Notes under the pieces: generated by a model
Database searches by the model: none
The model's input: only the letters and a program-made list of their open reading frames with translations
Told to the model about the DNA's origin: nothing
NCBI GenBank assembly: GCA_938031175.1
Contig: CALHGZ010000008.1
Coordinates: forward strand, 1-64,000
DNA length: 64,000 nucleotides
Origin: Candidatus Kapaibacterium sp.
GTDB lineage: Bacteria > Bacteroidota > Ignavibacteria > Kapaibacteriales > UBA2268
Direction: 5' to 3'
Program-made: the position numbers and the translations under genes
Shown: positions 1 through 64,000 of the stretch, piece by piece
Position numbering within the stretch: position 1 is the first letter of the stretch
Layout of the letters: every line of letters begins with the position of its first letter

Positions 1-180
1 TAGATGTTAAATTAGTAATTGTAGCTGAATTTGCAGTCAAGTCATCTACTGTAATTGTCGTGGCAGTTAGATCATCTATTGTTGCTGTTGTAGATGTTAA
101 ATTAGTAATTGTAGCTGAATTTGCTGTTAAGTCATCTACACTAAGTGTAGTAGTTGTTAAATTATCAATAGTAGCGGAGC
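1..180 (-). repeat. Tandem 30-bp (10-aa) repeats with a 90-bp higher-order unit inside the fibre-like CDS
   Basis: tagatgttaaattagtaattgtagctgaatttgc at 1-34 recurs exactly at 91-124. Translation: SATIDNLTTT TLSVDDLTAN SATITNLTST TATIDDLTAT TITVDDLTAN SATITNLTS. Confidence 0.85.
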
Positions 181-2974
181 TGGCTAAGAATGGTGCATTA
201 TAAACCCACTCATTAGCTCTAATAATACCTGGATTAATCGGGTCAGGAATTAACATAGCATCATCCGCAACAATCATTGTTGCTGATGTATTGGTACCTG
301 ATGTAATGTCAGCAAAAGATATAGCTATTGTACTCCAGGTCAAGCTTCCATTTTCATAAACAAGTGCGGTTCTGTCAACCGTTGGTGGTACAGTCCAAGC
401 CCAATCACCGGATGGATCATAATACATAACCGCAAAATCACCATTTCCATTGATATTACTTGCAGTAGTATTTGCTTCGGCTATATTTGATAGACCGGAA
501 CCATCACCTATAAATGTGCCTGTAGTTTCTACATTACCATCCACCCAAATACCAGAATCAATAATTAGTGGTGCACCGGGAGCAGATGGAGGTGTTAATG
601 TAGTGTTTAGACCGTTTGGATCGCCAATCACAACTGCATCGAGACCAATCAGCCAGCTTGCTCCAATGGCACTATTTGCCCAGATATCACCGTAAGCTTT
701 GATTGCTGTGTTCCAGTCAATTCCGGGTAATCCGCTGGCATTTGTATTTCTGACAACTAATACTGCATCATCAATATCGCCTGGATCAGAAATAAGGTTA
801 CTTGTATTGTTACTTGCACCTTGGATGTACATAGTACGACCTTCATTACCACGTACCATTCTTGCCACATAGCTATTTGAAGCACTTGGTGAGGACTCGC
901 CTGCAATTGCGGTACCACTATTTCCTTGAGCATAAACTGCAACGCCATTTCCTGTACCTGCATTTACATTGAAGTAACCTGCATAATGTGTCCCAGCTCC
1001 AGGATTAGTTACGACGTTTCTTGCCCATACTCCATAGGAATCATATCCATCACCACCGTCAATATTCATATCAATACGAGTAGCAGGTGAATTGGATTCA
1101 AGTGTAACAAGATTAGCTTCCACTAATAATGCCCCATTTGCTAATGCATTATCTGTATTTCTTCTGATATGAACAGTGGGTCTGTTTGAACCACCACCAG
1201 TAGCTACAATTGCTGAGCCAGCAGAATTGTTATCTGGTACAAATGCTTGTACTGCATTTGCAGAAGTTGTAGATTGGAAATGAGCTACTGCAGGGGCAGT
1301 CAAATCAGTTGAAATTAATGTAAAGCCTGTTTGCCCATTAGTTGTTCCCATATAATAAAATGGTATTGTAAGTCCATCTGGTGCCCAATCAGCATAACCA
1401 GTTGAACCATCATCGACCCATTTGAATACATAAGAATAAAGCGGTGTTGTGGGTGATAAACCACCAGAAAATCTCCAGTCGTTTACATAGCTATCCCAGT
1501 AGAACATTTGCCCCAGGAATGAGCCATCAGCAAAAGTTACAGGGTATGTAGTTGAACCATCGCCTACAACTGGAAAATCTGTATTTACAATTGGCGTTCT
1601 CCAGATAAATTCGTTAGTAAGTGCATCCCATACAAGAGTAGCACCATCAACTGCTGGCTTTGTCCATCTCATTCTTGTTGGATCCATTGCATCATAAGCA
1701 TAGTATAATATGCTTCCGTTATCAGCAGGTGTGGCGGGCTTAGAAAGATCTGTTTCTTTGAAAGCATTAAGTTCAATTGTTCCAACAACACTTGGATCTA
1801 TTTGTAAATTAAGATTGTTGATATCATTGACGGTAATAGTAACGTCGCTTGCATCTTGTGTTACAGCTTGTATTAAAATATTTTCAGCAGCGGTAAGACG
1901 ACCATCTTGATCTACAGTAAATGAACCAACATTGTACTTATTACCATAAGTACCAGCTGTTACTGCTGTGGAGATTAATTCATCTGGTCCAACTGTATTT
2001 GGTCTAATTTGTAAATCTAAGTTATTAATGTCAGTACCAACAACTGCAATATCAGAAAGATTAGATGATGCTGCCTGAATTAGTACATTACCAGCCCATG
2101 TTAGACGGCCATCTTCATCTACCATGAAGGAGCCGACATTGTATATATTGCCATATTGACCTTCTTCAACACCAGTTGGAGCCAATTGATATGGACCTAC
2201 AGCATCTTGAGCAATTTTAATCCCCGTTACAGCCCTGTCTGCTATTTTTTGTGTTGTAACTGCTTGATCAGATATATTGTATGTTTTTACAGCACCAACT
2301 GCAATCAATGGATCCGGATATGTACCGGTTAAATCACCACCAGCAGGTCCGCTTGGGGGAGTTGTAACATTTGGCGCTAATTTATTTTGTGTTATTGAGC
2401 CATCATCAATATTTTCAATAACTACACCCGGCCTTAATGTTGGATTTGGGTAATTTCCTGCTAAATCACCACCAGCTTGTCCCCATGGAATTGCCTGTAC
2501 ACCAGGTGCTAACTTAGATTGAGTTACAGCACCATCCTGAATTGCTGCTGAATTAACGCCATCTGGCAGGACCTCAATTGCGTAGGTTGCTGTATCGGCT
2601 GTTATAGATGTTATTGATTGAGCAACAGCTGAAATCCTTGTTCTTGGGAATGGATTGTTATTGCCAATCTTGATTTCCAACCAGTACTGTTTGTCAAAAG
2701 GTAAGTTTAGTGGGCTGATTGTACCAAGATAAACATTAGCATAGCCATTTACGGCTGAGACATCCTGAACTTCAACCCATAACGGTGAACCACCCATTTC
2801 TCTGTCATAAATTCTGAACTCGACGTTTACTTTACCGCTAATTGGTTGATTATTAGCATCGGTTATTAAACCTTGCCAGTCTAAAATTCTCGGTATTTGT
2901 GAATTTAAGTTTTGAGGTATTAATGCTAAACTTAAAAGAAAAACAAAACCGAGGAGAAAAATTTTTCTCATCAT
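1..2974 (-). CDS. Large secreted tail-fibre-like / repeat surface protein, C-terminus truncated by the window edge (about 991 codons visible)
   Basis: Minus-strand frame starting at ATG 2974 (MMRKIFLLGFVFLLSLALIPQNLNSQIPRILDWQGLITDANNQPISGKVNVEFRIYD...). I read the triplets to position 1 and found no in-frame stop. Signal-peptide-like N-terminus, AGGDLAGNYPNPTL / AGGDLTGTYPDPLI motifs, FTVDQDGRLTAAENI motifs, FIGDGSGLSNI motif. Not in the ORF track because it has no stop inside the window. Confidence 0.85.
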   Translation of the reverse strand, partial: MMRKIFLLGFVFLLSLALIPQNLNSQIPRILDWQGLITDANNQPISGKVNVEFRIYDREMGGSPLWVEVQDVSAVNGYANVYLGTISPLNLPFDKQYWLEIKIGNNNPFPRTRISAVAQSITSITADTATYAIEVLPDGVNSAAIQDGAVTQSKLAPGVQAIPWGQAGGDLAGNYPNPTLRPGVVIENIDDGSITQNKLAPNVTTPPSGPAGGDLTGTYPDPLIAVGAVKTYNISDQAVTTQKIADRAVTGIKIAQDAVGPYQLAPTGVEEGQYGNIYNVGSFMVDEDGRLTWAGNVLIQAASSNLSDIAVVGTDINNLDLQIRPNTVGPDELISTAVTAGTYGNKYNVGSFTVDQDGRLTAAENILIQAVTQDASDVTITVNDINNLNLQIDPSVVGTIELNAFKETDLSKPATPADNGSILYYAYDAMDPTRMRWTKPAVDGATLVWDALTNEFIWRTPIVNTDFPVVGDGSTTYPVTFADGSFLGQMFYWDSYVNDWRFSGGLSPTTPLYSYVFKWVDDGSTGYADWAPDGLTIPFYYMGTTNGQTGFTLISTDLTAPAVAHFQSTTSANAVQAFVPDNNSAGSAIVATGGGSNRPTVHIRRNTDNALANGALLVEANLVTLESNSPATRIDMNIDGGDGYDSYGVWARNVVTNPGAGTHYAGYFNVNAGTGNGVAVYAQGNSGTAIAGESSPSASNSYVARMVRGNEGRTMYIQGASNNTSNLISDPGDIDDAVLVVRNTNASGLPGIDWNTAIKAYGDIWANSAIGASWLIGLDAVVIGDPNGLNTTLTPPSAPGAPLIIDSGIWVDGNVETTGTFIGDGSGLSNIAEANTTASNINGNGDFAVMYYDPSGDWAWTVPPTVDRTALVYENGSLTWSTIAISFADITSGTNTSATMIVADDAMLIPDPINPGIIRANEWVYNAPFLASSATIDNLTTTTLSVDDLTANSATITNLTSTTATIDDLTATTITVDDLTANSATITNLTS
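1800..2215 (-). repeat. Two copies of a ~69-aa (207-bp) intragenic repeat
   Basis: YGNIYNVGSFMVDEDGRLTWAGNVLIQA and YGNKYNVGSFTVDQDGRLTAAENILIQA. The 'gt(a/t)agacg(a/g)ccatctt(g/c)atctac' segments start at 1893 and 2100 (207 bp apart). Confidence 0.75.
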
Positions 2975-3041
2975 CGGATACTCCATAAAAAGTTGTACAA
3001 AATATATATTCATAGTTAATTTCGATAGTGAAGATTTACAA

Positions 3042-3620
3042 TCATCTGACTAAAAGCATAACATTTCTAATTGTAAAAGGATTAAATGTAACTCCTGATA
3101 TTGATGCCGGTTCTACATTTAACTCTACTATATAAGAGCCCGAACCAAGGTCAACTCCGTTCATATCTTTAGCGTTCCAGTCAATTCTATTTGTACCTTC
3201 TTTTATGCCAAGGTCAATAGTGTAAATTTTTTTGCCCGATACATCGTAAATGCTAAGATTAACAAATGATAGACCAGGAAGTGAATATTCAATTGTTGTA
3301 CTTGAGCTAAAAGGATTGGGATAATTGCTAATTTTAGCACCCAATGGAATCTCTTCTACACTTGTACCTTGGTCTTTCTCTGGAACCCAGAAACCTTGGT
3401 AAACAGTGTAGCCAACACCAAATCCAGCATTGCTTATTCGTTCAATAGCTAATTGCCCCAAAATTCCAGAAATTTTCATTCCACTGGAATTTGTCTCGGC
3501 AACCATACCACCGCTTCCAAATACCCAACGCTTTAGTTTATAGCTTTGGGCATCTGATATATATATAACAAGCATTGCGGAAATGCATGTTATATATAGT
3601 AATTTAAGTAATTGTTTCAT
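3042..3620 (-). CDS. Small secreted protein with FlgD-Ig/T9SS-type C-terminal domain
   Basis: 192-aa ORF; signal peptide; KISNYPNPFSSSTTIEYSLPGLSFVNLSIYDVSGKKI...SGSYIVEL typical of FlgD-like/Por secretion C-terminal domains. Confidence 0.75.
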   Translation of the reverse strand: MKQLLKLLYITCISAMLVIYISDAQSYKLKRWVFGSGGMVAETNSSGMKISGILGQLAIERISNAGFGVGYTVYQGFWVPEKDQGTSVEEIPLGAKISNYPNPFSSSTTIEYSLPGLSFVNLSIYDVSGKKIYTIDLGIKEGTNRIDWNAKDMNGVDLGSGSYIVELNVEPASISGVTFNPFTIRNVMLLVR

Positions 3621-3917
3621 AATGCCTCTCCAAATTGTGAATTAAATTTAATCATCTATATTTTACTACTGTCACTTCTAATTGCTATAATTAAACAAAG
3701 TAAGCAAATATTGTGCCGAACATCATTGTTCAGTACATTTTTCATTAGAATAATCTTGATTGTTGGTTTTAAAAATCAACGAGTTATTTGAAAATTTCAA
3801 CGATTTTTTTATAAGAATTATCAAACATAATTTTGTCATAGAATAAAAAGAACTTGGAATTGAAACGCAAAGTTAAGAAAAAAATGAAAAAAAAAATAAT
3901 CTATTTGCCATTAATTT

Positions 3918-3955
3918 TATTTGTGAAAGTGTTAAGTATTTGTGAAAGTGTTAAG
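3918..3955. repeat. Perfect 19-bp tandem duplication (TATTTGTGAAAGTGTTAAG x2) in intergenic DNA
   Basis: Direct reading of 3918-3936 and 3937-3955. Confidence 0.9.
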
Positions 3956-4100
3956 ATTATATTTTTCTGAAAAATCATTAATTTTTTTTATACTTTATGC
4001 TGCTATCTCAAAATTAAATGAAAAAAAGATTATAACAAAAAATTTTTGGAATTTTACACAATAAATACTGAATTTTGAAATATTCGAAAAACATAAATTT

Positions 4101-5558
4101 ATGAATTTATCTTCCTTAATTAAACATACTGCTTATTTATTGAGAATTGTCAATAAAAGTAATAAACCAGCTGACAGCATTATTCACAATTACTTCAGAG
4201 AAAAAAGATATATTGGCAGTAAGGAGCGAAGATTCATATCTGAATTAGTATTTACAACTCTTCGATACCTTCGTTTAATTCAGTATTTATCTCATCAAGT
4301 ATTATTTGGTGAAAAAAGCAAACAAATTATCAAAGAACAGGAAAAAGTATTGTCTTATTATGTAATTATCAGCTTAATTTTAAGCGATTTGATTTCCCCC
4401 GAGACAGATTCGTTTAAATTTTCTTTACTCTACGAAAAAATTCAAAAAAATTTAAACGATTTCCAAAATGAATTATCGGGAGTATTATCCAATATCTTTA
4501 CTGATTTAAATGGAGTTAATTTGAGAAATATAATAAAAATAGAACTTCAAAACCTGTACGAAATTGCTGTTAATATAGTTACATCAGTTTCAAAACCTTC
4601 TGACAGAGACTTCGAAATTTTATCTTATAGATACTCCATACCTGCGTTCATTCTTAAAAGTTTTTATCAAAATGGTATTCACAAAGAGAATTTACAGTTA
4701 ATTTCCGAAACAGCTGAATCTTTGATGATGCCTGCAAAACTTAAACTGAGAGTGAATAATTTGAAATCTGATAGAATTGAAATACTTAAATCCTTGTTGA
4801 ATCAAGGGATTGAGGCTGAACTTACTATTTTTTCACCTGACGGAATTATTATTAACCAAAGATTAAATCTCTATGAATTAAATGAATTTAAATCTGGATT
4901 AATCGAAATTCAAGATGAAGGAAGCCAGTTAATAAGTTTTTGTCTTTCGCCTGCTGAAAATTCTACTATACTCGATGCTTGTGCAGGAGCAGGTGGTAAA
5001 TCATTACATATGGCTGCTATTACAAAGAACAATGCTAAAATTTTGAGTTTAGACATTAATTCCCAAAAACTCAATGAATTAAATAAAAGAGCAAAAAGAG
5101 CAAATGCTATTTGCATTGAGACAATGCAGCAAAAATCTTTTGAAAAAATGCAAAACTCAAAAAATAAAATGCTATTTGAATATGTTTTAATTGATGCTCC
5201 TTGCTCAGGCTTAGGAACTATAAAGCGATCACCATGGCTAAAGTATCATATTACACCTAAATCAATTCAAAATAGACAAAAAAGACAATTGGAAATATTA
5301 GGATATTACTCACAATTTGTCAAGCCTGGTGGTATATTGTTATATTCAACTTGCTCATTAATGCCTGAAGAAAATGAAATTGTTATTGAAAAATTTCTCA
5401 ATAAATATCCTGAATTCAGCCCCGATCCTGTATATCCCCAATTACTAAAATACGGCATAAAAATACCTTATATCAATAAAAATGATTTTATGATGTCTAT
5501 TTTGCCATCTGTTTTAAATTGCGATGGATTTTTCGTAGCGAGAATAAGAAAAAATTAA
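4101..5558 (+). CDS. rsmB: 16S rRNA (cytosine-C5)-methyltransferase RsmB/Sun family
   Basis: N-terminal NusB-like domain; DACAGAGGKSLHMA SAM motif, DAPCSGLGTIKRSPWLK, YSTCSLMPEENE. Confidence 0.9.
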   Translation: MNLSSLIKHTAYLLRIVNKSNKPADSIIHNYFREKRYIGSKERRFISELVFTTLRYLRLIQYLSHQVLFGEKSKQIIKEQEKVLSYYVIISLILSDLISPETDSFKFSLLYEKIQKNLNDFQNELSGVLSNIFTDLNGVNLRNIIKIELQNLYEIAVNIVTSVSKPSDRDFEILSYRYSIPAFILKSFYQNGIHKENLQLISETAESLMMPAKLKLRVNNLKSDRIEILKSLLNQGIEAELTIFSPDGIIINQRLNLYELNEFKSGLIEIQDEGSQLISFCLSPAENSTILDACAGAGGKSLHMAAITKNNAKILSLDINSQKLNELNKRAKRANAICIETMQQKSFEKMQNSKNKMLFEYVLIDAPCSGLGTIKRSPWLKYHITPKSIQNRQKRQLEILGYYSQFVKPGGILLYSTCSLMPEENEIVIEKFLNKYPEFSPDPVYPQLLKYGIKIPYINKNDFMMSILPSVLNCDGFFVARIRKN

Positions 5559-5592
5559 ACAGTTGTTAAAATAATATGACAATATTTTTAAT

Positions 5593-6201
5593 ATGAACTT
5601 GCTAAACATAAAAAACATCCTGATAGATTTTGGCGGCGTTTTATATCAGATTGATCCTATGAATTCAATCATTGAATTCAGTAAAATTTCCGGTATATCA
5701 AAGGAAATATTGGCATCTACAGAGTTCTACAACAACAACATTGCACCTTTCGAAAAAGGTATTTGCTCAGAAGATGATTTTAGAGTACACATCTCAAAAA
5801 TCTTAAAAATCAATTTATCCCCAAAAGAATTCGATGAAATTTGGCTAAAAACTTTAATAAAGATTTTTCCAGATTCATTATCAATCATAGAAAATTTAAA
5901 GAAGCAATATAAATTATTCCTATTGAGCAATACTAATATTCTGCATTATAAAAAATTCAGCATAGAATGCGAATCATTATTTAAGATTTTTGACAAAACT
6001 TACTTCTCTTTCAAGATCGGTCTTTTGAAACCTGAAAAGAAGATATTTAGATATGTTGAAAGTGACGCAGATATTAATCCTTTTGAAACACTATTTATTG
6101 ATGATACTTTAGCTAATATCAAATCAGCAGAAGAACTCGGATATCATACTTTATATTTGAGTAAACGTGAATTACTGTCAAAATTATTACACAATGTATA
6201 A
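5593..6201 (+). CDS. HAD-superfamily hydrolase
   Basis: LIDFGGVLYQIDP motif I, LLSNTN motif II, KPEKKIF and FIDDT motifs. Confidence 0.85.
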   Translation: MNLLNIKNILIDFGGVLYQIDPMNSIIEFSKISGISKEILASTEFYNNNIAPFEKGICSEDDFRVHISKILKINLSPKEFDEIWLKTLIKIFPDSLSIIENLKKQYKLFLLSNTNILHYKKFSIECESLFKIFDKTYFSFKIGLLKPEKKIFRYVESDADINPFETLFIDDTLANIKSAEELGYHTLYLSKRELLSKLLHNV

Positions 6202-6298
6202 AATTATTTACATTCAAAATACACATTATATACAAAAATGCAATTTTCATTATTATGAATTATATTATTTTGCATAAGCATAGATTACACTTTTAGCG

Positions 6299-7984
6299 AT
6301 GGAATCATTCTGGGATTTTAATTTTTTAGTAGTAGATGTAGAGACAAATGGCTCTAATCCTCAAAAAGATCGAATAATTGATATTGGCTGTGTCTTATTA
6401 AATAATGGTCAATTTGTAACCGAATTTTCATCTTTAATTAATCCACATCAGCATATTCCCCTTTACATTCAAAAAATGACTGGTATAACAAACGAACTTG
6501 CGTTCAATTCCCCCGAATGCGAGTCTGTTTTTTATGAATTCAATAAAATGATCTCCGGTGAAAATATAATTTTTGTAGCCCACAACGCTGCATTTGATTG
6601 GTCATTTATTAGTCATACATACCAGCGTCTCGGTTGGCAATTACCTAAAATACCACGTTTGTGTACATTAAAATTAGCGAGACGTCTATTCCCTGGTAAT
6701 ATAAGAAAAGGACTGGACAGCTTATCAAGTATTTTTAAAATTTCTATACATAACCGCCATCGTGCATTAGGAGATGCGAAAGCAACTGCTTTAATATTAA
6801 TCGAACTTCTGGAAAAGTCTCATTTTGAACACGATATCAATTCACTGGAACAATTGATTCAGTTTCAAAATTCGAGAATTAAAAACTATCTACTTAACAA
6901 AACAACCCAAAAAAAAATCGATAAAATGATTAAATCTTTACCTGATGAACCAGGCATCTATTACTTCAAAGATAAATCAGACAAGATATTATACATTGGC
7001 AAGGCTAAGTCTTTAAAAGATAGAATCAAATCCTACTTTTCTTCGACAGGACAAACTTCAAAAAAAATAAATAAGCTTATAAAAAGGATTGACAAAATTG
7101 ATTATATATGCACTGATACTGAGCTTTCTGCATTGTTATTAGAATCAAAAGAAATAAAAAAACACAAACCTGAATTTAATTCATTTGAACTCAGATATCG
7201 CAGGTTACCATTTATTAAGCTTACTTCGGATGAGGAATTCCCTGTTCTCGAATTATGCTTCAATATAGATAATCCTAATGCCGAATATTATGGCCCATTT
7301 CGTTCAAAATTCTTAGCTGAAGAGATTCTTGAAATATGCAGAAAAAAATTTAAACTTAGAAAATGCGAAAAAATGCCAAAACCCAACATAAATAATACTC
7401 CTTGCTTATATTATCAAATCGATAAATGTTTAGCTCCATGTACTATGATTAGCGATAATAAACAATACAATGACGAAATTAAAAAAGTTAGAGAATTTTT
7501 AAGCGGTAATAATGATGGTATTATAACAATATTTCGAAACATAATGCACAATTATTCAAAAAAATTAGAATTCGAATCTGCCTTAATTATGAAGAGCAAA
7601 ATTAACGATATAGAAAAAGTTTTTGGGAAAGCAATGCATACCAATTCATCCATTAATGATTACAATCAAATACTAATATTGCCAGCCTCAAACAAATACA
7701 AAACCGTCGAACTGTTTTTCATAAGAAATGGCAAGCTCATAAGTCAAGTTGTATTCGGTAGAAAAGCCCCAATCCAAAAATTGAGAAATCAAATATATGA
7801 GATTTATTTCAATGGCTTTACGCCATCACTTTTCTATACAAATGAAGATATCGATGATCTACGCATAATAAGTTCCTGGCTAAATAGACAATCAGATATA
7901 TACCAGATTGAAATTAAAGGATATACATTGGAGGAAATCATTTCTAAAATGGAAATGACTATTAAAAACATTCCATTTCTTTAA
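6299..7984 (+). CDS. DnaQ-like 3'-5' exonuclease fused to UvrC-like GIY-YIG endonuclease
   Basis: N-terminal VVDVETNGSNPQKDRIIDIG exonuclease motif and HNAAFDWSFI; then LPDEPGIYYFKDKSDKILYIGKAKSLKDRIKSYF (GIY-YIG) and YYGPFRSKFLAEEIL, CLYYQIDKCLAPC. Confidence 0.9.
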   Translation: MESFWDFNFLVVDVETNGSNPQKDRIIDIGCVLLNNGQFVTEFSSLINPHQHIPLYIQKMTGITNELAFNSPECESVFYEFNKMISGENIIFVAHNAAFDWSFISHTYQRLGWQLPKIPRLCTLKLARRLFPGNIRKGLDSLSSIFKISIHNRHRALGDAKATALILIELLEKSHFEHDINSLEQLIQFQNSRIKNYLLNKTTQKKIDKMIKSLPDEPGIYYFKDKSDKILYIGKAKSLKDRIKSYFSSTGQTSKKINKLIKRIDKIDYICTDTELSALLLESKEIKKHKPEFNSFELRYRRLPFIKLTSDEEFPVLELCFNIDNPNAEYYGPFRSKFLAEEILEICRKKFKLRKCEKMPKPNINNTPCLYYQIDKCLAPCTMISDNKQYNDEIKKVREFLSGNNDGIITIFRNIMHNYSKKLEFESALIMKSKINDIEKVFGKAMHTNSSINDYNQILILPASNKYKTVELFFIRNGKLISQVVFGRKAPIQKLRNQIYEIYFNGFTPSLFYTNEDIDDLRIISSWLNRQSDIYQIEIKGYTLEEIISKMEMTIKNIPFL

Positions 7985-8072
7985 AGTTCTACAAAGAAAC
8001 AAAAAACCTGATTATTCGTTAATATCATAATGATTTTAATTTTTCTTCTATTAACTCGTAATCAAAATTATT

Positions 8073-10349
8073 ATGAGATATATTCATAAATTTATTTTAC
8101 TCTTGTTACTAGTGCATTATTTGCTTTCGGCTAATCCTGAACCACCTGCAAATACCTCAATCGGTGGTTTTATACGTGACAAAGAAACAAATGAGACACT
8201 CATTGGTGTAACAGTATTTCTCGAAGGAACACGTTTCGGCACTTACACAAATAAAAACGGATATTATTCATTGGCAAATATTCCACCCGGCGAGTACACC
8301 CTTGTAATTAGCTCAATCGGCTATGAGAAATTTTCCGAAAAAATTAAACTAAGTAAAGGCTCTTCAATACGGAAAGATTTTCTGTTAAAACCTCTTGCAA
8401 TTACAACAGAGGGCATTTCTGTTGAAGCCGAGAGAGAATTGGAAAAAAGGGAAATAACAATTAGCAAAGTTAACGTACCTGTTTGGCAAATTAAGCAAAT
8501 TCGAATTGGTGGCGAATCTGATGTGTTCCGCTCTCTACAATACTTACCGGGCATATTGACTTCTTCACAATTATCCAGTGGACTTTTTGTTCGTGGAGGT
8601 TCGCCCGATCAAAACTTAATTCTCATTGATGGTTCTACAGTTTATAACCCCACTCACCTTTTTGGATTTATCTCAACATTTAATCCCAATGCTATAAAAG
8701 ATGTTGAACTTATAAAAGGCGGATTTCAAGCAGAATATGGTGGGCGTCTATCTTCTGTTTTAAATATAACCCAAAAAGAAGGAAACCGTAATAAATTTGA
8801 AGGTATTACATCTATTGGTGCAATATCTTCGAGAATCTCAATCGAGGGACCAATTGCTAATGGTTCTTGGTTCATGGGTGCAAGAAGAACGTATTTCGAA
8901 TTGATAAAACAAATCTTACCTAAAGATCCTGAAAATCCTTTACCCGACTTCAGTTTTTACGATATAAACGCAAAAATAACACAGGATTTAGGGAAAAATG
9001 ATAAACTCTCTTTCAGCGGTTTTCTAAGTTCGGATAAACTGGACTATGTTGGTTTTGGCTTAACTACAGGCTTAAATGTCGGCAACCGAGTTGGAGCCTT
9101 AAGATGGAACCGAATAATCAGTGAAAATTTGTTTTTATCAACCAATCTTTCTGCAAGTTATTATTTTAACAATTTTCAGGGTGACCAATCTGGCTATGCA
9201 TTTGAAATTGAAAATTCTATCACAGATTACACTTTGAAAAGTTCTTTGGAATGGTTTACTAATGAAAAAATTACTCATAAATTTGGCTTTGAAACATCAA
9301 AATACACTTTCCTGTTTTTGCAAAATCTCACCGGTATAGCAGATTCAACAACACAGACAGGTAATAGTGGCGGTGGTCTTACAAATTTACTTATCCATGA
9401 TTGGAATCACTCGCTTTTTAGCCAAATCAACTACCGCTTGGACGAGCTAACCTCACTTCAAGGTGGTTTTAGAATAAATTATTGGTCAAATAGTGACAAT
9501 TTAACATTTGACCCAAGATTAGCTCTTCGATATCAATTAACTTCAGATATAGCCCTAAAAGGCTCTTGGGGAATGTTTCATCAAAATTTGAGGCTCGCTT
9601 CGCAAAATGACTTTTCATTTTTCGATACCTGGCTTCCAACCGATTCCACATTACCTGCTGCCTCAGCTATGCATTATGTTTTTAGCATCGAATCAACTCC
9701 TTTTTTAGGATATGACCTAAATTTCGATATCTACTATAAAAAATTAAAAAACATCAGTGAACTAAATAATTTAATAATCGAAGCTCGTACTGCGAAAGAT
9801 GTACTGCTTGTCGGTAATGCCGAAGCTTGGGGCGCTGAAATATTTTTGCAAAAAAAATATGGGAAAATCAATGGATGGATTGGTTATGCTCTTGGTTTTA
9901 TTAGTGCCAGATTCGATTCTATAAACAATGGAGAAAGTTTTAGACCCAAATATGACAGAAGACACGATTTAAAAATAGTCGTTAATTATATACTCGATGA
10001 AAAATGGGAATTCGGAATTAATTTTACATTCCAATCTGGACAATCATACACAGGTGCAACATCTCGCTTTCAGACCAAACTACCCGGTTCAACAATTGGA
10101 CGAGGAATAGTTGTACCATCTCAACGATTCGGTTTAAGACTTCCACCATCCCATCAACTAAATTTCAATGCTGTATATAATTATAAATTATTTGGGCTCG
10201 ACTCGAGGGTAATTTTGGATATTTTCAATGTCTATAACCGACGAGACATTTGGTTCAGATACTACAATACACGAGACGATGACACTAAAGTTGAGGACGT
10301 TAAGCTATTACCAATTATTCCATCTATATCTGTCGAATTAAAATTTTGA
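8073..10349 (+). CDS. TonB-dependent receptor with carboxypeptidase-like regulatory domain
   Basis: GGFIRDKETNETLIGVTVFLEGTRFGTYTNKNGYYSLANIPPGEYTL; plug motif LFVRGGSPDQNLILIDGSTVYNPTHLFGF; beta-barrel C-terminus. Confidence 0.92.
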   Translation: MRYIHKFILLLLLVHYLLSANPEPPANTSIGGFIRDKETNETLIGVTVFLEGTRFGTYTNKNGYYSLANIPPGEYTLVISSIGYEKFSEKIKLSKGSSIRKDFLLKPLAITTEGISVEAERELEKREITISKVNVPVWQIKQIRIGGESDVFRSLQYLPGILTSSQLSSGLFVRGGSPDQNLILIDGSTVYNPTHLFGFISTFNPNAIKDVELIKGGFQAEYGGRLSSVLNITQKEGNRNKFEGITSIGAISSRISIEGPIANGSWFMGARRTYFELIKQILPKDPENPLPDFSFYDINAKITQDLGKNDKLSFSGFLSSDKLDYVGFGLTTGLNVGNRVGALRWNRIISENLFLSTNLSASYYFNNFQGDQSGYAFEIENSITDYTLKSSLEWFTNEKITHKFGFETSKYTFLFLQNLTGIADSTTQTGNSGGGLTNLLIHDWNHSLFSQINYRLDELTSLQGGFRINYWSNSDNLTFDPRLALRYQLTSDIALKGSWGMFHQNLRLASQNDFSFFDTWLPTDSTLPAASAMHYVFSIESTPFLGYDLNFDIYYKKLKNISELNNLIIEARTAKDVLLVGNAEAWGAEIFLQKKYGKINGWIGYALGFISARFDSINNGESFRPKYDRRHDLKIVVNYILDEKWEFGINFTFQSGQSYTGATSRFQTKLPGSTIGRGIVVPSQRFGLRLPPSHQLNFNAVYNYKLFGLDSRVILDIFNVYNRRDIWFRYYNTRDDDTKVEDVKLLPIIPSISVELKF

Positions 10350-10355
10350 AATACT

Positions 10356-11231
10356 ATGAAAAGAAATATATTCTTTGTGATTTTAGCGATAATTTTTCTA
10401 AACTCATGTGAAGATTTACCACCGGATTTATATATCCCACAGATCTTTGTTGAGGGCTATCTTATAGTTGATGAGCCGATAAACGGAATCATTTTACTGA
10501 GGTCAATGCCTGTTCTAGATTCGTTTAACTACCAGCAAAGCCTCGTCAAAGATGCTAATATAAGAATAACAGAATTATCTGGTAACAATGGAAATTTTAG
10601 TTATCAACTTATATATAGCGATGAACCATTACTGGGATATCATTATCCCGATACATCAGTAAAAATAAAACCTAATACTACATATAAATTAGAAATAACT
10701 TTAAATAATGGTGATAGAATTACCGGTGAAACCACAACACCAGAGCGATTAAAATGGAAAATTCCTCCGCGAGATACACTATATTATCCAAAAGATACAA
10801 TAAATTTACCTTCACCAGATTCATTGAAAATAAGCTGGCAACCTGCAGCGGGTATTTTCTTCCATTTAATCAGGATTCGCTGCCTGGATACTTTGAATTA
10901 TGGCAAATACTTAAATCCACCAACAGATGAGTTGAATCGCAGAATTTCGCGTCCTTGGGAAAATAATGTACGTTTATATAACGATGTAACCCGATGGGCA
11001 GGACCTTTACCTGCTACTGAATCTCCTGTTGTTTGGACTGCTTTGAAGTGGTATGGTTTGAATGAAATTACAATCTATGCCCCGGATTACAATTTCTTAA
11101 GGTGGTTTTTGCACAATCAAAGAAGATCACAATACGAACCTCGCCTTAGTAGCGTGGATGGTGCAATGGGAGTTTTCGGTTCAGCATCTGCAATAAAAAA
11201 AGTTGTTTTCATCATAAAAAACCAACCTTAA
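10356..11231 (+). CDS. DUF4249-like lipoprotein
   Basis: Lipobox-like FLNSCED, immediately downstream of the TonB receptor; FVEGYLIVDEP...VKDANIRI. Confidence 0.7.
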   Translation: MKRNIFFVILAIIFLNSCEDLPPDLYIPQIFVEGYLIVDEPINGIILLRSMPVLDSFNYQQSLVKDANIRITELSGNNGNFSYQLIYSDEPLLGYHYPDTSVKIKPNTTYKLEITLNNGDRITGETTTPERLKWKIPPRDTLYYPKDTINLPSPDSLKISWQPAAGIFFHLIRIRCLDTLNYGKYLNPPTDELNRRISRPWENNVRLYNDVTRWAGPLPATESPVVWTALKWYGLNEITIYAPDYNFLRWFLHNQRRSQYEPRLSSVDGAMGVFGSASAIKKVVFIIKNQP

Positions 11232-11281
11232 TTAATACAATTGTATTTAAATTTGAATATTTTTAAAATAAGCACAACAAT

Positions 11282-12334
11282 ATGACGCAAGAGCAAATCA
11301 GCAGAATTGACACACAAAATATGTTTGGTGTATTAAAAGCATTTCCCCAACAGATCAAGCAATCTATTGAAATTGGGCTCAAATCTCCCAAATTTAAAAA
11401 TGATTTCGATAAATTGATCATACTCGGAATGGGTGGTTCCGCAATTGGAGGCGATTTAATCAATACATATTATACACTAAGCTCGATTAATAAAAAAATA
11501 AAAATAATTATCAACCGAGATTATAGTTTGCCTTTTGAAATAGATGATAAAACAGCCATAATAGCTTCATCATATTCAGGTAATACAGAAGAAACTATTA
11601 GTGCTTTCGAACAAGCACTTAAATATACCCGAAATATAATAACAATCAGTTCTGGAGGCGATCTCACAAAAATTTCTCAGGACCACGATATTCCCGTAAT
11701 CATTATGCCATCCGGATACCAACCTAGGTGTGCCATAGCTTATTCCTTCTATCCGATGCTCTATCTATTAATTAATTCAAAGGTTTTTCAAAAAGAAGAA
11801 AATAAAATTTATGACGAAATACATGAAACATCAGACGCTTTTGATCAACTTGCTAAATCCTATTCAAAATTATCAAATGAAAATCCGGCGTATAATCTTG
11901 CACACAAATTGCAAAATAAGATCCCTTTAATTTATACTTCTAACAATTTCTATTCAATCAATTTGAGATGGAGATGCCAAATTCAGGAAAATGCAAAAAA
12001 TTGTGCATTTGGAAATATGCTTCCAGAAATGAACCATAATGAAATTAATTCATACAGTTACCCAGCTTTATTCAAGAATTCAATTTTCCCAATATTTATC
12101 AGGGATAAATCAGATCATCCCAGAATAAAAGCAAGATTCGAAGCAATGGAAACCATATTCAAGGATATGAATGTTGAAGTTCAGAATATTTCGAGCGGCG
12201 AATATAATCTTTTGATGAGAATCTTTGATTTGATTTACTTAGGTGATTGGACCAGCTTTTATCTAGCTATTTTGAATAATATTGATCCCACTCCAATACC
12301 AATAATATCTAAACTTAAAAACAATCTGGGGTAA
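11282..12334 (+). CDS. Bifunctional phosphoglucose/phosphomannose isomerase (SIS domain)
   Basis: IILGMGGSAIGGDL, ASSYSGNTEETISAFEQA, MPSGYQPRCAIAY, EMNHNEI. Confidence 0.88.
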   Translation: MTQEQISRIDTQNMFGVLKAFPQQIKQSIEIGLKSPKFKNDFDKLIILGMGGSAIGGDLINTYYTLSSINKKIKIIINRDYSLPFEIDDKTAIIASSYSGNTEETISAFEQALKYTRNIITISSGGDLTKISQDHDIPVIIMPSGYQPRCAIAYSFYPMLYLLINSKVFQKEENKIYDEIHETSDAFDQLAKSYSKLSNENPAYNLAHKLQNKIPLIYTSNNFYSINLRWRCQIQENAKNCAFGNMLPEMNHNEINSYSYPALFKNSIFPIFIRDKSDHPRIKARFEAMETIFKDMNVEVQNISSGEYNLLMRIFDLIYLGDWTSFYLAILNNIDPTPIPIISKLKNNLG

Positions 12335-12429
12335 ATTAAACAAACAATTTAAATCTAATTTTGAAATAAAAAAAATTTTTTTTAATTTTGTAATTGCAAT
12401 TCGATGTTCTTTAACAATAGGATGTAAAT

Positions 12430-12837
12430 ATGGCTGGAAAAAAACGTACAAGGAGAGCAAAATATATAACTCTCTACTCTCCCTTTCTAATGAAAGAAAC
12501 AAAACATGAACTTATTGGTGAACCAATAGAAACTGAATCCGGCAGACATCAATGGGCACGTTGTACACGTAGCAGGCATTCACAATTAGTCAATCTTGAT
12601 AAAATAGAAGCAGAAGCGGACAAATCAAAAGCTATCATACATATCTCCCGCGAAGATGCTAAAAGGTACAACCCCCGTGAAGAATTTAAAATAGGTGATA
12701 TTATCTTCCATGCTATTTGGGACGATGTTGGTGTGGTTAGAGCAAAAGAAGTAACAAGTCAAGGTGGTAATTCAATTATTGTTCAATTCGAAAAAAACAA
12801 CGAAAAAAGATTAATTGAAAAAATGAGTATAGTTTAA
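12430..12837 (+). CDS. Conserved hypothetical protein with CarD/DUF3553-like C-terminal stretch
   Basis: 135-aa ORF directly upstream of rpsU; FKIGDIIFHAIWDDVGVVRAKEVTSQGGNSIIVQFEKNNEKRLIEKM. Confidence 0.7.
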   Translation: MAGKKRTRRAKYITLYSPFLMKETKHELIGEPIETESGRHQWARCTRSRHSQLVNLDKIEAEADKSKAIIHISREDAKRYNPREEFKIGDIIFHAIWDDVGVVRAKEVTSQGGNSIIVQFEKNNEKRLIEKMSIV

Positions 12838-12859
12838 CAATAAATGAGGTGAATTTTCT

Positions 12860-13054
12860 GTGATTGGAGTAACTTTACAAACTAATGAAAATATTGACAG
12901 AGCTTTAAAACGCTTCAAAAAGAAATATGAAAGAAGCGGTGTCTTAAGGGAATACAAAAAGAGAACTGCATTTATGAAGCCATCAATCGAAAAAAGAATT
13001 CAAAGATTAAAAGCTCAAAGAAGACAGCATAAGATGAATATGGAATTAGAATAG
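12860..13054 (+). CDS. rpsU: 30S ribosomal protein S21
   Basis: 64 aa; NENIDRALKRFKKKYERSGVLREYKKRTAFMKPSIEKR; GTG start with upstream GAGGTG. Confidence 0.92.
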   Translation: MIGVTLQTNENIDRALKRFKKKYERSGVLREYKKRTAFMKPSIEKRIQRLKAQRRQHKMNMELE

Positions 13055-13087
13055 ATTTTCTCTTATTCATAGCTAACTCCTTTATTA

Positions 13088-13117
13088 GCCCCTATTATAA
13101 GGGGCATTTTATTTTTT
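13088..13117. terminator. Rho-independent terminator between convergent rpsU and the dCMP deaminase gene
   Basis: GCCCCT-ATTATA-AGGGGC followed by ATTTTATTTTTTATTT. Confidence 0.8.
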
Positions 13118-13651
13118 ATTTAAATATACTAATGCATCATGGATTTTGCCATTCATATAAATTTCTGGTATGACGATATCGCAAGTTACCATCCTAACTT
13201 TTACACCAGCTTCAAGAAACATTTCTAATGTTCTTTTATGATCTTCAACCCATTTTCCATCAGTATTGGCATCATAAAAATCTTGCCCATTTTGATGCAC
13301 TATTACCTCGGATATACCGGTTTGAATGATTGCTCTTGCACAATCGGCACAAGGCATCCATGGAACATAAATTTTACATCCTTTTAGAGTTGTACCACGC
13401 CGTGCAGCATTATAAATAGCATTACGTTCGGCATGCTCAAGCCAATAATATTTTTCACCGCCTTCCCTTGATAATCTTTTCCCCCTATTATCAGATTCAA
13501 TACCTCTCGGCAAGGAATTGTACCCGGTAGAAACCAATACATTATCCGAATCTGTAATTACTGCTCCAACATGAGTATGTCCGTCTTTACTTCTCATACT
13601 CACCAAATAGCACATTGTTATATACAACTGGTCCCAATCTGGTCGTTTCAT
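13109..13651 (-). CDS. dCMP deaminase family protein
   Basis: HAERNAIYNAA and PWMPCADCARAII zinc-binding motifs. Confidence 0.9.
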   Translation of the reverse strand: MKRPDWDQLYITMCYLVSMRSKDGHTHVGAVITDSDNVLVSTGYNSLPRGIESDNRGKRLSREGGEKYYWLEHAERNAIYNAARRGTTLKGCKIYVPWMPCADCARAIIQTGISEVIVHQNGQDFYDANTDGKWVEDHKRTLEMFLEAGVKVRMVTCDIVIPEIYMNGKIHDALVYLNKK

Positions 13652-13758
13652 TATGATATTAAATTTTTTATTGAAATATTAATTGCTTATTTATTATTAA
13701 TATGTAAATTTGTAGCACCTTTTGAAACATAGAGATCAATTAAAATTAGCAAAATAAT

Positions 13759-14442
13759 GTGAAAAACAAAAATTTCAGCAAAATTGCTCAGATTATAATC
13801 GAAAATAAATTTTTTTTTATCCCCTATTTAATTTTTCTAGTAATCAGCACTGCCTTCATAATTTACTATGGTCATAAAAATTCCTTCATTATTTTAAATC
13901 AAATAAACTGTCCCTTTTTAGATGCTTTCTTTTATATATCAACAAACATTGGCAATGGAATCTTTATATTAATTGCTGTAGTTATTCTTATTTTTATCAG
14001 ATTGCGCTTGAGTATATACCTCATTTTGGCATACTTAACAAGTGGTGCTACTGTTCAAATAATTAAAAATACAACAAAGTGCCCCAGACCCAAGGCTTTC
14101 TTCACTAATGGTGAAATAATTCATTATATTCAAGGAGTCGAAATTTATCAAACGAATAGTTTCCCCTCAGGACACACAGCCTCCGCCTTTGCTCTATTTT
14201 TGACATTGACTTTAGCTACGAAGAACAATTTTTTAAAATTAGTCTTCTTCATTTGTGCATTACTGGTATCATACTCCAGAGTCTATTTAGCACAACATTT
14301 CCCAATCGATATTTTAGTAGGTTCATTTCTGGGTATAGTTTTTACTTTGCTAGTATTCATAATTATTGAAAATAAATACAAATCCAATGTACTCGACCAT
14401 TCTTTAAATTATCTGATTACTCATGCTAAAAGAAAAAAATAA
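13759..14442 (+). CDS. PAP2-family phosphatase, membrane
   Basis: KNTTKCPRPKAF ... SFPSGHTASAF ... SYSRVYLAQHFPIDILVG. Confidence 0.9.
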   Translation: MKNKNFSKIAQIIIENKFFFIPYLIFLVISTAFIIYYGHKNSFIILNQINCPFLDAFFYISTNIGNGIFILIAVVILIFIRLRLSIYLILAYLTSGATVQIIKNTTKCPRPKAFFTNGEIIHYIQGVEIYQTNSFPSGHTASAFALFLTLTLATKNNFLKLVFFICALLVSYSRVYLAQHFPIDILVGSFLGIVFTLLVFIIIENKYKSNVLDHSLNYLITHAKRKK

Positions 14443-16060
14443 AGACTTAATTATTATCTCAGTTTTAGGATTAATATTTTTTATCCCGATTTTAGGTACA
14501 TCATATCTTTTCGACTGGGATGAAATCAACTTTGCTGAAGCAGCCAGAGAGATGATTATAACAGGTAACTGGTTAACTGTTCAGATTGACTTTGAACCTT
14601 TCCACGAAAAGCCTCCTTTTTATATCTGGCTTCAGGCAATATCAATGTCTATTTTTGGTATAAATGAATTTGCCGCGAGATTACCAAATGCTATTATTGG
14701 CATAGTTTCATTAATCATCATTTATTTGCTTGGCTATAAATTATTTGATCGAAAATTTGCCTGGCTTTGGGTTTTAGCTTATATAGGATCTTTTCTACCT
14801 CGTTTTTACTTCTTTTTCGCAATCATAGATCCAACTTTTAATTTATTAATATTTATATCAATTATTTTCATTTATAAATACTACACTACCGAAAAAATTT
14901 CAAATTTATTTATATCAGCAATATCCATATCACTTGCAATATTAACAAAAGGACCTGTTGCACTTTTAATATTGATTATTGTCTGGGTTTTATTTTGGTT
15001 AACAAATCGAAAAAAATATTCTTTGAATATTTTTTACTTGCTTCTTTACATTATAATTAGTGTTATTCCATATTTTTTCTGGTATTTCTCAGTTAGTATA
15101 ACTGAAAATGTCAATTTATTCGATGATTTTATATCATACCATATAAGGTTATTAACTACAGCAGATGCCGGTCATAGCGGACCGATTTACTTCCATTTAC
15201 CAGTTCTACTCTTTGGATGTTTTCCAGCATCGATATTTGCCTTGAACGGCTTTAAGCACTCATTGAAATTGAATGAAAGTCAAACCATTCTGCATAAATT
15301 TAATATTATACTACTAATTGTTATAATTATCGTTTTTTCAGTTGTAAAAACTAAAATCATACACTATTCTTCTCTTGCCTATTTTCCGTTAACTTATCTC
15401 GCTGCTTTTGCCATTTATAATACAATTGAAAACAATAAATGGAAAAAATGGACTAATTTTGCAATTTATATAATTGGCTTTATATTTGCCATAGCTACAA
15501 TAATTTTCCCATTTCTTATGATTAATATTAAACAATTCAATGAACAAATAAAAGACCAAATGACAAGGTTGGTATTATCAGCTGATGTGTATTGGAGTGG
15601 ATATGAATCATTAATTGGACTGGGTTTAATCATTGTCATTATTTTAGCAATAATTGCAATTAATACCAATCAAATATTCAAAGGTATTACTATTTTATTC
15701 CTTGGTAATTTTTTAATATTTACAATATTTATCTATATATATGCACCGAGGATAGTTCAATACACTCAAGGTGCTGTCATTGAATTTCTCCAATCGAAAA
15801 CTAACTGTAATTGTTATATCGAACCACTTGGATATAAAACATATGCTCATTACTTCTACGGGAAAAGAAAAATTGAACAAAGCCCCATTTATCATAAAAT
15901 GAATAAAAATGAATTCCATAATTATTTACTACGAAGTGAGATTGATAAACCAGTATATTTTATCATCAGAAAACCTAGTTTAGATGATTTCATGAACCAA
16001 TTCGAGCTAATAATCCTTTATGAAAAAAACGGATTTGCTTTTCTAACTAAATCAAAATAA
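14423..16060 (+). CDS. ArnT/PMT-like (GT39/GT83) membrane glycosyltransferase
   Basis: DWDEINFAEAAREMIITGNWLTVQIDFEPFHEKPPFYIWLQA motif; multi-TM; overlaps the PAP2 gene by 20 bp. Confidence 0.85.
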   Translation: MLKEKNKDLIIISVLGLIFFIPILGTSYLFDWDEINFAEAAREMIITGNWLTVQIDFEPFHEKPPFYIWLQAISMSIFGINEFAARLPNAIIGIVSLIIIYLLGYKLFDRKFAWLWVLAYIGSFLPRFYFFFAIIDPTFNLLIFISIIFIYKYYTTEKISNLFISAISISLAILTKGPVALLILIIVWVLFWLTNRKKYSLNIFYLLLYIIISVIPYFFWYFSVSITENVNLFDDFISYHIRLLTTADAGHSGPIYFHLPVLLFGCFPASIFALNGFKHSLKLNESQTILHKFNIILLIVIIIVFSVVKTKIIHYSSLAYFPLTYLAAFAIYNTIENNKWKKWTNFAIYIIGFIFAIATIIFPFLMINIKQFNEQIKDQMTRLVLSADVYWSGYESLIGLGLIIVIILAIIAINTNQIFKGITILFLGNFLIFTIFIYIYAPRIVQYTQGAVIEFLQSKTNCNCYIEPLGYKTYAHYFYGKRKIEQSPIYHKMNKNEFHNYLLRSEIDKPVYFIIRKPSLDDFMNQFELIILYEKNGFAFLTKSK

Positions 16061-16939
16061 TTATTCATTATCAGGCTCAATATGCATATGCACTTTACAT
16101 CTTTTAATTTCTTGCAAAATTCTTTTCTCATAACGATGCGAGATCTTGTGGGCTTCTTCTAAACTCAACTGATTGTCAACGTGTAAATTTAATTCAACAA
16201 GGATAAAAGCACCAGATGAACGGACACGTAAATCATGAACATCGGTTATCTCAGGAATATCTTTACTTATTTCAATAATTTTTTCAGCAATATCGCTTGG
16301 TGAACGATCTATCAAAACATCAATTGCTTTTTTACCCAGCTTCAAAGCTATGAGCAACACAATAAAAGCTACAATTAATGCTGCAACTGAATCGAGAAAG
16401 TAAAAACTAAAAAGAGAACCGATCAATCCCAAAAGTACTACCGAGGAACTTAAAATATCAGTTGAAAAATGTAGTGCATCTGCTTCGAGTGCCTGACTGT
16501 TATATTTACGTGCTGCTTTTTTTAAAGCATTCGCCCGTGAAATATCAACAATAATAGAAAGTATGATTACAAAAAAACTCCAAAAAGTTACCGTAATCTC
16601 AGTATTACCTGTTATTAATCTGTTAGTGGCTTCATAAAAAATCCAAATACAGGTAATAATAAGTAAAATAGCTTGTATAAAGGCAGAGAGATTTTCTACT
16701 TTACCATGTCCAAAATGATGAGTACTGTCAGCAGGTTTATCAGCTATTCGCACCGCAAAGAAAGTGATCAAAGCAGCGAATAAATCAAGAGATGAATGCA
16801 GAGCTTCAGATATTATACCAATGCTACCGGTTAAAATACCGACAATAACCTTGGCAGTTGTCAACAAAATAGCTGCTAAAACTGAGGTTAGGGCAACTAA
16901 TTGTTTTTCACGTGTCTCTTTATATAAGGTTTTATCCAT
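16061..16939 (-). CDS. Cation diffusion facilitator family transporter
   Basis: GIISEALHSSLDLFAALITFFAVRIADKPADSTHHFGHGKVENLSAFIQ; ALEADALHFSTDILSS. Confidence 0.92.
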   Translation of the reverse strand: MDKTLYKETREKQLVALTSVLAAILLTTAKVIVGILTGSIGIISEALHSSLDLFAALITFFAVRIADKPADSTHHFGHGKVENLSAFIQAILLIITCIWIFYEATNRLITGNTEITVTFWSFFVIILSIIVDISRANALKKAARKYNSQALEADALHFSTDILSSSVVLLGLIGSLFSFYFLDSVAALIVAFIVLLIALKLGKKAIDVLIDRSPSDIAEKIIEISKDIPEITDVHDLRVRSSGAFILVELNLHVDNQLSLEEAHKISHRYEKRILQEIKRCKVHMHIEPDNE

Positions 16940-16943
16940 TCAA

Positions 16944-17495
16944 TTAAATTTTGCTTTGCCAGATCACTTCTTTTACATTCATTTTATAATTGTAATAACG
17001 AGCGGCGGTGAAAAAGTAGTCAGAAAGACGATTTATAAAAAGAATCACATTTATATTAATTTCTTCTTCTTCACTTAACCTGACAATGCATCGTTCCGCT
17101 CTTCTGCAAACAGTACGGGCAAGATGATAAAGACTTGCAACACGAGTGCCACCAGGTAATATAAAATTTTTCAATTCTGGTAACTCCATAGTTAACACAT
17201 CAATAAAACCTTCTATTAACTCAACATTTTGTTTATCGATTCTTTTGATGAAATCCGATTGTTTAGTGCCGTGCGGTGTTGCCAAATCACTGCCCAGATT
17301 GAATATCAAATGAAGAATCTTTGCATTTTGTTCCTTCAATATTTCAGGTAATTCATATGTACTGATTATGCCAAGTACAGCATTCAATTCATCGGTTGTG
17401 CCATAAGCTTCAACCCGCAAAGAAGATTTCGGAACTCTGCTACCATCAAAAAGACCTGTTGTTCCATCATCACCTGTTTTTGTGTAAATTTTCAT
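16944..17495 (-). CDS. Cob(I)yrinic acid a,c-diamide adenosyltransferase (PduO type)
   Basis: MKIYTKTGDDGTTGLFDGSRVPKSSLRVEAYGTTDELNAVLG; RTVCRRAERCIVRLSEEEEI. Start refined to the internal ATG at 17495. Confidence 0.92.
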   Translation of the reverse strand: MKIYTKTGDDGTTGLFDGSRVPKSSLRVEAYGTTDELNAVLGIISTYELPEILKEQNAKILHLIFNLGSDLATPHGTKQSDFIKRIDKQNVELIEGFIDVLTMELPELKNFILPGGTRVASLYHLARTVCRRAERCIVRLSEEEEININVILFINRLSDYFFTAARYYNYKMNVKEVIWQSKI

Positions 17496-17607
17496 AAACT
17501 CCCACATTTAAATAAACAAACTTAATTTTGCATTTTTAAAAAATCAAATCAATTATACAAATTTTTATAATTTTGATAAATTTTAGTTTTCAAAATGAAA
17601 GAAATTT

Positions 17608-18408
17608 ATGAATATACTATTTGTTGGCGATATAGTCGGTAAAAAAGCATTAGAATACGCAATACTAAAAATTAACGAACTGAAGCATAAGAAAAATATT
17701 GATTTCATTATTGTAAACGGCGAAAATATTAATAATGGCAAAGGTCTCATAAAAGAAGAGGCAAATCTGCTGTTCGAAGCCGGTATCAATATCATCACAA
17801 CTGGTAACCACATTTGGGATAATTGGAAATCAAGACCACTGCTTGCAGAAAACGCTGATATTTTAAGACCTTTAAACTACCCGTCAGGTAATGTTGGGGC
17901 TGGATTTGCAATAAAAACTCTCAATGGCGACGAATCTATTGGTGTTTTGCAATTACAAGGTAGAACATATATGCAACCTATTGATTGTCCATTTAAAGCT
18001 GCCGATTTCGCAATTAAAAAAATTTCTGAAAAAACAAATATCATTATAGTTGATTTTCATGCTGACGCTACAGCTGAAAAAATTGCCTTAGGCTGGTATT
18101 TAGATGGACGAGTAAGTGCCTTAATCGGCACCCATACGCATATACCAACAAGTGATGCCACTATATTACCAAACGGTACAGCCTATATTACCGATGTCGG
18201 AATGACTGGTCCTTATGATTCTGTAGTCGGAATGCGTAAAGAAATCGCTTTGAAAAGATTTTTACTACAAACAGCACATAAATTCGAAGTTGCTGAAGAA
18301 GACATTAGATTTTGCGCTGTATTTATTAAAATTAATACTAAAACAGCTCAGGCTATGGAAATTGAGCATATTATTTTACCAGAATTTGAACGAAAAATTA
18401 ATATATAG
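17608..18408 (+). CDS. TIGR00282/YmdB-family metallophosphoesterase
   Basis: MNILFVGDIVGKKALEYA; IVNGENINNGKGL; TGNHIWDNW; DFHADATAEKIALGWYLDGRVSALIGTHTHIPTSDA. Confidence 0.92.
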   Translation: MNILFVGDIVGKKALEYAILKINELKHKKNIDFIIVNGENINNGKGLIKEEANLLFEAGINIITTGNHIWDNWKSRPLLAENADILRPLNYPSGNVGAGFAIKTLNGDESIGVLQLQGRTYMQPIDCPFKAADFAIKKISEKTNIIIVDFHADATAEKIALGWYLDGRVSALIGTHTHIPTSDATILPNGTAYITDVGMTGPYDSVVGMRKEIALKRFLLQTAHKFEVAEEDIRFCAVFIKINTKTAQAMEIEHIILPEFERKINI

Positions 18409-18417
18409 GGTATAGAA

Positions 18418-19437
18418 ATGAAAGATAAATTCAATTTAGCTATTGTAGGAGCAACTGGTTTGGTTGGACGTACCATGCTAAAAGTTCTCGAGGAACGCAA
18501 TTTCCCTATTAAGAAGCTTGGATTATTTGCCTCTAATAAATCTAGCGGTTTGGAATTAGATTTCAGAAATATTCCATATATTGTCGAAAGTATCGAGGAG
18601 GCTAATTTTCAAGATTTTGATTTTGCACTATTTTCTGCTGGCAAAGAGGTTAGTATAAAATACGCACCTCAAGCAACCCAGAGTGGTTGTATAGTAGTGG
18701 ATAATGGTTCATACTGGAGAATGCATAAAGACGTTCCGCTTGTCATTCCTGAAGTTAATCCCGAAGATCTCTCAAATCACCATGGATTAATAGCAAATCC
18801 TAATTGCTCGACTATACAATTGCTTGTGGTTCTATCTGAAATCAACAAATATTTCAACTTGAAACGCGTTGTTGTTTCGACTTATCAATCTATTAGTGGT
18901 GCTGGACAAAGAGGTATCAATAAATTATTAAATGAAATTAAAGGTGATTTCAATCCAGATGATAAGCACCCAATTGCATATAACATAATGTTCCACGAAT
19001 TATCCGATAGAAACGGATTTACAATTGAAGAAAAGAAGATGTATGATGAGTCAAGAAAAATCTTACACAATGATGATTTAAAAATTGCTATTACCTGTGT
19101 CCGTTTGCCTATTTTCGGTGGACATTGCGAATCTGTCAATATTGAAACTAACCGGGATTTTACATTAGAGGAAATAATCCAATGCCTCAGTACTCAGCCT
19201 TCAATTAAAATTATTGACAATATGGCTGACGAAGAATATCCTACTCCACAAATAGCAAGAGACACTGATTTTGTCTATGTCGGTAGAATCCATCGGGATT
19301 ACTCAGTACCATATGGTTTTTACCTTTGGATTGTTGCCGATAATTTAAGGAAAGGTGCTGCTACTAATGCAATCCAAATCCTTGAGGAAATAATAAAACG
19401 TAATTTATTTGAATACAAGAAGATTGAGTTTTATTAA
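18418..19437 (+). CDS. asd: Aspartate-semialdehyde dehydrogenase
   Basis: NLAIVGATGLVGRTMLKVLEERNFP; IANPNCSTIQLLVVL; GGHCESVNIE. Confidence 0.93.
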   Translation: MKDKFNLAIVGATGLVGRTMLKVLEERNFPIKKLGLFASNKSSGLELDFRNIPYIVESIEEANFQDFDFALFSAGKEVSIKYAPQATQSGCIVVDNGSYWRMHKDVPLVIPEVNPEDLSNHHGLIANPNCSTIQLLVVLSEINKYFNLKRVVVSTYQSISGAGQRGINKLLNEIKGDFNPDDKHPIAYNIMFHELSDRNGFTIEEKKMYDESRKILHNDDLKIAITCVRLPIFGGHCESVNIETNRDFTLEEIIQCLSTQPSIKIIDNMADEEYPTPQIARDTDFVYVGRIHRDYSVPYGFYLWIVADNLRKGAATNAIQILEEIIKRNLFEYKKIEFY

Positions 19438-19455
19438 TAATTCTCCTATTTATAA

Positions 19456-19479
19456 AAAACGGGGCTTGTGCCCCGTTTT
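19456..19479. terminator. Bidirectional terminator between convergent asd and korB
   Basis: AAAACGGGGC-TTGT-GCCCCGTTTT, 10-bp perfect stem with A/T tracts on both sides. Confidence 0.85.
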
Positions 19480-20532
19480 CTATTTCAATTCCCAATATTC
19501 ATCACCTTTAAGCAATTTATCAAAATCATAAGCTCCGGGAGCTGATTTGTAAAATTCGATTTGTTCAGTTACCTTTTCATCATAAGTTGGTTTTCGAATA
19601 GAGAGAAAAACACCCATTGGCCTTGGCACATCCGGATTGTATGTCATATTGGCTAATATAAATGCCAATGTTGTATCCTGTTCATTGTGAACAATTAAAT
19701 CATTAACTGACCATTTACCGTCTGTTAAAGATACAACACGGGGCGTAAAGCCATCTAAAATTATACCTTTATCCATATTATCACCAAAAATTAGTGGCTT
19801 ACCGTGTTCAAGTAATACAGTATGTTCAGCTCTAGATTCTTTTCGAGTATATAAATCGAAGGCACCATCATTATATATAACACAATTAGTATATGCTTCA
19901 ATGAATGCAAAGCCATCGTGACGAGCTGCACGATCGAACATAAGTTGCATCATTTTCTGATCTCTGTCATAACAGCGTGCAACAAAGGTTGCACCAGAAC
20001 CAAGGGCTAGTCCCACCGGATTAAACGGATCATCCAATACTCCAAGAGGAGATGACTTTGTAATCTGACCCGGTAGTGAAGTAGGGGAATATTGCCCTTT
20101 TGTTAAACTGTAAACGGCGTTATTGAACATAATAACTTTCAAGTTTACATTTCTTCTTGCAGCATGTATAAAATGATTACCACCAATACTTAGGCAATCT
20201 CCATCACCGGTTGCAATCCACACTGATAAATCAGGTCGAGCGATTTTTAAACCTGAGGCTATTGCAATAGCTCTGCCGTGCATAGAATGAATACCATAAA
20301 CGTTGACATAATATGGGAAACGGCTCGAGCATCCTATTCCGGATACAAATACAATTTTTTCCCTTGGGATACCAAGAGATGCTAATATTCTTTGCGTTTG
20401 TGCTAAAATAGAATAACCGCCACAACCTGAACACCAACGTACATCAATCGGTGTCTTAAAATCTTTGGGGGTTAGTTGTTGTATTGGGCTAGGATTTAAA
20501 TTAATTATTTCATCAATTTTATAAATCATCAC
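19480..20532 (-). CDS. korB: 2-oxoacid:ferredoxin oxidoreductase beta subunit (KorB-like)
   Basis: DVRWCSGCGGYSILAQTQRILA; GIGCSSRFPYYVNVYGIHSMHGRAIAIASGLKIARPDLSVWIATGDGDCLSIGGNH (TPP motif). Confidence 0.88.
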   Translation of the reverse strand: MMIYKIDEIINLNPSPIQQLTPKDFKTPIDVRWCSGCGGYSILAQTQRILASLGIPREKIVFVSGIGCSSRFPYYVNVYGIHSMHGRAIAIASGLKIARPDLSVWIATGDGDCLSIGGNHFIHAARRNVNLKVIMFNNAVYSLTKGQYSPTSLPGQITKSSPLGVLDDPFNPVGLALGSGATFVARCYDRDQKMMQLMFDRAARHDGFAFIEAYTNCVIYNDGAFDLYTRKESRAEHTVLLEHGKPLIFGDNMDKGIILDGFTPRVVSLTDGKWSVNDLIVHNEQDTTLAFILANMTYNPDVPRPMGVFLSIRKPTYDEKVTEQIEFYKSAPGAYDFDKLLKGDEYWELK

Positions 20533-22370
20533 GACCTCACTTCATTTAATAATTCTTTTACTTTCATTTCGACTTCGATTGCTTTTAATGGTAACCCTTG
20601 AATCTTATTGAGACCAATTCCCCTAACAAGATACTTGGATGCAAGAATTGCCCTCAACTGTCCATTATTAAGCTCCGGTATCAATATTCTCCTAAATCTC
20701 TTTAAAATATCACCTAAATTTTTGGGGAATGGATTTAAGTATCTCAAATGGCACATTGAAATCTTATATCCACTCTGTCTCATTTTTTCGAAAGCATCTT
20801 TAATAGCTCCGTAAGTACCTCCCCACCCGACAATCAATAAATCTCCTTCTTGCTCACCTTCGACAACAGCATCAGGAATATCATTTACTATGCCATCAAT
20901 TTTCTTTTGTCTTATTTCAACCATTTTTTGATGATTCAGTGGGTCGTGGCTTACCAAACCTGTAATATCCTCTTTTTCTAAACCACCAATTCTATGCTCA
21001 AGTCCAGGTGTACCAGGCAATGCCCATAGCCTTGCCAAAGTTACCGGGTCCCTCTTGTAAGGTTGGAAATTTTCCGGATCTGTTACAAAAGTTGGTGTTA
21101 GATCGGGCAATTCTTCCAGTTTTGGAATCTTAAATGGATTCGTACCCTGGGCAATATATCCATCAGTTAATAAAATAACAGGTGTCATATATTTTAGTGC
21201 GATTCTCGCTGCTTCGATTGTCATATTGAAACAATCTGCAGCGCTTGTAGCAGCTAATATTGGTAGAGGTGCTTCTCCGTGACGTCCATACATTGCAATA
21301 AATAAATCAGATTGTTCTGGTTTAGTTGGAAGTCCTGTACTTGGACCAGCTCTTTGAACATCAACTATAATCAGCGGTAATTCAAGCATTACAGCTAAAC
21401 CGATTGATTCTACTTTTAGCGACAATCCCGGACCGCTTGTTGTAGTTGCAGCTAAATATCCACCAAACGATGCACCAATAGCACTACATATTCCAGCGAT
21501 TTCATCTTCCGCTTGCAAATGTTTAACACCAAATTTTTTAAATCCAGATATAAAATGTAGAATTTCAGTAGCTGGGGTTATTGGGTAAGAACCTAAAAAC
21601 AAAGGTAAATTAGCTCTTTTAGCTGCAATGACTAAACCGATTGCAACTGCTTCATTTCCTGTGATATTTCTGTAAATGCCGGGTTCTAAATCAGCTTTTG
21701 GAATATGGTATTGAATAGCAAATTCTTCACGTGAAGCTCCATAATTCCAACCTGCTTTCAATGCTCTCAAGTTAGCTTCTAAAATGTCGGGTTTTTTCGC
21801 AAATTTGGCTTTAAGCCAATTTTCGGTAGCTTCTAAAGGGCGGTTGAATAACCAGTAAGCAAGGCCTAAGGCAAACATATTTTTCGTTTTATCTACGTAC
21901 TTGGGATTTAAATTTAAATCCTCAAGTACATGAGTTAAAACTCGATTAATATCAATTTTGTAAACCTGATAATCACTCAAGCTACCATCTTCAAGTGGAT
22001 TAGTTTCATATTTAGCTAATGACAAATTTTTTTCATCAAATCCGGCAGTATTAGCAATAATAATTCCACCTCGTCTTAGTTTAGGCAAATTCACCTTAAG
22101 GGACGAGGCATTCATTGCTATTAATACATCAATAAAATCTCCAAAAGTATTAATTTTATGGCGTGCGAAATGTATTTGATATGCACTTACACCATATAGA
22201 GTTCCCTCGGGTGCTCTGATCTCCGATGGATAATCCGGAAATGTATTGACATCATTACCATAAATACCGGATGTGTTTGAAAATTGAGCTCCAACAAGCT
22301 GCATTCCATCGCCCGAATCGCCGGCAAATCGTATCGTTACATCTTCTAAATATTCAATTCTTTTTTCCAT
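20529..22370 (-). CDS. korA: 2-oxoacid:ferredoxin oxidoreductase fused gamma-alpha subunit (KorA-like)
   Basis: IRFAGDSGDGMQLVGAQFS; LGSYPITPATEILHFIS; TTTSGPGLSLKVESIGLAVMLELPLIIVDVQRAGPSTGLPTKPEQSDL. Start refined to ATG 22370; overlaps korB by 4 bp. Confidence 0.88.
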   Translation of the reverse strand: MEKRIEYLEDVTIRFAGDSGDGMQLVGAQFSNTSGIYGNDVNTFPDYPSEIRAPEGTLYGVSAYQIHFARHKINTFGDFIDVLIAMNASSLKVNLPKLRRGGIIIANTAGFDEKNLSLAKYETNPLEDGSLSDYQVYKIDINRVLTHVLEDLNLNPKYVDKTKNMFALGLAYWLFNRPLEATENWLKAKFAKKPDILEANLRALKAGWNYGASREEFAIQYHIPKADLEPGIYRNITGNEAVAIGLVIAAKRANLPLFLGSYPITPATEILHFISGFKKFGVKHLQAEDEIAGICSAIGASFGGYLAATTTSGPGLSLKVESIGLAVMLELPLIIVDVQRAGPSTGLPTKPEQSDLFIAMYGRHGEAPLPILAATSAADCFNMTIEAARIALKYMTPVILLTDGYIAQGTNPFKIPKLEELPDLTPTFVTDPENFQPYKRDPVTLARLWALPGTPGLEHRIGGLEKEDITGLVSHDPLNHQKMVEIRQKKIDGIVNDIPDAVVEGEQEGDLLIVGWGGTYGAIKDAFEKMRQSGYKISMCHLRYLNPFPKNLGDILKRFRRILIPELNNGQLRAILASKYLVRGIGLNKIQGLPLKAIEVEMKVKELLNEVRS

Positions 22371-22401
22371 ATTTTGACTATATATTGTTGAAATAAAGTT
22401 C

Positions 22402-22445
22402 AATCAAAAAAAATACAGGGAACCTTCATTTAAATTTGGTCCCTG
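22402..22445 (-). terminator. Terminator-like hairpin immediately upstream of korA (terminator or attenuator)
   Basis: Minus strand: CAGGGACC-AAATTTAAATGAA-GGTTCCCTG-TATTTTTTTTG; one-nt bulge in the stem. Confidence 0.6.
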
Positions 22446-22480
22446 AATTTGTACGATATATTAACCTTTTATTTTCATTT

Positions 22481-22501
22481 TTAGCTCATTTTATGAGCTA
22501 A
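22481..22501. repeat. Perfect inverted repeat TTAGCTCAT-TTT-ATGAGCTAA in the intergenic gap before korA
   Basis: 9-bp arms, 3-nt loop, read directly. Confidence 0.75.
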
Positions 22502-22630
22502 GTTAATTTTAATCATTATCTACGATACAATAACGCTAAATCAACAAAAAAATTGTTTCAATTACAATGCTAATTATAACTTAAATAAATCAAATACAAA
22601 CAAATTAGCTGTTTTGTATAATAAGTGTTA

Positions 22631-23632
22631 CTAATATCCAAGTTTATATTTAGTTATAGCTTTCATATATTGAGCCCTTTCAAATGAACTTGGGTCTGAA
22701 ACTTTAACCTGGCTCATACTACCTATCATTTCCTCAACTGAGTTGTATTCATGCTCTTCCATCCAGCTTTTCATTTGATTTTCGATTGTTTTGATATGCA
22801 CAATTCCGTTTTTCAAAAGAACAGAGCAAACCATAGCAACATTAGCACCTACCATAAGCATTTTTATTACATCTTCGCCTGTATGAATACCACTTGTTGC
22901 TGCTAGATCTGCTTTAATTTTACCTTTTAAAATAGCTATCCAACGCATTGGTAATCTCATTGCAGATGAATGGCTTAATAGTATATTTGGTACAACTTCC
23001 CTTTGACCTAAATCAATATCTGGTTGATAAAATCTATTAAAAAGAACAAGAGCATCAGCACCTGCATCGTCAAGTCTTTTTGCCATATTCGCCATATTAG
23101 AAAAATATGGACTAAGCTTAACTGCAACTGGGATTGTAACAGCTTTTTTTACTGATTTAACTATGTCAATATATGTTTGCTCTACTTCTTCACCTTTTAA
23201 GTTTAAATCGGTAGGTATATAATAAATATTGCATTCAATAGCATCAGCACCAGCCTGCTCCATTTTCTTTGCATAATTTATCCATCCGCCGTTTGTTGAA
23301 CCATTCAAGCTTGCTATAATAGGTATTTTTACAGCTTGTTTAGATTTGTGTATGTGTTCAAGATATTCTTCTGGACCCAGTCTATATTCATATGCTTGAG
23401 GGAAGAAAGATAAGCTTTCAGCGTATGCTTCAGCACCAATAGTTGTTGTATGTTCTAATTCTATTTGTTCAAGTCGAATCTGCTCCTCAAATAATGAATA
23501 TAGAACAATAGCAGATGCTCCTGCATCTTCCATTCGTTTAATATTATCTATGTTCTCTGATAAGGGCGAAGCTGATACTACAATCGGGGATTTAAGCAAT
23601 TTTCCCAAGTATTTCGTTTGTAAATTCATCAT
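22631..23632 (-). CDS. Dihydroorotate dehydrogenase-like flavoprotein
   Basis: TKYLGKLLKSPIVVSASPLSENIDNIKRMEDAGASAIVLYSLFEEQI; PVAVKLSPYFSNM; ATSGIHTGEDVIKMLMVGANVAMVCSVLL; adjacent to nifJ. Confidence 0.87.
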   Translation of the reverse strand: MMNLQTKYLGKLLKSPIVVSASPLSENIDNIKRMEDAGASAIVLYSLFEEQIRLEQIELEHTTTIGAEAYAESLSFFPQAYEYRLGPEEYLEHIHKSKQAVKIPIIASLNGSTNGGWINYAKKMEQAGADAIECNIYYIPTDLNLKGEEVEQTYIDIVKSVKKAVTIPVAVKLSPYFSNMANMAKRLDDAGADALVLFNRFYQPDIDLGQREVVPNILLSHSSAMRLPMRWIAILKGKIKADLAATSGIHTGEDVIKMLMVGANVAMVCSVLLKNGIVHIKTIENQMKSWMEEHEYNSVEEMIGSMSQVKVSDPSSFERAQYMKAITKYKLGY

Positions 23633-23660
23633 TTTACTCCTTATATTATCAATTTATATT

Positions 23661-26600
23661 TTATTGAATTCTTCTTTCTGCAAGATATTGATAGTATTTG
23701 AATCTATTTTCTACATCTTCCTGGGCTTGTCTGAAAAATTCTTTTGCAGCATCAGGCCTGATTTTTGTCAACATCTTAAAGCGGGTTTCCATATTTAAAT
23801 ACTCTGAAACTGGCAACTTAGGTGCTTTTGAATCAAGAATTAATGGATTTTCTCCCATTTTGAGTCTTTCGGGATGGTATCTATATAATAGCCATTGACC
23901 TGAATCTACAAGTGCTTTTTGATATTTTAGAGGTTGAGTCATATCTATACCATGAGCAATGCAATGGCTGTATGCAATTATAATTGAAGGTCCTTCGTAA
24001 GCTTCAGCTTCTAAGAATGCTTTCAAAGTGTGATCATCTTTTGCACCCATCGCAACAGACGCTACATAAACATTGCCATAAGTCATTGCCATTAATCCAA
24101 GATCCTTTTTACGTGTTGGTTTACCACCAGCTGAAAATTTGGCAATAGCACTCAATGGAGTTGCTTTTGAAGTTTGTCCGCCAGTATTTGAATAAACCTC
24201 TGTATCCAAAACTAGCATGTTTACATCTTTACCCAAAGCTAAAACGTGATCAAGACCACCGAAACCGATATCGTAAGCCCAACCATCTCCACCCAAAATC
24301 CATACACTTTTACGAACAAGATAATCCGCAATTTCGCTTAATGTTATGGCGTCTTCACTGTTGATCTCATTTAATCGCTCCCGTAAAAGCTCTACACGTT
24401 TCCTTTGTTCTTTTATACCTGCTTCTGTTTTTTGTTCAGCGTTAATTAATGCATCAACAAGCGATTCACCTAATTGAGATGCTAATTTCTTTAACAACAA
24501 AATTGCTAAGTCTTTTTGCTTATCAATAGCTAATCTAAATCCTAATCCAAATTCCGCTGTATCTTCAAATAATGAATTTGACCAAGCCGGTCCTCTTCCT
24601 TCTTTATTCACGGTCCACGGCGTTGTTGGTAGATTACCACCATAAATAGAAGAACAACCTGTTGCATTTGCAATGATTGCCCTATCGCCAAATAATTGTG
24701 ACATTAATTTTACATAGGGTGTTTCGCCACAACCGGCGCATGCTCCGGAAAATTCAAATAATGGCAGTTGAAGTTGTTGTTGTCGTATGTTATTCACTTT
24801 TATCTCAGTTACATCTTTATCGGGAATTGAAAGGAAAAATTCCCAATTTTTCGCTTCTATTTCACGCAATGGTACCTGTGGATACATATTTAACGCTTTT
24901 CTACTTGCATCCTTTTTATCTTTAGCTGGACAGGCTTCGACGCAGACTCCACATCCGGTGCAATCTTCAGGTGCTATTTGTATAGTATATTTTTCACCAA
25001 TCCAATCTTTTTCTTTTGTATCCATATATTTGAATGTTGGAGGAGCTCCTTCAAGATATTTTGCATCATAAGATTTAATACGTATGGTTGCATGAGGGCA
25101 GACAATTGCGCATTTGCCGCACTGAATGCATAACTCTGGAACCCAAACCGGTATTTCAAGGGCTATGTTTCGCTTTTCATAACGTGCTGTTGCTGTTGGA
25201 AATGTACCATCTTTGGGGAAAGCACTCACAGGTAAATTATCACCTCGACCGGCTATTATCTCGCCCAAAACATTTTTTACAAACTCAGGTGCATAATCTG
25301 GAACGGGAGGTCTAATATCAAATTTTGCTGTAATTTTATCTGGAATTGGTACTTCGAAAAGATTATCGAGTGTATTATCTACAGCCATCAAATTCATCCG
25401 TACAATTTCTTCACCTTTTCTGAAATATGTCTTTTTAATTGAGTCTTTTATCTTTTCAATGGCTTCTTCACGAGGTAGTACATTTGAAATAGCAAAGAAA
25501 CATACTTGCATTACTGTATTGATTCGTCGTCCCATTCCACTATCTTCTGCAACTTTTTGTGCATCTATAACATAGACCTTGGCTTTTTTATCGAGGATTC
25601 TTTGTTGTGTCGTACGAGGTAAATTATCCCATACTTCTTCGGGTTTCCATGGTGCATTAATCAGGAATGTACCTCCATCAACTAAATCCTTCAGCATATC
25701 ATATTTTTCCAAAAATACTGTTTGATGGCATGCTATAAAATTAGCATGGGTTATTAGGTAGGTAGATCTAATTGGCTTAGGTCCAAATCTTAAGTGAGAA
25801 ATTGTTACAGCACCAGCTTTCTTAGAATCGTATACGAAATAACCTTGTGCAAAATTATCTGTATTTTCGCCAATTATCTTAATTGAATTTTTATTAGCAC
25901 TTACAGTGCCATCGGAACCAAGTCCATAAAACATTGCTCGAATAACATTATCAGGTTCAATATTGAAATTTGGGTCAAAATCAAGACTTGTAAATGTTAC
26001 ATCATCTTTGATGCCTACCGTAAAATGATGTTTAGGTTTTTCTGACTTTAAGTTATCAAAAACAGCTTTAACCATAGATGGGGTAAATTCTTTAGATGAT
26101 AGCCCATACCTTCCACCAATTACTTTCGGCATTGATTTTAAATTACCATAACCGTTATTTAATCCTTCCATCAATGCATTTATTACATCCAAATAAAGTG
26201 GTTCACCCGTAGCACCAGGTTCTTTTGTTCTATCGAGTACACTAATTGCCTTGACAGTCGAGGGAATTGCTTGCATAAACCTTTTAATGTCGAATGGTCT
26301 AAATAATCTAACTTTCAAAACACCTACATTTTCGCCGTTTTCATTTAAATATTCTACAGTTTCGTGGGCAGTTTCGCATCCAGACGCCATAAGTATAATA
26401 ATCCTATCTGCTTCGGGGTGACCTACATATTGAAATAATTGATACTGGCGTCCGGTTAAGGAAGCAAATTTATCCATTGTTTTCTGAACTATATCGGGGC
26501 ATTTGTCATAAAATGGATTTATTGTTTCTCTATTTTGGAAAAAAACGTCCGGGTTTTGAGCAGTTCCACGTAGGACTGGTCGGTCTGGATTTAAAGCTCG

Positions 26601-27218
26601 TTTGCGATGAGCAATTACAAGTTCTTGGTCTATCATCTGTCGCATTATCTCATCGCTTATTAATTCGATTTTTGAAACTTCGTGCGATGTACGAAATCCA
26701 TCGAAAAACATTATGAATGGAATTCTTGATTCGAGGGTGCTTGCTTGAGCAATTAGCTCAAAATCCATCACTTCCTGAATTGAAGCTGCAGATAACATTG
26801 CAAAGCCTGTTGTACGAGCTGCCATAACATCGCTATGGTCTCCAAAAATTGACAAGGCATGGGTTGCTATCGAACGGGCACTTATATTAAATACCGAAGG
26901 AGTTAACTCCCCAGCTATTTTGAACATATTCGGTATTTTGAGCAATAGTCCTTGAGAAGCAGTAAAAGTTGTAGTTAATGCACCTGCTTGCAGTGAACCG
27001 TGGACGGCACCAGCAGCACCAGCTTCACTTTGCATCTCAACTACAGTTGGAACAACACCCCATATATTTTTTATACCTTTTGCTGCCCATTCATCTGCAT
27101 ACTCGCCCATATTTGAGGACGGTGTAATCGGATATATTGCACATACTTCGTTAACTCTGTAAGCTACGTAAGCTGCAGCTTCATTGCCATCGATTGTAAC
27201 ATATACTTTATCACTCAT
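23661..27218 (-). CDS. nifJ: Pyruvate:ferredoxin (flavodoxin) oxidoreductase
   Basis: 1185-aa single-chain PFOR; YPITPSSNMGEYADEWA; CIQCGKCAIVCPHA and CTGCGVCVEACPA ferredoxin motifs; GDGWAYDIGFGGLDHVLALGKDVNMLVLDTEVYSNTGGQTSKATP. Confidence 0.97.
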   Translation of the reverse strand: MSDKVYVTIDGNEAAAYVAYRVNEVCAIYPITPSSNMGEYADEWAAKGIKNIWGVVPTVVEMQSEAGAAGAVHGSLQAGALTTTFTASQGLLLKIPNMFKIAGELTPSVFNISARSIATHALSIFGDHSDVMAARTTGFAMLSAASIQEVMDFELIAQASTLESRIPFIMFFDGFRTSHEVSKIELISDEIMRQMIDQELVIAHRKRALNPDRPVLRGTAQNPDVFFQNRETINPFYDKCPDIVQKTMDKFASLTGRQYQLFQYVGHPEADRIIILMASGCETAHETVEYLNENGENVGVLKVRLFRPFDIKRFMQAIPSTVKAISVLDRTKEPGATGEPLYLDVINALMEGLNNGYGNLKSMPKVIGGRYGLSSKEFTPSMVKAVFDNLKSEKPKHHFTVGIKDDVTFTSLDFDPNFNIEPDNVIRAMFYGLGSDGTVSANKNSIKIIGENTDNFAQGYFVYDSKKAGAVTISHLRFGPKPIRSTYLITHANFIACHQTVFLEKYDMLKDLVDGGTFLINAPWKPEEVWDNLPRTTQQRILDKKAKVYVIDAQKVAEDSGMGRRINTVMQVCFFAISNVLPREEAIEKIKDSIKKTYFRKGEEIVRMNLMAVDNTLDNLFEVPIPDKITAKFDIRPPVPDYAPEFVKNVLGEIIAGRGDNLPVSAFPKDGTFPTATARYEKRNIALEIPVWVPELCIQCGKCAIVCPHATIRIKSYDAKYLEGAPPTFKYMDTKEKDWIGEKYTIQIAPEDCTGCGVCVEACPAKDKKDASRKALNMYPQVPLREIEAKNWEFFLSIPDKDVTEIKVNNIRQQQLQLPLFEFSGACAGCGETPYVKLMSQLFGDRAIIANATGCSSIYGGNLPTTPWTVNKEGRGPAWSNSLFEDTAEFGLGFRLAIDKQKDLAILLLKKLASQLGESLVDALINAEQKTEAGIKEQRKRVELLRERLNEINSEDAITLSEIADYLVRKSVWILGGDGWAYDIGFGGLDHVLALGKDVNMLVLDTEVYSNTGGQTSKATPLSAIAKFSAGGKPTRKKDLGLMAMTYGNVYVASVAMGAKDDHTLKAFLEAEAYEGPSIIIAYSHCIAHGIDMTQPLKYQKALVDSGQWLLYRYHPERLKMGENPLILDSKAPKLPVSEYLNMETRFKMLTKIRPDAAKEFFRQAQEDVENRFKYYQYLAERRIQ

Positions 27219-27395
27219 AAATTAGCCCTTATTTTATTCAAACAATTTATCAACTTAATAAAATTATATTATCTACTATCTTAAATTTTTTCAAATTACA
27301 AAATATGTTTGGTTTAAAGGTTTTACAAAACTTATATGTCTCCATCTTGTTGTTGTTGTAACACATTAATTTATATAGCTTTATTTAATATAAAA

Positions 27396-27420
27396 AAGGG
27401 GTAGTTTTAAACTACCCCTT
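27396..27420 (-). terminator. Rho-independent terminator downstream of ferritin
   Basis: AAGGGGTAGTTT-T-AAACTACCCCTT, 12-bp arms; T-rich run on the minus strand (CCCCTTTTTTATA). Confidence 0.8.
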
Positions 27421-27440
27421 AATATATTGTCCTGGAACAA

Positions 27441-27947
27441 TTATGCAGCGGGTGGATTAAAAGTTCTGCTCTTTAATTCATTATCGATTAGGAATAAGCT
27501 TGAAGGATTATCTCCTGCTAATTTTAATCTTGCGACTATATCGCTGACTGTTGCTTCTTCTTCGACTTGCTCAGTAATATACCATTGCATTAAAATATGC
27601 GTGGCGTGGTCACCTTCTTTAATCGCTAAATCCGCTAATTCGTTAATCCAACCTGTTACTAGTTGCTCGTGGTTATATGATGCTTCGAAAGCTTCAAGCG
27701 GAGTTTGCCAATTAGATGGAGGTGCAGAAATTTCTCCAATTTTTGCTTTTCCACCCCTATCTAATATATAGTCAAACAATTTCAGTGCATGGAACATTTC
27801 TTCTTGTGCCTGGACTCTCATCCAGTTTGCAAAGCCACTGAGATTTATTGAATGATAAAAACCAGCCATTGATAAATATAAATTCGATGAGTACATTTCC
27901 CTTGTCAATTGCTGATTTAATGCATCTTCAATTACCTTTTTAATCAT
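27441..27947 (-). CDS. ftn: Ferritin
   Basis: LNQQLTREMYSSNLYLSMAGFYHSINLSGFANWMRVQAQEEMFHALKLFDYILDRGG; EQVEEEATVSDI. Confidence 0.93.
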   Translation of the reverse strand: MIKKVIEDALNQQLTREMYSSNLYLSMAGFYHSINLSGFANWMRVQAQEEMFHALKLFDYILDRGGKAKIGEISAPPSNWQTPLEAFEASYNHEQLVTGWINELADLAIKEGDHATHILMQWYITEQVEEEATVSDIVARLKLAGDNPSSLFLIDNELKSRTFNPPAA

Positions 27948-27965
27948 TTTTGTTCTCCAAATAGT

Positions 27966-29399
27966 TTATAATTTTTTGAATTCAATTATAAATTCTGTTC
28001 CAGGAATATTGGCTGATTTTTGCAGGTGGGATGGTGATTCAAGTTTAATCGTTGCATTGTAGTATTTTAAAGCTTCCAATACAACAGACATCCCTAAACC
28101 AGTTCCTTCTATTCCTTTTTTCTTTGAAATTGTTGAACGATAAAAATCATTAAATATTTTGTCTTTTTCTTTATCAGGTATTCCGATTCCGCTATCAGCA
28201 ATTGATATTACCAATACCTTTGGAGAATCATTTATATATATCTCTACTTCACCTCCAGAATCTGTATATTTTAAACTATTTGAAATTAAATTTGCAAAGG
28301 CGAGTTTTAGAATTGTTTTATCTCCATTAAAATATATTTCCTCGTCTGGGTAGGATTTTATTTGAACTTGAATTTCTTTCGTTTGAATCGTATCCTTAAA
28401 TTCATCTAGAATTTCCTTGAAAAAAGCAACTAAATTTATTGGTTGGACTTTTGTTGTCAATATCCCGAGTTTTAAGCTGGACAAATATAAAATATCATTA
28501 ATTAATTCGATTCCATTATTTAATCTAATTTTTGAACGTTCAAGAGGTGTTTTCAACTGCATAGGAATTTCACCATATGCACCTTCAAGCATCATATTTA
28601 TATATGTTATAACTGCACTTAGTGGAGTTTTCAAATCGTGTACAAAGGACATAATGTATTTCGATTTAGCTTTTTCCGCTCTCTCAAGTTCATTATATGC
28701 CTCGTCCAAAGATCGATGACTGCGGTATAATTCTTTTGCAATTGAATTTGCTAAATATGTACTTAAATATAGCGCCAATGCAAAAATTGCATAAAAAACT
28801 ATTATGTATTGAATATTATAATAGGAATCTTCTGTAATTAAACCATAAATAGGATGGTGAGGTATATATCCCAGGTATTCGAATAATGTTATTAACACTG
28901 ATATAATGAAAACAGCAGTAATTATGATAGTCATTATAATACCAGGTAGGAATAGACTGCCAATTATTACATGGAATATATACAACACGAAAATGGGCGT
29001 TTCAATTCCTCCCGTGAAATAAATAAAAAGTATCAAAGCTAAAAAATCGGTGCATATTTGTAAAAGAGAAAAATGTGTGCTCCTAAATTTAAACTGTTTT
29101 TTAGATTCGCTTTCCTCACGGAACCAACCTCTTGCAGTGGCAAGTTTACGCCATAACAAATGATAAAAAATATTATATACCAAAATTGATAATGCAATTA
29201 TCCAATGCGGTTTAGTGTCTAAATCAAAATCTGGGTAGATAATTTTCAATAAATATGTACCCAGAATCATTGAAGTAAGCATTAAAACAGCACCATATCT
29301 GAGCTTAATAAGCCATAAATTCCTTCTCCGGATTTCGACCCAAAAATCCTCGAATTGTACCCTTTCTGGCACTAGCGTAAATATGGATTGCTTTTTCAC
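27966..29399 (-). CDS. Membrane sensor histidine kinase with RegB-like GG-motif membrane domain
   Basis: Multi-TM N-terminus with YFTGGIETPIFVLYIFH; H-box SFVHDLKTPLSAV; N, G1, G2 boxes LISNSLKYTD, ADSGIGIPDKEKDKIF, GTGLGMSVV. Confidence 0.88.
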   Translation of the reverse strand: MKKQSIFTLVPERVQFEDFWVEIRRRNLWLIKLRYGAVLMLTSMILGTYLLKIIYPDFDLDTKPHWIIALSILVYNIFYHLLWRKLATARGWFREESESKKQFKFRSTHFSLLQICTDFLALILFIYFTGGIETPIFVLYIFHVIIGSLFLPGIIMTIIITAVFIISVLITLFEYLGYIPHHPIYGLITEDSYYNIQYIIVFYAIFALALYLSTYLANSIAKELYRSHRSLDEAYNELERAEKAKSKYIMSFVHDLKTPLSAVITYINMMLEGAYGEIPMQLKTPLERSKIRLNNGIELINDILYLSSLKLGILTTKVQPINLVAFFKEILDEFKDTIQTKEIQVQIKSYPDEEIYFNGDKTILKLAFANLISNSLKYTDSGGEVEIYINDSPKVLVISIADSGIGIPDKEKDKIFNDFYRSTISKKKGIEGTGLGMSVVLEALKYYNATIKLESPSHLQKSANIPGTEFIIEFKKL

Positions 29400-29409
29400 C
29401 AGATTTCAA

Positions 29410-29435
29410 TGCTCATTTGTTATAAAAAATGAGCA
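29410..29435. repeat. Inverted repeat TGCTCATTT-GTTATAAA-AAATGAGCA between hydA and the histidine kinase
   Basis: 9-bp perfect arms, 8-nt spacer; no strong T tract on the minus strand. Confidence 0.7.
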
Positions 29436-29484
29436 AAATTTTTAATATAAACTTTCATATTATTTTTATGTTATCATATTAATA

Positions 29485-31359
29485 TCAGTCTATATACCTA
29501 CCCCGCCTTACATAATGGGTGTGTAACAGCTTATGGGAAATATGCCCACAGGGACCATCTGTTAAAAACTTTTCATAAATAAACTTAATGTGTGGATTTT
29601 CGTGAGATTTTCTTACACTTAATTCCATTTCTTCTTTGTATATAGCTTCTGCACGTTTTTTCCTAATTTCCGGAGATGTTGGGATAGGTTGTCCACCACC
29701 ACCAATACATCCACCAGGACAAGCCATGATCTCTACAAAATGATAATCATCAAGTTCGCCACGAATCAACATCTCCATAACTTTTTTTGCATTAGCAGTT
29801 CCGTGTGCAATGATAAATTTTAGTTCTAACCCTTCTAAGAATGACCATTCAGGTTTGACCTCTGTCAATAAAATAGATGCTTCCTTTATTCCCTCAAATC
29901 CACGGCATACTTCTATATTCAGATTCTGGAATGGTACCTGTCTTCCTGTAACTAATTCATAGACTGTTCTCAAAGCTGCTTCCATAACTCCACCGGTAGC
30001 ACCAAAAATTAAACCGGCGCCCGATGCTTCGCCAAATGGATCATCAAAGTTTGATTTTGGTAATTCTGGCAAATTCAACCCTGCTTCTTTAATCATCTGT
30101 GCCATCTCACGTGTCGTCAAGCCATAATCAATATCTTTATAACCGGAAGATCTCATCTCAGGTCGGTTGCACTCGAATTTTTTAGCAGAACAAGGCATTA
30201 AAGCTACTGTAACTATATTTGCTGGATCTATATTGTGCAATTCCGCATAAAATGTCTTTAATATTGCTCCAAACATTTGTTGCGGTGATTTGCAAGTTGA
30301 TAGATAATCCAAATAATCAGGATAGAAATGTTCTATGTATTTTATCCAACCCGGTGAGCAAGAGGTAAATTGAGGAAGTTTGATATTGTCATCTTTATCA
30401 ACTAATTTTTTCTTCAACCTCAATAGTAGCTCCGTACCTTCTTCCATTATCGTTAAATCGGCTGAGAAATTCGTGTCGAAAACTCTATCAAATCCAATCA
30501 TTCTTAGGGCTGTATTTAACTCTCCAGTCATCGAATGACCAGGTGGCAAACCAAATTCTTCTCCAATAGAAGCACGTGGCGACGGAGCTGTCTGTATAAT
30601 TACATGCTTTTCAGGATTATCTATTGCCTCCCATATTTCATCAGATGGATCATTTGCTTTGAGTGCTGCTGTTGGACAGCGATTTATACATTGACCACAA
30701 TTGATACAGATAACATCGGCAAGCGGTTTGTCCATAAATGTGGAAATTTTAGTTCTATCGCCTCTGTATGTTGCTTCTAAAACTCCTACTTCTTGCAAAT
30801 CTATACAAGTACGAACACACCTTTTGCACAATACACATTTATCCATATCTCTAATGACTGCAAAAGAGGAACGATCAACGCTATATCTTCGTTCTTGAAT
30901 ATGACCATACCTGAAAAAGTCAACACCATATTCTTTTGCTAATGTTTGTAACTCACAATTGTTATTGCGGTGGCAAGTATAGCATTGACCATAATGTTCG
31001 GACAACAACAAATCTAATATATGCCTACGTGCTTTTCTGACCTTTTCTGAGCTAGTCCAGACATTTATTCTATTTGTAATAGGATATGCACAAGAGGCTT
31101 GTAAAGTTTTCATCCCTTCTACTTCAACAACACAAATTCTGCAAACTCCTGCTATACACAAATCTTCGTGATAGCATAATGTTGGTATATGAATACCATT
31201 TGAGCGGCAAGCTTCCAAAATTGTAACACCTAATGGAACCTTAAAATCTTTACCATTAATTTCAATCTCTACTATATTACCTATGTCGGCTTTACTATCT
31301 TTATCGATTATCTGTCTTTGCTGGCTCACCGGAGCTCTTTTCAAGATTTTTGCATTCAT
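29485..31359 (-). CDS. hydA: [FeFe]-hydrogenase catalytic subunit (HydA/HndD-like)
   Basis: N-terminal 2Fe-2S (CYHEDLCIAGVCRICVVEVEG), His-Cys NuoG-like motif, CVLCKRCVRTC and CINCGQCINRCP; H-cluster motifs FTSCSPGW, MPCSAKKFE, EIMACPGGCIGGGGQP; C-terminal LLHTHY. Start refined to ATG 31359. Confidence 0.93.
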   Translation of the reverse strand: MNAKILKRAPVSQQRQIIDKDSKADIGNIVEIEINGKDFKVPLGVTILEACRSNGIHIPTLCYHEDLCIAGVCRICVVEVEGMKTLQASCAYPITNRINVWTSSEKVRKARRHILDLLLSEHYGQCYTCHRNNNCELQTLAKEYGVDFFRYGHIQERRYSVDRSSFAVIRDMDKCVLCKRCVRTCIDLQEVGVLEATYRGDRTKISTFMDKPLADVICINCGQCINRCPTAALKANDPSDEIWEAIDNPEKHVIIQTAPSPRASIGEEFGLPPGHSMTGELNTALRMIGFDRVFDTNFSADLTIMEEGTELLLRLKKKLVDKDDNIKLPQFTSCSPGWIKYIEHFYPDYLDYLSTCKSPQQMFGAILKTFYAELHNIDPANIVTVALMPCSAKKFECNRPEMRSSGYKDIDYGLTTREMAQMIKEAGLNLPELPKSNFDDPFGEASGAGLIFGATGGVMEAALRTVYELVTGRQVPFQNLNIEVCRGFEGIKEASILLTEVKPEWSFLEGLELKFIIAHGTANAKKVMEMLIRGELDDYHFVEIMACPGGCIGGGGQPIPTSPEIRKKRAEAIYKEEMELSVRKSHENPHIKFIYEKFLTDGPCGHISHKLLHTHYVRRGRYID

Positions 31360-31369
31360 AATTATACCA

Positions 31370-32542
31370 TTACCATTGTGTAAAAATTTCGTTTTCAAAA
31401 TGTGTCATAATTGCAATAAAAGGATTTGGGCTTGATTGACCTAAACCACATTTTGAGGCTATTTGCATTGTCTTACCTAATTCAATCAATTCCTTGAGGT
31501 AACTCATCGAACATTCCCCACGTTCAATCATCTGTACTCCTTCAAGAAGTTTTATATTGCCTATTCTACAGGGTGTGCACTGCCCGCAAGATTCTTCAAC
31601 AAAAAATTCCATAAAATTTTTTAAAACCTGCAACATATCGCGGTCTTTATTAAATATGATTATCGAACCACCTGTGGATACATCCTCGAAAGAGATATTC
31701 CTTCCGAATTCAGATTTTGGCACGCAAATTCCCGATGCACCTCCGATTTGAACCGCTTTTGTATCCTTAGCAGCAACCATTTCTAACATTTCGTTAATAG
31801 TCGTTCCAAAGGGAACTTCATAAACTCCGGGCTTTTCGCAATCACCTGATACAGAGATCAACTTAGTGCCCTTTGATCTATCTGTACCAATTTTTTCGAA
31901 CCATTCTGCACCTTTAAAAATTATAACAGGTACTGCTGCAAATGTCTCTACATTGTTGACAATAGTCGGATATCCCATAAAGCCGGTATTTACTGGGTAA
32001 GGTGGTCTATTACGTGGTTCACCTCGATGACCTTCGAGAGATTCAATTAAAGCCGATTCTTCTCCACATACATAAGCACCTGAACCAAGTCGTATTTCTA
32101 TATCGAAGTGAAAATTAGAACCTAAAATATTGTTGCCAAGTTGATTTTCCGAGTACATCTTATCAATTTCGCTTTTTAATTTATTTAGCAAATACCTGTA
32201 CTCTCCACGTAAATATACGTAACCTTTGGATGCTCCAATTGCATAGCCTGCTATTATCATACCTTCAAAAACAAGTCTTGTATATTCATCGAGCAAGACC
32301 CTATCTTTGAATGTTCCAGGTTCCCCTTCATCAGCATTACAAATAACGAACTTTTTCTCTGAAATAGCAGCAGCGGCAAGCATCCATTTCGTACCTGTTG
32401 GGAATCCCGCTCCACCTCTACCTTTTAAACCTGATTCTCTAATCTCCATAATTATTTCTTGTGGTTTCAACTCGAGGGCTTTTTTTAAACCATCACCATG
32501 GTTTTCTTTGTTAAATAATACTGTTCCATTGATTATTGGCAT
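31370..32542 (-). CDS. hydB: NuoF-like FMN/NADH-binding subunit of hydrogenase (HydB/HndC-like, short form)
   Basis: GLKGRGGAGFPTGTKW, NADEGEPGTFKDR, GSGAYVCGEESALIESLEG, SCGQCTPCRIG; 390 aa only. Confidence 0.9.
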   Translation of the reverse strand: MPIINGTVLFNKENHGDGLKKALELKPQEIIMEIRESGLKGRGGAGFPTGTKWMLAAAAISEKKFVICNADEGEPGTFKDRVLLDEYTRLVFEGMIIAGYAIGASKGYVYLRGEYRYLLNKLKSEIDKMYSENQLGNNILGSNFHFDIEIRLGSGAYVCGEESALIESLEGHRGEPRNRPPYPVNTGFMGYPTIVNNVETFAAVPVIIFKGAEWFEKIGTDRSKGTKLISVSGDCEKPGVYEVPFGTTINEMLEMVAAKDTKAVQIGGASGICVPKSEFGRNISFEDVSTGGSIIIFNKDRDMLQVLKNFMEFFVEESCGQCTPCRIGNIKLLEGVQMIERGECSMSYLKELIELGKTMQIASKCGLGQSSPNPFIAIMTHFENEIFTQW

Positions 32543-32551
32543 AATATTCTC

Positions 32552-33025
32552 CTATTTGCAATTTTTCAATATTTCAATTGCTTTTCGGGGTGTAAGATGT
32601 GTGTAAACTGTGTCATTAATCAACATAGCTGGACCAGCGTCGCACATTCCCATACAATTGATATATTCAAGAGTAAACTTTTTATCCTGGGTTGTTTCTC
32701 CAAATTTTATATCCAGTTCGCGTTCAATAGCCCTTGCAATAGCTTCTTTTCCAGCGAGGTCACAGGAAATTGTTTTACACAATCTGACTATATATCTGCC
32801 TTCTTCTTTAACCCTCATAAAGCCATAAAATGTGACTACTCCATAGACTTCGACTGGGTGAATATCCAGCAATCTGGCTACTTCCTGCTGAGCAAATTCT
32901 GAAATATGACCATGCTTGTTCAATATCCTTTGGAGTATCGGCAATAGATTATCGCGTGTATTACCATATTCATTTACTATTCCTTCTATCTCAGCTGTTA
33001 AAGCACTTTTTTCTGATACTAACAT
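32552..33025 (-). CDS. hydC: NuoE-like thioredoxin-fold 2Fe-2S subunit (HydC/HndA-like)
   Basis: LPILQRILNKHGHISEFAQQEVARLLDIHPVEVYGVVTFYGFM; CKTISCDLAG ... CMGMCDAGPAMLIND. Confidence 0.92.
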   Translation of the reverse strand: MLVSEKSALTAEIEGIVNEYGNTRDNLLPILQRILNKHGHISEFAQQEVARLLDIHPVEVYGVVTFYGFMRVKEEGRYIVRLCKTISCDLAGKEAIARAIERELDIKFGETTQDKKFTLEYINCMGMCDAGPAMLINDTVYTHLTPRKAIEILKNCK

Positions 33026-33039
33026 TTCACTCTCCTTAA

Positions 33040-33405
33040 TTATTGCAATAATTCAGCAATTTTTTCCAATAGTATTTTAGACTCCACCGGCTTTTCTAAA
33101 AATACGTCTGCAGGTACGGTCTCTGATGTACCATATTCAAAGCCTGTAACTTTACTGATTGATGTTAATAAAATTATCGGAGCTTTAATTCCAAGCTTTC
33201 TAAATTTATTAGCAAGATAAAATCCATCATCAGCTTCAACCATCATAATATCAAGGATAATCAAATCAGGTTGCTCGCTTTTTACCAAATTGATAGCATC
33301 ATCCGGATTGTTTGCAGTAACTGGTGTGTAACCATTATTAATTAACAGAATTTTTATGGCTTCCAGGATATCTGGGTCATCGTCAATTATTGCTATTTTG
33401 GGCAT
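33040..33405 (-). CDS. Single-domain response regulator (receiver only)
   Basis: KIAIIDDDPDI, LIILDIMM, ILLTS, FLEKPV; ends after the receiver domain (121 aa). Confidence 0.9.
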   Translation of the reverse strand: MPKIAIIDDDPDILEAIKILLINNGYTPVTANNPDDAINLVKSEQPDLIILDIMMVEADDGFYLANKFRKLGIKAPIILLTSISKVTGFEYGTSETVPADVFLEKPVESKILLEKIAELLQ

Positions 33406-33588
33406 ATTCTCCTCTTTTTCAATAAATTATAATTTTTTATTTACTAAATTATCTGCCAAATAACCGTACAAAAAAACATATAGAAGCCCTGTAATCGTTG
33501 TGTTGCAAATTAAAAAATTTATTTTAATGCTAATTAAATAAAAAGAGTTAATTTTATACGAATGTTAACTAAATCCAATTGAATAATT

Positions 33589-35154
33589 ATGCAGTCAAAA
33601 GAAGATTTAAGAGACAAAAAAATTCGTGAATTGTATTCTTTATTAGAGAAAGCTTATCAAGGAGGCGGTCAAAATCGAATCGATGAACAACATTCAAAAG
33701 GTAAACTTACAGCTCGTGAACGAATCGAAGTACTACTTGATAAAGGCACATTCCGTGAACTTGATGCCTTTGCCCATCACCACTCAAGCCAATTTGGACT
33801 TGATAAACATATTTATCTCGGTGATGGTGTTGTAACAGGTTACGGTACAATTAACAACAGAAAAGTTTTTGTTTATTCGCAGGATTTTACTGTATTAGGC
33901 GGAAGTTTGGCTTCTGAGCATGGAAGAAAAATTTGCAAAATAATGGATATTGCTATGAAAATTGGCTGCCCTATTATTGGATTAAATGATTCTGGTGGAG
34001 CAAGAGTACAAGAAGGTGTCATCTCGCTCGGTGCTTATGCAGATATATTTTTGAGAAATACTCTTGCTTCTGGAGTTATTCCCCAGATTTCTGTTATTAT
34101 GGGACCTTGTGCTGGTGGTGCTGTTTATTCCCCTGCTATTACAGATTTTATTATAATGGTCAAAAAGACTTCATATATGTTCGTCACTGGACCAAAAGTT
34201 GTTAAAACTGTTACTCATGAGGATTTCACATCTGAGGAACTCGGCGGGGCTGAAGTTCACGCAACAAAAAGTGGGGTAGCTCATTTTACTGCTGAAAATG
34301 ATATTGAAGCTCTTGAAATTGTTATCAAACTTCTAAGCTACTTGCCATCAAACAATGCTGAAGACCCACCGTTTGTACCAACGAGTGATCCCTACGATAG
34401 AGTTGACGAATCGCTGAATTATATTGTTCCCGAAAATCCGAATCATCCTTACGATATGAGAGATATAATATATAAAATTGCTGATAATGGTGAATTTTTA
34501 GAAATTCACAAAGATTGGGCTGAAAATATAATAGTAGGATTTATTCGTCTCGGTGGGCGTTCAATTGGAGTTGTTGCTAATCAACCCGCTGTTTTAGCCG
34601 GTGTTTTGGATATTAATTCTTCAAGAAAAGCAGGGCGTTTTGTCCGATTTTGTGATTGCTTTAATATTCCATTACTTGTTCTTGTCGATGTTCCCGGTTT
34701 TATGCCCGGAGCAGATCAAGAGTGGGGTGGAATTATCACAAATGGAGCTAAATTACTTTATGCTTTTTGCGAAGCAACAGTACCAAAGGTTACTGTAATC
34801 ACACGGAAAGCTTACGGTGGTGCCTATGACGTTATGAACAGCAAACATATCAGAGGTGATTTCAATTTCGCTTGGCCAACTGCTGAATTAGCTGTCATGG
34901 GTGCTAAAGGTGCTGTTGAAATAATTTTCAAAAAAGAAATTGAAAAAGCTGAAGATAAGGAAAAAAGACAACAAGAGTTAATCGATGAATTTAATGAAAG
35001 ATTCGCTAATCCCTACATCTCAGCCTCTTATGGATATATCGATGAAGTTATCGAACCAAAGTTTACAAGACAGAGATTGATTGATGCTTTCAATTTACTA
35101 GAAAATAAAATTGATACTAATCCAAGGAAAAAACACGGTAATATACCATTATAA
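33589..35154 (+). CDS. Acyl-CoA (propionyl/methylmalonyl-CoA) carboxylase carboxyltransferase subunit
   Basis: [89 protein letters not shown]. Confidence 0.93.
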
Positions 35155-35158
35155 TTCA

Positions 35159-36499
35159 TTAACACATTGATAAATAATTAATTACACATCGGGCAGCTGT
35201 CTCTCCGCTCCGTACAGCCCCCTCTATCGTTGCGGGTAATCCTGTCGAGGTCCAATCGCCAGCTAAAAAAAGATTTTCATATTCTGTTACAGCAGTTGCC
35301 CTAAAATGTAGATTTTGAGGTGTTAATAGCACTGTTGCTTTTTTATAATTCAAAACTTTCCAATTGATAACATTTTCAGTACTAAAATTTGGGAAAAATC
35401 TCATTAATTCATCAAGGCACATTTGTAGAGTTTGTTCTCTTGTCAATTTTGCATACTTATCCGCTGAACTGATAACAATCGCATATTTATATAATTTATG
35501 TTTTTCAGTTATTTCCCCAGAAATCCTTTTTATATTAAAAAGCCAATGCAATGGAGAATCAACTAATCCTATAAATTTCTCCGTTGTAATTTCTTTATCG
35601 AGCCAAAGATATACCGTTATAATTGATGAGGTCCTGAAATTATTAACTAATTCAAGAAAAATATTTAAGTTACTCAATCTACCAATTTGTTTAAGAGAAT
35701 CAGGTGGGATTGCTAAAATTACAGCATCAAAATCATCATAGCAAAAATCATTTATTGTTAATGTAGCAACCTTCCCATTTCTTATTTCAATTCGTTTCAG
35801 TCTATGGTTTAGACAAAGTTCACAATTTCTGTCGCTGAGATATTTTTCAACAGGTGATATTAAATTTAACAATTCAGTTTTTGGAATTACAATTTTTGCT
35901 TTTGAGAATCCATTGGAAAATATTTCATATAAAATATTTATCAAAATATCCGCTGGAGCATCATTAAGCTGTGCGTTCATAGTAGCGATAATAAAGGGTT
36001 CCCAAAACAATTTTATAAGATCATTTTCCTGTTTATGCAAGAGAAGAAATTCTTGACAACTTAATCCCGATTTTCTGATTTTTTGATGAATTATTTTAGA
36101 AATTAAATTTGCCATTTTGAATTTTGATTTAAGACCTACTCCTTTCAATAAGAATAATCCGAGAATAAATCCTATATTATCATTGAAAAACTTTTGCTCA
36201 AATGTTATAATTTTGTCGCTATTCATTAAAAATCTTACTTTAAACTTTTTTTGCTGGTAAAGCAAATCTTTGGTACCTAACTTTTTCAAAAGATTGAAGA
36301 AATTCACATAAGCACCAATCATTATATGTTGCCCTAAATCAAGTAATTCCCCAATTTCTGTATCAGCAAAAGAGGACATCCTTCCTCCAATATTATTTGC
36401 TGATTCGAAAAGCTTTACACTCAGCCCCCGTTCGGCAAGATACATTGCTGAACTAATTCCAGCAATTCCAGCACCTATGACTGCTACTTTGTTTTTCAT
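35159..36499 (-). CDS. FAD-dependent oxidoreductase, hydroxysqualene dehydroxylase (HpnE)-like
   Basis: KVAVIGAGIAGISSAMYLAERGLSVKLFESANNIGGRMSSF; LLDLGQHIMIGAYVNFFNLLKKLG; C-terminal LFLAGDWTSTGLPATIEGAVRSGETAA. Start refined to ATG 36499. Confidence 0.75.
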   Translation of the reverse strand: MKNKVAVIGAGIAGISSAMYLAERGLSVKLFESANNIGGRMSSFADTEIGELLDLGQHIMIGAYVNFFNLLKKLGTKDLLYQQKKFKVRFLMNSDKIITFEQKFFNDNIGFILGLFLLKGVGLKSKFKMANLISKIIHQKIRKSGLSCQEFLLLHKQENDLIKLFWEPFIIATMNAQLNDAPADILINILYEIFSNGFSKAKIVIPKTELLNLISPVEKYLSDRNCELCLNHRLKRIEIRNGKVATLTINDFCYDDFDAVILAIPPDSLKQIGRLSNLNIFLELVNNFRTSSIITVYLWLDKEITTEKFIGLVDSPLHWLFNIKRISGEITEKHKLYKYAIVISSADKYAKLTREQTLQMCLDELMRFFPNFSTENVINWKVLNYKKATVLLTPQNLHFRATAVTEYENLFLAGDWTSTGLPATIEGAVRSGETAARCVINYLSMC

Positions 36500-36569
36500 A
36501 AAATAATAAGCGGGTTGCCTCTGAATTATATAAAAATAAGAATGCAACCCGCTACGGCATTAATTCACA

Positions 36570-39398
36570 TTACTTATTTTTTGTTTTTTTATTCTTTTTG
36601 TCTTTTTTATCTTTTTCTTCGTTTTTCTTTTCTTTTTTCATAACTTTTTCTCTAATTACTGCTCTTGCTGCTGCTAATCTTGCAATAGGAACTCTGAATG
36701 GCGAACAGGATACATAATCCAAACCTAATCGATGGCAAAATTCTACAGATTCGGGATCGCCACCATGTTCCCCGCATATTCCTATTTTCAACTTTTTACG
36801 TGTTTTTCTTCCGTCGTCAACAGCTTTTTCCATTAAGAATCCAACACCTGCTTGATCTATTGAAACAAACGGATCCACTTTATAAATTTCTTTGTTAACG
36901 TATTCAGGTAAGAATCTTCCTGAATCATCACGGCTAACACCTAATGTTGTCTGAGTTAAATCATTTGTTCCAAATGAGAAGAATTCGGCTACTTCAGCAA
37001 TTTCACTGGCTGTGATTGCACCTCTTGGCACTTCAATCATTGTACCGACCAAATACTCAAATTTAACACCAGTTTCATTCATCACTTCTTCAGCAACCCG
37101 TCTAACGATTATTTCCTGATCTTTCAATTCTTTTACATTACCAACAAGCGGAATCATAATTTCTGGTAATACTGTTTTGCCTTCATTAATAACTTCGACT
37201 GTAGCTTCAAATATTGCTCTTGCCTGCATTTCAGTGATTTCAGGATATATAATACCTAATCTACATCCACGGAAACCGAGCATTGGATTGAATTCGTGCA
37301 AAGCATCAACTCGTTCTTTAATTGTTTTAAGTGGAATGTTCATAGTTTTGCTCATTTCTTTTTGACCAACTTCATCGTGTGGCAAAAATTCATGCAGTGG
37401 AGGATCTATTGTTCTGATTGTTACAGGTTTACCATCCATAACTCTGAAAATTCCAGCAAAATCCTCTCGTTGCAGGGGTAACAATTTAGCTAAAGCAGCT
37501 TTGCGCTCTTCTGCTGTATCAGATAATATCATTTCCCGCATTGGTCCGATTTTACCTTCACCGAAGAACATATGCTCTGTTCTGCACAAACCAATACCTT
37601 CTGCTCCGAATTGAATGGCATTATAACTTTGATCAGGCTGGTCAGCATTTGTTCTGACACGTAGCTTACGATATTCATCAGCCCAATTCATTATCTGTTC
37701 ATAAATTTTATAGACTGGTGCCTGTTCTGGGTCGAGAGTTTTTTCTATCAATACTTGGATTACTTCACTGGGCTTGGTCGGTATTTCGCCGTAAATAACT
37801 TCTCCCATTGTACCATCTATAGAAATATAGTCACCTTCCTTGATAAGCCATTCTGTACCGGGTACTTTTATTTCGCGGGCTTTATAATCAATTTGCAAAG
37901 CTTCGCAACCAGCTACGCATACCTTACCCATTTGCCTTGCAACAAGAGCTGCGTGCGATGTCATACCACCACGAGCAGTTAGAATACCTTCTGCAGCATT
38001 CATCCCTGCTATATCTTCAGGTGAAGTTTCAATACGTACAAGAATTATTCTCTCTCCTCTTTTTTTCCATTCAACTGCATCTTCGGCATTGAATACAACT
38101 TTACCAGTAGCAGCTCCAGGACCAGCATTAAGTCCTTTAGCAATTAAGCGTTTTTCATCCAACGCCTTTTTCTTTGCCTCGCTATCGAATACTGGTCTTA
38201 ATAGTTGATTTAACTGGTCTGGGTCTATTCGCATCAATGCTTCCCAGGGCTTAATTAATTTCTCATTTACCATATCAACTGCTATTTTCATTGCAGCCAT
38301 TGCTGTTCTCTTACCTACCCGGCATTGAAGCATATATAATTTGCCTTCCTGGATGGTAAATTCTATATCGAGCATATCGCGGTAATGCTTTTCCAAAATT
38401 TGGCGGATTTTTTCCAGTTCATTATATGATTTTGGATCTATTTCTTTTAGTTGACTAATAGGAAGTGGCGTACGAATACCAGCAACAACATCTTCGCCCT
38501 GAGCATTCATTAAAAATTCACCATAAAAAATATTCTCACCAGTAGCAGCATCGCGAGTAAATGCTACTCCTGTACCTGAATCCTCACTAAAATTGCCAAA
38601 TACCATTGCCTGGACATTTACCGCTGTTCCCCACCATTCAGGAATATTATTTAATTTACGGTAAACAATTGCTCTATTATTCATCCAAGAACCAAAAACA
38701 GCACCAATTGCTCCCCAAAGTTGTTCTTTCGGATCTTCGGGAAACTCTATATGCAATCGTTCCTTGATTGCTGATTTAAATTCATAAACGAGTTCTTTCA
38801 AATCATCAGCACTTAGTTCGATGTCTAATTTTACGCCTCTATCTTTCTTTTTCTTTTCTAAAATTACCTCAAAAGGATCTTCATCATCTTTTGACTGAGG
38901 CTTCAATCCAAGAACAACATCACCATACATTGCCACAAATCTACGATAAGCATCATAAGCAAATCTTGGATTATTTGACTTTTTTATTAGACCTTCAATG
39001 GTAGTATCATTAAGACCTAAATTCAAAACAGTATCCATCATACCTGGCATTGATGCCCTTGCACCAGAACGTACCGAAACAAGGAGGGGATTGTCGGGAT
39101 CACCAAATTTTGCTCCCATCTCTTTCTCAAGTCTTTTTAAAGCTTCATCCACTTCTTTGTAAAGGGATTTAGGATAAGTTTGATTATTTGCATAATAATA
39201 TGTACACACTTCGGTTGTTATTGTAAATCCTGGGGGGACTGGTAAACCTAAATTAACCATTTCCGCAAGATTTGCACCTTTACCACCAAGCAAACTTTTC
39301 ATAGATGCATCACCATCTGCTTTACCAGCTCCAAAATAATAAACATACTTTGGCTGATTTGATTTTTTCGACTTTTCCTTTTTGTCTTTTGAACCCAT
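36570..39398 (-). CDS. ppdK: Pyruvate, phosphate dikinase
   Basis: [79 protein letters not shown]. Lys-rich N- and C-terminal tails. Confidence 0.96.
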
Positions 39399-39667
39399 AA
39401 ATACTCCTTAGTAATTAATTCCAGATATCTTTTTAAGATTAAATTTATATTCAAATTATAATTATAGAAACTACAAACTTAAAAACTAAGTTATTAAGTA
39501 GCAAATTAAATTCATTCATTACAATTACCAAATAAATTCTTTAATTATAATCAATTAGTAATCTCCTTAAATAAAAATTAACAATTCATGCTTAAAAATT
39601 GCTTTTCCTCATACAACATATAAAAACTTCAAACGTATGTATTCATGTGTCATAAAGAAAAATATTA

Positions 39668-40633
39668 ATGACAATATCATGTAAATATAGCAAACTTATA
39701 CAAATATTTAGTCTTCTCACGTTTACATTATTGCTTCTTTCATTGAGAACTGACGAAAGCTACTCATTATTCAACACTGACGATAATATAAGCAATGAAA
39801 TAATTTTCAGTTCAGTTGTTGACCGTTTAATTGCAAACAAATCTGATCCTGAATTCGTAAAAAATTTAATTAACCACCCATCGGTTCAATTTAATGAAAA
39901 GTACATTCGTGTGAACGTTATCAAAAGTATGCAAAAAGTTGATTATTCAGCACATTATTCTGATAAATCTGCACAAACTGTATATGAATTATTAAGACAA
40001 AATTTTGACTTATTCCAAAACTGTGAAAATCAGTTTTCCATCCCAAAGGAAATTATAGCTGCTATCATTTGGGTAGAAACAAAATTTGGCTCTTATCTCG
40101 GTAATTCGCACGTACCAAGCGTTTATTTAAATACTGCATTAGCTAATGAAGCTAAATATATAGAAAAAAATTTGCAAATGAATTTAAAAGATTTAAACGT
40201 AAAAAAAGCCGACGAAAAATCAATTCGGAAGAAAATCAAATCTCGCTCAGCTAAGAAAGCTAATTGGGCAATTAAAGAATTATTAGCTTTAGAAAAAATA
40301 TACAATGAGCGTGGAATTGATATATTTTCTCTCTATGGTTCTTGGGCTGGGGCATTCGGAATTTCACAATTTTTACCATCCAGCTACCTTAATTGGGCTA
40401 TAGATGGTAATAAAGATGGCATCATTGATTTATTCGATATTAATGATGCAGTATTCAGTGTAGCTAATTATTTAAAAAATAACGGCTGGGGTAATTCCTA
40501 CGAAGAGAAAAGAAAAGCTATCTTCAACTACAACAATAGTTCTGCATATGTTGATGCTATTTTGAAGTTATCAGAAAAAGTCAAGAATTACATAATGACT
40601 AGTAATATTGAAAATACCGCTCCGATTGATTAA
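39668..40633 (+). CDS. Lytic murein transglycosylase, MltB-like
   Basis: IIAAIIWVETKFGSYLGN; GSWAGAFGISQFLPSSYLNWAIDGNKDGIIDLFDINDAVFSVANYLKNNGW. Confidence 0.87.
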   Translation: MTISCKYSKLIQIFSLLTFTLLLLSLRTDESYSLFNTDDNISNEIIFSSVVDRLIANKSDPEFVKNLINHPSVQFNEKYIRVNVIKSMQKVDYSAHYSDKSAQTVYELLRQNFDLFQNCENQFSIPKEIIAAIIWVETKFGSYLGNSHVPSVYLNTALANEAKYIEKNLQMNLKDLNVKKADEKSIRKKIKSRSAKKANWAIKELLALEKIYNERGIDIFSLYGSWAGAFGISQFLPSSYLNWAIDGNKDGIIDLFDINDAVFSVANYLKNNGWGNSYEEKRKAIFNYNNSSAYVDAILKLSEKVKNYIMTSNIENTAPID

Positions 40634-42528
40634 TCGCTCAATTCACAAATAATAAATTCAAATGGCTTTAAACTCACTACAAGAGAGTTGTTTATTAACT
40701 TATATTTTCTTTTATTAAAAATATCAAAAATTTGAGAATAATTTTTTTCAAATTTCAGATTTGTGAAGCTGGTTTCATTAGGGTTCAAGTTAAAAATTAC
40801 TGCTAAATCGAGTTTTTTGTTTATAGTTGCTCTTGTAAAGCCAGTAACAAATTCATTAGAGCATTTAATTTCCCATATTTTCGAATAAGTCTCGTTGTTC
40901 AAACCTTTTAAATATTTATCTCTCAAAGACAAAATCAAACGCATTATAATTAATAAATCTGAATGATCTAACCAATTAAGAGATGATTCAGAAAAAAGTG
41001 GGAGATTTTCAGGTGGATATTGTTTTATCTGCTCATCAGTAAAGTCAAGTCCGGTATTGACCGGATGCTTTTCACCAAGTTCAAATCCTGTATGAATAAA
41101 TGGTATAGCAGGCAAAAAGCAGCTCACAGCCCATACTAATTGATTAAATCGAATATCGTTGAATCTTGAAAATGCCCTTGGAGTATTGTGATTTTCAGAA
41201 GTGGCAAAAAATGGAATAGGTGAGCCTTCTTTTGCCAAAAAATTTATAAGATTCTTCATTTTAGCAGGCTGATGCATATCAAAAGGCAAATATCCAACGA
41301 CTGCATCATATCCTTCATCAGCACTTTTCTTGCTGAGAACGAAATTTTCCTCCCAGAAAATGAAATTCTTTTTGTTTTCTCTTGCTCGAACTACAATACC
41401 TTCTCGTAAATCCGAGGGCAAAGCATGACCCATATCAATCATCACACCATCAATATCAAATTTATTTTGATAGTATGGTACTATACGCATTATTTTATCC
41501 CAGAGGTCGTCAACTTTGTTATCTGCAATAGCTAATTTTGTATCATACATTCTGACAGTGTTATAGGCAATATAGTTAAAATCGGGATGCTCATAAAGCC
41601 TTAAATAAGTTACGTCACTCCAAACGGGTTGATTATCATCAGGTGGCCAATCTGCAAAAGCACCAGGGATGATGCATCTCCTATTGTCCTGTAATAAACC
41701 TTCTATTCTATTATTTATTAGTCTCAATTTTCTGGGCGTTGGAGAAAATAATTTCTGATAATCTTTATCAGGTGCCGGTAAATCCTCGAAATCTTGATTT
41801 TCTACTTTCTGCTTAATTAGCAATAACTCTTCTTCTTTAAATTTAGGCGGTTTAAATGATTCTGCTAGTTCGTCATCATCATAAATCCAATAGAACCAGT
41901 TGGGACGTTCGAGCGCAAGATCGCTGTCCCTGCTCGCTGTACGAAAAACAAATTCGAGAACTACCTTTATACCTAAAATATGAGCAGCTTCTACAAAAGC
42001 TGAAAATTCTTCCTCGACACTTAATCCTAAAATTGGCTCTGATAGATTTTTATCTATTTTGAATGGATTTTTAATTGCATAAGGTGAACCGAGAGTACCC
42101 TTTTTACCGTATATACCAATTGATGTGATTGGTAGTAAATAAATGATTGTAGCACCAAGACTTTTTATATATGGCAAAATTGCTATTGATTTAAGAAATG
42201 TACCTGTTTCCCTGAACCCCTTTAATATTGGCTCAAGTTCAATTTTACCATCATTGTTGTGGTCAAATGCTGTTGTATAACGTACAAACATATTATAAAC
42301 AACTTGTTCAGATAATTGGGGTTTGATATTGTTTGGATTGATTCCTGCAGACTTTTCTATCCTATCGATTTGTCTAAGAAAAAACCGCTGTGGATTGACA
42401 TTTATCAAGCCTTTGTACCTTTTTAGATATGGATCTAACCACAGTGAAGGTATATAATAATTTCTTAATCTGGAACCAGTTCTGACTAATTCCTCTAATA
42501 CTGCTTTTAATTTTTTTAGCTTTTGCAT
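40630..42528 (-). CDS. GH13 alpha-amylase-family glycosidase/transferase (GlgE-like features)
   Basis: LGATIIYLLPITSIGIYGKKGTLGSPYAI; FDIDGVMIDMGHALPSDL; FATSENHNTPRA. Confidence 0.75.
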   Translation of the reverse strand: MQKLKKLKAVLEELVRTGSRLRNYYIPSLWLDPYLKRYKGLINVNPQRFFLRQIDRIEKSAGINPNNIKPQLSEQVVYNMFVRYTTAFDHNNDGKIELEPILKGFRETGTFLKSIAILPYIKSLGATIIYLLPITSIGIYGKKGTLGSPYAIKNPFKIDKNLSEPILGLSVEEEFSAFVEAAHILGIKVVLEFVFRTASRDSDLALERPNWFYWIYDDDELAESFKPPKFKEEELLLIKQKVENQDFEDLPAPDKDYQKLFSPTPRKLRLINNRIEGLLQDNRRCIIPGAFADWPPDDNQPVWSDVTYLRLYEHPDFNYIAYNTVRMYDTKLAIADNKVDDLWDKIMRIVPYYQNKFDIDGVMIDMGHALPSDLREGIVVRARENKKNFIFWEENFVLSKKSADEGYDAVVGYLPFDMHQPAKMKNLINFLAKEGSPIPFFATSENHNTPRAFSRFNDIRFNQLVWAVSCFLPAIPFIHTGFELGEKHPVNTGLDFTDEQIKQYPPENLPLFSESSLNWLDHSDLLIIMRLILSLRDKYLKGLNNETYSKIWEIKCSNEFVTGFTRATINKKLDLAVIFNLNPNETSFTNLKFEKNYSQIFDIFNKRKYKLINNSLVVSLKPFEFIICELSD

Positions 42529-42550
42529 CCAAGAATTTATATAAATTTAA

Positions 42551-44410
42551 CTACTTTAACTGCTCCTGGTGATAAAAATTAAAAATTTTCTCAGCTATTG
42601 CATTACCAAAATTTTCAGCAATCCTCTCCTTCGATAATGTTTTAATTATTTCAACTGAACCAAATTCATTTAATAACCTCATAGCTGTTTTCAAACCAAT
42701 ACCTTTTATCGCTGTGAGTTCAGTTTGAATAGTTCTTTTTTCTCTCAGGTGACGATGATAAGTAATAGCAAAGCGGTGTGCCTCATCACGAATTTGTTGT
42801 AAGAGCCTGAGACTACTTGATGTTTTCGGCAAAATGATTGTTTCAGGATAATCAGGTTTAAAAACCTCTTCCAGTCTTTTGGCTAATCCAATAATTTCAA
42901 CTTTATCAGAAATTTTTAGCTCAATTAAAACATTTAGAGCAGCAGATAATTGTCCTTTACCCCCGTCAATTACGATTAAATCGGGTAGTTCCTTTTTTTC
43001 GTCTATTTGTCTTTTGTATCTTCTGAAAACAACTTCCCGCATAGCCGCAAAATCATCATTTCTATTGACTGTTTCAATCTTATATTTTCTATATTCAGAT
43101 TTTTTTGCTTTACCATTAATAAATACAATCATCGAAGAAACAAGTTCACTACCCTGTATATGCGAATTATCAAAACATTCAATACGTATAGGTGGTTTTT
43201 TCAATCGTAAATCTCTTTGCAATGATAATACCTGATGAGGTATAACCTTTTCTTTATTGAATTGGGCAATATTATACTCTTTAGCTATAAAAAGAGCGTT
43301 TGTATTAGTCATATCGATTAATTTCTTCTTCTCGCCCGATTTAGGAATAAAAATATGAACTTTCCCTTTACTCCTTTTTTCGAGCCAATCTATTATATAA
43401 TCAAATTGTTCTGGCTCACAAGATAAATATATTTCTTTGGGAATAAAATCGTTTTCGAGATACCATTTTTCTAACGTTAGTTGCATAATCGTTTCGTCAG
43501 AGACGCTACGTGAATCGGTAATTATATAATGTCTTTTCCCAATTAATTTCCCATCACGAATTTTGAATATGAGAGAGCAAGCCGTTTCTCCATCTTTAGC
43601 TAGACCAAACACATCTCTATCTATCAAATCGCTTGTAACTATTTTTTGCTTAGCATCAAATTCACGCAAAAGATTTAACTTTTGTTTTATCAAATTAGCT
43701 TCTTCAAATTTCAATTCCTCTGAGAGCCTGTACATTTTTTCTTCGAGCATTCGCTCTACATCTTTAGTTTTACCGTTGAGGACCTGTATAGCCAATCTGA
43801 TATTTGTCAGATATTCATCTCTGTTAATCAAACCTTCGCAAGGTCCATTACATTTGCCAATATGGTAGTCCAAACAGATCTTAAATTTTTTCTTCGCAAT
43901 AGATTCTTCCGTTAGTTTTAAATCGCAACTACGGAACATAAATATACTTCGAAGCAATTTAAGTACTTGTTTTAAATACCTTACTTCGGTAAATGGTCCA
44001 TAATATTTAGATCCGTCCCTTACTATTTTTCGTGTTGGAAAAATTCTAGGAAAATCTTCGTTGGTAATACGAACATAGGGATAAGATTTGTCATCCCTTA
44101 ACATTACATTATAACGTGGCTTGTGTTGTTTAATGAGAGTATCTTCTAAAATCAATGCTTCAGCTTCTGAATCCACTAAAATAACATCAACATCGGCTAT
44201 TTTATCGAGCATTGCTTTAGTTTTTGCATCCTGTGGTTTATTCTTTTGAAAGTATGAACGTACTCTCGTTCGCAAATTTTTAGCCTTGCCGATATAAATG
44301 ATTTTATTAGAAAAGTTTTTGAATTGATAAATCCCCGGTGAATTTGGCAGAGAATTAATTTTTTCAGCCAAAGACATATTTAGATCGCTTATATATAATT
44401 CATCTGGCAT
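42551..44410 (-). CDS. uvrC: Excinuclease ABC subunit C
   Basis: LPNSPGIYQFKNFSNKIIYIGKAKNLRTRVRSYF; YYGPFTEVRYLKQVL; IECFDNSHIQGSELVSSMIVF; LIVIDGGKGQLSAA; C-terminal HhH. Confidence 0.97.
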   Translation of the reverse strand: MPDELYISDLNMSLAEKINSLPNSPGIYQFKNFSNKIIYIGKAKNLRTRVRSYFQKNKPQDAKTKAMLDKIADVDVILVDSEAEALILEDTLIKQHKPRYNVMLRDDKSYPYVRITNEDFPRIFPTRKIVRDGSKYYGPFTEVRYLKQVLKLLRSIFMFRSCDLKLTEESIAKKKFKICLDYHIGKCNGPCEGLINRDEYLTNIRLAIQVLNGKTKDVERMLEEKMYRLSEELKFEEANLIKQKLNLLREFDAKQKIVTSDLIDRDVFGLAKDGETACSLIFKIRDGKLIGKRHYIITDSRSVSDETIMQLTLEKWYLENDFIPKEIYLSCEPEQFDYIIDWLEKRSKGKVHIFIPKSGEKKKLIDMTNTNALFIAKEYNIAQFNKEKVIPHQVLSLQRDLRLKKPPIRIECFDNSHIQGSELVSSMIVFINGKAKKSEYRKYKIETVNRNDDFAAMREVVFRRYKRQIDEKKELPDLIVIDGGKGQLSAALNVLIELKISDKVEIIGLAKRLEEVFKPDYPETIILPKTSSSLRLLQQIRDEAHRFAITYHRHLREKRTIQTELTAIKGIGLKTAMRLLNEFGSVEIIKTLSKERIAENFGNAIAEKIFNFYHQEQLK

Positions 44411-44424
44411 AATTTTGGGTTAGA

Positions 44425-45420
44425 TCAGAAACCACCTGTTGTAGTTCTGTAGAGCATACCTTCCTCACCACAAAACCAGCCTCTGGACTGATCAAGAAAG
44501 AATAAATGATAAATTTTCTTATTAAAATTTGTAATCTGTTGAAACCAACTTACACCACCATTTCGGGTATAAATTATTATACCTCTATTCCCAACACACC
44601 AGCCATCAAATTCGTTGAGAAATCTCAAACAATAAATATCAAAGGATTGGTCTATTGTACCGCCCGTCCAGTTAAAGCCTGCATCATTTGTAGTTATAAG
44701 CAGTCCTCGCCATCCACCAGCCCAGACAATGCTTTTATTTATAACTGAAACAGAGTTTAACCAAGCATTATCTATTCCAACTGATAATGACCACTTCATT
44801 CCCCCATCGATTGTAAAAAGAACTATCCTGTCACCTACCATAAAACCATTATTTTCATCTATAAAACTAAAATCATTGAGATAAAGAATATTGTAATCTG
44901 TGTCAATCAACTCCCAGGTATTACCTTTATCAGTAGTATGATAAAACAAACTTCTTTGACGATTATTTCCAAGAAGCCAACCCTTTTCGCCTATAAAGTA
45001 TATTTTTGAATATACAGCATCAGTAAAGGCTAAATCTATTTTTTCCCAGGTATTACCGCCGTCACTTGTCTTTATTAAGAGTGATAAATGTGGTAACGCA
45101 TTGCTCAGTGCTCCCCCAGCGACCCAACCATTAAGTGTATCAGAAAAATAAAGTGAATAAATACTTGCATTAGAAGGTATCTTTATTCTTTCCCAGTTAA
45201 TACCACCATCTTTTGTCTTTAACAAATTCCCATTTTCGCCACCAGCCCAACCATTTTGTGGATCAACAAAATAAACTGTGAAAAAATTATCCCGTGTACC
45301 GGTATTACAATTAACCCAACCTTCGAAATCTTTGTAATCAACTACTGAAACTGGTTCATCACAGCTAAACATTAATAAAATTAATAACAGAGAAACTAAG
45401 GTCAATTTTATTAAGTTCAT
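44425..45420 (-). CDS. Ycf48/HCF136-like BNR-repeat lipoprotein
   Basis: Lipobox LMFSCDE; repeated VDPQNGWAGGENGNLLKTKDGGINWERI / NGWVAGG...TSDGGNTWEKI units. Confidence 0.8.
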   Translation of the reverse strand: MNLIKLTLVSLLLILLMFSCDEPVSVVDYKDFEGWVNCNTGTRDNFFTVYFVDPQNGWAGGENGNLLKTKDGGINWERIKIPSNASIYSLYFSDTLNGWVAGGALSNALPHLSLLIKTSDGGNTWEKIDLAFTDAVYSKIYFIGEKGWLLGNNRQRSLFYHTTDKGNTWELIDTDYNILYLNDFSFIDENNGFMVGDRIVLFTIDGGMKWSLSVGIDNAWLNSVSVINKSIVWAGGWRGLLITTNDAGFNWTGGTIDQSFDIYCLRFLNEFDGWCVGNRGIIIYTRNGGVSWFQQITNFNKKIYHLFFLDQSRGWFCGEEGMLYRTTTGGF

Positions 45421-45845
45421 TGCATTTTTATAAATATCTTTTTAATACTTTGATTTAGATTAAATTTTGCATCTTCAAATTTTGGAGGTCCAAATCTCCC
45501 CTTAACATTTTTAGATACACCAACACTTTCTTTTGGTATCCCAAGGAAATTTGTATTCAATTTACCATCATTATTTTCATCGTGAAAAACTGAAACTGCA
45601 TATTCTCCATAATCAATATCATCAAATTCAACAGTTGTTTGATTATTTGTAATCGAATAAATTCCATAACTGTAAGCTTTATCACCAATCATAGGAAATG
45701 ATTTAGGATTATTATGCAAAGCAACATAAGCTTTGCCTTCATTACTTTTAAAACCTTCTATATGTATAATCAATTTACCTTTTTGTTGCTCGCCAAATAT
45801 AGAATTAGCAAATAAAAATAGAAATATCACCAAAATTTTTTCCAT
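45417..45845 (-). CDS. DUF2141 family secreted protein
   Basis: GKLIIHIEGFKSNEGKAYVALHN...YGEYAVSVFHDENNDGKLNTNFLGIPKESVGVSKN. Confidence 0.8.
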   Translation of the reverse strand: MEKILVIFLFLFANSIFGEQQKGKLIIHIEGFKSNEGKAYVALHNNPKSFPMIGDKAYSYGIYSITNNQTTVEFDDIDYGEYAVSVFHDENNDGKLNTNFLGIPKESVGVSKNVKGRFGPPKFEDAKFNLNQSIKKIFIKMQ

Positions 45846-46033
45846 TGTGCCTTTGTCAATTAAATTTTAAGCCAGTAATTGATAAAATCAATTTTATGAC
45901 GTCTTTAAAAATGAAAAATTTGAAAACAAGAAAAAGAATTGTAACATTATAACGTATTAATTCAATAAAAAAATCTTAAAGTGGTTTATCATTTTTTATT
46001 TTTGAAAACTTTTAAAAATTGAAAAGAAAAAAT

Positions 46034-48379
46034 ATGTCGAAAAAAAATCTAATCATAGTCGAATCACCAGCAAAAGCCAAAACAATTAATAAATATTTAG
46101 GCTCGGGTTATGTCGTAGAAGCATCTGTTGGACATATAAAAGATCTGATTAAAGTTCGCCTCGGAGTTGATATTAACAATGGATTCAAACCTGAATACAC
46201 AACAATCAAAGGCAAAGCCGAGATCATAAAAAGATTAAAGCAAATCTCCGAAAACTCTAATAATGTACTAATAGCCACTGACCCAGACCGTGAAGGTGAA
46301 GCTATAGCTTGGCACATAGCCGAAGAAGTCAGAGATAAAAATAAAAATATAAAACGAGTTCTATTCAATGAAATCACAAAAAGCGGTATCCAGAAAGGTA
46401 TTAGTCAGCCTCGCGATTTGGACGAAAAGCTATTTATGTCCCAACAAGCAAGGAGAGTGATGGATAGACTTATCGGTTATCAAGTCTCTCCTTTTTTATC
46501 TCAAACTTTAATTGATAAAACATCGAGAGCATTATCAGCAGGCAGGGTTCAATCTGTTGCTCTTAAATTGATATGCGAAAGAGAGGATGAGATTCAATCT
46601 TTTGTACCGATTCAATACTGGTCTATAAATGGTTTTTTCAACAATAATAATGAAGATCAAATTAAAGCAAGACTAATTGCTTTTGACAATAAATTAATCA
46701 AAAATCCGGAAGGCTCCGCAAAGTCTAATATCCCTGAATTGCAGGATGAAATAGATCGAAAATTAAAAGAACTACACTTTATAAAAGATCAAAAACTGGC
46801 TGAAGAATTAATTAATAAAATTAAATCGACAGAATTTAAAATTGAATCCATAACCAGAAAACAAATTAGACGCACTCCAGCACCACCGTTTACTACAAGC
46901 TTGTTGCAACAAGAGGCATCAAAACGTTTAGGATTTGCAGGGAAAAAAACAATGCAACTTGCCCAGACTTTATACGAAGGCGTCACAATTGGTTCTGAAA
47001 CAGTAGGACTTATTACATATATGAGAACAGATTCTACAAGAATCAGCCCTGAAGCCACAGAAGCTGCCAAAAAGTTTATTCTCCAAAAATATGGAAATAA
47101 CCATTATCCCGAACAGCCAAACATTTTTCAATCTAAAACTACAAATATACAAGATGCTCATGAAGCTATAAGACCTACAATATTAAGTTATACCCCGCAG
47201 GAAATAAAGAAGCACCTCACAAAAGACCTTGCTGATCTTTATGAGCTGATATTTGATAGATTTATTGCTTCACAAATGAAATATGCAATCATTGAGCAAA
47301 CAACGGTTAATATTGCCGGTAATGGATTTAAATTCCGTGCAACTGGTTCGGTTATTTTATTCAAGGGTTTTTTGGCGGTATATGATGACTTAACTGAAAA
47401 CGCTAGTAATGACAAAGATGAAAATACTATTTTACCAGAAGGATTAAAAGAAAATCAAATACTAAAATTAATTAAAACTGACACAATCCAATCTCAAACA
47501 AAAGCTCCACCAAGGTACACTGAATCAAGTCTGATAAAGAAACTAGACGAGTTGGGAATTGGTCGTCCAAGTACATATACACAAATAATATCTACTTTAA
47601 ACGAGAGAGGCTACGTAGAATTAAACAAAAAAGCATTTGTTCCAACCGAATTAGGGCAGGAAGTAAATAAAGTGCTATCCAGGTATTTCCCAAATATATT
47701 TAATGTTGATTTCACAGCCCAGATGGAACAAGAACTTGATGATATAGCTGAAGGGACAAAGTCATACTTATCTGTATTAAAAGATTTCTATGAACCGTTC
47801 AAAGCTACATTAAATGATGCAGAGAACAAATCTACCGGTACTCAAATTCCATGCCCTAAATGTGGTGCACCTATGCAAATAAAAGTAAGCCGCAGAGGTA
47901 GATTTTTGGGATGTACACGTTATCCTGAATGCGATGGCACACTACCCTTACCTAAAGGTACATTAGATAATAAACAAAAAAAAGAACCGGAAATAGCAGA
48001 AGGAGTATTCTGTTCCTGTGGTAAACCTATGGTAATTAGAGAGGGAAAATACGGTAAATTTTATGGATGCTCAGCTTATCCTGATTGCAAAGAAATAAAA
48101 CCAATATCATCCGGTGTCACATGTCCAAAATGCAACAATGGAGTTTTGATAGAAAGATTTAGCCCTAAGACTAAGAAAAAATTCTGGGGATGTTCCAACT
48201 ATCCCAAATGTGATTTCTTAACCAATTATGAACCAATCAATCATAAGTGTCCTAATTGTAATCACTATTTTCTTGAGTATAGATATCGGAAGACAAATAA
48301 TGGGTATGAAAAATATATAAATTGCCCCAACTGCAGGCAACATTATGAAATCAACGATTTTTTCCAAACACAGGATTAG
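46034..48379 (+). CDS. topA: DNA topoisomerase I
   Basis: KNLIIVESPAKAKTINKYLGSGYVVEASVGHIKDL; TDPDREGEAIAWHIAEE; GLITYMRTDSTRIS; C-terminal zinc ribbons. ATG at 46034 preferred over the track's TTG at 46019. Confidence 0.97.
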   Translation: MSKKNLIIVESPAKAKTINKYLGSGYVVEASVGHIKDLIKVRLGVDINNGFKPEYTTIKGKAEIIKRLKQISENSNNVLIATDPDREGEAIAWHIAEEVRDKNKNIKRVLFNEITKSGIQKGISQPRDLDEKLFMSQQARRVMDRLIGYQVSPFLSQTLIDKTSRALSAGRVQSVALKLICEREDEIQSFVPIQYWSINGFFNNNNEDQIKARLIAFDNKLIKNPEGSAKSNIPELQDEIDRKLKELHFIKDQKLAEELINKIKSTEFKIESITRKQIRRTPAPPFTTSLLQQEASKRLGFAGKKTMQLAQTLYEGVTIGSETVGLITYMRTDSTRISPEATEAAKKFILQKYGNNHYPEQPNIFQSKTTNIQDAHEAIRPTILSYTPQEIKKHLTKDLADLYELIFDRFIASQMKYAIIEQTTVNIAGNGFKFRATGSVILFKGFLAVYDDLTENASNDKDENTILPEGLKENQILKLIKTDTIQSQTKAPPRYTESSLIKKLDELGIGRPSTYTQIISTLNERGYVELNKKAFVPTELGQEVNKVLSRYFPNIFNVDFTAQMEQELDDIAEGTKSYLSVLKDFYEPFKATLNDAENKSTGTQIPCPKCGAPMQIKVSRRGRFLGCTRYPECDGTLPLPKGTLDNKQKKEPEIAEGVFCSCGKPMVIREGKYGKFYGCSAYPDCKEIKPISSGVTCPKCNNGVLIERFSPKTKKKFWGCSNYPKCDFLTNYEPINHKCPNCNHYFLEYRYRKTNNGYEKYINCPNCRQHYEINDFFQTQD

Positions 48380-48383
48380 TATT

Positions 48384-49841
48384 TTATTTGAATTTAAACT
48401 TATTAAATGATTGATTAAGTGTAAGCCATCCAACCATCCCAAAACCGAGCAAGAATAAGAATTGGAAGGGAATAGCAGCTATTTCTTTATAATAAATTGA
48501 AATCATGATTCCAATCACAAAATAAATAGCTATCAATAACTCGAAAAATACAGCAAAGTTGATTTTGTGTTGTACATATTTTTTCTTACTCGCACCTTCT
48601 TTAATATCACCTATTTTAGGTGTCCTCCAAAAAGCTGATTTGCGGTTAAGAAGTGCCTCTATAACTGCTTTCGTATTGTTAACAGCAAATCCCATACTAC
48701 CGGCAAGGAATAGTGGGAACAGTAGTAGTCTTTTACGCCAATCGTAATGTATCGCTTTTTGGGCATACATATAGAACAAAAATGTCGAAACAGCAGCAAG
48801 AACAAAAATTGACATTATTGAGTAAAATTCATCATATGTACCAACAAGATTTTTTATTAAAACCACCGGAACGTTTAAAATTGCAACAATTAATATAAAT
48901 GGAAAAACAATATTACTTGTCAGATGAACAATGCATTCCAATTTAACTTTAAGTGGTAAATCAGATCGTAAAACCTGTGGCAGGATTTTCTTAGCAGTTT
49001 CAACAGCACCTTTAGTCCATCTAAATTGTTGAGTTTTTAAAGCATTGATATCTGAAGGCAATTCCGCAGGGGAGGTTACATCATTTAAAAATACAAATTT
49101 CCATCCTTTAAGTTGAGCTCTGTAGCTTAAATCCAAATCTTCTGTCAAAGTATCAGCATGCCAATTACCAGCATCAATAATACAACTTTTTCGCCAGATA
49201 CCAGCAGTGCCATTAAAATTGATGAAAAAGCCAGCATTATTTCTTACCTGTTGCTCCAAAACAAAGTGACCGTCTAAGGCTAAAGCTTGTGCACGAGTTA
49301 AAAAAGATTGATCCTCATTCAAATGCTCCCATCTAGTTTGAACCATACCTATTCTTTCATCTTTGAAATATGGAAGTGTCAAATAAAGAAAATCAGGGTT
49401 TGGAACAAAATCTGCATCAAAAATAGCTATAAAATCCCCCTCGGATAGTTCTAATCCATATCTCAAAGCTCCTGCCTTGAAACCTTCTCGATTTTCTCGA
49501 TGAAGATACTTAATATTAAAACCTTTATCAGCATATTCATTAACCAGACGTTTTGCTATTTCCTGAGTTTCATCAGTTGAGTCATCAAGCACCTGAATTT
49601 CTAATTTTTCTTTCGGATACTTGATTTTACAAACTGAATGTATCAGTCGTTCAACTACATTAAACTCATTGTATATAGGCAGTTGAATTGTTACTTTGGG
49701 CAAGTTATCGGTGTCGAGTTGATCATATTCGAATTTCCTCTTGGCTTTTTTGTAATAATATACAAGTATCAAACCGTGAATACCAAAACCAAACAATATA
49801 CATAATGATATGAAATAAACAATTAAAATGACGTTTTCCAT
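48384..49841 (-). CDS. Family 2 processive (cellulose-synthase-like) membrane glycosyltransferase
   Basis: VTIQLPIYNEFNVVERLI; LDDSTDETQEIA; FDADFVP; TEDLDLSYR; QQFRWTKG (QxxRW). Confidence 0.9.
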   Translation of the reverse strand: MENVILIVYFISLCILFGFGIHGLILVYYYKKAKRKFEYDQLDTDNLPKVTIQLPIYNEFNVVERLIHSVCKIKYPKEKLEIQVLDDSTDETQEIAKRLVNEYADKGFNIKYLHRENREGFKAGALRYGLELSEGDFIAIFDADFVPNPDFLYLTLPYFKDERIGMVQTRWEHLNEDQSFLTRAQALALDGHFVLEQQVRNNAGFFINFNGTAGIWRKSCIIDAGNWHADTLTEDLDLSYRAQLKGWKFVFLNDVTSPAELPSDINALKTQQFRWTKGAVETAKKILPQVLRSDLPLKVKLECIVHLTSNIVFPFILIVAILNVPVVLIKNLVGTYDEFYSIMSIFVLAAVSTFLFYMYAQKAIHYDWRKRLLLFPLFLAGSMGFAVNNTKAVIEALLNRKSAFWRTPKIGDIKEGASKKKYVQHKINFAVFFELLIAIYFVIGIMISIYYKEIAAIPFQFLFLLGFGMVGWLTLNQSFNKFKFK

Positions 49842-49891
49842 AGGTAAACACCTATTAACCTTTTACAAATTTTTAATATTTATTTTAATAC

Positions 49892-50413
49892 TTACCATCC
49901 TGAAACAACAGCCACGAGTATATCTGATGCTATTTGATTAATAGCATTTTGAATAGCTACATCCCTACCCACTTGTGCATTAGATACTTCATATACATCA
50001 AAACTAGAAAAACTCTTTTTCCATATAGTTTTTTTATTAATATCATCAACATATTCAACTTCGCATCTGACATCAATTCTATTACCACCAACAAGTTCAT
50101 TAACCCCAATAGTTTGAGGCTGATCACTTATGCTTGTTATTTTAACAAAAAGCTTAGCATCTCCTCCAAAATCAACAATAGAAAATGAGTTATCATTTCT
50201 GAAATTTTCAAATAGCTTTTGCATTAATAATTCACGATATGATGGATTACCAATACCACTCATATCGTCAACATTAGCTATATAAAGCGTTTTCAAATGT
50301 GGTGGAATCGAACCACCAGTAAAAGAATAACAACCTGTTACCAATTTAAGAAAAACAAAATTAATTAAAATGAAAATTAATGAAAAAAAAACTTTTTTAT
50401 TAAATACAGTCAT
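49892..50413 (-). CDS. LptE-like outer-membrane lipoprotein
   Basis: LVTGCYSFTGGSIPPHLKTLYIANVDDMSG; signal peptide/lipobox; size and pattern of the Bacteroidota LptE family. Confidence 0.65.
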   Translation of the reverse strand: MTVFNKKVFFSLIFILINFVFLKLVTGCYSFTGGSIPPHLKTLYIANVDDMSGIGNPSYRELLMQKLFENFRNDNSFSIVDFGGDAKLFVKITSISDQPQTIGVNELVGGNRIDVRCEVEYVDDINKKTIWKKSFSSFDVYEVSNAQVGRDVAIQNAINQIASDILVAVVSGW

Positions 50414-50421
50414 ATTATAGA

Positions 50422-51066
50422 TCAGATAGTTATGAACCCGTTTAAAAAAGGATTATTAATACGTTCATACCCAATTGTTGTCGGCTCACCGTGGCCACTA
50501 TAAACTTTAAAATTGTCAGGCAACGTCATCAATTCACGTTTTATCGATTCTAGTAATTGTTGACCATTACCCCCGGGCAAATCATATCTTCCAATACTTT
50601 CGCAAAACAATGTATCCCCAGCAAAAATAACTCCATAGTTATGTTCAATTAAACAAATACCTCCTTCGGTATGACCAGGGGTATGCCGCACTTCAAATTC
50701 AAGGTTACCACATTTAATTTTATCTCTGTGGGCAATATATATAGATTGAGAAAAGCTATCTAATTGTTGAGATAATGGGAAAACTGTATGATTATTTGGA
50801 TCTAATATACGATATTCGTCATCTTTATGAATATAGACAGAAGCTTTAGTAATCTTGTTTATTTTTGTAAGATCAGCAGTATGATCCCAGTGTGAATGTG
50901 TAAGTATGATTGCATTTAATTTAGCATTATATTTATCGATGAGTTCAATAAATCTATTACAACTATCCAACGGCGTATCAATAATTATTGCATCTGCCGA
51001 AGATGGGTCAAAAACAAAATAACCAATCGTAAAAACTGGTCCCGCTTCTACTGGAATTATGTTCAT
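50422..51066 (-). CDS. MBL-fold metallo-hydrolase (glyoxalase II-like)
   Basis: LTHSHWDHTADL, HTPGHTEGGICL, FAGDTLF, YSGHGEPTTIGYE. Confidence 0.9.
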   Translation of the reverse strand: MNIIPVEAGPVFTIGYFVFDPSSADAIIIDTPLDSCNRFIELIDKYNAKLNAIILTHSHWDHTADLTKINKITKASVYIHKDDEYRILDPNNHTVFPLSQQLDSFSQSIYIAHRDKIKCGNLEFEVRHTPGHTEGGICLIEHNYGVIFAGDTLFCESIGRYDLPGGNGQQLLESIKRELMTLPDNFKVYSGHGEPTTIGYERINNPFLNGFITI

Positions 51067-51304
51067 TTATAGAATTTTATTACCCAATACTCACTTATAT
51101 GAGTGCAAAATTAATATGTTTGAATGATAAAAAAAATTATTTTATTATTCCTATTCCCTTTATAAATATTTAAATTTAATTTCATCATTTCATCAATTTG
51201 ATTTTATACTCTAAATTTAATTTTAATTTTTTCGCTATATTGGATAAATTGTTTTTTATAGCATCTAAAATTTCAAGATATTATTCATTTTCGGAGTAAC
51301 AACT

Positions 51305-52477
51305 ATGCAATCAGTCATACTATCAGCAGCAAGAACACCAATCGGTTCATTTATGGGCAGTTTATCATCATTCTCGGCTCCGCAATTAGGTTCTTTCGCA
51401 ATAGCTGAAGCTGTTAAAAGAGCTGGGATCAACAAAGATGAGATTAATGAAGTTATTATGGGCAATGTTCTAACTGGTGGTGTTGGACAGGCACCAGCAC
51501 GACAAGCCAGTATATATGCTGGACTACCAAAATCAGTCGAATGTATGACAATTAATAAAGTATGCGGCAGTGGATTGAAATCAATTATGCTTGCAGACCA
51601 AGCGATCCGATGTGGAGATGCTGAATTAATTGTAGCTGGAGGTCAGGAATCAATGACAAATGCACCTTACATGCTATTTAAAGCAAGAAGTGGATACAGA
51701 ATGGGACATGGTGAATTGCTTGATTCTATGATTTACGATGGATTATGGGATGTCTATAATCAAATTCATATGGGAATGGCTGGTGAACTTTGCTCGAGCG
51801 AATATAAAATCTCACGTCAAGAACAAGATGAATATGCTATTATGAGCTACAAAAGAGCACAAGAAGCTCAGAAAAACGGTTGGTTCAAAGATGAAATAGT
51901 TGCAATTGAAATTAGCGATAAAAAGGGTAATACTATAATTGATACTGATGAAGAACCCGCTAAAGTCAAATTCGAGAAAATACCCGAATTAAAGCCTGTC
52001 TTTAAAAAGGACGGTACTGTGACAGCAGCAAATGCATCAACAATTAATGATGGAGCCGCTGCTTTAGTTATCGCTTCAGAAGCCAAAGCTCAGAAAATAG
52101 GTGTTAAACCACTTGCAAGAATAGTTGCTCATGTATCACATGCTCAGGAGCCAGACTGGTTTACAACTGCCCCTGCCGCTGCAATTAAAAAAGTTTTGAA
52201 TAAAGCAAATATGCAACTTAGTGATATTGATTTATTTGAAGTAAATGAAGCTTTTGCTGTTGTACCGATTGTGACGAAGCAATTAGCTGATGTTCCATAT
52301 GAAAAAATGAATATTCACGGTGGAGCAGTATCTCTCGGCCATCCTATAGGTGCATCTGGTGCAAGATTATTAACCACTCTTATATATGCACTTAAGCGTA
52401 CTGGCGGAAAATATGGCATTGCATCCTTATGTATCGGTGGTGGCGAAGCAAATGCAATAATAATTGAAATACTATGA
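51305..52477 (+). CDS. Acetyl-CoA C-acyltransferase (thiolase)
   Basis: VILSAARTPIGSFMGSLS; TINKVCGSGLKSIMLADQAI; NIHGGAVSLGHPIGASGARLL; SLCIGGGEANAIIIE. Confidence 0.95.
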   Translation: MQSVILSAARTPIGSFMGSLSSFSAPQLGSFAIAEAVKRAGINKDEINEVIMGNVLTGGVGQAPARQASIYAGLPKSVECMTINKVCGSGLKSIMLADQAIRCGDAELIVAGGQESMTNAPYMLFKARSGYRMGHGELLDSMIYDGLWDVYNQIHMGMAGELCSSEYKISRQEQDEYAIMSYKRAQEAQKNGWFKDEIVAIEISDKKGNTIIDTDEEPAKVKFEKIPELKPVFKKDGTVTAANASTINDGAAALVIASEAKAQKIGVKPLARIVAHVSHAQEPDWFTTAPAAAIKKVLNKANMQLSDIDLFEVNEAFAVVPIVTKQLADVPYEKMNIHGGAVSLGHPIGASGARLLTTLIYALKRTGGKYGIASLCIGGGEANAIIIEIL

Positions 52478-52504
52478 TTTAAATCTTAGTAAGCAAAATT
52501 AAAT

Positions 52505-52534
52505 GACGCCCTCATTGGGGCGTCTTTTTTTTTT
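52505..52534 (+). terminator. Rho-independent terminator after the thiolase gene
   Basis: GACGCCC-TCATTG-GGGCGTC followed by T10. Confidence 0.9.
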
Positions 52535-52545
52535 AAGTTAATTAA

Positions 52546-53562
52546 TTAATAGCTCATTGAATCTATATTTACCTTGCCACGGAATACCCAATAAATACCT
52601 ATGGTATAAGCCAATACAAAAGGAATACCAATAATTGCCATTGTTAACATAACCGTAAGGGTTTTTTGCGAAGAAGAAGCATTATATATAGTCAAGCTAT
52701 AAGCCGGATCAATGCTCGAGATAACGATATTTGGGAAAATTCCTATAGCAAAAAGTGCTATCAGAGCAATTATGCTTGCACAAGAAGACAGAAAAGCTCT
52801 GAACTCTCTTTTATGATGAATTTCACGTGGAATATTAGCTATTGCAAGCATATTCAACAAAGCTACAATAAATAATTCAGGATGATTTCTAAAATGCTCT
52901 ATCATACTTTGCTGGTAAATCAAAGTCCACATAGTTATCATCACATAACAAATCACAAAGAAAATTATACAATTATTTACCCAAGCTCTTACTTTATTTT
53001 GTAGTTCACCTTCTGTTTTCATCACAAGATATATAGAACCATGCATCATAAAAAGAGCTATTGTTGTAACTCCAACCATTATAGCATAAGGATTTAATAA
53101 TTCGAAAAATCCAATGTAAGCTTCCTTGTCAGCATCTATTGGAATGCCCTGTATTATATTCCCCAGTGCAACACCCATAACAAATGCTATCAAAATACTT
53201 GACAATGAGAACGCTACATCCCAATTTCTTCTCCAGGATTTTGATTCACGTTTACTTCGAAATTCAATTGACACAGCCCTGAAAATTATCACAAGTAACA
53301 AAAGCATCATTGCTGGATAGAAGCCGGAGAATACCGTTGCATAAACTTCGGGGAATGCTGCAAATAATGCTCCGCCACCAGTAACAAGCCATACTTCATT
53401 GCCATCCCATACTGGACCAATTGAATTCAACAAAATGCGCCGTTCTAAATCATCTTTTACTAGTAAATGCAATGCCCCAACGCCTAAATCAAATCCATCA
53501 AGTATGGCATAGCCCGTAAAAAGGACGCCTATTAAAATGAACCAAGTTATTTGTAATTCCAT
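52546..53562 (-). CDS. cydB: Cytochrome bd ubiquinol oxidase subunit II
   Basis: LIGVLFTGYAILDGFDLGVGALHLLV; GPVWDGNEVWLVTGGGALFAAFPEVYATVFSGFYPAMMLLL. Confidence 0.95.
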   Translation of the reverse strand: MELQITWFILIGVLFTGYAILDGFDLGVGALHLLVKDDLERRILLNSIGPVWDGNEVWLVTGGGALFAAFPEVYATVFSGFYPAMMLLLLVIIFRAVSIEFRSKRESKSWRRNWDVAFSLSSILIAFVMGVALGNIIQGIPIDADKEAYIGFFELLNPYAIMVGVTTIALFMMHGSIYLVMKTEGELQNKVRAWVNNCIIFFVICYVMITMWTLIYQQSMIEHFRNHPELFIVALLNMLAIANIPREIHHKREFRAFLSSCASIIALIALFAIGIFPNIVISSIDPAYSLTIYNASSSQKTLTVMLTMAIIGIPFVLAYTIGIYWVFRGKVNIDSMSY

Positions 53563-53594
53563 ATCATCCTCTATTTTGATTGTTACTACCTCAA

Positions 53595-54962
53595 TTAATT
53601 TCCAAAAATTGTCTTACGTTCAGTCAAAGTTGTTTCAATATTTTCAGCACTTTCTGGTCCTGTCTTGATTTTCCTGTCGAGTAGGAATATAAAAAGAATG
53701 AACAGAAGTGAATAAATTATCCCAAAGAGAATAATTGAAAACAGAACTTCATTAAATGAGACAACTTTTGAAAGAGCATCTTTAGTCCTCAATAATCCAT
53801 ATACAATCCAGGGCTGACGGCCAATTTCCGCTGACATCCAGCCAAGCATATTAGCTGAATGTGGAAGAAGTATTGAAAAAACACCAATCCAAAGATACCA
53901 CTTCGCTGTTAGTAATTTTTTATTTATCCATAACACAAGTCCAATCCAACTTAATAAAATTAGTAACAATCCAATTCCAACCATGAAATGATAAGATTGA
54001 AATACAATATTTATTGGCGGTCTGTCCTCTGGTGCAAACTCTTTCAAACCAGTAACAGGTTTATTAAAATCTCCGTAAATTAAAAATGATAATAATTTAG
54101 GTATTTTAATTCCATAAGTTATTTCATTCTTTTCGTCAACCCACCCCACTAAATATAAATCACCGGGAGCTGTTTCGAAATGCCCTTCGAATGCAGCCAT
54201 TTTCGCTGGTTGAGTCTGAGAAACCTGTACCCCACTATAATGTCCCGTAATAAGTTGGGTAATAGAGGCGATTACAGCTACAACAAGAGCTATCTTTAGC
54301 CCAGCAATAGCATAATCAATATGTCTTTTCTTCAATAAATAATATGCGCTGACACTAATCACTAAAAAAGCACCTGTTAACCAACAGGCAGAAATAGTGT
54401 GGGTTAACCTTTCAATGGTAGATGGATTAAAAACCATTGCCCAAAAATCCGTTATTTCTGCTCTTTGTGAAAGCCCTTCCCCTACAATGTGAAAACCTGC
54501 AGGTGTCTGTTGCCAGGAATTAGCAACAAGAATCCAAACGGCACTAAGATGGGCACCTAATGCAACCATTATAGTCGAGATAAAATGAACTCGTGGACTA
54601 ACTTTGTTCCAGCCGAAGACCAATATCGCGAGAAAACCTGATTCAAGGAAGAAAGCAAAAATACCTTCCGCTGCTAATGCGCTTCCAAAAACATCCCCAA
54701 CGTATCGGGAATAGGTGGCCCAATTGGTTCCAAACTGGAATTCCATCACTATACCACTGGCAACACCCATTGCAAAAATTAAGGCAAAAATCTTCACCCA
54801 GAATTTGGTAAGATTTTCATACATTTTATTACGTGTCTTAATGTACATACCTTCCATTATAACAAGGATTAGTCCTAAACCGATGCTCATCGGGGGGAAC
54901 AAATAATGAAAGCCAACAGTAAACGCAAATTGTATACGGGATAATAGTTCTACATCTAACAT
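53595..54962 (-). CDS. cydA: Cytochrome bd ubiquinol oxidase subunit I (short Q-loop size class)
   Basis: [87 protein letters not shown]; 455 aa. Confidence 0.95.
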
Positions 54963-54969
54963 TTATATT

Positions 54970-54998
54970 CTCAGATTTGTGGATGGAAACAATCTGAG
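54970..54998. promoter_or_regulatory. Perfect 8-bp inverted repeat just upstream of the cydA start codon
   Basis: CTCAGATT-TGTGGATGGAAAC-AATCTGAG; ends 7 nt from the cydA ATG at 54962 (minus strand). Confidence 0.6.
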
Positions 54999-55058
54999 TA
55001 TTAAAATACCAAACAAATTAGTAATAATCAAAAGGAAAATGTGTCTTTGTATAAAACT

Positions 55059-56402
55059 TTATTTTTCGAGCATAGGACCGTAATGCTCAAACATATAATC
55101 GGCAATTGCTTCAGCTTCTTTGGGCTTGAGTGCTTGATTAGGCATTGCTGGGTATTCAGGGTCAACTTTGACTGGATTGAGCAAAAACTTGACTAATTCA
55201 TCTTTTTTACCGATATATTTAGTCAACACCAACTTATGTGGCGGTCCAACGAGCTTTTGATCAAATTGATGACAAGCAGTACATTTCACCTTATATAATT
55301 CCTCACCGTTGATACTTTCCTGAGTCCTGCCAAGTGAAGCCAATTTGGCTTCCTCGTATTGTTTATATTCATCTGCCAAATAAGCAAATTGCTGTTTATT
55401 TGCGACAGTGAAAGCACTTTGCTCTTTAATTATTGTAAAGAAAAATACAAGAATCACCAGATAAAAAGCAAATGAGGAATAACCCATTTTATTATTTCTA
55501 ACTATTACATAGATTATATGAATGGTATAAAACGAAATTAAAAGAACAGCCAGAGCAAATCCAAACATAAAGTAGGATACAGCATATTTTGGTGTTAATA
55601 CAAGATTAAGAATAAGAAATATTGGCTGGAATGCCATAAAAAATAATGATATGGAAGCGTTTAGTTTCTGTGCTTTTTCACCATATTCAGGAGTAAATTT
55701 ATAAGTATATTTGTCCCAGATAAAGAATTTTACAATAAAAGCCATACCTGTTACTGCCAATCCTGCAGTAATGAAATTGATGTAAATTATTATTGCTGGT
55801 ATAGAAAAGAGAGTGGATATGAAATCAGCATAAACCCATCTTTCCTTATCAACCGCTAAAGAAGAAGAAGAAATTAATATCCAAAGCGAGAAAAATAAAA
55901 ATACAAAGCCCAAAATTCCCGCCCTCGCTTTAAGTCGGCTTAATGCTTGTGTATAATGGTAAATATCCCCCTCTTCAATTGGCTCTTTAGGAGAAATAGT
56001 CGCCATTTGTAAAGATAATTGCAATGAATGTTTATATGAATAAGCACCGATTAATGCTATTAAGAAAAAAACAAATCCCCAAATTAAATAGAGCACAACA
56101 GGTGAATCTGTATTATATAATAATTGAGCATAAATAACAATTATTGAAATATAAGGCACGATACCCAAGGCAAATGCAATTGTTTTATTTGGAGTAATTA
56201 GATTAATATAGTCTCTGGATAGCAATTGTTCTGTTTGACTTCCCTTTTTACTTTTAAAATTGAAGTATAATGATAATAAATAGCTACCAAATAATGTGCC
56301 CGAGTATGTTATAAATATTAGTTTAGCTAAAATCAATAAATAATTTAATAGTTGTATATTTGATTCTTTTTGCAATATTATTAAATCATTAAATATGCCC
56401 AT
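55059..56402 (-). CDS. Polytopic membrane protein with C-terminal monoheme cytochrome c domain
   Basis: About eight hydrophobic segments, then GEELYKVKCTACHQFDQKLVGPPHKL ... YPAMPNQALKPKEAEAIADYMFEHYG (CxxCH and a downstream candidate Met ligand). Confidence 0.85.
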   Translation of the reverse strand: MGIFNDLIILQKESNIQLLNYLLILAKLIFITYSGTLFGSYLLSLYFNFKSKKGSQTEQLLSRDYINLITPNKTIAFALGIVPYISIIVIYAQLLYNTDSPVVLYLIWGFVFFLIALIGAYSYKHSLQLSLQMATISPKEPIEEGDIYHYTQALSRLKARAGILGFVFLFFSLWILISSSSLAVDKERWVYADFISTLFSIPAIIIYINFITAGLAVTGMAFIVKFFIWDKYTYKFTPEYGEKAQKLNASISLFFMAFQPIFLILNLVLTPKYAVSYFMFGFALAVLLISFYTIHIIYVIVRNNKMGYSSFAFYLVILVFFFTIIKEQSAFTVANKQQFAYLADEYKQYEEAKLASLGRTQESINGEELYKVKCTACHQFDQKLVGPPHKLVLTKYIGKKDELVKFLLNPVKVDPEYPAMPNQALKPKEAEAIADYMFEHYGPMLEK

Positions 56403-56425
56403 ATATTACCTATTGTATTGATTTT

Positions 56426-57295
56426 TCAAATTAATCTATCTAAAGAAATAAGTACAACCGTCAATAAAACATAAAAATTCACCATTCTGAAAGCAAATGA
56501 ATAATTTGGAACTTTTGAAAATTGATCAAGTAATTCCTTGGTTCGCCAAATAAGCCAAAATCCTGCTAACACGAGTGAAATAAATATTACAGGATTGTTA
56601 ATATCATTAAATATTATAATTAATATACAACTCAGTACCAGTGCTATTATCCAAACAAATGTTATGCGGCTGGATTTACTGCTGTTGAATATATCAGTTA
56701 AAACGGGAAAACCAGCTCGCTTATAATCTTCTTCATAAATCAGCATAAGAAGCCAAAAATGCGGTACTTGCCAAATAAAGATGAATAAATTGAAAATTAA
56801 TAAGTGCAAGTCCAAAAGATTACCACCGGCAGCAATCCAGCCAATTGCAGGAGGAATTGTTCCGACTAAGGCACCAGGGATAACAGCAAAGGCGGTTTTC
56901 TTTTTCAAAGGAGTGTAAAAAAGATTATACCAAATTATTGCAAATATTCCTAATAAAAATACTGAAAAATTACCGGTTAAATATAAAAGTAAAAGTCCGG
57001 CTATAGTTAATGTCAATGCGATTATGAATCCGGTCAAAGGAGTGATTCTCTTTGAAGGAAGTGGTCTGAAACGTGTCCTGTTCATAATTGCATCTGTCCT
57101 TATTTCCTGGTATTGATTGAAAGCAGAAAGACCTGAAGATAAGATGTAAACACCCATTATAGGCAATAACATATTATATGATAATGCCCCTGAATAAAGG
57201 ATATAAGCAACTGAAGAAGAGATTGCGATAAAAAATGTTATTTTAAATTTCGTTAAATCCCTAATAATACTAATATAGTCACTAAAAGTTTTCAT
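56426..57295 (-). CDS. ctaB: Protoheme IX farnesyltransferase
   Basis: UbiA family; NQYQEIRTDAIMNRTRFRPLPSKRITPLTG; IPGALVGTIPPAIGWIAAGG; WQVPHFWLLMLIYEEDYKRAGFPVL. Confidence 0.95.
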   Translation of the reverse strand: MKTFSDYISIIRDLTKFKITFFIAISSSVAYILYSGALSYNMLLPIMGVYILSSGLSAFNQYQEIRTDAIMNRTRFRPLPSKRITPLTGFIIALTLTIAGLLLLYLTGNFSVFLLGIFAIIWYNLFYTPLKKKTAFAVIPGALVGTIPPAIGWIAAGGNLLDLHLLIFNLFIFIWQVPHFWLLMLIYEEDYKRAGFPVLTDIFNSSKSSRITFVWIIALVLSCILIIIFNDINNPVIFISLVLAGFWLIWRTKELLDQFSKVPNYSFAFRMVNFYVLLTVVLISLDRLI

Positions 57296-57302
57296 CTTAT
57301 GT

Positions 57303-57971
57303 TCAATTTGCTGAAATATTTGTTCCTGTTTTCACAGTATCGGCTGGAGCTGATTCTTTCGATTCCATCCCTTCATTAAGCCATTTTTCAAATTCATCTT
57401 TCGGCAAAACATGCAATTTAGTGTACATATATGCATGATTTAAACCACAATATTCAGCACAAGCAATATCAAAAGACCCAGTTTTTATAGGCTGAAGTAT
57501 CATATAAGTTGTTCTGCCTTGAAGAACATCCTCCTTCAACCGGAATGCAGGTATATATAAACTATGGTTTACATCAATTGAAGTCATTTCGAGTTTTGTA
57601 GTTTCATCAACTGGGATATATAAAGTATCAGTTTTTTTACCATTCGGGTATTCAAAATTCCATTTCCACATCTGAGCTTTGACTTTTACAGTAAGCGCTA
57701 AATCAGCTACATTTCTTAACTCATAGAAATCAACGTATCCATACCAAAACATACTCAATACAATTACAAGCGGAACAGCAATCCAAATCACTTCCAAAGC
57801 GACATTTCCTTCGATTTGTTTAGCTTTGGGATGCCTTTTCCTGTTGTATTTAATTACAAAGTAAATCATTGCTGCCGTAATTCCTAAAAGCAGAATAACA
57901 GAAACTGATATGATATAAATCATTACCATATCAACCGATTCAGCATAAGCTGATGCTGAGGATAACATCAT
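57303..57971 (-). CDS. coxB: Cytochrome c oxidase subunit II (CuA)
   Basis: VIWIAVPLVIVLSMFWYG; QMWKWNFEYPNGKKTDTLYIPV; CAEYCGLNHAYMYTKLHV CuA site. Confidence 0.95.
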   Translation of the reverse strand: MMLSSASAYAESVDMVMIYIISVSVILLLGITAAMIYFVIKYNRKRHPKAKQIEGNVALEVIWIAVPLVIVLSMFWYGYVDFYELRNVADLALTVKVKAQMWKWNFEYPNGKKTDTLYIPVDETTKLEMTSIDVNHSLYIPAFRLKEDVLQGRTTYMILQPIKTGSFDIACAEYCGLNHAYMYTKLHVLPKDEFEKWLNEGMESKESAPADTVKTGTNISAN

Positions 57972-57979
57972 AGTTCTCC

Positions 57980-58291
57980 TTATCTATAAAATACGTCAAA
58001 TCCCATTAATACAAATACAATAACCAGTACCAAAAGTGCTATGGCAAGAAAAACCTTAAAAATCGGTTCATCATATTTAATGTGCATAAAAATCATAATT
58101 ACAAGTGCTGATTTAATCGCAGCAATCAAAAGAGCTGTGAATAGTGTGAAGTTTCCAAGGTCGAGCCCTGCAACAGCAACCGTTAAGATTGCAAGTGATA
58201 GTAAAGCAAGCCAGCTTAAGACATAAGTACCATAACCGATTAAATGTGATTTCTCGTGTTCATTTTTATCTGTTGCCATATTCTGCCTCAA
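57980..58291 (-). CDS. Cytochrome c oxidase subunit IV family (CtaF/CoxD-like)
   Basis: Three-TM small protein between subunits II and III; IAAIKSALVIMIFMHIKYDEPIFKVFLAIALLVLVI. Confidence 0.85.
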   Translation of the reverse strand: MRQNMATDKNEHEKSHLIGYGTYVLSWLALLSLAILTVAVAGLDLGNFTLFTALLIAAIKSALVIMIFMHIKYDEPIFKVFLAIALLVLVIVFVLMGFDVFYR

Positions 58292-58935
58292 TGTAATAAA
58301 TAGAATAATGGAAAGAGAAATATCCAGATTAAATCAACTAGGTGCCAATATAATCCTGAGTTCTCTAATTTCATATAATTGTCTGCGGTAATTTTATTCC
58401 TTGCTACAAATACAAGCATAAACAATAATACTACTATTCCGATTAATACGTGCAAACCGTGAAGACCAGTCATAGCATAATACAAACCAAAAAAGATTAT
58501 TTCACCATTACTTTTTTCAGCTAATTCAGTGGCTCCAGGATATATTCCGTGATGAAATTTAGCACTCCATTCAAAGTATTTATTTACAAGAAATGCAAGA
58601 GCCAATGAAATTGTAGCTATTATAAATATCAGTGATAATGTCTTTTTATTTCTTTGAATTGCTGCAATGGATAATGCCATTGTTAAACTACTTGTCAGAA
58701 GTATTAATGTATTTACAGTTCCAAGAGCCATATCAAGTTCTTTGGCTGAAATTTGGAATTCAAATGTATATTCAAGTCTATAAGCCATATAAAGCAAAAA
58801 CATCCCACCAAAAAGCAATACCTCAGTAAAAAGGAATAGCCACATACCAAGTTTTGCTCCAACATCATCTCTATGTATGTGAGCATGACCTCCTGTTAAA
58901 TGTTCAGTATTTTGTAGCTCACTTGCTGTGCTCAT
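58288..58935 (-). CDS. coxC: Cytochrome c oxidase subunit III
   Basis: KLGMWLFLFTEVLLFGGMFLLYMAYR; FGLYYAMTGLHGLHVLIGIVVL; GLYWHLVDLIWIFLFPLFYLLH. Start refined to ATG 58935, overlapping coxA by 17 bp. Confidence 0.95.
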   Translation of the reverse strand: MSTASELQNTEHLTGGHAHIHRDDVGAKLGMWLFLFTEVLLFGGMFLLYMAYRLEYTFEFQISAKELDMALGTVNTLILLTSSLTMALSIAAIQRNKKTLSLIFIIATISLALAFLVNKYFEWSAKFHHGIYPGATELAEKSNGEIIFFGLYYAMTGLHGLHVLIGIVVLLFMLVFVARNKITADNYMKLENSGLYWHLVDLIWIFLFPLFYLLH

Positions 58936-60571
58936 ATTCCACCTTTTCTTCTTCGTAATAATGATAATCATAAGGTCCGTGCTTGATTTCAGGTATTTCC
59001 CTGAAATTCTCAAGTGGCGGAGGTGATGGCACCTGCCATTCCAAAGTTAAACCTCCCCAGGGATTCATTGGTGCATTTTTTGGCCCTCTCACTGCTTTAA
59101 TTAAGTTAATGATCATAATTGTCAATCCAGCTATTAAGACCCAAGAACCTATAGTGGAGAGGATATGCAATCCTGCGTATTCAGGTAAGTAATCGTAATA
59201 TCTTCGCGGCATTCCCATATATCCTAAGATGAACATTGGGAAATATAGCATATTAAATCCTACAAACATTATACCGACAGCTATTTTAGCCCATTTCTCA
59301 TTATACATTTTCCCGAACATTTTAGGGAACCAATAATGAATTGCAGCAAAAAATATGAATATTGTACCGCCAAACATTACATAGTGAAAATGGCCCGGAA
59401 CAAAATATGTATCATGGACATGGATATCAGTTGCAATTGAGCCAAGTACAAGTCCTGTTAAACCACCAATTGAAAATAGAAATATAAATGCTAATACATA
59501 TATTAATGGAGTGCCCAAATCAATAGAACCTTTATAGAGTGTTGCAACCCAATTGAAAACTTTGACTCCGCTTGGAATGGCAACAATAAATGTCAAAAAT
59601 GAGAATATCCAGCGCGAAGTATCGCTCATTCCACTTGTAAACATATGATGTCCCCAAACAAGATAGCCGATTATTGCTATTGATAAACTCGAGAAAGCAA
59701 TTGCTTTATAGCCAAATATTGTACGCCTTGCAAAGGTTGGAATAATTTCAGAAACAACACCCATTGCAGGCAAAATCATAATATAAACAGCTGGATGTGA
59801 GTAAATCCAGAATAAATGCTGGAACAATATAGGATCGCCACCAAGAGTTGGATCGAATATCCCAACATAGAACAATCGTTCCAACATCACTAATATAATA
59901 GTTATTCCCACAACAGGGGTTGCAACCACTTGAATCCAAGCCGTTGAATAAATAGCCCAAACAAATAAAGGCATCTTGAAAAACGTCATTCCGGGAGCCC
60001 TGAGGCGATGAACTGTTGTTACAAAATTCAAACCTGTTAATATAGAGGAAAATCCAAGTATGAAAGCTCCCAACAAAGGCAAGATAACATTAGTGCTTGT
60101 ATATCTACTACTGTATGGTATGTAGAATGTCCATCCAGTGTCTATTGGACCACCGCTTAAAAAGAGGGAGCTTAGTGCAAAAATAGCTCCTATTAGATAA
60201 AGCCACCAGGATAGAAGATTCAATCTCGGAAAAGCTACATCTTTAGCACCAATTTGAATTGGAAGAAAAAAGTTTCCAAAAACAGCTGGAATACCCGGTA
60301 TGATAACTAAAAAAATCATGATGATGCCATGCAAAGTAAAAAGTGCATTGTAAGTTTGGGCATCCACAATAGTTTTACCTTGGCTAAGCATTTCAAATCT
60401 CATCAAAAAGCCAAGAAGAACACCAACGACAAAGAATGTAGTTAGAGAAACCAAATATAAGATTCCAATTCTCTTATGATCTGTAGAGAGAATCCATGCT
60501 AAAATGCCTTTATGTTTGCCTTTATATTCAAGATAATCTACACTATTGACATCTAATACTTGACTATTCAT
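58919..60571 (-). CDS. coxA: Cytochrome c oxidase subunit I, A2-type
   Basis: FTLHGIIMIFLVIIPGIPAVFGNFF; HLFWIYSHPAVYIMILPAMGVVSEI; VWGHHMFTSG; HDTYFVPGHFHYVMFGG. Confidence 0.97.
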   Translation of the reverse strand: MNSQVLDVNSVDYLEYKGKHKGILAWILSTDHKRIGILYLVSLTTFFVVGVLLGFLMRFEMLSQGKTIVDAQTYNALFTLHGIIMIFLVIIPGIPAVFGNFFLPIQIGAKDVAFPRLNLLSWWLYLIGAIFALSSLFLSGGPIDTGWTFYIPYSSRYTSTNVILPLLGAFILGFSSILTGLNFVTTVHRLRAPGMTFFKMPLFVWAIYSTAWIQVVATPVVGITIILVMLERLFYVGIFDPTLGGDPILFQHLFWIYSHPAVYIMILPAMGVVSEIIPTFARRTIFGYKAIAFSSLSIAIIGYLVWGHHMFTSGMSDTSRWIFSFLTFIVAIPSGVKVFNWVATLYKGSIDLGTPLIYVLAFIFLFSIGGLTGLVLGSIATDIHVHDTYFVPGHFHYVMFGGTIFIFFAAIHYWFPKMFGKMYNEKWAKIAVGIMFVGFNMLYFPMFILGYMGMPRRYYDYLPEYAGLHILSTIGSWVLIAGLTIMIINLIKAVRGPKNAPMNPWGGLTLEWQVPSPPPLENFREIPEIKHGPYDYHYYEEEKVEYEHSK

Positions 60572-60572
60572 T

Positions 60573-61349
60573 TTAATCTCCCTTATTTTGCTTATTTTTT
60601 CTTCCTTTAATTAAAAGTATGGCGAAAAAAGCCCCGATAGCTAAAAATATTACTACACCTGCAACACGGGTAAAATTAAAAACATATTTTCTACCCTCGG
60701 GGTCATAGCTATAGCAATATTGTAATATTTTACTGATCGTTGGATTCCATTTGTTCTGACTTGCTTCGATTACTGCCATTTTTAAATCGAAAGGTAGAAA
60801 TTGTGTACCTAATAAATAGCGTGATATTTTCCCCTGAGGTGAGATAACTATTAAAGTAGCCGAATGAATGTAATCATCTTTACCATCGGACTTGAAATAA
60901 AATCCAGCTTGGTCAGTTATTTTTTGAATTGTCAAGCTATCGCTTGTAAGGAATTTCCAATCTTCGGAATTAATCTTACGTTTAATACCTGATAAATATT
61001 GCTTCTGCCATTTTTTTGCCTTATCAGGTCCTTCTCTATGATCAAAACTAATGGACAATATTCTGTAATCTTTACCTGGTACTATATCAGAACGGTCAAT
61101 TACCTCTGCAAGTCCTGTTTGAAGCGGACTGCAAATTCCCGGGCAATGAAAATATACAAAGGCAATTACTATTGGTTTATCTGCAAGCTCTTTTAGTGTT
61201 ATATCTTTACCATCTTCATCTATAAATTTTAAGTTCAAATCTATAGTTTGCCCTAACTTTTCCAAAATACCAACTTCTGGAGCTTTCTCGTTGGCATAAC
61301 TGAAATTATATAAGTTTAAGAAAATTATGAAAAAGTATAAAATTAACAT
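60573..61349 (-). CDS. SCO1/SenC-family copper chaperone
   Basis: PIVIAFVYFHCPGICSPLQTGLAEVI (CxxxC); YIHSATLIVISPQGKISRYL; C-terminal TM. Confidence 0.92.
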   Translation of the reverse strand: MLILYFFIIFLNLYNFSYANEKAPEVGILEKLGQTIDLNLKFIDEDGKDITLKELADKPIVIAFVYFHCPGICSPLQTGLAEVIDRSDIVPGKDYRILSISFDHREGPDKAKKWQKQYLSGIKRKINSEDWKFLTSDSLTIQKITDQAGFYFKSDGKDDYIHSATLIVISPQGKISRYLLGTQFLPFDLKMAVIEASQNKWNPTISKILQYCYSYDPEGRKYVFNFTRVAGVVIFLAIGAFFAILLIKGRKNKQNKGD

Positions 61350-61443
61350 GCCTTAAAATATTAATTTGTTTTACAAATTTAAATGTTTAGACGAATAATT
61401 AAACAAACAAATTTATCAAAACTAAATTGATTATTAATTTTAA

Positions 61444-62382
61444 CTAATTTATTGATTTTAAAAATTCGAATAACTGTTCTTTCTCCTTTGTACTTAAATT
61501 CAGAGCAGTTGTTTTAATCGCATTCGATTGCACTAACCTATTTAAATATGCCTCAAAATTGGAAAATTCATTCATCCATTCCGAATTTTTAATAAAAGCA
61601 TAGTAAGTTAATTCATAATCAAAGGCTATTTTCCTAAAAATCTCGGCTACAGCTTGATTATCATCCAAAAATGTATTTATTTTTGAAGCTTTTTTATTCA
61701 ATTCTTGATTTTCATTTGATAATTTTATCATAGCTAATGCCACTGGAATTTGATTTTCGGAGAATTTCCCTTCCGACAATCTATATTCAATATCTAATTG
61801 TTTTAATTCATCTTCAGTATCAATCGGATAATCCGCTGAAAAGGTCCTGATGTAATGTATTATTGCAAATCTTTCCTTAATTGGTAAGTATTCATAGGCG
61901 ACCATTGCCGTACCAGGTATTCCTTCTTCAAGTGTCTTATATAACTGTGAAATTTTTCTTCCATTTTTCCAACCATCTGAAGACTGCAAATTCCTTGGAG
62001 CTGGATTTAACCCGGCACCTGCTATTCCATCGCCTTTGCCTTCTGCTCCGTGACAGGAAGCACAATTGGATTCGTAAAGTGTCTTACCTTGAGCTATTAG
62101 TTCATCATTAGGTTTCGAAAGCAACTTAACATCGACTCCTTCGAGTTTAATTCCCTTCTTCTTGGCAATATCTTTAAAAGGCTCGGCAAATTTACCTTCA
62201 GGCGGTACTTTATTAGCAGTTAAAACTGGTAAGCTATCTATATAAAATAAACCGCCGATAATCACAAAAATTATAAAAAATATGTAAACAATTCCAAACC
62301 AACGTATCGGAGTTTTTATTACTGCTTTGAAATTTATTTCGTCTTCGTATTTATGATTGTTCCCCATATTCATATACTTCAA
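61444..62382 (-). CDS. Membrane-anchored cytochrome c associated with ACIII/oxidase
   Basis: N-terminal TM; GKTLYESNCASCHGAEGKGDGIAGAGLNPAPRNLQSSDGWKNGRKISQLYKTLEEGIPGTAM. Confidence 0.9.
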   Translation of the reverse strand: MKYMNMGNNHKYEDEINFKAVIKTPIRWFGIVYIFFIIFVIIGGLFYIDSLPVLTANKVPPEGKFAEPFKDIAKKKGIKLEGVDVKLLSKPNDELIAQGKTLYESNCASCHGAEGKGDGIAGAGLNPAPRNLQSSDGWKNGRKISQLYKTLEEGIPGTAMVAYEYLPIKERFAIIHYIRTFSADYPIDTEDELKQLDIEYRLSEGKFSENQIPVALAMIKLSNENQELNKKASKINTFLDDNQAVAEIFRKIAFDYELTYYAFIKNSEWMNEFSNFEAYLNRLVQSNAIKTTALNLSTKEKEQLFEFLKSIN

Positions 62383-62398
62383 TAATTTTCAATTCATT

Positions 62399-63589
62399 TT
62401 ATAATCGGAATTCCATAGCTCGTTTTAATTTCGGATCTCCAATCGGTATTAAATTTCTATTCTTGGCAGCAAGATTAAATACTACAATAATGAGACCAGT
62501 TGCTAAAATTATAACACCGAGTTCAATCCAACCAAAAATTGCATTGTCTTTACTGTAATTGGGTGCTATAAGCCAATATAAATCATAAAAATGTGCGGCA
62601 AGTACCCAAATTGATACAAATTTTAATCGCCTAGGATTTTTCTTTGATGTCTGAGATACTAACAATGCATAAGGAATAATAAATCTTACAAATATTAAAC
62701 CAATTGAAACATATAGCCAGCTACCTTCTCCGCGTTGAATATACCAAAAAGTCTCTTCGGGTAAATTCGCATACCAAATTAACATAAATTGACTAAAAGC
62801 AATGTATGCCCAGAAATTCGAAAAGGCAAACATTAAAGCACCTAAACTGTAGTAATGGTCTTCTGTTATGCCCTTAGGGAGATAACCAGCTTCATTTAAG
62901 ATTACTGAAAACAATGTAACTACTGCAAGTGCTGCAAGTACACTACCGGAAAAATAATAAACACCAAAAATTGTAGAATACCAATGAGGCTCCAAACTCA
63001 TTAGCCAATCGAGTGCAATAATTGTCATTGATACTGCAAAAAACAGCATGAATATAGCTGAAAATTTTATATTTTGAGTGGTAAATTTCTGATCTTTGCT
63101 CAAATCCTGCTTTTGAGAACGACTTGTAAATATCCAGTAAAACAAAGACATCAAAATAAATATAACTATAAATCTCACCACAAAAAATGTCTCATTTAAA
63201 TATGGTCTTTTACCTGCTAAAATTGGATCACTTTCGATTGCTTCCAAGTGCGTCCAATGGAATGGTGTATGCAAATCTAATAGAACGGGAAGTGCAAGTA
63301 TAGGTAAAATAAGAACCAAAGATGCTAAAAATTCTGTGATACGTCTAAAAGGTACGCTCCAAACAGCTCCAGCTAAATATTCAAGTGCTATTAGAAATAT
63401 TGAACAAAGAGAGATACTTGCAACAAATGAAAATAGCAATATAATATTGAACGATGCTCTGACATAGTCAACCGAATAGGCAATTGCTAAAAGAGCAATT
63501 CCAATTACAGTAAGTATTATACCGATTGTGAATACTTTACCTGGAAGAGGTTTTTTCGAATATTCCAAAGTGTAATCCGTGTTACTCAT
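62399..63589 (-). CDS. Alternative complex III quinone-binding-like membrane subunit (ActF-like)
   Basis: 396-aa polytopic protein between two c-type cytochromes; TLEAIESDPILAGKRPYLNETFFVVRFIVIF-like region, FSNFWAYIAFSQFMLIWYANLPEETFWYIQRGEGSWLYVS. Confidence 0.85.
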   Translation of the reverse strand: MSNTDYTLEYSKKPLPGKVFTIGIILTVIGIALLAIAYSVDYVRASFNIILLFSFVASISLCSIFLIALEYLAGAVWSVPFRRITEFLASLVLILPILALPVLLDLHTPFHWTHLEAIESDPILAGKRPYLNETFFVVRFIVIFILMSLFYWIFTSRSQKQDLSKDQKFTTQNIKFSAIFMLFFAVSMTIIALDWLMSLEPHWYSTIFGVYYFSGSVLAALAVVTLFSVILNEAGYLPKGITEDHYYSLGALMFAFSNFWAYIAFSQFMLIWYANLPEETFWYIQRGEGSWLYVSIGLIFVRFIIPYALLVSQTSKKNPRRLKFVSIWVLAAHFYDLYWLIAPNYSKDNAIFGWIELGVIILATGLIIVVFNLAAKNRNLIPIGDPKLKRAMEFRL

Positions 63590-64000
63590 TTAAATCTTCC
63601 TCCCGGGCATTTAAAGCTCTTTGCAAAGCCCTTATGTAATTAACAATTTGCCATCTTTCGATTGGTTCCAATTGGGATGCATATGATGGCATAATATTTT
63701 GCCCAACTGTTATAACGTGATATATTTGTCCGTCGGTCCAATTTCTGAGCTTATCAGAATGTAAGCTTGGTGGATTTGGAAATTGATTATTCAGACGGCT
63801 GTCACCTTTGCCAAAATATCCGTGACAGGGACTACAAAAGGTATTGTAATGCTCTTTCCCTTTTTTTAGATGATATTCATTCATCAATACTGGATTTATA
63901 AGATTTTTTGCCATTGTATCAGGCAATCCACTATAAACATATGGAAAATTCCCTCTCGAAACAGTGCCGGGGACAGGTGTTCGCATACCAAAACCATCAC
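63582..64000 (-). CDS. Alternative complex III cytochrome c subunit (ActE-like), N-terminus truncated by the window edge
   Basis: MRTPVPGTVSRGNFPY; HYNTFCSPCHGYFGKGDSRLNNQFPNPPSLHSDKLRNWTDGQIYHVITVGQNIMPSYASQL. The frame stays open to position 64000. Confidence 0.85.
   Translation of the reverse strand, partial: DGFGMRTPVPGTVSRGNFPYVYSGLPDTMAKNLINPVLMNEYHLKKGKEHYNTFCSPCHGYFGKGDSRLNNQFPNPPSLHSDKLRNWTDGQIYHVITVGQNIMPSYASQLEPIERWQIVNYIRALQRALNAREEDLNE

Follow-up and report, generated by a model that had tools for sequence, protein, structure and literature searches.

The gene at positions 55059-56402 of the window, as we term the whole 64,000-nucleotide stretch of Candidatus Kapaibacterium sp. 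DNA analysed here, probably encodes a membrane-tethered monohaem cytochrome c of the ACIII-aa3 chain that is built on a haem-less, bd-like scaffold and carries electrons from ACIII to CuA. This reading is drawn from genomes, and we put its probability at roughly 0.68. The gene, its domains, ligand conservation, operon, co-occurrence and homology were computed here, with searches confined to the window's phylum, so that the taxonomic range is a lower bound. A single-sequence search of the genome contigs returned one relative, and no relative was found among viral contigs. The features of the window that enter the argument are these:

52546-53562, minus strand: cydB (PF02322), a neighbour judged incidental
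53595-54962, minus strand: cydA (PF01654), a neighbour judged incidental, not conserved among relatives
55059-56402, minus strand: target gene, for a 447-residue eight-helix membrane protein with a C-terminal cytochrome c (ORF, translation, 47 relatives)
55062-55349, minus strand: class I cytochrome c domain, residues 352-447 (PF00034, solved class I relatives)
55143-55145, minus strand: Met420, probable distal haem ligand (98% conserved)
55269-55283, minus strand: CTACH haem c attachment site, residues 374-378 (invariant in 47/47 relatives)
55398-56402, minus strand: membrane part, residues 1-335, by sequence related to the partner subunit of CydA-like proteins but haem-less (hhalign 98.8-99.1%, no conserved His)
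56426-57295, minus strand: ctaB, haem O synthase of the UbiA family (PF01040)
57303-57971, minus strand: cox2 with CuA domain and no CxxCH (PF00116, PF02790, sequence)
57980-58291, minus strand: cox4 (PF03626)
58288-59013, minus strand: cox3 ORF (PF00510), whose true start lies inside the ORF since the ORF overlaps cox1
58919-60571, minus strand: cox1 (PF00115)
60573-61349, minus strand: sco, copper chaperone (PF02630)
61444-62382, minus strand: second monohaem cytochrome c of the cluster (PF00034), present in most target clusters and a rival final electron donor
62399-63589, minus strand: actF, with relatives that occupy this position in act clusters and an order as for MROS_0041
63582-63986, minus strand: 3' part of an actDE fusion (PF11821 ActD plus cytochrome c on L146:1586-2815), the full ORF extending to about 64814 of the contig, beyond the window

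A gap of 23 bp separates the target gene from ctaB upstream and one of about 96 bp from cydA downstream, and all three genes are co-directional. The original prediction, which gave no strand, had described the ORF as encoding about eight hydrophobic segments, one CxxCH site and a candidate Met ligand; this description holds for the minus-strand ORF, whose 447-residue product displays about eight hydrophobic segments in family-mean hydropathy, a CxxCH at residues 374-378 and Met420. That this is a real gene follows from the recovery of relatives at 28-46% identity in dozens of genomes, with C374xxC377H378 kept in 47 of 47 relatives and Met420 in 98%. The C-terminal region combines the CxxCH, distal Met and Pfam match of a class I cytochrome c, PF00034 being significant over residues 365-437 (E 4e-6), and its relatives among solved class I cytochromes are of the Aquifex c555/c552 type (E 1e-14 and 1e-6 in a PDB search). 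The sixth-haem region of F. johnsoniae ActA (6BTM chain A) also matches the target cytochrome domain, albeit weakly (E 0.006, residues 49-86). The cytochrome c domain and both termini are predicted to be periplasmic because the loops after helices 1, 3, 5 and 7 are positive, a topology taken from charges in the sequence and not from a topology program.

Gene order among relatives ties the family to ACIII and its oxidase. Of the 41 neighbourhoods of relatives that were fetched, 38 have the gene within a cluster of the form act-(cytochrome c)-sco-cox1-cox3-cox4-cox2-ctaB, a few of these 38 clusters being on short contigs that end before the act genes. It lies directly after ctaB in 34 of them, between cox2 and ctaB in three, and after cox2 in one in which no ctaB was found, and in most relatives it is the last gene of the act-cox-ctaB cluster. 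Additionally, of 21 genomes with this cox1, 20 have the gene, and in the remaining one the contig stops right after cox2, before ctaB. Two cox1 matches (G034:C40:3086-4702 and G008:C115:29227-30849) have stop codons inside the aligned stretch, which may be alignment ends or sequencing errors.

Clear relatives of the gene occur in 41 of the 297 genomes of the phylum sample, and a more distant relative, L089, occurs in another genome of the phylum (G113). When the same sample was searched with the ActA of the window genome, 41 strong matches (E <= 3.5e-78) were followed by a gap to 1e-57, and the 41 gene-bearing genomes are exactly the 41 with this short five-haem ActA clade, an agreement that is inflated by shared descent and that was obtained with an ActA threshold set after the gap was seen. 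The gene is absent from same-class genomes with a different ActA, such as G215 (L185), in which CoxB carries the haem.

The location of the docking haem c is known to differ between systems, lying on the N-terminal mobile sixth-haem domain of ActA in F. johnsoniae and on the CoxB cytochrome domain in R. marinus, and Sousa et al. proposed that the ActA sixth-haem domain appears to functionally replace the CoxB cytochrome domain (PMC8552683, PMC5928083); published work also cautions that the haem chain described so far might not hold in every system (PMC8552683). We counted CxxCH motifs per protein in act and cox genes. In gene-bearing genomes, ActA is a protein of 189-217 residues with five motifs (four in one case) and no sixth haem in 20/20 act clusters; CoxB is free of haem c in 32 of the 37 clusters counted and carries one in the other five. 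Another 20 act clusters, taken from genomes that lack the gene, divide into five with an ActA of 427-466 residues and six motifs together with a haem-free CoxB, ten that combine a five-haem ActA with a one-haem CoxB, four without cox genes nearby, and one (L184) with neither docking haem but a dihaem cytochrome in the cluster. These ActA and CoxB motif counts, with and without the gene, suggest that the target protein fills a third position for the docking haem. A strict complementarity of docking haems was also considered, and is weakened by the five clusters that have both the gene and a haem-c CoxB. Like the ActA domain of the F. johnsoniae ACIII (PDB 6BTM), the target would interpose a single haem c between the ACIII haem wire and aa3, but the F. 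johnsoniae domain lies within ActA, whereas the target is a separate gene product on an eight-helix anchor and its ActA is short. It likewise resembles the CoxB domain of the R. marinus caa3 as a tethered haem c that would feed CuA in an ACIII-linked oxidase (PMC5928083), although in caa3 the haem c is fused to CoxB, which in most target clusters carries none.

In the mechanism that we propose, the eight-helix part would anchor the cytochrome and would probably be a structural subunit where ACIII meets the oxidase, without haem b. The periplasmic cytochrome c would take electrons from the ACIII haem wire (ActA, ActDE and possibly the second cluster cytochrome) and deliver them to CuA of CoxB, and would thereby replace the haem c carried elsewhere on the ActA N-terminus (aa3 type) or on CoxB (caa3 type). 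The direction of electron flow, the physical presence of the protein in the supercomplex, and CuA as the acceptor are what we infer. Support comes from published precedent for a docking haem that is mobile between subunits (PMC5928083; PMC8552683). On the opposite side stand the five of 37 clusters in which the gene coexists with a haem-c CoxB, a genome (G337) whose sole copy is at nosZ, and the second monohaem cytochrome of the cluster, which could be the donor. Least certain in this scheme are the assignment of the last transfer step to the target rather than to the second cluster cytochrome, and the role of the scaffold.

It is possible, but unlikely, that the second cytochrome (61444-62382) or ActDE feeds CuA and that the target acts mainly as an assembly or supercomplex scaffold, its cytochrome domain being auxiliary or a branch carrier. 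The presence of the second cytochrome in most target clusters favours such an arrangement, as does G263, a 99% complete genome that, though one genome, is the most informative case found. In its cluster, act genes, the second cytochrome, cox3, cox4 and the target gene precede genes for a metal P-type ATPase and for CcoNO and CcoP of a cbb3 oxidase, and no aa3 cox1 was found genome-wide. The G263 copy is located as follows:

L190 (G263:C33:96000-113000), ORF 5903-6943, minus strand: target copy in a cluster that has cbb3 genes in place of aa3 cox1/cox2

This copy ends after about 340 residues, with the membrane part present and the cytochrome domain absent, which suggests from this one genome that the cytochrome domain goes with a CuA oxidase and that the membrane part has its own role beside Cox3 and Cox4. 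However, conservation of CxxCH and Met is strict in all settings with aa3, and the retention of the second cytochrome in G263 though aa3 is gone argues that this cytochrome is not tied to CuA. The second cytochrome was also not found in L060, in which act, sco, cox and target genes are all present.

Considerably less probable still is that the protein is a general membrane-bound cytochrome c for several periplasmic reductases (NosZ, NrfA, aa3) and is not dedicated to the oxidase. What lends this idea some weight are paralogues beside nosZ and nrfAH clusters:

L090 (G337:C1:2552000-2570000), 6925-8202, plus strand: G337 paralogue, after nosZ-nosL-nosD-nosF-nosY and before a doxX-like gene
L084 (G184:C1:3360000-3378000), 7774-9063, plus strand: second copy of G184, near nrfAH and an Rrf2-type regulator, then a doxX-like gene

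In G337, moreover, the copy at nosZ is the only one despite an act-cox (aa3) cluster, which is without a copy of its own. Nearly all copies nevertheless lie within the act-cox cluster, and the family tracks one ActA clade exactly.

The L090 paralogue is possibly a membrane-bound electron donor to N2O reductase, and the search matched just one other cytochrome in the window genome (G000:C2:224679-224864), which adjoins nosZ. NosZ, like CoxB, takes electrons at CuA, and donation to CuA may therefore be the common denominator. An unfused counterpart occurs in two genomes of another family that have no ActA match (L187 and L188), in which a partner-type protein and a separate small cytochrome c directly follow ctaB, at the same cox-cluster position as the target and near genes for a Rieske protein and cytochrome b, not ACIII. 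From these loci, the cytochrome-plus-scaffold module would seem to belong where a complex III equivalent meets an oxidase.

The membrane part proved far more difficult to place than the cytochrome domain. Searches of Pfam, NCBIfam and PDB with the protein and with family profiles yielded nothing convincing for it; the target does not match PF01654 at E <= 1, one relative does so at E 0.004, below the cut-off, and direct profile comparisons with CydA, CydB, COX1, CtaB, ActF and COX3 gave no significant relationship. The original prediction did not recognise the protein as ActA-F, CydA/B/X or an oxidase subunit, and this is upheld: it is none of ActA-F and CydA/B/X, nor a core subunit of the oxidase. 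An AlphaFold model from a two-sequence input was poor (pLDDT 50, pTM 0.29). A relationship to CydA-like proteins surfaced only via intermediates, namely a 334-residue protein in G230 (L117) and the 455-residue L089 protein in G113, which has a C-terminal cytochrome c. Each is the second gene of a two-gene unit whose first gene encodes a CydA-like protein with its own CxxCH, and a partner gene is similarly encoded with a CydA-like protein in L106-L111, L187 and L188; inspection of L107, L187 and L188 showed Rieske and cytochrome b genes alongside. No Pfam or NCBIfam model for the partner family was found.

The target membrane part aligns with this partner family at hhalign probabilities of 98.8-99.1% (E about 1e-17, about 290 columns), the partners with CydA-like proteins at 94-96%, and CydA-like proteins with CydA at 97.9%, while unrelated membrane families used as controls reached at most 2.8%. 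Direct comparison of the target with CydA-like proteins gave 68-91% over 213-226 columns, as against 98.9% and then 94-96% through the partner family. In a FastTree phylogeny the target family forms one group (split support 1.0) with L117 and L089 as nearest relatives. By these profile comparisons, the homology of the membrane part to the partner family is firm and its membership in the wider CydA superfamily likely. The partners (L117, L089, L106-L111, L134, L136 and L139) share this homologous membrane part, and L089 even has the architecture of the target, an eight-helix part joined to a cytochrome c. Partners nevertheless have an invariant helix-1 His and stand in a unit with a CydA-like gene, whereas the target has neither and belongs to the aa3 cluster; CydA-like genes are absent from target clusters, and the sole PF01654 match in the window's own genome (G000) is the canonical CydA. 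From CydA itself, subunit I of the bd quinol oxidase and a distant profile relation reached through intermediates, the target differs in having no Pfam match, no haem ligands and a different operon. The two-subunit CydA-like units (L107:2135-6407, L117:3191-5671, L089:7094-10025 and L187:5582-10156), in which the CydA-like protein often has a cytochrome c, are possibly complex III variants or cytochrome c-dependent bd-like enzymes.

Histidine ligands distinguish the target family from these relatives. The helix-1 His is present in 11/11 partners and in 0/46 target-family sequences, all of which have F, L, Y or V instead, and the helix-5 His, present in L117 and L089, is retained in 6 of 46. 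None of the His residues of the membrane part is conserved among the 47 relatives; the H295 column is H in 19 of 47 and the SYKHSLQL histidine column in fewer than 30%, while the conserved residues of this part include Ser44, Gly80, Pro83, Gln93, Pro260 and Tyr298. Partner homology combined with the loss of the histidine ligands leads us to place the origin of the membrane part in a bd-like partner subunit that bound haem, the haem itself having since been lost. The original prediction had offered the membrane histidines (SYKHSLQL, FYTIHIIYVI) as possible haem b ligands and had itself named family-wide conservation as the matter on which this would turn; the membrane part is without conserved haem ligands, and the haem b proposal is refuted. 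We entertain, at somewhat less than even odds, a more specific scenario in which a haem-stripped bd-superfamily subunit was recruited as an obligatory structural subunit of the supercomplex, holding the docking cytochrome c at the ACIII/aa3 interface, with relatives doing likewise for NosZ. The membrane part would then contribute to structure or to a proton path in its own right, independently of the cytochrome, as suggested by its retention in G263 with cox3 and cox4 and without Cox1 and Cox2.

A further proposal of the original prediction, a haem b-containing quinol- or oxidase-linked carrier possibly coupling the bd and heme-copper branches, we regard as very improbable: cydAB is adjacent and co-directional in G230 as well as in the window, where the stretch from the target gene to cydA has no terminator-like site, and the membrane part is distantly related to CydA-like proteins, but that part has no conserved His, cydAB follows the target gene in just 2 of 39 clusters (the window and L085, in G230), and no co-occurrence with CydA was found. 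In the family of the window genome, the gene and CydA occur independently (both in 7 genomes, the gene only in 9, cydA only in 8, neither in 6). The missing terminator-like site makes co-transcription with cydAB possible in the window, though not as a family trait. We judge cydAB to be an incidental neighbour, and the oxidase-linked electron carrier of the original prediction very probably survives as regards the heme-copper oxidase, though not with a bd link or haem b.

One member of the family has been discussed previously. The act-cox gene order of G238 corresponds one for one to M. roseus MROS_0045-0033, including four CxxCH in ActA, and by family and operon position the target-family member is MROS_0033:

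G238:C1:34868-36184: MROS_0033

In the portions of the M. roseus papers available to us, MROS_0033 is described as a class I soluble cytochrome c551/c552 and proposed as an ACIII-to-oxidase electron shuttle (PMC3534657, PMC5492636), and it is reported in proteomes only of aerobically grown cells, together with CoxI, CoxII, ActC and ActDE (PMC5492636). The functional idea is therefore already proposed for one member; those portions do not mention the membrane anchor, the family, its ancestry or the pattern of haem relocation. The label of a soluble c551/c552 is at odds with the sequence, which encodes an eight-helix membrane part, about eight hydrophobic segments being found across the family, M. 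roseus included.

We favour the ACIII-aa3 role on the combined grounds of the act-cox cluster (38/41), the ActA-clade match (41/41), the docking-haem counts, the loss of just the cytochrome domain in G263, where aa3 is absent, the nosZ paralogue and MROS_0033. If this reading is true, at least three interchangeable sites for the docking haem c would exist, namely the ActA N-terminus, CoxB, and a separate protein on a haem-less bd-like scaffold, and the picture of a soluble shuttle in Melioribacter would be corrected. An unassigned family would also gain a testable role, and a haem protein fold would have been reused as a structural subunit of a supercomplex.
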